Source of the DNA: Acidobacteriaceae bacterium
GTDB taxonomy: Bacteria; Acidobacteriota; Terriglobia; Terriglobales; Acidobacteriaceae
Assembly: GCA_030041515.1 (NCBI GenBank)
Contig: JASHNS010000006.1
Coordinates: 1-39,227, forward strand
Direction of reading: 5' to 3'
DNA: 39,227 bases
In this document: positions 1-39,227 of the stretch, piece after piece
How positions within the stretch are numbered: the first letter of the stretch is position 1
How the letters are laid out: every line of letters begins with the position of its first letter
Program-made: the position numbers and the translations under genes
Notes under the pieces: model-generated
Databases searched by the model: none
Told to the model about the DNA's origin: nothing
Seen by the model: the letters and a program-made list of their open reading frames with translations, nothing else

Positions 1-147
1 CCGACCATCTGGCCAACGCTGCTCTTTAATGAACTCCATGCAGGCGTCATCGTCCGGGAACTCCGTGTCGAAGTCTTTGAACGTGTACCGCTGGCAGCCA
101 GGCACGCTCTGTCTCTGCTTCCGCTTTGGCTTACGCGCATGTTTCAT
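1..147 (-). CDS. IS1595-family transposase, 5' fragment running off the window edge
   Basis: The minus strand from an ATG at 145-147 stays open for 49 codons to base 1. It reads a basic leader and then a segment with YTFKDFDTEFPDDDA followed by RWPDG, which resembles the N-terminus of IS1595/ISXO2-type transposases just before their zinc ribbon (family knowledge; the CxxC zinc residues would lie outside the window). A good sigma70-type promoter lies directly upstream. The element sits just past the 3' end of the hexaheme cytochrome gene, so it probably marks the border of the electron-transfer locus. The DDE catalytic domain cannot be seen, so whether the element is intact is unknown. Confidence 0.7.
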   Translation of the reverse strand, partial: MKHARKPKRKQRQSVPGCQRYTFKDFDTEFPDDDACMEFIKEQRWPDGR

Positions 148-156
148 AGCAAAGAC

Positions 157-185
157 AGTATGGCAGTTGGCTTACTTGTTGTCAA
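157..185 (-). promoter_or_regulatory. Sigma70-type promoter of the transposase
   Basis: On the minus strand, TTGACA (180-185) is followed after exactly 17 bases by CATACT (157-162), close to the TTGACA/TATAAT consensus. The transposase ATG begins at 147. The -35 overlaps a short stretch (180-200) that may belong to the terminal repeat of the insertion sequence; the other end is not available for comparison. Confidence 0.55.
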
Positions 186-232
186 GGGATAATTGCCCTC
201 TTGCTATACCCCATCGACTACCGTTCCCCGAT

Positions 233-1681
233 TTACTGCAAGTGCAGCTCGTTCTGGAGGCTCAGGTCGTTCAGGACCTGGGGGTTGGTTTCATCGACGG
301 CGAGCAGGTTGTGGCACAGGGCGCAGTCGTTCGAGAGGGTCTTGCCGCTCTTTGAGGTGTGGTTGCCGTCGTGGCAGCGGAAGCACCCAGGAAAGGCCAT
401 GTGCCCGATGTTGTTGGGGTAGGTGCCCCAGGTGACCTTCATGTCCGGAAAGACGTTGCGGTCGTAGATGGTGACGAGGCGGCGGGCGGCGGCGTCGACG
501 GCCGGACGCTGGGTAGCCCAGACCTGCGGGTACTGCGTGCGGTAGAAGTCATCGAGGCTCGAGGTGATCTTTTGGCCGGCCTGGGCCTGCGAGGTGTAGG
601 TGGCCTGGATGAGGGCGAGGCCTTCCTTATGGACGAAGGGCAGAGTGTCGCTGGGCGTGCCGTCGACCATGGCTTCGTCGACGGCGTCCTCGGCGGTCTG
701 GAAGACGTGGGTGGCCTGGTTGTGGCAGTCCATGCAGTCCATGGTGCGGGTGTAGCCCTGGATGGGGCCTTTCCAGGTGGAGTCGACGTACTGGGTGGTG
801 GTGCCGTCGGGATTGGTGGCGGTGACAGCGATAATGTGCTGGGCGTCCGGGTCAGTGGAGACGTATTCGAAGTGGTTGAGGTGGTGGCCGTGGATGCCGG
901 TCTGGTGGGAAAGCGAGTCGACTCCGCCGAGATGGAGGACGAGCACAGTGCGGGTGATGGAGTTCTTCTCGTCGTCGCTGAAGGTCGTTTTGACGAGGAG
1001 TTTTTCCCCGGTGAAGTGAGTGGGGGAATGGCATTCTTCGCAGGTTTGGCGCGCCGGGCGGAGGGCGTTGAGCGGGGCGGTGATGGGGGTGGGGTAGTCG
1101 TGGAAAGCGACTTCAACGAGTTGCCTGGTGCCGTTGACCTTGGCCTGGACGTAGGACTTCATGCCGGAGCCGACGTGGCACTCGACGCACTCCACGTGGG
1201 AGTGGGGCGAGGCCTGGTAGGCGGCCCACTGCGGGGCCATGACGTGGCAGGAGGTGCCGCAGAAGCGGCTGGAGTCCATGTAAGCGACGCCGCGGTAGGA
1301 AGCGGTGCCGACGATGACGAAATTGACGAAAGTGGCCAGCAAAACGATTTCGATGCCGCGCCGAAAGACGGCGTTCTGGAGGTCGATCTGAGGATAGGTC
1401 GCGGGGACCTGGCCGATGGCGATGAGCCTGCGACGGCGCAGAACAATGCCGATGGGGATGAGAATCAGTCCGACGACGAAGAGGCCCGGCAGACACAGAT
1501 CGAAGATCAGGCCAATGTAGGGATTGGCGGGACCGCCATGGCCAAAGATGGTGACAACCCAGAAGCCGATGAGCACGAGGGCGGAAGCTGTGGTCAGGGC
1601 TCCGCCGAGGAGGCTGAGGGGATTGTTCCCGTAGAACAGGATGGGGCGCAGGTTTTTCTCAATGCTTTTCAGATTCGGCAT
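233..1681 (-). CDS. NapC/NirT-like membrane-anchored hexaheme cytochrome c
   Basis: This 482-residue protein has three predicted membrane helices (about 21-47, 56-82 and 109-127) followed by a periplasmic domain with six heme-attachment motifs. The first is unusual, CX3CH (CGTSCH, 141-146). Five CXXCH motifs follow at 165, 214, 316, 433 and 453. The order helix, CX3CH, then CVECH about 20 residues later matches the NapC/NirT/NrfH group, which oxidises membrane quinol and passes electrons to periplasmic cytochromes. I chose the ATG at 1681; a TTG at 1702 would overlap the upstream cytochrome b gene. It is the last gene of module A, ten bases after the cytochrome b stop. A quinol-dehydrogenase role for the MtrAB conduit or another periplasmic acceptor is inferred. 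Confidence 0.85.
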   Translation of the reverse strand: MPNLKSIEKNLRPILFYGNNPLSLLGGALTTASALVLIGFWVVTIFGHGGPANPYIGLIFDLCLPGLFVVGLILIPIGIVLRRRRLIAIGQVPATYPQIDLQNAVFRRGIEIVLLATFVNFVIVGTASYRGVAYMDSSRFCGTSCHVMAPQWAAYQASPHSHVECVECHVGSGMKSYVQAKVNGTRQLVEVAFHDYPTPITAPLNALRPARQTCEECHSPTHFTGEKLLVKTTFSDDEKNSITRTVLVLHLGGVDSLSHQTGIHGHHLNHFEYVSTDPDAQHIIAVTATNPDGTTTQYVDSTWKGPIQGYTRTMDCMDCHNQATHVFQTAEDAVDEAMVDGTPSDTLPFVHKEGLALIQATYTSQAQAGQKITSSLDDFYRTQYPQVWATQRPAVDAAARRLVTIYDRNVFPDMKVTWGTYPNNIGHMAFPGCFRCHDGNHTSKSGKTLSNDCALCHNLLAVDETNPQVLNDLSLQNELHLQ

Positions 1682-1691
1682 GCGACGGCTC

Positions 1692-2588
1692 TTATCCCAC
1701 AAAATACGCGCTGAGCGCGAGAATCAGGAGGGTGAGGCCTATCAGAATAGCCGTAAACCCCACCACTCGACTGAAATTTATCAACCACTTAGGGGGAGCG
1801 TCTGTGATCCTTGTCGCAGACCTTCCTTCGGCGAGCATGCGCTGATATTCGAGGGGGCGGCGATGTTTGAACTCCTCTTCGCTCTCGCGGCCGGTGAAGA
1901 TCACATAGTCCATGGGAAAGCTGTCGGGGCGGAGGTGGGTATTGACGAAGTGGATAGCGAAGATGAAGAGGATAGCGAGCAGGCCTTCCTCGCTGTGAAT
2001 GATGAGGGCGGCGTTGAGAGCCCAGCCTGGGAGGAAACGGGCGAAGGTGGGCGCAAACCACATGGCATAGCCGGAGAAGCCGATGACGACCATCCCCCAG
2101 AACACGGCCCAGTAGTCGAACTTCTCCCAGTAAGCGTAGCGCTCGAATTTCGGCTTGGGGCCCATGCCGAGGAACCAGCGGAAGTGGGCGAAGAGATCCT
2201 TCACGTCCTTCCAGTTGGCGACCATGGAGGTGGGTCCCCAGAAGATGCCTTTCTCCCGCTTGAATAGGCCTCGCGCGAAAATGTCGCGAACGTGGATGAG
2301 GAAGGCGAGGGTGAGGATGAGCGCGCAGAATTTGTGGAAGAAGAGGATAGCGCCGAATCCGCCGACCTGGCGGGCGAGGCGGATAGCCCAGATAGAGCCG
2401 CTGAAGCGCATGACCATGCCCGTGGCAGCCAGCACCAGGAACGTGGTGAAAAGCACGGCGTGGAGGTAGCGTTGGGCGAGGGTGAAGCGCAGGAACCAGC
2501 GCTGGCGCGGCGGTTCCGGAGGGAGAGCGGGCGACGGCTCCGGTTCAGGGACAGAGGCGACGGGGATGGTTGCAGTCGGTTCAGGCAT
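1692..2588 (-). CDS. Cytochrome b, FdnI/b561-like membrane subunit
   Basis: This 298-residue protein has a proline-rich N-terminus and about five membrane helices. Histidines placed to ligate b hemes are seen at about 43, 85, 99, 198 and 213. The layout resembles the di-heme cytochrome b of formate dehydrogenase/thiosulfate reductase type enzymes, which exchanges electrons with quinone. The ATG at 2588 has GGAGGG four bases upstream and overlaps the 11-heme gene by eight bases, so the two are translationally coupled. The protein is homologous in layout to the C-terminal half of the fusion protein at 4492-6663, including the segment YWAVFWG and the FTGRE end of the core. It is probably the quinone-side partner of the 11-heme protein. 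Confidence 0.85.
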   Translation of the reverse strand: MPEPTATIPVASVPEPEPSPALPPEPPRQRWFLRFTLAQRYLHAVLFTTFLVLAATGMVMRFSGSIWAIRLARQVGGFGAILFFHKFCALILTLAFLIHVRDIFARGLFKREKGIFWGPTSMVANWKDVKDLFAHFRWFLGMGPKPKFERYAYWEKFDYWAVFWGMVVIGFSGYAMWFAPTFARFLPGWALNAALIIHSEEGLLAILFIFAIHFVNTHLRPDSFPMDYVIFTGRESEEEFKHRRPLEYQRMLAEGRSATRITDAPPKWLINFSRVVGFTAILIGLTLLILALSAYFVG

Positions 2589-3759
2589 GTTTCCCTCCGT
2601 TGCCGCGCGCGAGGTGCGAGCGGACGAGCCAGAGCACGGTGTGGATGAGGAAGAAAGTAAGGACGCTGGCCAGCAGCAGGTTCATGAAAAGGCGAATGTA
2701 ATAGAGCGCCGGGCTGAGCCTGCGATTGCGGGGGTTGGCGTGGGGCTGGTACTGGACGAAGCTGGCATTGGCGCCGGTGTGACATTTGCCGCAGGTGACG
2801 ATGAGATTCGCGGGCGCGATGGGCGACGCGGGATCGGAGGCAGGGCGAACGTCATGGGCCTGATGGCAATCCCAGCAGCGGGCGGTCTGCACGTAGCCGC
2901 CGAGCAAGCCAAGCTGGGAATGGAAAGTGTCGCGATAGGTCGAGAATTTGTCTCGATGGCAGTTACCGCAGACCGGCGTGGACTGCATGCGGAACTCGGC
3001 GGAGGTGGGCTCCAGAATTGTGTGCGCGGTGTGGCAGTCGGTGCAGACCGGAACGTCGGGATTGCCTTTGGCGGCCAGTTGGCCGTGGATGCCGGCCTGA
3101 TACTGCTGGTTGATGCCGACGTGGCATTTTCCGCAGGTGCCGGGAATGTTGGTGCGGTAGGTGGGGCTTTTGGGATCCTTGTGGCTGAGAATGCCGTGGG
3201 AACCATGACAACTGGTGCAGTTGGCGGCGACGAGCAGGCCCTCTTTGCTGACGGCGAAGCCATGGATGGAATCCATGTAGGAGCCGTAGACGTTGGCGAG
3301 GCCGTGCTGTTTCGCGAGGGCGGGATTGCCGTGGCAGTTGCCGCAGGTCTTCGGGATATTCAGCGGATAGACGGGCGAGGAGGCGTCGGTTTTGGGAACA
3401 ATCTGATGCGGGTCGCCGTGGCACGAGAGGCAGGGATGGTCGCTCGCTTTGGCATGCACGCTGGCTCCAAGACCGGAGGCTTCGTCGGCGTGGCAGGTGG
3501 AGCAGTCGACCTGCGCGGCGTTCGCCGCGTGCGGGTAGCCTTTGACGTTCGTGTGGCAATTCGTGCAGGTGAGGCTGCCGTGAATGCTGGAGTGGAACTT
3601 GTCCGCGTCGATGGAGATGGATTTGCCCGAGGAGTCCGTCATGCCGGGCGTGCCGTGGCAGGAGAGACAATCGGATTGGGCATGCAGTGGGCGGGCGGTC
3701 CAGACCGGGAACAGCGCGAACACAACAAGACTCAGGCCGATGGAGAAATGCTTCTTCAT
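2581..3759 (-). CDS. Secreted, C-terminally anchored 11-heme cytochrome c
   Basis: This 392-residue protein begins with a signal peptide (about 1-27, ending LHAQ). It carries eleven CXXCH motifs between about residues 31 and 335, many of them CGNCH/CGKCH or CTSCH/CTDCH, and repeated S-x-H-G segments that may supply distal heme histidines. One membrane helix (about 351-376) anchors the C-terminus. The ATG at 3759 has GGAG five bases upstream. The cytochrome b gene overlaps its end, so together they form a multiheme/cytochrome b pair like the two halves of the fusion protein at 4492. An electron-relay role in the periplasm is inferred. No catalytic motif of nitrite, tetrathionate or hydroxylamine enzymes was recognised. 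Confidence 0.88.
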   Translation of the reverse strand: MKKHFSIGLSLVVFALFPVWTARPLHAQSDCLSCHGTPGMTDSSGKSISIDADKFHSSIHGSLTCTNCHTNVKGYPHAANAAQVDCSTCHADEASGLGASVHAKASDHPCLSCHGDPHQIVPKTDASSPVYPLNIPKTCGNCHGNPALAKQHGLANVYGSYMDSIHGFAVSKEGLLVAANCTSCHGSHGILSHKDPKSPTYRTNIPGTCGKCHVGINQQYQAGIHGQLAAKGNPDVPVCTDCHTAHTILEPTSAEFRMQSTPVCGNCHRDKFSTYRDTFHSQLGLLGGYVQTARCWDCHQAHDVRPASDPASPIAPANLIVTCGKCHTGANASFVQYQPHANPRNRRLSPALYYIRLFMNLLLASVLTFFLIHTVLWLVRSHLARGNGGKHA

Positions 3760-3800
3760 GGCAGCTCCATTTCTGCTGCGGGCCGCACCGCCGCGTCGGA

Positions 3801-3816
3801 AAAGGCCTGAGCCTTT
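3801..3816. other. Intercistronic hairpin
   Basis: AAAGGC-CTGA-GCCTTT forms a six-base-pair stem with a four-base loop, extendable with a bulge. It lies between the small cytochrome c gene and the 11-heme gene. There is no T tract, so it may stabilise or weakly attenuate the message rather than end it. Confidence 0.35.
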
Positions 3817-3855
3817 CCCGGCCGCGCCGTGGCAGCCTGCGTTTCCGTTCCGTAC

Positions 3856-4173
3856 CTACTGCAGGGTACGGATGTAGGAGACGACTTCCTTGATTTGGGC
3901 GTCGGTGAGCTTGCCGTTGTAGGCAGGCATCTTGCCTTTGCCGTCTTTGGTGATGGCGATGAGCGAAGCTTCAGAAGCCGACTTTACGGCGGGATCTTTG
4001 AAGGAAGGGACCTTCATCATCTTGCCGACGGGGGTGGCGGCGGTGCCGTCAGGACCGTGGCACATGGCGCACTTGGCTTTGTAGGTGGCTTCGCCGGCGC
4101 TCTGCGCAAAGACAGGCGCCGCGATGGAGGCGGCGAGCAGGATGAGTGCCGCGGCACGGATGCGGTTCTTCAT
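3856..4173 (-). CDS. Small periplasmic monoheme cytochrome c (class I), module A
   Basis: This 105-residue protein has a signal peptide (about 1-23, ending VFAQ). It has one heme motif, CAMCH at 35-39, and a likely axial methionine in the GKMPAY segment (Met82), as in small class I / c6-like cytochromes. The ATG at 4173 has AGGAG seven bases upstream. It is a close paralogue of the protein at 6837-7151: both share KCAMCHG, TPVGK and LTDAQI segments. It is the first gene of module A, followed by the 11-heme protein. It is probably a soluble electron shuttle. A CRP-like box lies 75 bases upstream of the start. Confidence 0.92.
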   Translation of the reverse strand: MKNRIRAAALILLAASIAAPVFAQSAGEATYKAKCAMCHGPDGTAATPVGKMMKVPSFKDPAVKSASEASLIAITKDGKGKMPAYNGKLTDAQIKEVVSYIRTLQ

Positions 4174-4247
4174 GGATTAACTCCTGGCCCGGGGGCTTCG
4201 GGATCCCAGGCACATCTTTGAGATAAAACCGTTGTGGGCAGGCAGTC

Positions 4248-4263
4248 TGTGATAGCGGGCACA
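4248..4263. promoter_or_regulatory. CRP/FNR-superfamily-like operator upstream of the module A cytochrome c
   Basis: TGTGATAGCGGGCACA matches TGTGA-N6-TCACA at nine of ten positions. The centre is about 82 bases from the start codon, and 29.5 bases before a minus-strand TTATCT at 4221-4226. That corresponds to a site centred near -41.5, as in class II activation. Confidence 0.45.
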
Positions 4264-4440
4264 ATGGGGCGAAACGACGGTAACAGCGCGGGTGCGGAGT
4301 AGAAAAGGAGGGCAGCGCGCGGGTTGATCAGCTTTCCCACGTCTGCCAAAACCGGGCAGCCGCCACGGCGTCCTCGCCCGGACCAGGCTGCAGGCGCCGG
4401 GCGTCATCTCTCGGGAACTCCTTACTTCATGGGCGATAAT

Positions 4441-4485
4441 CCCAGTACTGAAGTGCTGGGCTAACCTCCATTGCGCCTTCGGCGC
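4441..4485. repeat. Palindromic intergenic repeat plus GC hairpin
   Basis: CCCAGTACTGAAGTGCTGGG (4441-4460) is a near-perfect inverted repeat with one mismatch that can form a G-U pair. It is followed by GCGCC-TTC-GGCGC (4473-4485). It lies directly after the stop of the 13-heme fusion gene and could serve as its terminator. From memory, very similar palindromes are scattered between genes in acidobacterial genomes. Confidence 0.5.
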
Positions 4486-4491
4486 TTGGTG

Positions 4492-6663
4492 TTATGGCGC
4501 ACCTGGCGCATCGGGCTGGCCGGTTTCGCCGGAAACGGGCGGAAGTGGAGAAACCGGCGCGAGCGGCGGATCGGTTTCGCCATCCTTCACCTCGCGATGC
4601 TCATGCTCCGGCGCGCGACCGGTGAGGAAGGTCCACTTGATGGGATAGATGTCGGGGTCGAAGAGGACCGCGTAGAAGTGCCAGATGACGATGGCCAGCG
4701 TGGCCAGGATCGCCTCGTAGAAGTGAACCGCGGTGGAAACCGCAAGGATGGCCGCGGGATGGGGCAGGTGCGCGAGGATCCAGTTATTGAGCCAGAGCAG
4801 GATGCCGGTGACGGCCATGACAATCGTGCCCCAGACCAGCGCCCAGTACTCGGCCTTTTCGGCGTAATTGAAGCGGCGGTAGGGTGGCAGGCTGTCGCGA
4901 CGACCGAGGTTATATTTAACGGTCTGGACGGCTTCTTTGGCGTCGCGCAGGTCAGGAACCATGTCGCGGAACCAGCGGCGGCCGGAGCGTTTTGCGGAGA
5001 GATAGAGAATGTGCCAGATGGACGTTCCGATGAGCACGACACCGGCAGCGCGATGAACCCAGCCGCGGATGGGAACGTGATGCTCCCAGCGAACAATGGG
5101 ATCGACCCAGAAAGCGTGGGGGAACTTGAGGGCGAATCCGGTGATAACGAGAACGATGAAGCTCGTGAGCAGGAGCACGTGCTGGATGCGCTCGCTGCGA
5201 TTGAGGCGCAACTGGCCGGGGACGCGGCGATATTGCGCCAGAGCGGCCAGGGCTTTGCGGCGCCAGTCGAGGAAGTTGTGGAGGAACATGAGGCCCAGCG
5301 TGACGGGAATGACGATGAAGTAGAAGAGCTTGACGAAATCGAGCACGCGGCCGCCGGGGGTGGTGGAGGCAAGGACGTGCACGGGGCCGATAGCGAAGCG
5401 GCTGCCGGCGTCGGCGTGACACTGGCCGCAGGTCTTGCCGAGATTGGCGCGGTTGACGGTGGAGCGCGGATCGCTGGAGGGGTAGATGTTGTGGACGCCG
5501 TGGCAACTCGCGCAGTTGGCGACGGTCTGGCGCCCCTCGCGGGCGGCGAGACCGTGGTAGCTGTCTTCGTACGTGGGGACGCGATCCTGGGGCAGGTTGA
5601 AGCCGGCCATGAGCTGGGTGTCAGCGTGGCAGCGGGAACAGGCTTCCTGGGAGACGTTGGCCATATAGACGGGCGACCCAGGATTACCGGGGGCGAGGAT
5701 CCTGTGCTCGCTGTGGCAGTCAGTGCAGGTGGCAGCCTGCAGAACGCCGCGGGCGACGGCCTGGCCGTGAATGCTGGTGGCATAGGTCCGGTAGACCCCG
5801 GCGTGGCAGTGGCCGCAGGTGGAAGCGACGTTCTGCTTCCAGACTCTCGAGCGCGGATCGGAGACGGGGAGGATGTCGTGGGTGCCGTGGCAATCGCTGC
5901 AGGAAGCGGCGTTGAGATTGCCGGCAGCGATGGCGCGTCCGTGCACGCCCTGGCGCCAGGCGTCGACGGGGCGGACTTCGGCAAACATGTATTTGGCGGC
6001 GAGCTTCGGATCGGAGTGGCACGAGCCGCAGGTGTCGGGCAGGCGCTGCTTGCTGACGGGGGAGCGGGGGTCGGAGGCAGAGAGAACCATGTGCGTGGAG
6101 CCGTGGCAGCTTTGGCAGGTAGGGACATCGCCGTTGCCGTGATCGCGTGCGCGGCCGTGGATGCTGGCCTGGTATTGCTCAACCTCGGTGGCATGGCAGG
6201 TGGCGCAAAACTGCGTGCCGGCGACGGCTCGCTGCGTGTTGCCGGTGCCGTGGCAGGCGATGCAGGTGGCGGAGCTGTTGGGATCGCCGAGGGCCGCGTG
6301 AGCACTGGCCGCAAGGGCTTTGGCGGCATCAGAGTGGCAGGCGACGCAGGAGGCAGAGGCGGTTTTGGCGTTGTGCGTCTGGGCCGAAGCGCCGGCGTGG
6401 CAATCCAGGCAACTCAGGCTCGCGTGAGGGCCGCGCATGTGGGTCGCGGCGTTGACGCTGATGTCCTTGCCGGCACTGTTCTTGAGCCCAATGGATGTCC
6501 CATGACAGGTCAGACAGTCGGGAGTTTGCTGGACCTGAGCGCGAGCGGAAAAGGAAACGGCGAACAGACAAAGAAAGAGAACCGGAGCCCCCAAAAGAAG
6601 TTTGCCGCTTCGATCCGTGCAACGCGAACGATCCGCGAGCAGCTGCTGCGCGTGGGTCCCCAT
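4492..6663 (-). CDS. 13-heme cytochrome c fused to a cytochrome b membrane domain
   Basis: This 723-residue protein has a basic N-terminus and a signal-like hydrophobic segment (about 22-43, ending SARA). Thirteen CXXCH motifs lie between about residues 50 and 417. They are followed by a helix (about 443-463) and a multi-helix b-type domain (about 485-690) with several membrane histidines (QHVLL, VHRAAG, WHILY, VHFYEA, WHFYAV). The heme half resembles the 11-heme protein at 2581; the membrane half resembles the cytochrome b at 1692, including AEYWALVWG and the FLTGR end. It is thus a one-chain version of the separate pair. I use ATG 6663; a GTG lies just before it. The tail is proline-rich. 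It probably moves electrons between quinone and periplasmic hemes; direction is unknown. Confidence 0.9.
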   Translation of the reverse strand: MGTHAQQLLADRSRCTDRSGKLLLGAPVLFLCLFAVSFSARAQVQQTPDCLTCHGTSIGLKNSAGKDISVNAATHMRGPHASLSCLDCHAGASAQTHNAKTASASCVACHSDAAKALAASAHAALGDPNSSATCIACHGTGNTQRAVAGTQFCATCHATEVEQYQASIHGRARDHGNGDVPTCQSCHGSTHMVLSASDPRSPVSKQRLPDTCGSCHSDPKLAAKYMFAEVRPVDAWRQGVHGRAIAAGNLNAASCSDCHGTHDILPVSDPRSRVWKQNVASTCGHCHAGVYRTYATSIHGQAVARGVLQAATCTDCHSEHRILAPGNPGSPVYMANVSQEACSRCHADTQLMAGFNLPQDRVPTYEDSYHGLAAREGRQTVANCASCHGVHNIYPSSDPRSTVNRANLGKTCGQCHADAGSRFAIGPVHVLASTTPGGRVLDFVKLFYFIVIPVTLGLMFLHNFLDWRRKALAALAQYRRVPGQLRLNRSERIQHVLLLTSFIVLVITGFALKFPHAFWVDPIVRWEHHVPIRGWVHRAAGVVLIGTSIWHILYLSAKRSGRRWFRDMVPDLRDAKEAVQTVKYNLGRRDSLPPYRRFNYAEKAEYWALVWGTIVMAVTGILLWLNNWILAHLPHPAAILAVSTAVHFYEAILATLAIVIWHFYAVLFDPDIYPIKWTFLTGRAPEHEHREVKDGETDPPLAPVSPLPPVSGETGQPDAPGAP

Positions 6664-6836
6664 CACTTGCCTTCTTCCCTGCTCCGCGCGGCGACTAAAT
6701 CGGGCGTGGAGCGTTCCGGACCCGGCATGATGCCGAAGGCCGGTTCTGGCGGGCCGGGCGGATGCGGCTCAGCACGCGTGAAAAGCCTCGCCAGCCGAGG
6801 GACGCCGGCCGGTGAGGAACGTTGCGTAACGCGGGT

Positions 6837-7151
6837 CTACTTCTGCAGAGCGCGGATGTAGGCCACAACTTCCTGAATCTGGGCGTCGGTCAGCTTGCCC
6901 GCATAGCCCTGCATCCTGCCAATGCCATCTTTGGTGTCCTTAAACAACTCGGCGTCAGTGGCTTTTACGTCTTCGGGCGATTTGAAGGAGCGCAGCTTCA
7001 TACCTTTGCCAACGGGGGTACTGCCTGTTCCATCGGCGCCGTGGCACATGGCGCATTTGGCGGCGTAGGTGGTCTGACCGGGCTGCTGAGCCAGCACAGG
7101 CAGGGAAGCTGCCAGAAACAGAGCCGTCGCAGCCGAACGAAACTTCATCAT
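6837..7151 (-). CDS. Small periplasmic monoheme cytochrome c (class I), module B
   Basis: This 104-residue protein has a signal peptide (about 1-21, ending PVLA), CAMCH at 33-37 and a likely axial Met80 (GRMQGY). The open frame extends further upstream, but GGAGG at 7157-7161 points to the tandem ATG ATG at 7146-7151. The second ATG has the better eight-base spacing. It is a paralogue of the cytochrome at 3856-4173, and like it precedes a multiheme/cytochrome b gene. It is probably the soluble shuttle of module B. Confidence 0.92.
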   Translation of the reverse strand: MMKFRSAATALFLAASLPVLAQQPGQTTYAAKCAMCHGADGTGSTPVGKGMKLRSFKSPEDVKATDAELFKDTKDGIGRMQGYAGKLTDAQIQEVVAYIRALQK

Positions 7152-7220
7152 GATGACCTCCGGATGTAAAACAATCGGTAAGTTCCCGTCACCATATGAA
7201 ATCGCGCGAGGGAGGCGGTC

Positions 7221-7236
7221 AGTGACGACCGGCACA
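7221..7236. promoter_or_regulatory. Weak CRP-like operator upstream of the module B cytochrome c
   Basis: AGTGACGACCGGCACA matches TGTGA-N6-TCACA at eight of ten positions. It is centred 77 bases upstream of the start codon, similar to the distance at the hydrogenase and module A cytochrome genes. No convincing -10 is seen at the matching distance. It is the weakest of the set. Confidence 0.3.
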
Positions 7237-7276
7237 GGAGGAGCTTGCGGGAGTTACGGTGGGAACGAACAGAGAG

Positions 7277-7300
7277 ATGGCCGGGGCGAACCCCGGCCAT
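7277..7300. terminator. Strong hairpin after the mtrB-like gene
   Basis: ATGGCCGGGG-CGAA-CCCCGGCCAT is a perfect ten-base-pair stem with a four-base loop (TTCG on the minus strand). It lies 22 bases beyond the barrel-gene stop. There is no T tract, so it may be a terminator without U-run or a stability hairpin. It separates mtrAB from module B. Confidence 0.55.
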
Positions 7301-7321
7301 ACTGGTCCCTGTTGAATGACC

Positions 7322-9943
7322 TCAGAATTCGTAGTGAAATCCCAGGGTAACGATGTTGGCGCGGAAATCACGCAAAGCGGTCTCGCCGGAATTCGGCAGG
7401 GTGAGACCGGTCTGCAGGCCGGCGAGCGAGGGGGAGTTGCAGGGAACGACGGTGGAGGGAGTGGTCGGGGTGGGCCCCGCGGTGGTGCAGAAGGGCGCAC
7501 CGGAAGGACCTCCCTCGCGGTAGCGGTAGTAATTGTACCGAGCACTCCAGATGAAGCCAGGATGGAGGGTCCAGGAGGCTCCGAAGAACGGCGACTGGTA
7601 ATTGGAGTTCAGCGATCCAGCCACGTCCCGGGCATCGTTGTAGAAGCGGGTGCCGTCGACGGCGTTGAGGTTTTCGCCGACGTTGGAGTGGAAGGTTTTA
7701 CCCGAATACGTGAGCGCAGCCTGGAGAGAGTTCGTGGGAGCGTCTTCGAAATCCTTCGCGGGGCCGAAGTCCCAGGTGTTACCGCGATTGGCACCGGTCG
7801 CCGGACAGACGGTGCCAGTTGATGTGGCTGCGCCAGGCAGCGTGGCGCTCGCGCCGGCAAGATAGCAGATGTTCGTCGCGGTGTAGACGTCGCTATAGGC
7901 GTAGTTGAGATTGAGAGCGTAGTGCTGGGTGGGCGAAAGCTGCGCGCCGACCGACGCTACGCGGCTGTGCGCCACGTGGTCGAGGGGACCCGCATAAGCG
8001 ACGGCACCCGGATTGCTGACTGGAGTGCCGGCGAAGGGCGGGACGATATCCGCCTGGTTGTTGTTGGTGTTGTTGTGCAGCTCCATGTCATTGAAGGCGC
8101 CGGAGAGCGTGGCCCAGGTCCTCGGGCGATAAAGAGCGTGGATACGATAGTGCTGCTGCTGACGCGGCGCGACAGGAGTGAAGACGTTGTCGGCGTATAG
8201 GATCTCGGCGCTGCCGTCGATGTTCCACTGGTCGTTAGGGCGGAGAGCCGCGTTGAAGACGCCGCCATTCTGATTGATGGTGACGGTGCCGTCGGTGGTG
8301 GCGCCAAGGGCCAGCGGAGCGTCGTGCGGAATGCCTTCGGCGATGACGTGATTGACGTGACGCCAGCCAAGCGAGAGCGTGGCCCGGGACCAGCCATCCC
8401 AGGTTGCGGTGAGATCGTTGGTGATGAAGCGCTGGCCGAAGAAGTCATGCACGGGCGTGCCGATGGCGCCGCTGCCCTCGAAGGTGCCCGCGCCAGCAGC
8501 GGCGGTGGCGGAAGTCTGGTTGGGACAGTTGATGGTCTCGTTATTGGGTCCGTAGCAGGGTCCGGGCGCTGCGGCGGTGCCGATATTCAGCGCGGTCGTG
8601 TTCAGGCTGGTCATCGTGGAGACGCCCGGCTCCTGCTCGTTCGAGAAGCTGAACTGATCGTCGAAGCTGACGTTGCGGGTGGCCTGCCATTCCGCAGCGT
8701 AGTCAACGGCGGTGACCTGGCGGGAGGCGGACGCGGTGGCCGTGTAGTCCTCAGAGCGATAGGCAGGAGTGACGGTGCCCGAGGAGGAGACCGAGTATTT
8801 CGTCAGGCCCTGGAAGATGTCCTGGTAGAGGGGCAGGCTCATATTGGCTTTGGTGTAACGGATATCGCCGTTCATGGCGATGTTCCGGATGCTGGAACTC
8901 TGGAAGCGAAAGATCTCAGTGGGGTAGAGGATGCGCGTGGGCGCCGAGCGGAAGTAGCTGGTGATGACGCCGCAGGCTGGGTTGATGATAGGCGCGCCGC
9001 CGGGCGTGGGAGGAGCCGTAAGAACAGGCGCGGAGGTGGTGTTGCAGGCGCTGGTGGGAGCGAGGCTGTCGTAATCGGCCAGCAGCGCCACGCGGGCTCC
9101 ATTCGCCTCCTGCAGGCGGAAGTAACTCGGGTCCAGGGTGAAATACGAATCGTTTTTATAATGGTCGACGACCTCCTCGAAGGTGAGGCGCGTGAGCGCC
9201 ACCGGCTTCCAGTCGACTTCGCCAGTGAAATCGTCCGTGCTGTTGCGCTGCATTTCCTGGAGGAGGATATCGTAGGAACCCGCAACCTGATAGCCGCTGG
9301 GCGTGAGGCTGGGGCCCTGAAATACGTCCTGCGAGTAGCCCGCCTGATACGACAGTTTCGAGACCGGGAAGAACGTGACGTTCGCATTGGTGCGACGGCG
9401 CACAGTGTTGTAGAGGAAGGGCGACTGGTCCACCTGCTGCCAGGCATAAGGGGTGGTGCTTCCGGTCACGGGGATGCTCTGGCCGAAAGGAATATTGGGG
9501 TTGCCGAGGAGATCGTAGTCAAAGTACTGGCGATCGCGGAAAAAATTGCCGGAGAACTGGTAGAGATTGCCTTTGAAGAAGTCCATGCGGGCGTAATTGT
9601 CGGGATCGCCGCCCCATCCATTCGAGAAGGCGCTAAGCGAGTCAACGAGCGTATGTTTGGTGCCGGGGAGAGCATGGAGTTCGAAGGTCTCGCCCAGAAC
9701 GCGCGGGCCGGCCTCGAGGTCGACCATCGTGTCATACATCGGACCGCTGCCGTTGACGCCGACCACGTGGCCGCCGAGATCGATGGATTCGTGAAGCGCG
9801 TAACCGTTGGGAGCCACCGGCTGCGCGGTGGTGGTCGCATCCTGAGCGATGGCGGCGCCGGTCGTGGCCATCAGAGCGGCGACCCCAAGGCTCGCGGCCA
9901 TGCGTTGAATCGTAAGGGAAGAAAACCAGCCTGGGTTCTTCAT
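7322..9943 (-). CDS. mtrB: MtrB/PioB-family outer-membrane beta-barrel
   Basis: From the ATG at 9943 the protein has 873 residues and a signal peptide (about 1-34, ending AAIAQ). The rest alternates short polar and aromatic strands and ends TLGFHYEF, an outer-membrane barrel C-terminus with a final Phe. MtrB/PioB proteins are large barrels that sheath a decaheme cytochrome to make an electron conduit through the outer membrane. The gene directly follows a decaheme MtrA-type gene, which supports the call more than sequence motifs do. The longer open frame upstream is out-of-frame overlap with that gene. An ATG at 9973, also with an AGAGG upstream, would add ten residues. A GTGAGG precedes 9943 with six-base spacing. 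Confidence 0.85.
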   Translation of the reverse strand: MKNPGWFSSLTIQRMAASLGVAALMATTGAAIAQDATTTAQPVAPNGYALHESIDLGGHVVGVNGSGPMYDTMVDLEAGPRVLGETFELHALPGTKHTLVDSLSAFSNGWGGDPDNYARMDFFKGNLYQFSGNFFRDRQYFDYDLLGNPNIPFGQSIPVTGSTTPYAWQQVDQSPFLYNTVRRRTNANVTFFPVSKLSYQAGYSQDVFQGPSLTPSGYQVAGSYDILLQEMQRNSTDDFTGEVDWKPVALTRLTFEEVVDHYKNDSYFTLDPSYFRLQEANGARVALLADYDSLAPTSACNTTSAPVLTAPPTPGGAPIINPACGVITSYFRSAPTRILYPTEIFRFQSSSIRNIAMNGDIRYTKANMSLPLYQDIFQGLTKYSVSSSGTVTPAYRSEDYTATASASRQVTAVDYAAEWQATRNVSFDDQFSFSNEQEPGVSTMTSLNTTALNIGTAAAPGPCYGPNNETINCPNQTSATAAAGAGTFEGSGAIGTPVHDFFGQRFITNDLTATWDGWSRATLSLGWRHVNHVIAEGIPHDAPLALGATTDGTVTINQNGGVFNAALRPNDQWNIDGSAEILYADNVFTPVAPRQQQHYRIHALYRPRTWATLSGAFNDMELHNNTNNNQADIVPPFAGTPVSNPGAVAYAGPLDHVAHSRVASVGAQLSPTQHYALNLNYAYSDVYTATNICYLAGASATLPGAATSTGTVCPATGANRGNTWDFGPAKDFEDAPTNSLQAALTYSGKTFHSNVGENLNAVDGTRFYNDARDVAGSLNSNYQSPFFGASWTLHPGFIWSARYNYYRYREGGPSGAPFCTTAGPTPTTPSTVVPCNSPSLAGLQTGLTLPNSGETALRDFRANIVTLGFHYEF

Positions 9944-9986
9944 AAAAAACCTCACATGAGAAAAAGTCCGCATATCAACCTCTTCG

Positions 9987-10018
9987 GGAGCCGGGGCGCG
10001 CGAGCGTGGCCCGGCTCC
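9987..10018. other. Hairpin between mtrA-like and mtrB-like genes
   Basis: GGAGCCGGG (9987-9995) and CCCGGCTCC (10010-10018) form a perfect nine-base-pair stem with a 14-base loop. It starts eight bases after the mtrA stop and precedes the mtrB start. It may set the mtrA:mtrB ratio by attenuation or message stability. Confidence 0.45.
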
Positions 10019-10025
10019 GTGCCTG

Positions 10026-10943
10026 CTAGCGAAGGAACGCCGCGTTGATGTTCGAGCCGTGGATGTACGTGTGGCAGCTGGTGCAGGGAGCGAGTTCGTC
10101 GGAGCCGGCGCCCATGCTGTGAACGGTTCCGGCGGCGACGCGGCTGTGGCACTGGTTGCACAGCGTATTGATCGACGGCATGTTGAGCATCCGCGCGTTC
10201 TCAGAGCCATGCGGCGAATGGCAACCCATGCAGCCCTCGGCGCGGACAGCGGCGTGCTCGTAGACGAACGGCCCGCGCACATCCGTGTGGCACTTTGTGC
10301 AGATCTGGTTCTGATCGGCGGTAGCGCGCAGGTTATTCGGCAGGAAGCTGCCGTGTACATCGTGGCAGTCGCTGCACTTGACGACGCCCTCATTCACCGG
10401 GTGGTGGAAGGGCATGTCGAAGTTCGGCTTCACATCGGTGTGGCACTGGAAGCAGAGCTGCGGCTGCGCGGCGACGAGAAGATTTTCCGGAACCTTCGCC
10501 TTGTGCACGCTGTGGCAGCTCAGGCAGCTGAGCCCGGCTTTGGCATGGGGCGAGCGCTGGTAGTTCGGGTGAACCCCGGCGTGGCAGCCGAGGCAGGTCT
10601 CATTGATCTGCTGCGGGGTAAGCTTATCGAAGCGGCGGATCTTGGTGACGTCGCCGCCGCCTTCCACGTGAGCCTGGCCGGGACCATGGCAGCTTTCGCA
10701 GGTGACGCCGTGGCCGTTATGTTCCAGGGCAAGACGGGAGTGGGGGTTGCCGGAAAACTTGTTCACCACATCCTGATGGCAGGTTGCGCACATTTCCTGG
10801 CCGACGAATCCGGCCGGGGTGGGCGCTCCTGTTGGAGAAGCAGCCGCCTGCTGAGGCCCGTGATCCGCGGCCCGCGCCAGCCGGGTTCCAGCGAACCCGG
10901 TCAGCAGCAAAAGACAAGCTGTGCTGATGACAAAACGACGCAT
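10026..10943 (-). CDS. mtrA: Decaheme periplasmic cytochrome c, MtrA/DmsE type
   Basis: This 305-residue protein has a signal peptide (about 1-26, ending ARA). Ten CXXCH motifs begin at residues 52, 82, 117, 140, 164, 190, 215, 238, 262 and 287. Length and heme count match MtrA, MtoA and DmsE, which sit inside an MtrB-type barrel and carry electrons across the outer membrane. It lacks the long N-terminal extension of PioA. Two in-frame ATGs (10949 and 10943) are possible; GAGG lies nine bases before the second and only three before the first, so I use 10943. No extracellular MtrC/OmcA-type decaheme gene is adjacent, as in the iron-oxidising PioAB/MtoAB systems. A CRP-like box with a -10-like hexamer lies upstream. 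Confidence 0.93.
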   Translation of the reverse strand: MRRFVISTACLLLLTGFAGTRLARAADHGPQQAAASPTGAPTPAGFVGQEMCATCHQDVVNKFSGNPHSRLALEHNGHGVTCESCHGPGQAHVEGGGDVTKIRRFDKLTPQQINETCLGCHAGVHPNYQRSPHAKAGLSCLSCHSVHKAKVPENLLVAAQPQLCFQCHTDVKPNFDMPFHHPVNEGVVKCSDCHDVHGSFLPNNLRATADQNQICTKCHTDVRGPFVYEHAAVRAEGCMGCHSPHGSENARMLNMPSINTLCNQCHSRVAAGTVHSMGAGSDELAPCTSCHTYIHGSNINAAFLR

Positions 10944-11254
10944 GAGCATTCACCTCGCGCAGCCTGCCAGGGGGCCTTGAACTTTGCGACACCGTCAGCG
11001 GGCTGGATTGACTGCACCCTGTACATGGGGAGAATATCGGCGGGCGGAAGGCTGACTCAGTGATCAATGTCACAGGGCGATCCTGCTGGATTCAAAGTGG
11101 TTACAATCCCTTCATTTTTCCCGATTCGGGCCGTCGCCAGGGAGGCAGACTGCGTGGATGCTGGCTAGCGGTGGCCGGAAAGTCGCTCTTTATGTGGGCT
11201 TTGAGTGGCACATCCAAAATCTGAAGCACGGGAAGAGCGCACGCGGCAGCGGCG
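10944..11254. other. Intergenic region between hydrogenase protease gene and mtrA
   Basis: About 310 bases without a gene I can support. It holds a CRP-like box (11059-11074) and a -10-like TATTCT on the minus strand (11031-11036), so mtrAB probably starts its own transcript here. The rest shows nothing recognisable. Confidence 0.6.
11031..11074 (-). promoter_or_regulatory. Putative activator-dependent promoter of mtrAB with CRP-like box
   Basis: On the minus strand the box TGTGACATTGATCACT (11059-11074) matches TGTGA-N6-TCACA at nine of ten positions. TATTCT (11031-11036) starts about 30 bases from its centre. This is class II activator geometry, with the site near -42. No good -35 hexamer is seen, as expected for an activator-dependent promoter. 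Confidence 0.5.
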
Positions 11255-11779
11255 TTACTTTGGTTCAGCCATGGCCGCGCACAGGGAGGGAGCCGAAGCT
11301 GGGACCAGGGTAGCTTCGGTCCACGCCGCAATCTGCTCGAGGGCGGCATCGAGCAGCTCGGGAACAGCCGCATCGACCGAGGACGTGAGATCGGTGCCCC
11401 AGCCGATGACCTGGGGCTGAATGCCGAGCACGACGATCTCGCGCGGAGCGCTGCCGGTGAGGCGCAGCGCGCCGATGAGATCGGAGAAGCCGAGGAGATG
11501 GACGCTTTTGCCAATGGGGATCATGTCGATGTCGCTGCCGGCGAAGCGCAGGAGGGTGCCGGACGGGACTCCGGCTTCGACAGCGTCGAGCGCGAGGAGA
11601 TGGGTGATGCCGTCGAGGGGGTGCAGCAGATCAAGCCCGAGGGTGCCACCTTCGATGAGCAGAACGGAGGGCGGCATGCGCGGGTCCGAGCGCAGGCGCT
11701 GGACGGCGAGCATGCCGAGGGCGTCGTCGGCGCGCATGAGATTGCCGAGACCGAGGACGGCGATGCGCGCGGCGCTCAT
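11255..11779 (-). CDS. hyaD: Hydrogenase maturation protease, HyaD/HybD type
   Basis: This 174-residue protein is of the family that removes the C-terminal tail of the [NiFe] hydrogenase large subunit after nickel insertion. Seen are the N-terminal GLGN turn (10-13), Asp19 at the position of the metal-binding Glu16 of HybD, Asp65 and His94 matching the other two nickel ligands. The ATG at 11779 overlaps the cytochrome b stop as ATGA; an upstream TTG at 11788 is less likely. It is the last gene of the hydrogenase operon. The substrate must be the adjacent large subunit, whose tail is unusually long. Confidence 0.9.
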   Translation of the reverse strand: MSAARIAVLGLGNLMRADDALGMLAVQRLRSDPRMPPSVLLIEGGTLGLDLLHPLDGITHLLALDAVEAGVPSGTLLRFAGSDIDMIPIGKSVHLLGFSDLIGALRLTGSAPREIVVLGIQPQVIGWGTDLTSSVDAAVPELLDAALEQIAAWTEATLVPASAPSLCAAMAEPK

Positions 11780-12570
11780 CGATCCCAATGGCGGTCGCGG
11801 TGAATCCGGCGCGGGTTGAAAATGTGCCGGGGCTCGAGGTGAGCGATCTCCAGCTCCTCGTCGATCGTTTCGTCATCGACGAATTTGTAACCGCTGAAGA
11901 TGCTTTCCATTTCTGCGTTGCGCTCGGTCATGGCCACCAGTACGGCGCTATACACGTGATGGATAAAGAAGGCCATGAGGAAGAACATGAACATGAAGTG
12001 AATGAGACGAATCCACTGGATGTCGATGACGCGCGGAATCCAGCCGACGAAGAAGCGGAGCGTGGGCGAGCCCTCGACCGTGGCGAGGAGCACCAGGCCG
12101 GTAACGCACTCACAGGCGATCAGGAAGTAGACGACGATGTAGGTAAGTCCGGCAAGGGTGTTGTGGCCGATCTGCTCGAAGGGCTTGCGCTGCTGGAAAG
12201 TGTAGTACCGCACCATCGCCTTCAGGCTGTGCCATTGGCGCCGGGTGAGAGGCAGGAACTGACGCCAGCGCGCCCAGTGATTGCCGGCGAAGAACCAGTA
12301 AATGCGAACGATGAGGGCGCCGATGAGCTCGAAGCCGGCCAGCTCGTGGATGAAGCGCACGGTTCCCATGGTCCAGGAGCGCGGGCCCGGGAAAATGAGG
12401 AACGGCGTGTGCAGGTACAAGCCGGTCCAGGTCAGAACAGTAACGGCGGCAACGATGCCCCAGTGGCTGAGGCGGACGGGCAGCTCCCAGACGTAGACGG
12501 GGACGAGATGCTCCTCGGCCGCGGCGACGTGCTTCTCTTCGTGGACAGGAGTGAGTACGGCGGCCATCAC
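11776..12570 (-). CDS. hyaC: Hydrogenase cytochrome b subunit, HyaC type
   Basis: This 264-residue protein has four main membrane helices. Conserved-looking histidines in RLSHWG, FIHELAG, LIHFMFM and FFIHHVYSA could bind two b hemes. HyaC-type subunits anchor the periplasmic hydrogenase and pass electrons from the small subunit to the quinone pool. The start overlaps the large-subunit stop as ATGA, and the protease gene overlaps its end in the same way, so the four genes are tightly coupled. The C-terminal 50 residues are charged and cytoplasmic by prediction. Confidence 0.93.
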   Translation of the reverse strand: MMAAVLTPVHEEKHVAAAEEHLVPVYVWELPVRLSHWGIVAAVTVLTWTGLYLHTPFLIFPGPRSWTMGTVRFIHELAGFELIGALIVRIYWFFAGNHWARWRQFLPLTRRQWHSLKAMVRYYTFQQRKPFEQIGHNTLAGLTYIVVYFLIACECVTGLVLLATVEGSPTLRFFVGWIPRVIDIQWIRLIHFMFMFFLMAFFIHHVYSAVLVAMTERNAEMESIFSGYKFVDDETIDEELEIAHLEPRHIFNPRRIHRDRHWDR

Positions 12571-14330
12571 AGGCCTCCCATCTCCGCAGCCGAGCAGGCC
12601 GGAGCGGGCAGATCCGGGACCGTCACGGACTCGTGGCCGTAGCGATGGCCCTGGCCGTCGATGACGTGGACGGCGCAGGCCAGGCAGGGGTCGAAGGAGT
12701 GGACGGTGCGCAGCACTTCGAGCGGCCGCTCAGGATCGGCGATGGGCGTGTTAAGCAGGGCGGCTTCGTACGCGCCGCGCTGGCCGTGGGCGTCGCGGGG
12801 GCCGGCGTTCCATGTGGATGGCACCACTGCCTGATAGTTGACGATGTGCTTGTTTTCAATTTCGACCCAGTGGCCGAGCGAGCCGCGGGGTGCTTCTTCG
12901 AGGCCAAACCCGGCGCAGGATTTCGGCCAGCTCTCGGGATCCCACATGGAGCCGTCGTGAATGCGGACATCGCCACGGGACATGTTGTCGTCCAGCTCCG
13001 CGACCCAGTTCCCCAACTGGCCGGCCACGATCTGCGCTTCGACAGCGCGGGCGGCGATGCGGCCAAGCGTGGAAAAGAGGACCGTAGGCGGCGCGTTGAA
13101 GTGTCCCAGCACGCCATCGACGGCTTGTTTGACGGCGGCGTTGCCCGACGCGTAGGCGATGAGGGTGCGCGCCAGCGGGCCGACTTCGACGGCTTTGTCG
13201 TCGTAACGCGGCGCCTTGAGCCAGGAATACTTGGCGTCGGTATTGAGGTATTCGTAGGGCGGCTTTGGGCCGGAATAATGCGGTTGCGTTTCGCCCCTGG
13301 CCGGAGGCAGACTGGCCTGGTCGCCGACGGAATAGTCGTAATACGAATGGCTGACATATTCGGCGATCTTGCCGGGATCCAGCGGATGCACGGTGGAAAG
13401 GTCGCGGCCGAGGATCACGCCGCGCGGGAAGAAGAAGCGCGACGGATCGTTGATGCTGCCGGCAGGATAATCGCCGTAGGCCATGAAATTGCCGAGGCCC
13501 TCGCCGTAGCCAAACCACTCCTTGTAGAAGCCGGCGACGGCGAGCACATCCGGGATATAGACCTGATTGACGAAGGTCTGCGCGCGGGTCACCAACTCAT
13601 TGAAAAGGGTGATGCGCTCCGGATTGATGACCGCCTCCGGCTCCGTGCCGTCGATTGCGGTAGCCATCCCACCTACAAGAAAGGTCTGCAGGTGAGGATT
13701 CTTACCGCCCAGGACCGCGTGGATGCGAATGAAGTCCCGCTGCATATCAAGCGCCTCGATGTAATGCGCGACAGCAAGCAGGTTCGCTTCCGGCGGCAGT
13801 TGGTAAGCAGGGTGTCCCCAGTCACCGCTGCTAAAGAGGCTCAACTGCCGCGAGGCCACAAGGGCCTTGACGCGGTCCTGGACTCCCTTAAAGTAGGTTG
13901 CGCTCGATTTGGGCCATTCCGAGATAGACTGCGCGAGTTGCGAAGTCTTCGCGGGATCGGCCTTCAGGGCCAGGGTGACATCGACCCAGTCGAGCGCGTG
14001 AAGGTGGTAGAAGTGGACAACATGGTCCTGGACGTTCTGCGAGCCGGCGATCAGATTACGGACCAGGCGGGCATTGTCAGGAATTTGAATGTTGAGAGCG
14101 TTCTCGACGGCGCGGACGGAAGCGAGCGCGTGCACGGTGGTGCAGACGCCGCAAATGCGCTGAGCCCAGATCCAGGCCTCGCGCGGGTCGCGGCCGCGCA
14201 GGATGAGCTCGATGCCGCGGAACATGGTGCCGGAGCTCCAGGCGTCCGTGACGCGGCCTCCGTTGACTTCCGTCTCGATTCGAAGGTGGCCTTCAATGCG
14301 CGTTACGGGATCGATGACGACGCGGGACAT
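12567..14330 (-). CDS. hyaB: [NiFe] hydrogenase large subunit, group 1
   Basis: This 587-residue catalytic subunit has the RIEGH segment near the N-terminus, the L1 motif RICGVC (Cys60, Cys63) and the L2 motif DPCLAC ending at His555 (Cys549, Cys552). These four cysteines hold the Ni-Fe(CN)2CO site. The tail after His555 has 32 residues, about twice the usual length in group 1; the neighbouring protease should remove it. The small-subunit TGA and the ATG share one base, with GGAGG upstream. L2 in the DPCxACxVH form argues for a membrane-linked uptake hydrogenase rather than a bidirectional or H2-sensing one. The subgroup cannot be set by eye. No hypABCDEF genes are in the window. Confidence 0.97.
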   Translation of the reverse strand: MSRVVIDPVTRIEGHLRIETEVNGGRVTDAWSSGTMFRGIELILRGRDPREAWIWAQRICGVCTTVHALASVRAVENALNIQIPDNARLVRNLIAGSQNVQDHVVHFYHLHALDWVDVTLALKADPAKTSQLAQSISEWPKSSATYFKGVQDRVKALVASRQLSLFSSGDWGHPAYQLPPEANLLAVAHYIEALDMQRDFIRIHAVLGGKNPHLQTFLVGGMATAIDGTEPEAVINPERITLFNELVTRAQTFVNQVYIPDVLAVAGFYKEWFGYGEGLGNFMAYGDYPAGSINDPSRFFFPRGVILGRDLSTVHPLDPGKIAEYVSHSYYDYSVGDQASLPPARGETQPHYSGPKPPYEYLNTDAKYSWLKAPRYDDKAVEVGPLARTLIAYASGNAAVKQAVDGVLGHFNAPPTVLFSTLGRIAARAVEAQIVAGQLGNWVAELDDNMSRGDVRIHDGSMWDPESWPKSCAGFGLEEAPRGSLGHWVEIENKHIVNYQAVVPSTWNAGPRDAHGQRGAYEAALLNTPIADPERPLEVLRTVHSFDPCLACAVHVIDGQGHRYGHESVTVPDLPAPACSAAEMGGL

Positions 14331-15457
14331 CAGCGCACCTCCGTGGTCTGGCGCTCAGCGGCTTGATCTTTGTGGGGCTCGGCAGTACCGCCGGGATGGG
14401 AGTGATCGCGGATCACATGGCCGGTGGCGTGCACCGCAGTAGCAGCAGCGACGGCTCCGACGACGGTCCATCCGATTTCGCTTGCGGTGACATCCACACC
14501 GAAGCCGGGTGGGTGCGGCAAGCGGGAGTAGAAAGGCGATTTGGTGTCCCAGAATCGCGAAGAGGCGCACGCAATGCAGCCGTGGCCGGACTTGACGGGC
14601 CAACTGGTAGCGTTGTTCCAGCGCACCGTGGGGCAGTTGTAATTCGCCTCAGGGCCTTTGCAGCCCATTTTGAAGAGACACCAGCCTTTGCGATGGCCCT
14701 CGTCGCCCCACGCCTGCACATAGCGGCCGGCGTCGTAATGGGCACGGCGCTCGCACTGGTCGTGAATGATCTGGCCATAGGCGAAGAGCGGGCGGTTTTC
14801 AGCGTCGAGAGCGGGCAACGCGCCGAAGGTGAGGTAATGGACCAACACCGCGGCGGTGTTGACGGAATTGTGCGGACAGCCGGGCAGGTTGACAACGTTC
14901 ACGCCCGGGACGGCTTCCTGCAGGCCCACCGCGCCGGTGGGATTGGGTTTGGAGCGAACCAGGCCGCCGTCCCAGGCACAGGCGCCGACGGCGATGACCG
15001 CGGCGGCTCCGGTGCAAACTTCCTGCACGATCGAGAGCGCGGTACGCCCGTTGACGGTGCAGTAGATGCCATCGTCGGCGGTGGGGATGGCACCTTCGAC
15101 GATGACAAGGTACTTGCCGGTCTCTTCCTTCACTACACGCTGAAGGGCGGCTTCAGCGTGCTTGCCGTAGCCAGCCATGATGGTCTCGTGGTATTCGAGC
15201 GAGACGGCTTCGAGAACGATGTCCTCAATAGTGGGGTGCGGCGAGCGCAGCATCGACTCGGTATTCCCGGCGCAATCCTGGAACTCGAGCCACACCAGGG
15301 TGGGCTTACGCTTTGTGCTTAAAGCATCAGCGATGGTCTGCGCGTAGGAGGTCGGCAGCGCCAGGGTTGCGGCCATGGTGCCGCAGAATTGCATGAACCG
15401 CCGGCGTGAGAATCCTCGTACCTTACAGATTTCCAAAACCGTTTGAGCGTCGGGCAT
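14330..15457 (-). CDS. hyaA: [NiFe] hydrogenase small subunit, group 1, with altered proximal-cluster motif
   Basis: This 375-residue protein has a Tat signal (SRRRFMQF at 18-25), so the enzyme is exported folded. Cluster ligands seen: proximal Cys62, Cys160 and Cys194; distal His232, Cys235, Cys260 and Cys266; medial Cys275, Cys294 and Cys297. The usual CxxC of the proximal cluster reads Cys62-Ala-Gly-Asn65, so the second cysteine is missing. The extra cysteines of six-Cys O2-tolerant enzymes are also absent (residue 164 is Gly). A weak hydrophobic segment (about 327-345) with nearby histidines forms the C-terminal anchor. The ATG at 15457 has AGGGAG four bases upstream; the open frame before it starts with TTG inside the operator. 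First gene of the hydrogenase operon. Confidence 0.96.
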   Translation of the reverse strand: MPDAQTVLEICKVRGFSRRRFMQFCGTMAATLALPTSYAQTIADALSTKRKPTLVWLEFQDCAGNTESMLRSPHPTIEDIVLEAVSLEYHETIMAGYGKHAEAALQRVVKEETGKYLVIVEGAIPTADDGIYCTVNGRTALSIVQEVCTGAAAVIAVGACAWDGGLVRSKPNPTGAVGLQEAVPGVNVVNLPGCPHNSVNTAAVLVHYLTFGALPALDAENRPLFAYGQIIHDQCERRAHYDAGRYVQAWGDEGHRKGWCLFKMGCKGPEANYNCPTVRWNNATSWPVKSGHGCIACASSRFWDTKSPFYSRLPHPPGFGVDVTASEIGWTVVGAVAAATAVHATGHVIRDHSHPGGTAEPHKDQAAERQTTEVR

Positions 15458-15527
15458 TTGGCTCCCTCTGATTGCGACTTTCCGGGGATTTGCAGAGAGA
15501 CCGTACCGTTGGGGAAAAGGAGCTGTA

Positions 15528-15543
15528 TGTGACCGCAATCACA
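15528..15543. promoter_or_regulatory. Perfect CRP-consensus-like operator of the hydrogenase operon
   Basis: TGTGACCGCAATCACA matches TGTGA-N6-TCACA at all ten positions. Its centre is 78 bases from the hydrogenase start codon. A -10-like TACGGT on the minus strand (15500-15505) begins about 30 bases from the centre, class II geometry. The binding protein is unknown; members of the CRP/FNR superfamily use this kind of site. Confidence 0.55.
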
Positions 15544-15608
15544 CCGCGAACATTTTTGCGGCCAGGGTCATGGCTGAAGTCATCATGCACCGGCGTGGCC
15601 GGTCACCG

Positions 15609-15646
15609 CGTGACCCCCGTCACACCAGTTTGTGCCGACAGTCACA
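15609..15646. promoter_or_regulatory. Two further CRP-like boxes in the divergent hya/usp region
   Basis: CGTGACCCCCGTCACA (15609-15624) and TGTGCCGACAGTCACA (15631-15646) each match TGTGA-N6-TCACA at nine of ten positions and are 22 bases apart centre to centre, about two helix turns. The first also overlaps the inverted repeat GGTCAC-CGC-GTGACC (15601-15615). They lie upstream of the stress protein gene, which they may control. Confidence 0.45.
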
Positions 15647-15679
15647 GTCAGCGCGGAAGGACCGCGGGAGACTTCTTTC

Positions 15680-15695
15680 AGGAGGTGATCCCTCC
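15680..15695 (+). promoter_or_regulatory. Extended Shine-Dalgarno able to fold into a hairpin
   Basis: AGGAGGTGATC (15680-15690) is an eleven-base match to the 16S rRNA anti-Shine-Dalgarno end, five bases before the ATG at 15696. GGAGG can also pair with CCTCC (15691-15695) across a five-base loop, hiding the site. This may lower or regulate translation of the stress protein. Confidence 0.5.
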
Positions 15696-16613
15696 ATGAA
15701 CGTTGCTGAAGAACTCAGCCGCAGGGCGCGCACATTTGTGGTTCCGGAAAAGATCCTGGTCGCGAGCGATCTGGACGACATTGAATACCTGATACCCCAC
15801 GCAGCCGCGCAGGCCCGCGCCTGTGGAGCCACGCTTACCCTGGCGCATGTAATCCCACCCGGCGAGGCGATGCCTCTGGACGCGAGCGCGATTCCTTACC
15901 TGGATGTCGCGTCGCTGCGGGAAGAGGCCAAACAAACGCTGGAACACGCTGCGGAACCGCTGCGCGACAGTGGGATTCCCTGCGACGTGCTGGTGGCCGA
16001 AGGTCACCCGAGCGATCAGATCGCGACACTGGCCCGCGATCTCCAGGCAGGGCGCATTCTGGCGGGGACCCACGGGCGCCGGCACCTGAAACGATTCTTC
16101 CTCGGCTCGGTGGCCCACGATATCCTGTGTGCCGCCAACATCCCGGTGTGCACTATTGGACCTCATGCCCACGCAGCCTCTTCGTTCGGCGCCCCGCGTA
16201 AAATTTTGCATCCCGTGTCGCTCTGCGAGGGATGTGAGGACACCGCGCGCATCGCGATCGAACTGGCGGAATTCTATCGAGCCGACATCACTCTGCTGCA
16301 CGTCCTGAGCAAGGATGCGAAGCACCAGCAGGACACCGGGCGCATTGTGGAGTGGACCAAATCCGAACTAAAGCGGATGGTGCCGCCAGAAGCGGATCTG
16401 TGGAGCCGGACGACCGTCAAGGTGGAGATTGGGGATGTTGTCGAAGAGGTCCTGAGTGCAGCCGCCGAGATTGCCGCGGATCTGATCGTCCTGGGCGTAA
16501 GTAAGGACGTGACGTTCTGGCCCATCCGCGGCGACGATACCGTATACGACATCATTGCCAGCGCGAAGTCGCCTGTACTAAGCTTCCGGCGATCGCCTGG
16601 ACGGGGGGAGTGA
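15696..16613 (+). CDS. Tandem universal stress protein (two UspA domains)
   Basis: This 305-residue protein has two Usp folds, about 17-155 and 165-300. The first ends with the ATP-binding pattern G-x2-G-x9-G-S (GTHGRRHLKRFFLGS). The second has VLGVSKDVTFWPIRG instead, with the motif degenerate, so only the first half is likely to bind nucleotide. The gene diverges from the hydrogenase operon and shares a 238-base promoter region with several CRP-like boxes. Usp genes often accompany anaerobic or starvation regulons, so co-regulation with H2 metabolism is plausible but inferred. The start is fixed by a very strong ribosome-binding site. Confidence 0.9.
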   Translation: MNVAEELSRRARTFVVPEKILVASDLDDIEYLIPHAAAQARACGATLTLAHVIPPGEAMPLDASAIPYLDVASLREEAKQTLEHAAEPLRDSGIPCDVLVAEGHPSDQIATLARDLQAGRILAGTHGRRHLKRFFLGSVAHDILCAANIPVCTIGPHAHAASSFGAPRKILHPVSLCEGCEDTARIAIELAEFYRADITLLHVLSKDAKHQQDTGRIVEWTKSELKRMVPPEADLWSRTTVKVEIGDVVEEVLSAAAEIAADLIVLGVSKDVTFWPIRGDDTVYDIIASAKSPVLSFRRSPGRGE

Positions 16614-16797
16614 GACGACTCGCTCTGTGGTGAAGCAAGCCTCTGAAGAATTCCAAAACGTCTTCTGCGCCTCAAGCTGATTTGGTTGCACGACATTTTC
16701 TCCCCGTCTGAAGCCCGGTCCCTCCAAACTGACTTGCCAGTCCCCGAGATCTTTGGGACGCCGTGAAGCCGTGTCCCTTTACGGCGGTGGAGCGCCT

Positions 16798-17820
16798 TCA
16801 GCGACGCATACCAATTACAGAGAGCAGGCGCCCAGTGAATCCCTGCTCGGCGCGATACGAAAAATAGCGATTGTGCTGGCAGCGGGTACAGTGGCCGATG
16901 ACGGTGATGGATTCGGGACGCAGTCCGGCATCGAGGAGCTGGCGGCGATTGGCCTCCATCAGATCCAGGTGCAGCTGCGGACCCAGATTGCTGTGGCCTG
17001 GAGCCCGCGCTGTGAGGAAGAGCAGAGGATACTTTTCCCGGATCGGATCGGATTCGGACAGCTCGCGGAATAGGTCGGGCGCGTAAGTGAACTGCGAGAC
17101 GAATTCGCTGCGAACTTCTTCGCCGACGGCGTAGCAGCACAGGGCGATGCCCGGGCCGATGGCGGCGATGAGGTCTTGAGGCCGGCTGCCGAACTCGGTG
17201 CGCATGCGGCCGACGCCATTTTCGACGATGCGCTTGAGCGTTCCGCGCCAGCCGGCGTGGAAGGCGGCGACGGCCTTCTTTTTTGTGTCGGCGAGGAGAA
17301 CGGGAATGCAGTCGGCGGTCTGGATGGCGAGAACGACACCAGGCTCATTGGTGAGGAGGCCATCGCCGCGGACGGTGCGAGCGGCATCCTGCCGGGTGAC
17401 GCGGCGGACGACGGATGAGTGAATCTGTTTCAGCGTGACGAGGGTTGCATTCGGAGGCGCGCCGAGGGCTTCGAGGAAGCGCCGCCGATTTTCGAGGACG
17501 TTTTCGCGGGAATCGGATGCGGTGAAGCCGAGGTTCAGCTCGCCGGCGCGCTGGCCGGGCGCGTAGGCGTGGCTCACGCCACCGGTACGCGTGCTGAACC
17601 CGTGAAGGACCCAGGGAACGCGCTCGAAAGCGGGGGCGCGGACGATATGGATGAGCGACTTGACGACGCGGACGGCCTTCTGCGGACGGACTTCGTCGAG
17701 GCCCTCGCGCTTCGGCGGGCGCTGGGCGCGGAGGCGGCGGCGCGTGGGCTGGAGACCGCCACGGACGAGCAGGGCGTCGATGGCCTGGACCTCGGTGGGC
17801 TGGTTGGCAGAGCGCGGCAT
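16798..17820 (-). CDS. pgeF: PgeF/YfiH (DUF152) multicopper polyphenol-oxidase-fold protein
   Basis: This 340-residue protein has the family's metal-site residues in LKQIHSS, TADCIPV and FHAGWRG, plus the GPGI..CCYAVG segment. Family members act as purine nucleoside phosphorylase/adenosine deaminase and correct misincorporated residues in peptidoglycan precursors in E. coli. The first 60 or so residues are a basic extension before the conserved LHGFSTRTGG; no later ATG lies before the domain, so the start is uncertain. The gene stands alone, convergent with the stress protein gene and divergent from the GH115 gene 72 bases away. Confidence 0.88.
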   Translation of the reverse strand: MPRSANQPTEVQAIDALLVRGGLQPTRRRLRAQRPPKREGLDEVRPQKAVRVVKSLIHIVRAPAFERVPWVLHGFSTRTGGVSHAYAPGQRAGELNLGFTASDSRENVLENRRRFLEALGAPPNATLVTLKQIHSSVVRRVTRQDAARTVRGDGLLTNEPGVVLAIQTADCIPVLLADTKKKAVAAFHAGWRGTLKRIVENGVGRMRTEFGSRPQDLIAAIGPGIALCCYAVGEEVRSEFVSQFTYAPDLFRELSESDPIREKYPLLFLTARAPGHSNLGPQLHLDLMEANRRQLLDAGLRPESITVIGHCTRCQHNRYFSYRAEQGFTGRLLSVIGMRR

Positions 17821-17891
17821 TTGGTCTCATTTTACCGGCGAGAATCTGGAAGCCGGCCTGCGGGCGCGGCCCTGGTCTATCTTTGTTCGGG

Positions 17892-20882
17892 ATGGCAATT
17901 TTCTCGCGGATGCATTCGATGACTCACTTCCCTTTCTGTCGGAGCGCGCGGCGCTACTGCTGCTGGCTGGCAGTGGTGGCGATGCCAGCGCTGCCGATGC
18001 GCGGACTGGCGCTGGGGCAGCCGCAGTATGTGCGCAGCTCGCCGGTTGCAGGGGGAGTCTCGTTGACGCGGAATGGCAAGACGGCGGAGATTTATGTCGA
18101 CCCTGGCGACTGGTGGGGTGTGCAGCATGCGGCCGAGGATTTACAGGGGGATTTCCGGCGCGTCACCGGCGTGACGCCGAAGCTGGTGGAGACTGCCGCG
18201 CCGCCCAGCGGCAATGTCATTCTGATCGGGACAATCGGGAAGAGCCGGGCGATTGACGAACTGATTCAGGAACGCAAGATCGACGTGAGTGCGATTCGCG
18301 GGCAATGGGAGGCGACGCTGACTGAGGTGGTGGATCATCCGCTGCCGGGCGTTGCGCGGGCGCTGGTGATTGCGGGCAGCGACAAGCGCGGGACGATCTA
18401 CGGCATCTACGATTTGTCGGCGGATATCGGGGTATCACCGTGGTATTGGTGGGCGGATGTGCCGGTGCGGCACCAGGATGCACTGTACACCGAGGCTGGA
18501 CGCTGGATTGTGGCGTCGCCGGTGGTGAAGTATCGCGGAATCTTTCTGAACGATGAAGCTCCGGCGCTGACGGGGTGGGTGAATGAGAAGTACGGCGGGT
18601 ACAATCACCTGTTCTACACGAAGGTCTTCGATCTGCTGCTGCGGCTGCGGGCGAATTATCTGTGGCCAGCGATGTGGAACAGCGCGTTTGCGGCGGACGA
18701 TCCGCTGAACGCGAAGCTGGCGAACGATTATGGAATCGTGATGGGGACCTCACACGAAGAGCCGATGATGTGCGCGGAAAAGGAGTGGAAGCCGAGCGAC
18801 GGCGCGTGGAATTACGTCACGAACCAGAAGCGCATCGACGCGTTCTGGCGCGGTTGCATGGAGCGCGACAAGAACTACGAGCAAGTGGTGACGCTGGGGA
18901 TGCGCGGGCACAACGACACGCCGATGTCGACCGGAGACAACATCGCGCTGATGGAGAAGATCGTCGCGGATCAGCGGAAGATCCTGGAGCAGACGGTGAA
19001 TCCGGATCTCGAGAAGGTTCCGCAGGTGTGGGCGCTCTATAAGGAGGTCGAAGACTACTACAACGCGGGCATGCGCGTGCCCGGCGACGTGACGCTGCTA
19101 TGGAGCGACGACAACTGGGGCGATCTGCGGCGGTTGCCCACGGCGGCGGAACGGAAGCGATCAGGCGGCGCGGGGATTTATTACCACTTCGATTATGTTG
19201 GCGCCCCGCGCAGCTATAAGTGGCTGAACACGAATTATGTACCGAAGATCTGGGAGCAGATGAACCTGGCGTGGCAGTACGGCGCGACGCGGATCTGGGT
19301 GGTCAATGTCGGGGACCTGAAGCCGATGGAGTTCCCCATTTCTTTCTTCCTGGATATGGCGTGGAATCCGGCGCGATTCCATCCGGACAACCTGCAGCAA
19401 TATACCGAGGATTGGGCGGCGCAGCAGTTTGGTCTGGAACACGCGGCGGAGATTGCGAAACTGCTGACCGGGTACACGAAGCTGAACGGGCGCCGGAAGC
19501 CGGAGCTGCTGGAGCCGAATACGTTCAGCCTGATTCACTTTGACGAGGCGGAGCGCGTGTACGACGAGTGGCAATCGCTGACGGATGAGGCCGAGAAGCT
19601 GGGGGAGAAACTGCCGGCGGCGGATCAGGATGCGTACTTCGAACTGGTGCTGTATCCGCTGAAGGCGTCGGCGGCAGTGAACGAGCTGTACATCACGGCG
19701 GGCGAGAATGCGCTCTACGCCACGCAGGGGAGGGTGAGCACGAACGATCTGGCGGACCGCGCGCGAAAGCTGTTTGCCGAGGATGCAGCGCTGACGTACC
19801 AGTACAATCACGTGCTGGCGCACGGCAAATGGGACCACATGATGGACCAGACGCACATCGGCTACACCTACTGGAACGAGCCGCCGGTGAACGCGATGCC
19901 GGCGGTGACGTGGGTGCAGCCGCTGACGGGGCCGCACATGGCGATTGCCGTGGAAGGCACGGCGTTCGCGGTTGACGGAGCATTCCCGCCTTTGCGGCTG
20001 CCGACCTTTGACAATTTCAATCGGCAGACGCGGTGGATCGACATTTTCAATCGCGGGGATCAGCCTTTCGCGTGGGCGGCGAAAGCCGATGAGCCGTGGA
20101 TCCGGTTGAGCGCCACATCGGGAATGGTGACGAAAGAGCAGCGCATTTTAGCGAGCATTGGCTGGGCGCAGGCGCCGCGGGGCCACAACGACGGCGACAT
20201 CGTGATCCAGCAGAAGGATGGGCCGGCGGTCACGGTGCAGGTGAAGGAGTTCGCTCCGGCGACGCCGGCGCGGGACGACTTGCAGGGATTTGTGGAGGCG
20301 CGGCATTACGTCTCAATTAACGCGGCGCATATTACGAGCGAGACTGCGGTCGGCGGAGTGCGATGGGTGAATATTCCGGATTACGGCGAGACGCTTTCGG
20401 CGATGACGATCCTGCCGGTAACGGCGGCGAGCGTGCTGCCGCCAGATCCTGCGGCGACGCTTGAATACCGGATGTATTTGTTCGACAGCGGACCATGCAG
20501 TGTGCAGGCGATTCTGGCGCCGACGGAGAATTTTGTGCCGGGGCGCGGCCTGCGGTATGCCGTTTCGTTCGACGATCAGCCGCCGGTGATTGTGGATGCG
20601 CTGGCTGACAACTCGGAACAGGCGTGGGCGACGGCAGTAAGCGATGGCGTGCTCAAGGTGACGACGACGCTGAACGTGTCCTCGCCGGGTTACCACACGC
20701 TGAAGATTCGGATGGTGGATCCGGGAGTGGTGCTGGAGAAGCTGGTGGTGGCGTTTGCGAATCCGGAGGCTCCCCAGTTCCCCGGCGAGCCCAGGCCGGC
20801 GGAACCGGCTGCGCCGGCGAGCTATCTGGGGCCTCCGGAGAGTTATCACCGCAGCCTCCTTGCGGGGACGCAGGAGAAATAG
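17892..20882 (+). CDS. Secreted GH115 alpha-glucuronidase
   Basis: This protein of about 996 residues has a signal-like N-terminus (hydrophobic stretch AVVAMPALPM...). It shows the features I associate with glycoside hydrolase family 115, which removes 4-O-methyl-glucuronic acid from xylan: an IYGIYDLS..IGVSPWYWWADVPV segment, KYRGIFLNDE, NYLWPAMW, MGTSHEEPM, LGMRGHNDTPM, LLWSDDNWGD and WVVNVGDLKP. A C-terminal beta-rich domain (about 750-990) matches the GH115_C arrangement. Full family length suggests it is intact. No clear Shine-Dalgarno decides between ATGs at 17892, 17910 and 17919; a TTG at 17883 is also open. It points to plant hemicellulose use. Confidence 0.9.
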   Translation: MAIFSRMHSMTHFPFCRSARRYCCWLAVVAMPALPMRGLALGQPQYVRSSPVAGGVSLTRNGKTAEIYVDPGDWWGVQHAAEDLQGDFRRVTGVTPKLVETAAPPSGNVILIGTIGKSRAIDELIQERKIDVSAIRGQWEATLTEVVDHPLPGVARALVIAGSDKRGTIYGIYDLSADIGVSPWYWWADVPVRHQDALYTEAGRWIVASPVVKYRGIFLNDEAPALTGWVNEKYGGYNHLFYTKVFDLLLRLRANYLWPAMWNSAFAADDPLNAKLANDYGIVMGTSHEEPMMCAEKEWKPSDGAWNYVTNQKRIDAFWRGCMERDKNYEQVVTLGMRGHNDTPMSTGDNIALMEKIVADQRKILEQTVNPDLEKVPQVWALYKEVEDYYNAGMRVPGDVTLLWSDDNWGDLRRLPTAAERKRSGGAGIYYHFDYVGAPRSYKWLNTNYVPKIWEQMNLAWQYGATRIWVVNVGDLKPMEFPISFFLDMAWNPARFHPDNLQQYTEDWAAQQFGLEHAAEIAKLLTGYTKLNGRRKPELLEPNTFSLIHFDEAERVYDEWQSLTDEAEKLGEKLPAADQDAYFELVLYPLKASAAVNELYITAGENALYATQGRVSTNDLADRARKLFAEDAALTYQYNHVLAHGKWDHMMDQTHIGYTYWNEPPVNAMPAVTWVQPLTGPHMAIAVEGTAFAVDGAFPPLRLPTFDNFNRQTRWIDIFNRGDQPFAWAAKADEPWIRLSATSGMVTKEQRILASIGWAQAPRGHNDGDIVIQQKDGPAVTVQVKEFAPATPARDDLQGFVEARHYVSINAAHITSETAVGGVRWVNIPDYGETLSAMTILPVTAASVLPPDPAATLEYRMYLFDSGPCSVQAILAPTENFVPGRGLRYAVSFDDQPPVIVDALADNSEQAWATAVSDGVLKVTTTLNVSSPGYHTLKIRMVDPGVVLEKLVVAFANPEAPQFPGEPRPAEPAAPASYLGPPESYHRSLLAGTQEK

Positions 20883-20884
20883 CG

Positions 20885-21319
20885 ATGGATCGAGCGCAGG
20901 TTTTGCAATTCATGCAGAGCAACCGCTATGCGGTGGTTTCGAGCCTGTCGGAGGTGGGGACACCGCAGTCCGCGCTGCTGGGAATCGCGGTGACGACGAA
21001 GCTGGAAGTGATCTTCGACATGCTGAAGGCCTCACGGAAGTATGCGAACCTGACGGCGCGACCGGTGTGCTCGCTGGTGATCGGGGGATGGAGCGGGGAG
21101 CAGACGGTGCAGTACGAGGGGGAGACGTTCGAGCCGGTGGGCGAGGAGCGCGCGCGATACCAGGAGATTTATTTTGAAGCGTGGCCGGGAGGGCGCGAGC
21201 GGATGCAGTCGCCGGCGATTACGTTCCTGGTCGTGCGGCCGCGGTGGATCCGGTACAGCGACTTCGACCAGCGTCCGCCGGTGATTGAAGAAGTGAAGCT
21301 GGATCCGTTCGAGGTGTGA
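20885..21319 (+). CDS. Pyridoxamine 5'-phosphate oxidase-family FMN-binding protein
   Basis: This 144-residue protein begins two bases after the GH115 stop, with AGGAG eight bases before its ATG, so it is co-transcribed. The order of segments NRYAVVSSLSEVGTPQSALLGIAV, IFDMLKASRKYANLTARPVCSLVIGG and a C-terminal RWIRYSDF agrees with small split-barrel flavin proteins of the PNPOx-like group. Substrate is unknown; many members bind FMN, F420 or heme. A role linked to the glucuronidase is not evident. Confidence 0.8.
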   Translation: MDRAQVLQFMQSNRYAVVSSLSEVGTPQSALLGIAVTTKLEVIFDMLKASRKYANLTARPVCSLVIGGWSGEQTVQYEGETFEPVGEERARYQEIYFEAWPGGRERMQSPAITFLVVRPRWIRYSDFDQRPPVIEEVKLDPFEV

Positions 21320-21322
21320 GGA

Positions 21323-21419
21323 GGGGGTACCCCCCTGTCGCTCGAGCCGCTGGCAAACCTCTGATTCCGGGAGGGTTGCGGGGGTGGGTCGCAGGACGGC
21401 GGCAAACGCCTGATTGCAC
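21323..21419. repeat. Acidobacterial-type intergenic repeat block
   Basis: The 339-base gap 21320-21658 has no gene I can support. It starts with the palindrome GGGGGTACCCCC (21323-21334), followed by two imperfect copies of a GGCAAAC-nnCTGATT core 49 bases apart (21352-21370 and 21401-21419). From memory, GGGGGTACCCCC blocks with such short direct repeats are common between genes in this phylum; origin and function are unknown. The gap also holds the terminator at 21535-21563. Confidence 0.45.
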
Positions 21420-21534
21420 GGCATTTGCGCCGCCCATTTGGGCTGGATCGCTGCGGGTTACCAAGTGGTAACGATCATCCGATTCTCAAAGAGCCCGGCC
21501 ATCCGCCTGGGCGGACGCGAGACAAATGAACAGG

Positions 21535-21563
21535 AAAAGCTCTGCCGCGAGGACAGAGCTTTT
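21535..21563. terminator. Bidirectional Rho-independent terminator
   Basis: AAAAGCTCTG and CAGAGCTTTT form a perfect ten-base-pair stem with a nine-base loop. The A and T runs at its ends allow it to work on both strands, between the convergent PNPOx-like gene and the DUF1906-type gene. Confidence 0.75.
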
Positions 21564-21658
21564 CGATTTCCAGCATAGGGCGCGCGCAGAACGGGAGCAA
21601 GAGAAATCGGATGCGCGCAGTTACGGAGGTACCGCCGCAGCATTGTTCCGCGCCTCCT

Positions 21659-22495
21659 TCAGCGCCCGTGAGAGGGATCGGGGGAAGCGCTCAGGTCGAG
21701 GTCAATATAGGTGGCGTCAGAGTGGGGCAGACCCGGCGCGTAGCAGTTTCCATCGGCGGCATAGGTACGGCGGCAGGCCCTTGTGTCCGCTTTGCGAAGC
21801 GGCGACTGAGCGTACTGCCAGGCAAGAGTGTGGGAGACGGGGCTCTGGGTGAGGCTGAGGCTGGTGCCGGGGGCGACGCAGCCAGGCGCGGGCGGGCAGC
21901 GGTCGTCCCAGATCCAAAGCTGGGTGCCGGGGAAGCGCTTTTCGATGTCCAGCGCCGTCGACAGGCGAACGCCGCGCCCGGCGGGGACGGGAATGGCAGA
22001 GGCGTAGACGCCGGGGCGGAAAGCTGAAGCATTGACTGCGGCGATCCATGCGCCGAGATAAGCGGCCTGTTCACCGAGGAGCGGGCCACCTTCTTCCTGA
22101 TCGAGAAAGAGGATGGCTCCGGGAGGGAAGCCTTCACGGCGCGCGGCGGCGATGGCTGCTGCGCCGTCTGCGCGTCCGAGCGTGGCCGCATCGCGATGCC
22201 TCAGGCCTTTGTCGAGCCGGCCGTTGAAGAGAATGAGGAAGCCGAAGCCGGTAGCGCGCATGATGGCGCGCTTTCCAGTCCAGGGATTGGTCGTCATGCC
22301 CGGCGGGTTGTTCAGCCAGAATCCGATGAAAGCGAAGGTGCGGTGCAACTGGGACAGCAGGGCGTCACCGGGATAGGCGTCCTTGTCGAAGCCATACCAG
22401 GAGGGAATGGAGTGAGAAGTCTGTGCGGCTGCGTCGAAAAACGCGGGCGCTCCGAGCAAGAACAGGATCGCGGCAAGAGAAAGCAGGCGGCGCAT
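21659..22495 (-). CDS. Secreted DUF1906-like (glycoside-hydrolase-like) protein
   Basis: This 278-residue protein has a signal peptide (about 1-25, ending AAAQ). The mature part starts with WYGFDKDAYPG and includes FAFIGFWLNNPPG, FLILFNGR, ILFLDQEEGG, PGVYAS and LWIWD. This fits the Rv2525c/DUF1906 TIM-barrel group related to GH25 lysozymes, with acidic residues in LDQEE at the expected active-site strand. The ATG at 22495 shares one base with the TauE stop and has GGAG upstream, so it is coupled to the permease. Enzyme activity is unproven. Several cysteines near the C-terminus suggest disulfides. Confidence 0.7.
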   Translation of the reverse strand: MRRLLSLAAILFLLGAPAFFDAAAQTSHSIPSWYGFDKDAYPGDALLSQLHRTFAFIGFWLNNPPGMTTNPWTGKRAIMRATGFGFLILFNGRLDKGLRHRDAATLGRADGAAAIAAARREGFPPGAILFLDQEEGGPLLGEQAAYLGAWIAAVNASAFRPGVYASAIPVPAGRGVRLSTALDIEKRFPGTQLWIWDDRCPPAPGCVAPGTSLSLTQSPVSHTLAWQYAQSPLRKADTRACRRTYAADGNCYAPGLPHSDATYIDLDLSASPDPSHGR

Positions 22496-23289
22496 CACAG
22501 CGCTCCTTTGTGCAGGAAGAAGAAGATCGCCAGACCGAAGCCCAGGGCGATGATGAAGGGCCGCAAAATGCGATCGCTGATGCGGCGCGCGTTGCGGGCT
22601 CCCACGTAGCCGCCGATGGCGCAGGAAATCATCATCATCCAGCAGTAGCGCCACTCCACGGCGGCACCGGTGATGAAAGTGATGCAGGCGACGGCGTTTG
22701 CGGTTGTGGTGATGACGGTTTTGAGGGCGTTGATTTCGGCGATGCGCTCCACGCCGCAGAGCGACAGCGCGGACATGGTGAGCAGGCCGGCTCCGGCGCC
22801 GAAGTAGCCGATGTAATACGTGATCGCGAGCAGCGACAGCAGCAGCGGGATGAGATGAACGCGGCGATGGCGCTCGGGGTGCTGGGTGGATTCCGTCAGT
22901 TGGCGCTGCATGCGGCGACGCAGAGGTCCGCTGAGGGCGAAGCTGGTGGCGCCGAGGAGGAAGAGATACGGGACGAGGCGCAGGAAGGAATGCTGGCTGC
23001 CATGCAGCAGGGTGAGCGAGCCGGCCAGGCCGCCGATGACGGCGACGAGCATGACGGGGATCACGAGACGGAGGTTCTTCTTCAGGTCTTCGCGATAGCC
23101 GGCAATGGAGGTGAACTGGCCGGGCCAGAGGGCGACGGTGTTGGTGGCGTTGGCCTGGATGGGCAGCAGTCCGGCTTTGAGGAGCGCGGGAAAAGCGATG
23201 AAGCCGCCGCCTCCGGCGACGGAGTTGACGAGACCGCCGAGGAGGGCTGCGCCAGCGAGGAAGAAGTAGTAGCCGAGGGTGGTGTGCAC
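22495..23289 (-). CDS. TauE/SafE-family membrane permease
   Basis: This 264-residue protein has about eight membrane helices in two repeats. Each repeat has its family signature: GGLVNSVAGGGGFIAFPALL near the N-terminus and GYFGAGAGLLTM in the second half. Family members export sulfite, sulfoacetate or related organic anions; the substrate here cannot be told. It is first in a two-gene unit with the DUF1906-like protein. The upstream region holds a short tandem repeat rather than a clear promoter. Confidence 0.88.
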   Translation of the reverse strand: MHTTLGYYFFLAGAALLGGLVNSVAGGGGFIAFPALLKAGLLPIQANATNTVALWPGQFTSIAGYREDLKKNLRLVIPVMLVAVIGGLAGSLTLLHGSQHSFLRLVPYLFLLGATSFALSGPLRRRMQRQLTESTQHPERHRRVHLIPLLLSLLAITYYIGYFGAGAGLLTMSALSLCGVERIAEINALKTVITTTANAVACITFITGAAVEWRYCWMMMISCAIGGYVGARNARRISDRILRPFIIALGFGLAIFFFLHKGAL

Positions 23290-23310
23290 TGTGGCGATTT
23301 TATCGGGCCG

Positions 23311-23373
23311 CCAGCAGCCGGCGGCCAGCAGCCGACGGCCAGCGTTCAGCAGCCAGCAGCCAGCAGCCAGCGC
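23311..23373. repeat. Short tandem repeats (14-mer and 7-mer)
   Basis: CCAGCAGCCGgCGG repeats 2.4 times (23311-23344) and is followed by CAGCAGC three times plus a partial copy (23347-23373). The units share the CAGCAGCC core. The block lies between divergent genes and could vary in copy number. Confidence 0.7.
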
Positions 23374-23420
23374 TTAATGTTAATCTGTTCGGCAAAAATC
23401 GGAACCGGGAGGAGAGAACG

Positions 23421-23714
23421 ATGTCCAAACGAGAATCGGTTGTGCTGGTGAGCCGGGCGATTGCGACGCTGATGCTGATTGCGGTTGGCCAGGGCCTTCT
23501 TGCAATCATTCGGCTCCTGCTGATCTCTCCCTCCCTGGCCTATCACCCGTCTGGCCCGACCGGGCCTTTGATGTCCAGCGCTTTAGCAGGAACACTCTGG
23601 CTAATCTTCTATAACCTTTTTGTGTTTGCTCTGTTCTGGAAGTGCGGTCCAGGGATCCTGAATTTCCTGCTTCCGCCGGGCGAGCAGCCGCAGGATTCCA
23701 GCCAGCCCGCCTGA
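23421..23714 (+). CDS. Small hypothetical membrane protein
   Basis: This 97-residue protein has two hydrophobic segments (about 9-36 and 50-73) joined by a proline/serine-rich loop, and a polar C-terminus. GGAGGAG lies six bases before the ATG, which makes translation likely. I do not recognise a family. It overlaps nothing and stands alone between the TauE gene (divergent) and the ABC ATPase gene (convergent, three bases apart). Confidence 0.65.
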   Translation: MSKRESVVLVSRAIATLMLIAVGQGLLAIIRLLLISPSLAYHPSGPTGPLMSSALAGTLWLIFYNLFVFALFWKCGPGILNFLLPPGEQPQDSSQPA

Positions 23715-23717
23715 CGC

Positions 23718-24488
23718 CTATCCGGCTTTCATCTCCGGCGTGGCAGCGACCAGATTGCGCGTGTAGTCCTCGCGGGGCGAGTCGCAGATCTGGTCGCGGG
23801 TGCCGAATTCGACGAGCTTGCCGCCCTGGAGCACGGCGATATTTGTCGCCAGATAGCGCACGAGCGGCATGGAGTGGGAGATGAAGAGGTAGGTGAGGGA
23901 GAACTCGCGTTGCAGGTCGCGGAGGAGATTGACGATCTGGGCGCCGACGCTGACATCGAGAGCGGAGACCGGCTCGTCGAGGACGAGCAGCTCCGGCTGG
24001 AGGGCCAGAGCGCGGGCGATGTTGATGCGCTGGCGCTGGCCTCCGGAGAATTCGTGCGGATAGCGGCGGAGGGCCGAGTCATCGAGGCCGACCTGGCGGA
24101 GGAGGTCCTGGCAGCGGCGGCGGCGTTGGGTGCGACTTGTGCGTTCGTGGATGACCAGCGGCTCGGTGACGATTTGCTCGACGGTCATGCGGGGATTGAG
24201 GGCGGCGTAGGGATCCTGAAAGACGGGCTGCATACGGCGGCGGAGCGGGCGGAGCTTACTCTGCGGGACGCCCGTGATGGGATTTCCGTCGAAGAGGACC
24301 GTGCCGCGGGTGGGCTCGATCAGACCGAGGACCATGCGGGCGATGGTGCTTTTGCCGGAGCCGGATTCGCCGACGAGGCCGAGGGTTTCGCCTCGCTCAA
24401 TGGCGAACGAAACTCGATCAACGACGCGGGTTCCCTGGTCAGCGTGGCCGTAGGTTTTGGTCAGCTCGGTCGCGGCCAACAGAGGCAT
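23718..24488 (-). CDS. Oligopeptide-type ABC transporter ATPase, orphan
   Basis: This 256-residue protein has Walker A GESGSGKST, the Q-loop in VFQDPYAALNPRM, signature FSGGQRQRI, Walker B LLVLDEP and the H-loop SHSM. It is most like DppF/OppF or the second half of GsiA. I use the ATG at 24488 (MPLLAATELTKTYG), the usual start of the domain; the open frame continues 42 residues upstream without family features, and no Shine-Dalgarno is visible. No permease or binding-protein gene is in the window, so its partners lie elsewhere. Confidence 0.88.
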   Translation of the reverse strand: MPLLAATELTKTYGHADQGTRVVDRVSFAIERGETLGLVGESGSGKSTIARMVLGLIEPTRGTVLFDGNPITGVPQSKLRPLRRRMQPVFQDPYAALNPRMTVEQIVTEPLVIHERTSRTQRRRRCQDLLRQVGLDDSALRRYPHEFSGGQRQRINIARALALQPELLVLDEPVSALDVSVGAQIVNLLRDLQREFSLTYLFISHSMPLVRYLATNIAVLQGGKLVEFGTRDQICDSPREDYTRNLVAATPEMKAG

Positions 24489-24609
24489 AGGAGAAAAGTA
24501 GCAGGCCGATTCCGCGATTAAAATAGAAGAGAGCGGATCGCTGGGAATTATCAGCGGATTCGCCAGGACAACCTCAGGGGCTAAAGCCCATTGATTTTTG
24601 GCAGTTTTC

Positions 24610-24629
24610 GGCACGACTCAAGTCGTGCC
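24610..24629. repeat. Palindromic intergenic repeat
   Basis: GGCACGACT-CA-AGTCGTGCC is a perfect inverted repeat with nine-base arms. It is preceded by GGGGCTAAAGCCC (about 24577-24589), another hairpin. From memory, this pair of palindromes recurs between genes in acidobacterial genomes. It lies in the 225-base gap before the helicase gene. Confidence 0.6.
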
Positions 24630-24713
24630 CTGATACAAGGCGTTCGCCCCACAGGGCCTCCGCATCCTGTGTGGTCGCGCTCTCCAATTCCGTGACGCAG
24701 TTCAGAGAATCCT

Positions 24714-27386
24714 TTGCAGCAACTCCTCAACAAACTCAATCCGCAGCAGCGTGAAGCCGTCGAGGCCGTCGATGGGCCGGTGCTGATTCTGGCCGGCGCC
24801 GGCTCCGGGAAGACGCGCGTGATCACGCATCGAATCGCGTACCTGATCGAGGAGCGCAGCGCGGCGCCGGATGCGATTCTGGCCGTGACGTTTACCAACA
24901 AGGCCGCGGCGGAAATGGGCGAGCGGGTGGAGAAGCTGATCGGGCACGGTTCGCTGGCGAAGCCGCTGATCTCGACGTTCCACTCCTTTTGCGTGCGGCT
25001 GCTGCGGCGGGATATCGAGGCTCTGCGCGTGGGGAGTGAAGGATTGACGCGCAGCTTTGCCATCTACGACGAGACGGATCAGCAGGCCGTGGTGAAGGCC
25101 GTGATGCGGCGGATGGGGCTGGACGACAAGCAACTGACGCCGCGCGTGGTGCTCTCGAAGATTTCCTGGGCGAAGAACCACATGATCGATCCGCAGGAGT
25201 ATTTTCTGCAGTCGGCGGACCCGATCAGCGAGAAGGTGGCGCATGTTTTCGAGGGCTATCGGAAGGAGCTGCGCAAGGCGAACGCGCTCGACTTCGACGA
25301 TCTGCTGCTGGAGGCGGTACGGCTGCTGAAGGTTTCGCAGGAAGTGCGCGAACGCTGCCAGCGGCGCTGGCGGTGGGTGATGGTGGACGAGTACCAGGAC
25401 ACGAACCGACCGCAGTACGAGCTGATGAAGCTGCTGGCCGGTGAGCACCAGAACGTGTGCGTGGTGGGCGACGAGGATCAGAGCATCTACTCATGGCGCG
25501 GGGCCGATATCCGCAACATTCTGGAGTTCGAGAAGGATTTTCCGGGCGCGAAGACGGTGCGGCTGGAGCAGAATTACCGATCGACGCAGATCATTCTGGA
25601 AGCGGCTTCGTCGGTGGTAGCGCGGAATGCGCAGCGCAAGGGCAAGCGGCTGTGGACCTCCCGCGAGGGCGGGGCGCTGATCGGGTACTACGAGGCGCCG
25701 GACGGTGAAAACGAGGCGCTGTTCCTTGCGGACTACATCCAGAAATATCTGCGCAAAGCGGCGGAGGAGCAGGCGGAGCCGAAATGCGCGGTGCTCTACC
25801 GGACGAATTCGCAGTCGCGGCTGGTGGAAGAGGCGATGCGACGGTACAACATTGCTTACACGATGGTGGGCGGCTTCTCCTTTTATGAGCGCGCGGAGAT
25901 CAAGGACCTGCTGAGCTATCTGAAGCTGGCGCAAAATCCGCATGACTCGATCGCGCTGCAGCGGGTGGTGAATACGCCGGCGCGCGGCATCGGCAAGACG
26001 ACGATGGAGACGGTGGAGCGGATCGCGCTGGAGACGGGCGCGAGCCTGTGGACGGCGATCGGGCGGGCGATTGAGGCAAAGCTCCTGCCGGCGCGGGCGC
26101 TGGCGGCGCTGGAGGGTTTCCAGCGGATCATCAGCGATGCGCAGGCGATGGTCGCGGCCGGATTCGCGGAGAAGCTGGCGGAGGATATCGCTGCGGGGGA
26201 GCCGGCTGTGGAGACGCTGGCTGCTTCGGCGGAATCCGATACGAGCTTCGACTTTGGCAGCGCAACGCAGGCGACGCTGACGCATGGCGACGATATCGCC
26301 GAGGGAACGGATTTCACTCCGGCACGATTCAGCGTGTTCAGCGAAGAGGCGCCGGTGCCGCATGCGGCCGCGGCCCCGGAGAGCGAAGAGGCGGTGCCGG
26401 GATTCCGTGCCCCGGGCGGGGCGGCCACGCTCCCGGAGCTGATCAAGTTCCTCATCGATCGCACGGGCTATATCCGGTCGCTCGAAGAAGAAGGGACGCC
26501 GGAAGCCTTCTCGCGGATTGAGAACCTGAAGGAACTGGCCAACGCGGCGCAGGATGCGCAGGAACGCGGCGAGACGCTGGCGGAGTTTCTGGATCATGCG
26601 GCGCTGGTGAGCGATGCCGACCAGTACGATCCGGAGGCGCGAGTGACGTTGATGACACTGCACGCCGCAAAGGGCCTGGAGTTCCCGCTGGTGGTGCTGG
26701 CCGGGATGGAAGAAGGGCTGTTTCCGCATTCACGGACGCTGAACGATCCGCCTCAGATGGAGGAGGAGCGGCGGCTGTGCTACGTGGGACTGACGCGCGC
26801 GATGGACGCGCTGGTGGTGACGCGGGCGCGGTACCGGCGCCGGTACGGCAATGACATGCCGGAGCCGACGGTTCCCTCGCGGTTTTTGGCGGAGATTCCG
26901 CAGCAGCTGATCGAGGACCTGAGTGGCGGGCGCGGACGGGAGAACTCGTGGGGTGGTTATGCGGCGCGCTACAGCGAGTCGCCTTCGCAGTGGTCGCGCC
27001 GCGGGGGCGAGGATTTCACAAGCCGGCACTACAGCTATGAGGATGAGGACCAGAGCGCAGGGTTCGGCAGACGCGGGAATCCGCCGCCTCAACGGGTGAT
27101 TCGGCCGCCGGCGGGAGTGAAAGCGGACTCCGTGGACAACATCGCGCGATTCTTTTCCGGACGAGGCGGTGTTCCGCCGAAGAGCGGACGGCCGAAGCTG
27201 GACGTGCCGGAAACGAAGGGCGCGACGGGATTCAGGTCCGGACAGCGTGTGCGGCATCCGAAATACGGCGAAGGGATTGTCTTCCGGCGCGAAGGCGAGG
27301 GAGACGACGCGAAGGTTACGGTACAATTTTCAGGATTCGGCGTAAAAAAGCTGGTGGAGAAATTCGCGCAGCTCGAGCGGCTCTAA
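24714..27386 (+). CDS. pcrA: PcrA/UvrD-type superfamily 1A DNA helicase
   Basis: This 890-residue helicase has every SF1A motif: NPQQREA, GAGSGKT (28-34), TFTNKAAAEM, VDEYQDTN, GDEDQSIYSWRGAD, LEQNYRST, TLHAAKGLEFPLVV and RRLCYVGLTRA. The C-terminus ends in a PcrA-type Tudor-like domain (GQRVRHPKYGEGIV...). It acts in nucleotide excision repair and in clearing RecA and stalled RNA polymerase (family knowledge). PcrA is usually 720-750 residues; the excess is an acidic, low-complexity insertion at about 490-570 in domain 2B. The start is TTG; no ATG lies ahead of motif I. Confidence 0.97.
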   Translation: MQQLLNKLNPQQREAVEAVDGPVLILAGAGSGKTRVITHRIAYLIEERSAAPDAILAVTFTNKAAAEMGERVEKLIGHGSLAKPLISTFHSFCVRLLRRDIEALRVGSEGLTRSFAIYDETDQQAVVKAVMRRMGLDDKQLTPRVVLSKISWAKNHMIDPQEYFLQSADPISEKVAHVFEGYRKELRKANALDFDDLLLEAVRLLKVSQEVRERCQRRWRWVMVDEYQDTNRPQYELMKLLAGEHQNVCVVGDEDQSIYSWRGADIRNILEFEKDFPGAKTVRLEQNYRSTQIILEAASSVVARNAQRKGKRLWTSREGGALIGYYEAPDGENEALFLADYIQKYLRKAAEEQAEPKCAVLYRTNSQSRLVEEAMRRYNIAYTMVGGFSFYERAEIKDLLSYLKLAQNPHDSIALQRVVNTPARGIGKTTMETVERIALETGASLWTAIGRAIEAKLLPARALAALEGFQRIISDAQAMVAAGFAEKLAEDIAAGEPAVETLAASAESDTSFDFGSATQATLTHGDDIAEGTDFTPARFSVFSEEAPVPHAAAAPESEEAVPGFRAPGGAATLPELIKFLIDRTGYIRSLEEEGTPEAFSRIENLKELANAAQDAQERGETLAEFLDHAALVSDADQYDPEARVTLMTLHAAKGLEFPLVVLAGMEEGLFPHSRTLNDPPQMEEERRLCYVGLTRAMDALVVTRARYRRRYGNDMPEPTVPSRFLAEIPQQLIEDLSGGRGRENSWGGYAARYSESPSQWSRRGGEDFTSRHYSYEDEDQSAGFGRRGNPPPQRVIRPPAGVKADSVDNIARFFSGRGGVPPKSGRPKLDVPETKGATGFRSGQRVRHPKYGEGIVFRREGEGDDAKVTVQFSGFGVKKLVEKFAQLERL

Positions 27387-27419
27387 CGGGCGCTTGAAAG
27401 GGCTCTGGAAAGGATTTTC

Positions 27420-27575
27420 ATGGCAAATACGAAGTCAACGAAGGATAAGGCGGAACGGAAGAAGCTGAAGCGCGCGGCCCGCAAAAAGGCTGCCCCCAAA
27501 CCGAAGCGGACGGCTGCTCGAGGTTCGCAGAAGAAGAAGGTTCGGAAGCTGGCACGCGGACAGAGCAAGCGGTAA
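27420..27575 (+). CDS. 51-residue Lys/Ala-rich basic protein
   Basis: An ATG at 27420 with AAAGGA five bases upstream opens a 51-residue frame ending at TAA 27573-27575. About half of the residues are Lys, Arg or Ala, in blocks such as KKLKRAARKKAAPKPKR. It starts 34 bases after the helicase stop and is followed by a terminator hairpin, so it ends the helicase transcript. The composition suggests binding to nucleic acid or ribosomes, but no family is recognised. Confidence 0.6.
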   Translation: MANTKSTKDKAERKKLKRAARKKAAPKPKRTAARGSQKKKVRKLARGQSKR

Positions 27576-27585
27576 AGCCCGAGCG

Positions 27586-27612
27586 GAGCCGGGTGGCCTG
27601 TCTGCCCGGCTC
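27586..27612 (+). terminator. Hairpin terminator after the basic protein gene
   Basis: GAGCCGGG (27586-27593) pairs with CCCGGCTC (27605-27612) over an 11-base loop. The tail reads TGCTTTCC, so the T tract is weak. Confidence 0.5.
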
Positions 27613-27641
27613 TGCTTTCCAACCCTCCCGGAATCGCCCGG

Positions 27642-28274
27642 ATGCTCGAAAACTTTTCTCTCCAGGGAGAACAGGTCACGCTGGTCCCGCTCGGGCCGCA
27701 GCACGTGCCCGGGCTGCTGGCGGCCGCGCGGCTGAACCCGTCGCTGTACCGCTGGACCTTCGCTCCGCAGACTGAGCGCGAGATGGCGGAATACGTCGAG
27801 ACGGCTCTCGCCGCCCAGCGGGCAGGAACGGCTGTTCCCTTCGCCGTGCTGCGAGCGGCGGACGGCGAAGTGATCGGATCGACTCGCTTCTTCAACCTCG
27901 AGTTTTGGGGGTGGCCGAAGGATCATCTGCGGTTCGGCCGTGGTCTGCCGGATGCCTGTGAGATCGGCTACACCTGGCTAAGCGCAACGGCCATTCGCAC
28001 CGGCGCGAATACTGAGGCCAAATCTCTGATGCTCGCGCATGCCTTCGAACAATGGAAGGTGCTGCGGGTCTGCCTGCATACCGACGCGCGCAACGAGCGA
28101 TCGCGTGCGGCGATCGAGCGGATCGGCGGGCGGTTTGAGGGGATTCTTTACTCGCATCGCCTGGCTTCCGACTTCATCGCCCGCGATTCGGCGCGGTATT
28201 CGATTGTCGCGGCCGACTGGCCTGCCGTGAACGAACACCTGCAGCGTTTGCGGCAGAAGCCTGGACGGGGTTAA
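27642..28274 (+). CDS. GNAT acetyltransferase, RimJ/RimL type
   Basis: This 210-residue protein has the GNAT core in order: beta strand FAVLRAADGEVIGSTRF, acceptor-side EIGYTWL, the acetyl-CoA turn region with TEAKSLMLAHAFEQW, and the last motif RVCLHTDARNERSRAAIERIGGRFEGIL. This is the Acetyltransf_3 layout used by ribosomal-protein N-acetyltransferases and many enzymes acting on small molecules; substrate unknown. No strong Shine-Dalgarno is visible before the ATG at 27642. It lies in the same direction as the helicase but after a terminator. Confidence 0.85.
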   Translation: MLENFSLQGEQVTLVPLGPQHVPGLLAAARLNPSLYRWTFAPQTEREMAEYVETALAAQRAGTAVPFAVLRAADGEVIGSTRFFNLEFWGWPKDHLRFGRGLPDACEIGYTWLSATAIRTGANTEAKSLMLAHAFEQWKVLRVCLHTDARNERSRAAIERIGGRFEGILYSHRLASDFIARDSARYSIVAADWPAVNEHLQRLRQKPGRG

Positions 28275-28370
28275 CCCGTCTTCCCAGGCTCGGCGGCGAA
28301 TTCCCTTTCGCCGGTTACTCTGGAACAGCTACACTCTCTGCATCAACTTTCCCCACCCAGGAGCCGTCGT

Positions 28371-29969
28371 TTGCCGGATCAGCCAGTGATTCCACCCCGG
28401 CCCACCGGAACCCGTTCGCAGCTTTTCGCGCGTAAGTCCATCGACAAGCTGATTGCCGATTCAGAAGATCCCACGCAAAGCCTGAGGAAGACGCTGGGGC
28501 CGGTGTCGCTGACGGCGCTGGGGATTGGCGCGGTCATCGGATCGGGCATATTCACCGTGATCGGCACGGCGATGGCCGGCCAGAAGTTCGACACGCCGGA
28601 GCTGGCCAATACTCCGCTGCTGCATTATCTGATCGCGCATACGGCCATGGCGGGTCGTCCCGGCGCGGGGCCGGCGCTGGCGGTGTCGCTGGTGCTGGTG
28701 GCGATTGTGTGCGTCTTTACGGGGTTGTGCTATGCAGAGCTGGCCTCGATGATCCCGATTGCGGGGTCAGCCTACACCTACACGTACGCGACGCTGGGCG
28801 AGCTGGTGGCGTGGATCATTGGGTGGGATTTGATTCTGGAATACGCCTTCTCGAACATGAGCGTCAGCGTGGGGTTCGCGGCGCACATTGAAGCATTCAT
28901 GGAGTGGTTCGGGATCCATCCGCCGCTGCGATGGATTTCGCCCGCATATCTGCCCACGGGCCTCCAGGATTTCTCGGGGAAAACGCTCTACAACCCTGGC
29001 TGGCATTTCGGATTCAACATTCCGGCCTTCCTGATCGTGATGATCCTGACCGTGGTGCTGGTGCGGGGGATTCGGGAATCGGCGCGGACGAATAATATCC
29101 TGGTGCTGGTGAAGCTGGCCGCGATTCTGGCGTTTATCTTTGCGGCCTCTGAGTTCATTAAGCCGCGCTACTGGCATCCGTTTATGCCGAACGGCTGGGC
29201 AGGCCTGCTCTCGGGCGGGTCGATCATCTTCTTCACGTACATCGGATTCGATTCGGTTTCGACGGCGGCGGAGGAATGCAAGAATCCGCAGCGGGACATG
29301 CCGATTGGCATCCTGGCCACGCTCGTCGCCTGCACGCTGCTCTACGGCGGCGTCGCGATTGTGCTGAGCGGAATCGTGCCGTGGCAGTCGCTGATGGGCG
29401 ACGCAGCGCCGGTGGTGAATGCCATGCGGAGGCTGTCGCTGCAACCGGGCGGCCACCCGCTGCACTGGATTGAGCTGATTGTGCTGATCGGCGCAATGCT
29501 CGGCATGATCTCGTCGATTCTGGTCTTCCAGCTGGGTCAGGCGCGCGTGTGGTTTGCGATGTCGCGGGACCGGCTGCTGCCGGATGCGTTCAGCAAGGTG
29601 CACCCGGCATTTCGCACGCCGGCGGTGGCGACGTGGGTGGCTGGATTTGTTGTGGGGATTCCTGCGGGGCTGCTGGATATCGGGACCGTGGCGAACCTGT
29701 CGAATATCGGCACGCTCTTTGCGTTCGTGCTGGTTTCGATTGCGGTGATCCTGCTGCGGTTTCGCGAGCCGGAGCGGCCGCGCGGTTTCCGGGTGCCGCT
29801 GGGGCCAGTGTTTCCGGTGCTCAGCATCATCTTTTGCATCCTGCTGATGATGGGGCTGGAGATCCTGACCTGGACGGCATTCTTCATCTGGCTGCTGATC
29901 GGGCTGGTGATCTACTTCCTCTATTCGCGGCACCGCAGCGAGTTTGCGCCGGCGCATCGCGCTCGGTAG
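28371..29969 (+). CDS. APC-family amino-acid permease, CAT/YfnA type
   Basis: This 532-residue protein has about 12-14 membrane helices. It includes the APC helix-1 motif GIGAVIGSGIFTVIG, GSAYTYTYATLGELVAWIIGWDLILEY and IIFFTYIGFDSVSTAAEECKNP. This is the cationic amino-acid transporter subgroup; substrate cannot be read from sequence. The start is TTG at 28371, with AGGAG (28359-28363) seven bases upstream. It is monocistronic by layout. Confidence 0.93.
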   Translation: MPDQPVIPPRPTGTRSQLFARKSIDKLIADSEDPTQSLRKTLGPVSLTALGIGAVIGSGIFTVIGTAMAGQKFDTPELANTPLLHYLIAHTAMAGRPGAGPALAVSLVLVAIVCVFTGLCYAELASMIPIAGSAYTYTYATLGELVAWIIGWDLILEYAFSNMSVSVGFAAHIEAFMEWFGIHPPLRWISPAYLPTGLQDFSGKTLYNPGWHFGFNIPAFLIVMILTVVLVRGIRESARTNNILVLVKLAAILAFIFAASEFIKPRYWHPFMPNGWAGLLSGGSIIFFTYIGFDSVSTAAEECKNPQRDMPIGILATLVACTLLYGGVAIVLSGIVPWQSLMGDAAPVVNAMRRLSLQPGGHPLHWIELIVLIGAMLGMISSILVFQLGQARVWFAMSRDRLLPDAFSKVHPAFRTPAVATWVAGFVVGIPAGLLDIGTVANLSNIGTLFAFVLVSIAVILLRFREPERPRGFRVPLGPVFPVLSIIFCILLMMGLEILTWTAFFIWLLIGLVIYFLYSRHRSEFAPAHRAR

Positions 29970-30055
29970 CTCACACCCGAAGCGGCGCTCCCACCAGAAG
30001 ACACACCTGGCGATCCATGAGGATTCTCCGGAAGCCTGGACGCCGAAATCTCTCC

Positions 30056-30098
30056 TTGACATTCTACCTATGGTCGGCTCAATATGTAGAACGTCATA
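30056..30098 (+). promoter_or_regulatory. Promoter and possible PadR operator
   Basis: TTGACA (30056-30061) is followed after 18 bases by a weak -10, CAATAT (30080-30085). An imperfect palindrome TATGTAGAACGTCATA (30083-30098) overlaps the start region. PadR regulators bind such inverted repeats in their own promoters, so autoregulation is likely. Confidence 0.5.
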
Positions 30099-30115
30099 GA
30101 GGAAGAGCTATCTGA

Positions 30116-30463
30116 ATGCCGCCGACGGACAAGACCGATCTTCTGCAGGGCACGCTCGACATGCTGATCCTGAAGGTCGTATCGATGGGGCCGGTTCACG
30201 GCTATGCAATCTCCCTGCGCATCCGGCAGATCTCCCGGGAAGTGCTCCATGTGCAGCAGGGATCGCTGTATCCGGCGCTGCACCGGCTGGAAAAGCGAGG
30301 CTGGCTGACGGCGGAGTGGGGCGAATCGGAGAACGGGCGGCAGGCCAAGTTCTATCGGCTCTCGGCGAAGGGGCGCAGGCAGCTCACGGCGGAAGAGGCG
30401 AGCTGGAACCGGCTGTCGGAGGCGGTCGCGCTGATTCTGCAGACTGCCGAGCAGCAGGCATAG
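30116..30463 (+). CDS. PadR-family transcriptional regulator
   Basis: This 115-residue protein is a short PadR-type winged helix. It shows the family signature [26 protein letters not shown], the wing region [18 protein letters not shown] and [11 protein letters not shown]. It controls the adjacent permease gene in the usual PadR-ADOP pairing of Acidobacteria (established association), and probably its own promoter through the palindrome just upstream. The inducer is unknown. Confidence 0.95.
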
Positions 30464-30475
30464 GACAGAATCGTC

Positions 30476-33067
30476 ATGCGAGATCGCAGAGGAAGCGGCG
30501 CAGGACGCGACGAAGAGCTGGATCGGGAGATCGCGTTTCACATCGACGAGTTGACCCGTGCCAACGTTGCTCGCGGCATGACCCCCGAGGAAGCGCGGCG
30601 CCAGGCACAGCTCGAGTTTGGCGGACGCGAGCAGGTGAAGCAGGAGATGCGCGAAGTTCACACCTCCCAGGCGATGGAAAGCGCGCGGTTCAACCTTCGC
30701 GCCGCGCTGCGCTTTCTGCGCCGATCCCCATCATTTTCCGCTGCCGTCATCCTGATTCTTGCCATCGGCATCGGAGCGGACAGCGCGGTGTTCTCCGCGA
30801 TGGACGCGGTCGTGCTGCAGCCTCTTGATTATCCGCACGCGAACCGGCTGGTTGCGCTGTATCAGCACGACTCGAAGCATCAAAACGGCAACACGTTCGT
30901 CGCACCCGTCCGGCTGGAAGACTGGAACCACCTGAACTCGACCTTTACAGCGATCAGCGGCTATTACACCGACGATATGTCGGAAACTTCCGGCTCATTG
31001 CCGGAGCGGGTGAAGCTGGCGCTGGTGGCCCCGCGGTTTCTTCAGGTGCTGGAGGTCGCGCCGATGCTCGGCCGCGACTTCACGGCGCGGGAAGAGCATT
31101 TTGGCGGCCCGGAGGCGGTGCTGATCAGCTATGCGTTCTGGCAAAGCCATTTCCACGGCGATCCCGACGCGATCGGGCAGAAGCTGCATGTGGGCAGCTT
31201 CTCCTTTTCCATCGTCGGCGTCATGCCTGAATCGTTCGCGTTTCCGGATCGCGACGTGGAGTTGTGGACACCAAGCCCTCCCGACGCGCCCTACGCGCAG
31301 GACCGCAACGAGACCTGGTTCCAGGCGATCGGACGGATGAAACCGGGCATCACGATCAGACAGGCGCAGACCGATCTGGCTTTGGTCCAGCAGGGGCTGG
31401 GACGGCAGTTTCCCGATCCCGACGCCGACCTGACGGTGAACAGCGAACCGCTCAAAGAGACAGTTATCGGCGGAATTCAGGGCTCGCTGTGGATGCTGTA
31501 CGGATCGGTCACGCTGCTGCTGCTGATCGCGTGCTCCAATATTGCGGCGCTGCTGCTGGCTCGAACCGCCGACCGCGAGCACGAAATTTCGATTCGTTTT
31601 TCGCTGGGCGCATCGCGGCGCGCGATTGTGATTCAACTACTGAGCGAGGTTCTGGCGCTGACATTGGCAGGTTCGTTGCTGGGACTCGGCATCGCCGCCG
31701 CGGCGGCGCACGAGTTCCATCTGTTGGCAAAAACCCTGCCGCGAGCGCAGGAGATTTCCCTGAACTGGCGAATCGTGGCGTATTCGCTGGCGTGCGCGGT
31801 AGCAACCGCACTGGCTTGCGGGCTGATTCCGGCGCTGCGCGGGACCCGTCGTCCACTGGCGCACTCGCTGGCGCAGACCAACCGCACCCAGGCATCCGCG
31901 CGGAGCCGGTTGCAGTGGTTCCTGGTGGGAGTTCAGGTGATGCTGGCAGTAACGCTGCTGACCGGCGCGGGACTGCTGCTGCGCAGCCTGCAAAATCTGG
32001 ACCGTGTGTCGCCGGGATTCGACGCCAGCCACGTGCTCACCTTCCAGATCACCGGCTCGTGGGCGGAAACCAGTGACATGGCGGCGCTGCAACGGCGCAT
32101 CGACACGACTCTCGACGCCCTGCGTGCCATTCCGGGCGTTGAACACGCAGCGACGGCGACGTTTCTTCCCGGGGTTCCCGCCAAATACCAGGTGCAGTTC
32201 AGCGTGGACGGCGAGCAGGACCCGAATCGTAAAATCCTGGCGGATCTCCGTGTTGTTTCACAGGGATATTTCCAGACCATGCAGATTCCGATGCTGACGG
32301 GTAGGACGTGCCGCGCAGGATCGCCCACCAGCGACATGGTGGTCAACCGCAGTTTTGCCGCTCTGTATTTCGGTGACTCGCCCGAGGTGGGACACGTTCT
32401 GACACAGATCACGAATACGCCGAACCCGGTGGAGGGCAGAGTTGTCGGCGTTGCGGGCAATGATCGTGAGGAGGGCATGAATACGCTGCCGGTTCCCACC
32501 ATTTATTTGTGCCTGAGCGCGGGCGGTCCATTCTCGTATTACCTGGTGCGGACGCATGGGGCGCCGCTGACCATGGCGGATGCGATCCGCCGACGGATCC
32601 ATCAACTTGAGCCGAACCGATCCGTCTACGGGATCTCGACATTGCAGGAGCACCTCAGCGACGCCTCATTCAACGGCCGGCTGCGAACGATTCTTCTGAG
32701 CCTGTTTGCCGTCTCGGCGGTGGTGCTGGCGTGCCTCGGGCTGTACGGCACGCTCAGTTATCTGGGGCGAATGCGCCAGCGCGAGGTGGGAGTGCGCCTG
32801 GCGCTGGGCGCGCTGCGCGGCCAGATCCTCCGCGGCTTTCTGCTCCAGGGAATTCGCGTCGCGTGCGTGGGCTGTGTGGCCGGCCTGCTGCTCAGCCTGT
32901 TCACAGACCAGCTGCTGAAGGGCATGCTCTACGGAGTCTCCACCGTCGATCCGAGCACGTATCTCGGCGTACTGGGCCTGATTCTTCTGGTGGCGGCTGC
33001 ATCTTCAGTGCTTCCGGCATGGCGAGCGGCACGGACGGAGCCCACTCAGGTACTGCGGCAGGAGTAA
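30476..33067 (+). CDS. ADOP-type duplicated MacB/FtsX permease
   Basis: This 863-residue protein has a charged helical prefix (about 1-65, with EELDREIAFHIDELTRANVARGM), then two MacB-PCD/FtsX units: helix 1 at about 90-110, periplasmic domain to about 320, three helices to about 450, then helix 480-500, a second periplasmic domain and three helices to the end. This is the acidobacterial duplicated orphan permease layout. It begins 12 bases after the PadR stop. No ABC ATPase is adjacent, as is usual for this group. Its cargo is unknown; MacB relatives export macrolides, peptides or lipoproteins, or transmit force. Confidence 0.93.
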   Translation: MRDRRGSGAGRDEELDREIAFHIDELTRANVARGMTPEEARRQAQLEFGGREQVKQEMREVHTSQAMESARFNLRAALRFLRRSPSFSAAVILILAIGIGADSAVFSAMDAVVLQPLDYPHANRLVALYQHDSKHQNGNTFVAPVRLEDWNHLNSTFTAISGYYTDDMSETSGSLPERVKLALVAPRFLQVLEVAPMLGRDFTAREEHFGGPEAVLISYAFWQSHFHGDPDAIGQKLHVGSFSFSIVGVMPESFAFPDRDVELWTPSPPDAPYAQDRNETWFQAIGRMKPGITIRQAQTDLALVQQGLGRQFPDPDADLTVNSEPLKETVIGGIQGSLWMLYGSVTLLLLIACSNIAALLLARTADREHEISIRFSLGASRRAIVIQLLSEVLALTLAGSLLGLGIAAAAAHEFHLLAKTLPRAQEISLNWRIVAYSLACAVATALACGLIPALRGTRRPLAHSLAQTNRTQASARSRLQWFLVGVQVMLAVTLLTGAGLLLRSLQNLDRVSPGFDASHVLTFQITGSWAETSDMAALQRRIDTTLDALRAIPGVEHAATATFLPGVPAKYQVQFSVDGEQDPNRKILADLRVVSQGYFQTMQIPMLTGRTCRAGSPTSDMVVNRSFAALYFGDSPEVGHVLTQITNTPNPVEGRVVGVAGNDREEGMNTLPVPTIYLCLSAGGPFSYYLVRTHGAPLTMADAIRRRIHQLEPNRSVYGISTLQEHLSDASFNGRLRTILLSLFAVSAVVLACLGLYGTLSYLGRMRQREVGVRLALGALRGQILRGFLLQGIRVACVGCVAGLLLSLFTDQLLKGMLYGVSTVDPSTYLGVLGLILLVAAASSVLPAWRAARTEPTQVLRQE

Positions 33068-33092
33068 CCGCATGCAGAACGGGGCGTGGTCA

Positions 33093-33117
33093 GACCCTCG
33101 CCTTCGCGGGAGGGGTC
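33093..33117 (+). terminator. Hairpin after the ADOP permease gene
   Basis: GACCCTC (33093-33099) pairs with GAGGGGTC (33110-33117) with one bulge. It lies 26 bases after the permease stop. No T tract, so weak support. Confidence 0.35.
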
Positions 33118-33161
33118 GACTCACCGATGCTGAGCCCTGGGCTTCTCGCTAGACTGGGAGC

Positions 33162-33386
33162 ATGAATGATCTCGGCCGGCTGCTGATCGGGCTGGGCCTG
33201 CTGCTTCTGGCGGCGGGCATGGTGGTGCTGCTGCTGGGGCGGGCTGGCGTGCCGCTGGGGCGGCTGCCGGGAGATTTCTCATGGCGCGGCAAGCACACGG
33301 CGGTGTATTTCCCGCTGGGGACGTGCATCGTGCTCAGCGTGGTGCTGACGCTGGTGTTCTGGATCGTGGGGCGGCTGCACAAATAG
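33162..33386 (+). CDS. DUF2905 small membrane protein
   Basis: This 74-residue protein has two membrane helices (about 8-27 and 50-70) linked by GVPLGRLPGDFSWRGKHTAVYFPLG, which is the DUF2905 signature. Function is unknown. The gene is single and ends just before a bidirectional terminator shared with the OmpA-like gene on the other strand. Confidence 0.9.
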   Translation: MNDLGRLLIGLGLLLLAAGMVVLLLGRAGVPLGRLPGDFSWRGKHTAVYFPLGTCIVLSVVLTLVFWIVGRLHK

Positions 33387-33387
33387 C

Positions 33388-33415
33388 AAAAAAAGGGCCC
33401 CTCGGATGAGGGGCC
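33388..33415. terminator. Rho-independent terminator, mainly for the OmpA-like gene
   Basis: GGCCCCTC-GGAT-GAGGGGCC (33396-33415) is a perfect eight-base-pair stem. Seven A residues (33388-33394) give a T tract on the minus strand, making it a classic terminator for the minus-strand OmpA-like gene, while the hairpin also follows the DUF2905 stop. Confidence 0.85.
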
Positions 33416-33465
33416 AATCTGCCTTGGTTCTCTCGTTGTGAGAGCTTGATTGCGTCTTCCCTTCG

Positions 33466-34413
33466 TTACCGCTGAGGGGCCGCTGGTTGCGACGCAGCAC
33501 CCTGAGGGGAGGGTTGCGCGGAATTAGGCTGCGTCGCACCAATCGGCGAACCACCGTTTGTGCCGGGGTTCAAGCCCGCTAAACTGTTTTCCTCAAGGCT
33601 GATGCGGACCACGTTGCCGTTGTTATCGCCCGCATTGCCCATCGCGATTTCGTGAATCCGCCAGATCGGAATCTGGTGCTCGGCCAGATACCGGACGACG
33701 GCCTGAGACATGCGCTGGGAGTTTTCAACCCCAGCCATGCCGTGGCTGCGCGAGTAACCCTGGACCTCGACGACATAGCCCTTCTGCCCCTGCATCTGGG
33801 TAACAATTTGGTCCAGAGCAGCCTGCGACTTCTGATTCAGCATGCGCTCGCCGGCGTAGTACCGGATCTCCAGGTTATTCACGGGGTGATATTGATCGAG
33901 ATTAGCGACCGTCTGGGTCAGCTGGGTGGTGGTATCGTTGGCCTGTTGCGCAAGCTGCTGCGCCTGGCCGGCAGTCTGGCTGGCCGAACTGGCGGTCTGG
34001 TTCGCCTCGTTGGCGGTGGACTGTGCGGCACGAATCCCGTTTTGTGCGCGCCGATCGACATCCTGAATATCCTGCTGATTCTTCGCCTGCAGCTCATCGA
34101 GTTCATTCAGGCGCGTCTTCACGGGGTTGAGCTGATTATTCACCCACTTCTTGCGGGCGAAGGGATTCATGTGTCCCCAGAAGCCCTCATGCTCTTTCAC
34201 CGGCAACGGCGCCTGACCCGTCGCGGTCACCTGGGAACTCGGATTCTGGGTTTGAGGAGAATTGGGGTTAGGGCTGGTGGAAGCGCCCGTCTGGACCTGC
34301 GGGTTCTGCTGCGGCGGCGTCTGCGGAGAATTCGATTGTGCGACAGCCGGCAAACTGAGACTGGCTGTAACCAGAATTGCCAGCATCGATCCGGGACTCA
34401 GAAAGGTTTTCAT
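33466..34413 (-). CDS. OmpA-family outer-membrane/peptidoglycan-associated protein
   Basis: This 315-residue protein has a signal peptide (about 1-25, ending AVAQ), a Pro/Gln/Asn-rich linker (26-70), a helical coiled-coil-like region (about 95-170, rich in Ala/Gln/Thr) and an OmpA-like domain (about 180-275) with LNQKSQAALDQIV, VEVQGYSRSHG and NSQRMSQAVVRYLAEHQIPIWRIHEIAMG. The domain should bind diaminopimelate in peptidoglycan. The classic D..R pair is not obvious here: the loop reads GYSRSHGMAGVENSQRMSQ rather than GHTD..N..LS..RA. The C-terminus is again Pro/Gln-rich. It stands alone with its own terminator. Confidence 0.85.
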   Translation of the reverse strand: MKTFLSPGSMLAILVTASLSLPAVAQSNSPQTPPQQNPQVQTGASTSPNPNSPQTQNPSSQVTATGQAPLPVKEHEGFWGHMNPFARKKWVNNQLNPVKTRLNELDELQAKNQQDIQDVDRRAQNGIRAAQSTANEANQTASSASQTAGQAQQLAQQANDTTTQLTQTVANLDQYHPVNNLEIRYYAGERMLNQKSQAALDQIVTQMQGQKGYVVEVQGYSRSHGMAGVENSQRMSQAVVRYLAEHQIPIWRIHEIAMGNAGDNNGNVVRISLEENSLAGLNPGTNGGSPIGATQPNSAQPSPQGAASQPAAPQR

Positions 34414-34571
34414 GGCTCTTTTCTCTGTTTATCGTTAACGTCCGTCAAGGCTGCGCAGCGTCCGTGACACAGGAGAATGAGCACTTGCCGTGCCAAAGGC
34501 CTGGCAGCAGGTTGCTTGAGCGTGGCGGATCGCATAAGCCAATGATTTTCAGTGAGATTGGTGCAGGCGAT

Positions 34572-34601
34572 GCTGCAAGCCGGGCCCTGGGAGCTTGCAG
34601 C
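34572..34601. terminator. Hairpin downstream of the TM-anchored protein gene
   Basis: GCTGCAAGC (34572-34580) and GCTTGCAGC (34593-34601) form a perfect nine-base-pair stem with a 12-base loop, in the 283-base gap between the two minus-strand genes. There is no clear T tract. Nothing else is recognised in that gap. Confidence 0.45.
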
Positions 34602-34696
34602 CCGGAAAGGCCATCGGGAGGTCACCCGGAAAAAAATGCACTCCGGCGCGACGAGCGACCGAGAACTATTTGCCGCAGGTGACGGCTGGGGGATTA

Positions 34697-35236
34697 CTAA
34701 TGGGTAGTCACCTGAATCATGCGGATTTCGGGGTAGTTCTGGTTCCAGTCCTGAGGTACGCTGTCGAAGATCAGGCGGAACTGCCGGCTTTGGCCGGGGA
34801 GGATGGGGTCGGCGCTGACTGGTTCCGTATCGACATAAGGCTCTCGCGTGCGGATCAGGGCGAGAGGCATGGTGGGTTTCCCAACGAGCTGTTTGGTGAA
34901 CCCCCAGAACCCGACCTGGACGGTGATGCCGGTGACGGTTTTGTCGCCCTGGTTTGTGATCTGGCCGTCGAGATAGGTGTTCTGGCCACCCACCATGCTG
35001 CCGGCCTGACTCATTTGTAGATTGGTGATGGAGAGCTTCGCAGCGTAAGGAGCAGCAGGCGCCAGATAGGCTCCGCCAGGATTTGCCGGGGCCGGATGGC
35101 GAGCGGAGATGATGAGACCGACGACGGCCGCCACGATCACCAGGCCGGCAACAATCCACGGGACCAGGGAGCGAGGTTCGCGCGCCTCTGGGCGCTGGGA
35201 AGGAAATATGCCGGGTTGCTGACCGGAGGCGCTCAT
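34697..35236 (-). CDS. Membrane-anchored beta-domain protein, possibly DUF2393
   Basis: From the ATG at 35236 the protein has 179 residues. It has a short cytoplasmic Pro-rich N-terminus, one membrane helix (about 29-46) and a periplasmic beta-rich domain with KLSITNLQMSQAGSMVGGQ, TYLDGQITNQGDKTV and a LPGQSRQFRLIFDSVP segment. This looks like an FxLYD/DUF2393-type fold; the family name is from memory and tentative. The open frame continues 65 residues upstream without sensible sequence. No Shine-Dalgarno is seen. Function is unknown. Confidence 0.7.
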   Translation of the reverse strand: MSASGQQPGIFPSQRPEAREPRSLVPWIVAGLVIVAAVVGLIISARHPAPANPGGAYLAPAAPYAAKLSITNLQMSQAGSMVGGQNTYLDGQITNQGDKTVTGITVQVGFWGFTKQLVGKPTMPLALIRTREPYVDTEPVSADPILPGQSRQFRLIFDSVPQDWNQNYPEIRMIQVTTH

Positions 35237-35413
35237 CGAGGCGATTGTAAACCACCGTTCGCGACCACGGTCATTGGCGCGGGATCGGCTTTGACGGAGA
35301 CCCGTTGGCGAGGCAAATACCCACGTCCCCGTCGCGCATAATTTATTTAATCTTCCGCATCGCTTTTGCCGAAAGATGAGTCTAAGCACGCAACAGGGTT
35401 TCGAGGCACTTCG

Positions 35414-35533
35414 ATGCAGAGCCATTCGCACGGATCCAGCCTGGCGCCATCCAGCCGCAAGCCGGAGTATGCCTACCGCATTGCCATCGTGGCCGCCGCG
35501 ATGATCCTGTTACTGACCTGGTTTAGCGTGTAG
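35414..35533 (+). CDS. 39-residue single-helix membrane peptide (putative)
   Basis: An ATG at 35414 with GAGG seven bases upstream opens 39 codons ending at TAG 35531-35533. The N-terminal half is polar (His/Ser/Pro) and the C-terminal half is one hydrophobic helix, YRIAIVAAAMILLLTWFSV. The A/T-rich stretch at about 35337-35356 upstream could hold a promoter. Its end overlaps the 3' end of the minus-strand gene at 35523 by 11 bases. Its position beside cytochrome c maturation genes may be chance. Confidence 0.45.
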   Translation: MQSHSHGSSLAPSSRKPEYAYRIAIVAAAMILLLTWFSV

Positions 35534-36917
35534 GCGCCTGCCGGCCAAGCGCGCGGCGCAACACGACTTCCAGCGCGGCTTTGGACTGCGCGTAGTCAGC
35601 CTCAGAGATCTTGCCTTCCAGGCGCTCCGTTTCCAGAGCGAAAAGCTCTTCCTTGATGGCATTGAGCATGGAGGAATCCGTGGCGGGAGCCGCGTGCGCA
35701 GCCGGCCGGGCGGTGGAAGCCTTCTGCGGCGGAGGGGGAGGCGCGTGGGCGGCCAGTTCCGCCCGAAGGGCCGTGGCCTTCATCCCGGATGGCACTGTTG
35801 GCGTGAGAGCTGAGGGTTGCGCAGGCAATGGCGCGCCACCCGCCGGCTGCAGTCCCGGCTTTGAACGCAGCATGAATGCGGCCACAATCACCAACGCGAG
35901 GCCGACCCCGCTGACGATCCACCATTTGTATTTCTGCAGAGGGTCCGGGGTATCGGACGGCGGCCCCAGCCCGCCACCGGGAACGCCTTGTTGCACGGTG
36001 GGCTGATCCTGCGCGGTTTGGTTCCCGCCCATCGCCTGTCCGCCCTGAGCATTGCCGCCCTGGGCGTTCTGCGCCTCGCGCGGCATGGATCCGGTCCCGG
36101 AGACGGTGTAGGCGAGTGTCGTGCCGGGGTTCACATTCGAAGCCAGGTACGTCTGGGTACCGGGCTCATCCGCATCGCCGTGCAGCGGCTGGAATAAGGG
36201 TCCGCCGCTGAAGCTCATGCTGGTGGGGATCATGACGGCGAAGTTGTCGGTGGGCATGGAAACCGAGGGATGGAAGGCGAGGCTGCCGCTGTACGGCAGC
36301 GTGTAGGCGACCTGGAACTCGGTTTCGCCGGGGCGCATGGGAAAGACGAAGGCGTATTGGTTCTTCTGCTTGAGGGCCACTGGGGTAGCGGCGACTTCCA
36401 TGCCGCCCGGGCCAGTGGCTCCGCCGCCCTGGACAGCTGCGCCCGGGGGGAGGCTGAACTGAAAGGCATGATCACTGTATTGAGTAAGCGGAGGTTTTGA
36501 CTCGTTGCGAATAAAGTAATTCTCGGTGACATTGAGTCCCTGGGAGTCCGTCTGTATGCGGACCACGTCGGCGTACACATGCACGCCTTTCACTTTGGCG
36601 GCGACGTCATAAACGTCGATGTTCACCGTTGAGGTGTTGGGGGGGACTGAACCGTAATAGTCTGCGTTCTGGTGGTCGACGCGGACCAGATGCATGCCGG
36701 TAAGAGCAGGGACGGTGAAGGAATAGTGTCCCTGCGCATCGATGGTGGTCTGCGCCGACTGCTGCATGCCCTGGGTGAGATCGAGCAGGACGGCGGTATC
36801 ACCGGCCGCCGGCTTGTTGGTGGTCCGGTCAATGACGGTGCCGGAGATGGTGGCTGCAGCGAGGGAAGCAGGCAAAGCTGCCAGAGCGAAAAGGGACAGT
36901 CGAGCGAGGAGCTTCAT
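35523..36917 (-). CDS. Secreted/anchored protein with carboxypeptidase-regulatory-like beta domain
   Basis: This 464-residue protein has a signal peptide (about 1-21, ending LAAA), a CarboxypepD_reg-like domain (about 22-105, ISGTVIDRTTNKPAAGDTAVLLDL to the DHQNADYYGSVP region), a second beta-rich domain (about 115-275), a Gly/Gln/Asn-rich linker, a membrane helix (about 333-350), a Pro/Ala-rich cytoplasmic stretch and a helical end (about 418-455, LNAIKEELFALETERLEGKI). The last part resembles the helical segment of CcmI/CcmH-like proteins. It lies downstream of the cytochrome maturation genes in the same direction with 27 bases between, so a role in that process is suggested by context. Confidence 0.75.
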   Translation of the reverse strand: MKLLARLSLFALAALPASLAAATISGTVIDRTTNKPAAGDTAVLLDLTQGMQQSAQTTIDAQGHYSFTVPALTGMHLVRVDHQNADYYGSVPPNTSTVNIDVYDVAAKVKGVHVYADVVRIQTDSQGLNVTENYFIRNESKPPLTQYSDHAFQFSLPPGAAVQGGGATGPGGMEVAATPVALKQKNQYAFVFPMRPGETEFQVAYTLPYSGSLAFHPSVSMPTDNFAVMIPTSMSFSGGPLFQPLHGDADEPGTQTYLASNVNPGTTLAYTVSGTGSMPREAQNAQGGNAQGGQAMGGNQTAQDQPTVQQGVPGGGLGPPSDTPDPLQKYKWWIVSGVGLALVIVAAFMLRSKPGLQPAGGAPLPAQPSALTPTVPSGMKATALRAELAAHAPPPPPQKASTARPAAHAAPATDSSMLNAIKEELFALETERLEGKISEADYAQSKAALEVVLRRALGRQAPTR

Positions 36918-36944
36918 GGGTATCCAGTCCGTGTTCTTTAAAAC

Positions 36945-37247
36945 TCAGGAGTGCTGGGCCGCAGCACCGTGAGTTCCGTAGATGCCCGACTCCAGCAGGT
37001 CGATCTCGGCCAGAACTTCGGCAGCTTCGTTTTCCAGCGTGGCGCGCTGCGCCACGTAATCTTCCTCAGGATATTTTCCGGAGTTGTATTCGAAATTCAG
37101 ATCGCGCAGATTGTCGTAGAGCGTGTCCTGGCGCTCGCGCAGATACTCGAGACGTGTCTTGGCGCTTTGCGCGGCGATGTCGCGCTCAGGCCAAAAAACG
37201 TAAAGGAACGACCCAATCAACAGGACCGCACAGGCAAAAATAGTCAT
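36945..37247 (-). CDS. Short CcmI-like cytochrome c maturation protein
   Basis: This 100-residue protein has one N-terminal helix (about 3-19) followed by a coiled-coil-like region with REYLRERQDTLYDNLRDLNFEYNSGKYPEEDY read in this style. The segment LRDLxFEYxSGKxxEEDY is typical of the periplasmic/cytoplasmic helical domain of CcmI (CycH) without its TPR part. The ATG overlaps the ccmH stop as ATGA. CcmI chaperones apocytochrome to the CcmFH ligase; a short form could do only the coupling part. Assignment rests on motif and position. Confidence 0.7.
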   Translation of the reverse strand: MTIFACAVLLIGSFLYVFWPERDIAAQSAKTRLEYLRERQDTLYDNLRDLNFEYNSGKYPEEDYVAQRATLENEAAEVLAEIDLLESGIYGTHGAAAQHS

Positions 37248-37708
37248 AACTGAGTCTCCTTGCGGATCCTCTCACGCAGATCTCTCGAGGCCGGATCGTC
37301 GGGGACGGCAGGCATGGAGGCGGCGCGCAGCCGCCATTTGCGGACCAGGGCAAAGGTTCCGAGAAGCCCGAGCAGCAGCAAGGCGGGTGGAACCACCCAG
37401 GCAACGATGTTGAAGCGTGAGAGCCACGGAGCGGCCAGAACGGTGGGACCATATTCGGTCTGGAAGGCTTCCATGACCGCGGTATCGCTCTCACCGGTGC
37501 CGATGGCTGCCTGTAATTCCTGCGACTCCCTGGCGGCATCCGGGCAGCCGAGGTGGTTGCACTCGAGCAGAATCTGATCGCAGCCACACATGCACATCAG
37601 CTTGTGGCCCAGATCGTTGAAGCGGCCCTGGGTGTCGGCGGTTCCCAGGGTGAGAACGCAGGCGACAACCAGCAGCGGCAACAGAGCGAAACGGTTAATG
37701 CGGCTCAT
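37244..37708 (-). CDS. ccmH: CcmH/CycL-type thioredox component of cytochrome c maturation
   Basis: This 154-residue protein has a signal/anchor helix (about 8-24), a short periplasmic domain with a cysteine-rich motif and a C-terminal membrane helix (about 109-131). CcmH normally carries LRCxxCQ, which reduces apocytochrome CXXCH cysteines. Here the site reads LMCMCGC (Cys39, 41, 43) with two further cysteines, Cys50 and Cys55, so the spacing differs from CxxC. The rest (AMEAFQTEYGPTVLAAPW...) matches CcmH. The ATG shares one base with the ccmF stop. It would serve the multiheme cytochromes in this window. Confidence 0.85.
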   Translation of the reverse strand: MSRINRFALLPLLVVACVLTLGTADTQGRFNDLGHKLMCMCGCDQILLECNHLGCPDAARESQELQAAIGTGESDTAVMEAFQTEYGPTVLAAPWLSRFNIVAWVVPPALLLLGLLGTFALVRKWRLRAASMPAVPDDPASRDLRERIRKETQL

Positions 37709-39227
37709 CAGTCCCCTGCCCTTCCCGCAGCAACGGGCTCTTCGTGGGTTGTGATCGGGACGCGGCTGCGCTGCGCCGCCAGGGCCGCGGTGAGGTTCGG
37801 GAAGAGCGCTACGGCAGTACCGAAGATGGTCACGAGCAGGCCAATCCAGATCCACATGACCAGGGGATTGAGAAATGCCTTAATGATGGGCTGGCCCGAC
37901 TGCGGATCTGTGCCCGCATAGACCACGTAAAGGTCCCACAGCGGCGTGGAGTGATTTGCGACCATGGTTTCAGGCTGCTGGCTGGCCTGGTAGAAGCGGA
38001 TGGCGGGGTCGAGCTGGGTGACGCGGTGGCCATCGCGAAAGACGTTCAAAATCGCGTAGGTCGAATCGTAGTTTGCGTTTGTATCCTGCGAGTAATCCAG
38101 GCACTCGATCTGGTAGGGACCGATGCTCATGGTTTGCTTGTAGTTCATCGTCTGCTCGACGCTGGTGTTGAACGCCTGGCCGGAGATGCCGATGAAGATC
38201 AGCACGACGCCGAAGTGAACGATGTATCCCCCGTAGCGGCGCGTATTGCGGCGCGTCAGCTGCACGGTCGAATTGAGGAGATTCTGTCCTGTGTGCTTCT
38301 GGATGACGCGCGCGCCGCGGAAAAACTCCGCGAAGATGGCCGTGATGACGAAGGCCGCCAGTGCGAAGGTCACCCACGCATAGAAGCTGCCCTGATGATC
38401 GGTGGTAAAGATGGTCCACGGATGTACGCCAAGTGGAACGACGGCAATGGCCACCACGAGCGCGACGATGCCGGGGATGACGAAGTTCTTCCGGATGCTG
38501 CGCATGGAGGTGCTGCGCCATGCCAGAAGAGGTCCAATGCCGGTAAGGAAGAGCAGAAAGATGCCGACTGGAACAGCAACTCGGTTATAGAACGGCGCAC
38601 TGACCGTTACTTTATTGCCCTGCACGAATTCCGAGAGGATCGGGAACAACGTGCCCCACAGGATGGTGAAGCAGGCCAGCAGCAGCACCAGATTGTTGAA
38701 GGCAAAGCTGGATTCGCGGGAAACCAGCGATTCCAGCTTGTGCTCAGTCGCCAGATGATCCCGTTGGAGGATATACGTGAAGACACAGACCGCGAGCACG
38801 ATAACCAGGAAAACCCAAAACCATGTGCCGATGGAGGACTGTGCGAAAGCATGGACCGAACTGACCAGGCCGGATCGGGTAAGCAGAGTGCCAAGAATCG
38901 AGAGCAGGAAGGTGGAGAAGATGAGCCAGACATTCCAGCTCTTCATCATGCCGCGCTTCTCCTGCATCATGACGGAGTGCAGGAAGGCGGTGCCTGTGAG
39001 CCATGGCATCAGCGAGGCGTTCTCGACGGGATCCCAGCCCCAGTAGCCGCCCCACCCGAGCACGTTGTAGGCCCAGTGCATACCGAGGAAGATGCCCACG
39101 GTGAGGAAGAGCCAGGTGACCATGGTCCAGCGACGCGTGATATGGATCCACTTCTCGCCGGGATAGCGCATCATGAGCGCGCCAAGGGCGAAGGCGAAGG
39201 GCACGCTGAATCCCACGTAGCCGAGGT
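37708..39227 (-). CDS. ccmF: CcmF heme lyase subunit, N-terminus cut by window edge
   Basis: The frame is open from the right edge, reading LGYVGFSVPFAFALGAL, so the first part is outside the window. About 506 residues are present with many membrane helices. The tryptophan-rich heme-handling motif WGGYWGWDPVENASLMPWL is intact, as are TRSGLVSSVHAF and the YIVHFGVVLIFIGISG segment. CcmF with CcmH transfers heme to the CXXCH cysteines of apocytochromes in the periplasm (System I). It heads the visible maturation operon: ccmF, ccmH, CcmI-like, beta-domain protein. Confidence 0.96.
   Translation of the reverse strand, partial: LGYVGFSVPFAFALGALMMRYPGEKWIHITRRWTMVTWLFLTVGIFLGMHWAYNVLGWGGYWGWDPVENASLMPWLTGTAFLHSVMMQEKRGMMKSWNVWLIFSTFLLSILGTLLTRSGLVSSVHAFAQSSIGTWFWVFLVIVLAVCVFTYILQRDHLATEHKLESLVSRESSFAFNNLVLLLACFTILWGTLFPILSEFVQGNKVTVSAPFYNRVAVPVGIFLLFLTGIGPLLAWRSTSMRSIRKNFVIPGIVALVVAIAVVPLGVHPWTIFTTDHQGSFYAWVTFALAAFVITAIFAEFFRGARVIQKHTGQNLLNSTVQLTRRNTRRYGGYIVHFGVVLIFIGISGQAFNTSVEQTMNYKQTMSIGPYQIECLDYSQDTNANYDSTYAILNVFRDGHRVTQLDPAIRFYQASQQPETMVANHSTPLWDLYVVYAGTDPQSGQPIIKAFLNPLVMWIWIGLLVTIFGTAVALFPNLTAALAAQRSRVPITTHEEPVAAGRAGD

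Follow-up and report, generated by a model that had tools for sequence, protein, structure and literature searches.

The window, by which we mean the whole stretch of DNA analysed (39,227 nucleotides), probably stems from a soil acidobacterium and carries on its minus strand the genes of a [NiFe]-hydrogenase, followed by a group of cytochrome genes. The features on which our analysis is based are the following:

14330..15457, minus strand: [NiFe]-hydrogenase small subunit, 375 aa, ATG start (translation, TIGR00391, PDB matches)
15263..15277, minus strand: Asp61-Cys62-Ala63-Gly64-Asn65 in the small subunit (codons GAT TGC GCC GGG AAT; alignments)
14978..14980, minus strand: Cys160, presumed proximal ligand (alignments, codons)
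14969..14971, minus strand: Asp163, where other rows have an aromatic residue, Asn, His or Ala (codons, alignment, tree)
14876..14878, minus strand: Cys194, presumed proximal ligand (alignments, codons)
12567..14330, minus strand: [NiFe]-hydrogenase large subunit with L1 motif RICGVCTTVH and L2 motif SFDPCLACAVH (PF00374, 751.6 bits)
11776..12570, minus strand: b-type cytochrome subunit (TIGR02125, 125.8 bits, cut-off 121.5)
11255..11788, minus strand: hydrogenase maturation protease (TIGR00072, 118.3 bits, cut-off 47.45)
10026..10949, minus strand: DmsE/MtrA-type decaheme cytochrome c with 10 CXXCH motifs, a linked neighbour (TIGR03508, 260.9 bits, cut-off 192.2)
7325..9943, minus strand: 873-aa protein, possibly an outer-membrane barrel, a linked neighbour (no family above cut-off)

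The small subunit scores 415 bits with the NCBIfam model for hydrogenase small subunits (TIGR00391, cut-off 179.5), and it matches small subunits in the PDB with a best E of 4e-89. Its translation contains a Tat motif (SRRRFMQ) and a C-terminal hydrophobic segment, where the predicted structure places a helix at residues 325-353 with low confidence. This model has a mean pLDDT of 65.7, and of 54 in residues 61-70, which makes the site too poor for distances; a fold search with the same low-confidence model returned group 1 small subunits at query TM-scores of 0.45-0.47 and an rmsd of at least 11 A among the 50 matches listed. For the large subunit, the best PDB match is that of A. vinosum (3myr).

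In the genome to which the window belongs, the small subunit has a single match and the large subunit a single full-length one (751.9 bits); the other large-subunit matches are partial and reach at most 56.5 bits, with two of them, on one contig, above the Pfam cut-off. The genome also has a second, divergent large-subunit-like frame (genome G000, contig C101, 17246-18475), which PF00374 matches in two pieces of 56.5 and 49 bits. The presence of one HypD and five COX1 matches in the genome suggests that the host is an aerobe able to mature the hydrogenase. A divergent universal-stress-protein-like gene, with matches below the curated cut-offs, adjoins the hydrogenase on the plus strand (15570-16613) and also lies beside it in seven related loci (L002-L008).

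Directly downstream of the hydrogenase, the minus strand between 4492 and 10949 encodes the decaheme cytochrome, the 873-aa protein, a small cytochrome c and a 13-haem protein fused to a cytochrome b561 domain, a gene order that is repeated in five Acidobacteriaceae loci; an 11-haem protein (2581-3759) and a cytochrome b561 (1692-2588) are also found on this strand. The pairing of the decaheme and 873-aa genes occurs in 6 of the 80 loci L002-L081, downstream and in the same order in L002, L005, L006, L007 and L008 and rearranged in L019. Locus L009 has the decaheme without the 873-aa gene, some 7 kb further on, and neither gene lies within 10 kb downstream in, among others, L011, L013, L016, L018 and L029; in further loci, L003 and L004 among them, the contig is too short on the downstream side. 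Within the phylum, 19 of 396 genomes carry relatives of the 873-aa protein, including one (G007) in which the phylum search gave no hydrogenase match. In G061 the hydrogenase small subunit and an 873-aa relative (69% identity) share a contig at a distance of about 3 kb, as they do at about 10 kb in G202 and G359 (41% and 44% identity). Seven aligned members of the 873-aa protein gave no NCBIfam and no PDB match, and at E values up to 1 Pfam offered DUF3187 only, below its cut-off, for one of the seven (E 0.22). The predicted structure is strand-rich but unreliable (mean pLDDT 28), and we dropped the label 'MtrB-like', as it would rest on position only. Homologues of mtrA and mtrB have been noted in several acidobacteria (PMC5900883), and our literature search, which covered papers in part, found no description of this hydrogenase beside an MtrA-like cytochrome. 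The neighbourhood may connect the oxidation of H2 with extracellular electron transfer.

The feature of interest in the small subunit is the motif Cys-Ala-Gly-Asn, for which the codons TGC GCC GGG AAT, preceded by GAT for Asp61, confirm the reading given in the preliminary description. Alignments with Hyd-2, Hyd-1 and the Desulfovibrio vulgaris enzyme place Asn65 opposite the second Cys of their CTGC motif, and align their remaining proximal ligands to Cys160 and Cys194. The three cysteines at 62, 160 and 194, which we take from the family to be the proximal-cluster ligands, are thus indeed all that is left of the usual four. For the distal cluster we presume His232, Cys235, Cys260 and Cys266, and for the medial cluster Cys275, Cys294 and Cys297, with Pro287; all of these positions, Pro287 included, are kept in the 88 rows of the clade described below, and the predicted medial and distal clusters have ordinary ligand sets. 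Asn65 is no sequencing error, since Asn is also found in L002-L008, seven rows from separate MAG records that form a starred 8-row set with the window.

How common is Asn at this position? Our alignment holds 122 rows, which represent near relatives and not the whole family: the window small subunit (P0001), 80 rows (L002-L081) that are the best 80 of 321 pattern-found relatives, 29 rows (L093-L121) that are the best matches of a phylum search with a match in 96 of 396 genomes, and a further 12 rows supplied by 11 stretches of plasmid records, two of them by L091; L001, being the window itself, was omitted. The tree was built from the small subunit only, by a quick method, with columns 61-66 excluded and long branches flagged. 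It places the window in an 88-row clade and, within that, a 44-row clade, both starred, where stars of quick trees with long rows deserve less trust.

Position 65 is Asn in 63 rows, Asp in 33 and Cys in 26, while Cys62, Cys160 and Cys194 are present in all 122. Within the 88-row clade, which spans Acidobacteriota, Chloroflexota, Nitrospirota, Actinomycetota and others, the counts are Asn 54, Asp 31 and Cys 3, and the state of the position changes at least 7 times inside this clade and at least 10 times on the whole tree. Asn and Asp codons are a single transition apart (AAC 55 and AAT 7, GAC 14 and GAT 19 in the other 121 rows). The columns that separate Asn rows from Asp rows were listed as well, a list that the kinship of the rows makes weak evidence. 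Since 85 of 88 clade rows have Asn or Asp and the state changes repeatedly, while the three cysteines are invariant, the pattern argues for a tolerated exchange at a ligand site and not for decay. Judged from these alignments, Asn or Asp is the normal state at residue 65 of the clade. The three clade rows with Cys65 occupy two places in the tree, L059 in one and L021 with L023 in the other; if the clade ancestor had no Cys65, which the counts do not prove, the residue was regained at least twice. L021 and L023 are Bryobacterales relatives inside an otherwise Asn subclade.

The substitution has a history in the literature. According to PMC5364354, the HupS proteins of mesophilic strains have Asn for one of four Cys, group 2a also shows Asn, and a change from Cys to Asn or Asp occurs in the group 1f enzymes of Roseiflexus, Geobacter and Frankia. 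A table of proximal position 2 lists Cys-to-Asp in G. metalloreducens and Cys-to-Asn in N. punctiforme, and the C81D and C81N variants of the A. macleodii hydrogenase, altered at this position, still evolved measurable H2 when assayed crudely in whole cells, in an already altered enzyme background (PMC4070099). Group 1f hydrogenases have been described in A. capsulatum, S. bohemicum and A. ailaaui (PMC5900883), and the Roseiflexus enzyme is labelled group 1f (PMC6776052, PMC5364354). Because both the exchange in group 1f and the Roseiflexus assignment are on record, the substitution at residue 65 and the group were both previously known.

The window enzyme itself can be assigned to group 1f, a group termed polyphyletic (PMC6896113), because in our quick small-subunit tree the Roseiflexus rows (L035, L048 and L051) fall in its starred 44-row clade. 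Two traits of group 1f agree with this: Asn65 represents the Asn or Asp found for the second proximal Cys, and the Tat motif and the TIGR02125 neighbour correspond to export and membrane anchoring with cytochrome b. We therefore consider it probable (about 0.8, a figure that leaves the type of cluster aside) that the locus encodes an exported, membrane-bound group 1f [NiFe]-hydrogenase with Asn65 at the proximal ligand position. Gene order, motifs and tree place are observed directly; as to function, the enzyme would oxidise H2 and pass the electrons via three Fe-S clusters to cytochrome b and then to the quinone pool.

Three other types were considered and rejected. The extra Cys of the six-Cys [4Fe-3S] type (group 1d) stand at 19 and 120 in Hyd-1 numbering, positions also named in structure titles, which correspond to 64 and 165 here. 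Both are Gly in the window and in 88 of 88 clade rows, whereas in each of the 19 rows with Cys64 position 165 is Cys too; the exclusion of this O2-tolerant type in the preliminary description is upheld. Group 2a (Huc, HupSL) does not fit, as a starred branch separates the window small subunit from the Huc-like rows L083 and L084, the latter of which scores 528 bits to Huc. Group 1h is characterised by the L1 motif TSRICGICGDNH, the L2 motif SFDPCLPCGVH, Asp at the site and no Tat signal, according to PMC5364354, whereas the window enzyme has a Tat motif, RICGVCTTVH, SFDPCLACAVH, Asn65 and a tree place far from the 1h rows. Its L2 motif had rightly been called unlike that of 1h. The suggestion that this motif combined with Asn65 may define another cluster type is not supported, given that 85 of the 88 clade rows carry Asn or Asp, that 1f cases have been reported (PMC5364354) and that Huc has Cys-x-Gly-Asn as well. 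Asn65 turns out to be largely routine, being a known substitution in a known subgroup, although the subgroup itself is described as poorly studied (PMC6896113).

What kind of cluster does the proximal site hold? The ligands of the cluster would be Cys62, Cys160 and Cys194, Asn65 takes the position of the missing fourth Cys, and under either cluster type discussed here the site is unlike the usual four-Cys one. We give roughly even chances to a proximal [3Fe-4S] cluster, which by homology with Huc seems somewhat likelier than an Asn-capped [4Fe-4S]. Huc reads GGACSGNT at the aligned site, thus Cys-x-Gly-Asn (CSGN), and all three of its clusters were reported to be [3Fe-4S] on the basis of density, the fourth coordinating residue and EPR (PMC10017518). 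As the couples of [3Fe-4S] clusters are in general some 250 mV more positive than those of [4Fe-4S] clusters (PMC10017518), such a cluster would raise the proximal potential and favour H2 uptake, and scavenging of trace H2 by the window enzyme might follow from the raised potential.

A real possibility, to which we give somewhat less than even chances, is that Asn65 binds the fourth iron as a weak ligand and completes an ordinary cubane [4Fe-4S] cluster. Cyanobacterial HupS has been described with a proximal [4Fe-4S] held by one Asn and three Cys (PMC6616624), isolated HupS contained two [4Fe-4S] and one [3Fe-4S] (PMC4463661), and its unusual ligands still gave the expected 4Fe4S type, as cited in PMC4070099. 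The repeated exchange of Asn and Asp on our tree points the same way, with Asp taken as fourth ligand of a [4Fe-4S] cluster in the 1h enzyme HofK (PMC5364354). Against it stands the high-resolution whole-enzyme structure of Huc, in which the same motif accompanies [3Fe-4S] (PMC10017518).

A second change lies close in sequence to a cluster ligand. Asp163, three residues after the ligand Cys160, is shared by all 44 rows of the window's Acidobacteriota/Chloroflexota subclade and by none of the 78 others, which have Tyr, Phe, Trp, Asn, His or Ala; it arises by one change on the tree, likewise with columns 157-167 excluded. The Asn/Asp substitution at residue 65 has been described, and for Asp163 our search of partly available papers, in which a residue is not searchable as a word, found no description. 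Its invariance and single origin, and its place two residues before position 165, the extra-Cys site of six-Cys enzymes in all 19 Cys64 rows, speak for a role of Asp163 at the proximal cluster of the subclade, either as an oxygen ligand or through its charge. We consider this unlikely, as Asp163 does not track the missing Cys: it stays in L021 and L023, which have Cys65, and is missing from 21 of 63 Asn rows, so that it is no partner of the lost Cys. A more far-reaching proposal, that the Acidobacteriota/Chloroflexota 1f branch has its own proximal site of Asn65 plus invariant Asp163, with a high-potential or proton-coupled cluster ([3Fe-4S], or a fourth iron coming and going) in an exported group 1 enzyme, separate from Huc and tuned for trace-H2 uptake, is doubtful in our view.

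The preliminary description had named Asp61 or Asn65 as a possible fourth ligand. In the alignments it is Asn65 that stands at the ligand position, and a ligand role for Asp61 is highly improbable. Asp61 does accompany Asn65 in 60 of 63 rows, the exceptions (L083, L084 and L091_1) lying in an outgroup with the Huc-like row. However, it also stands beside Cys65 in all three clade rows that have it, is Gly or Glu in 4 of the 31 clade rows whose residue 65 is Asp, gives way to Glu (22) or Ala (1) in the other 23 Cys65 rows, and is Ala in Huc and Gly in HofK; we regard it as a family-typical residue. That Cys133 takes over as ligand is barely credible, since this residue, kept in 88 of 88 clade rows, is also found in 25 of the 34 remaining rows (113 of 122 overall), some with the full Cys set, and the residue facing it in the solved Asn-type Huc is not Cys.

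Since Asn, Asp and Cys all occur at one ligand site among close relatives, these enzymes constitute a natural series on how the proximal cluster relates to H2 affinity and O2 tolerance, in which L021 and L023 with Cys65 are ready comparisons. In Acidobacterium ailaaui, a group 1f hydrogenase is credited with oxidising H2 to sub-atmospheric levels (PMC6776052), and for Huc the oxidation of atmospheric H2 has been reported (PMC10017518).

In comparison with known systems, the window enzyme resembles the six-Cys O2-tolerant hydrogenases (E. coli Hyd-1, C. necator MBH) in overall family, Tat signal and cytochrome b, and differs in lacking both extra Cys as well as the second standard Cys. With Huc, the group 2a enzyme of Mycobacterium smegmatis (PDB 7uur, 7utd), it shares Cys-x-Gly-Asn at the proximal site, but the two are distant (87 bits to P0001), and Huc has three [3Fe-4S] clusters whereas the window enzyme keeps the usual distal His and Cys set; Huc, moreover, is not known to be Tat-exported. 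The group 1h HofK of Cupriavidus necator (PDB 5aa5) likewise combines three proximal Cys with a non-Cys residue at the same position, but this residue is Asp (CDGD, within GCDGDS), the L1 and L2 motifs are other ones (PMC5364354), and the match to P0001 is 83 bits. Relative to group 1f, we found no feature that sets the window enzyme apart, as Asp163 marks only the Acidobacteriota/Chloroflexota subclade, Roseiflexus rows included; it falls with Roseiflexus in the tree, and with the group (Roseiflexus, Geobacter, Acidobacterium) it has in common a proximal position 2 occupied by Asn or Asp (PMC5364354) and the accompanying cytochrome b and protease genes.
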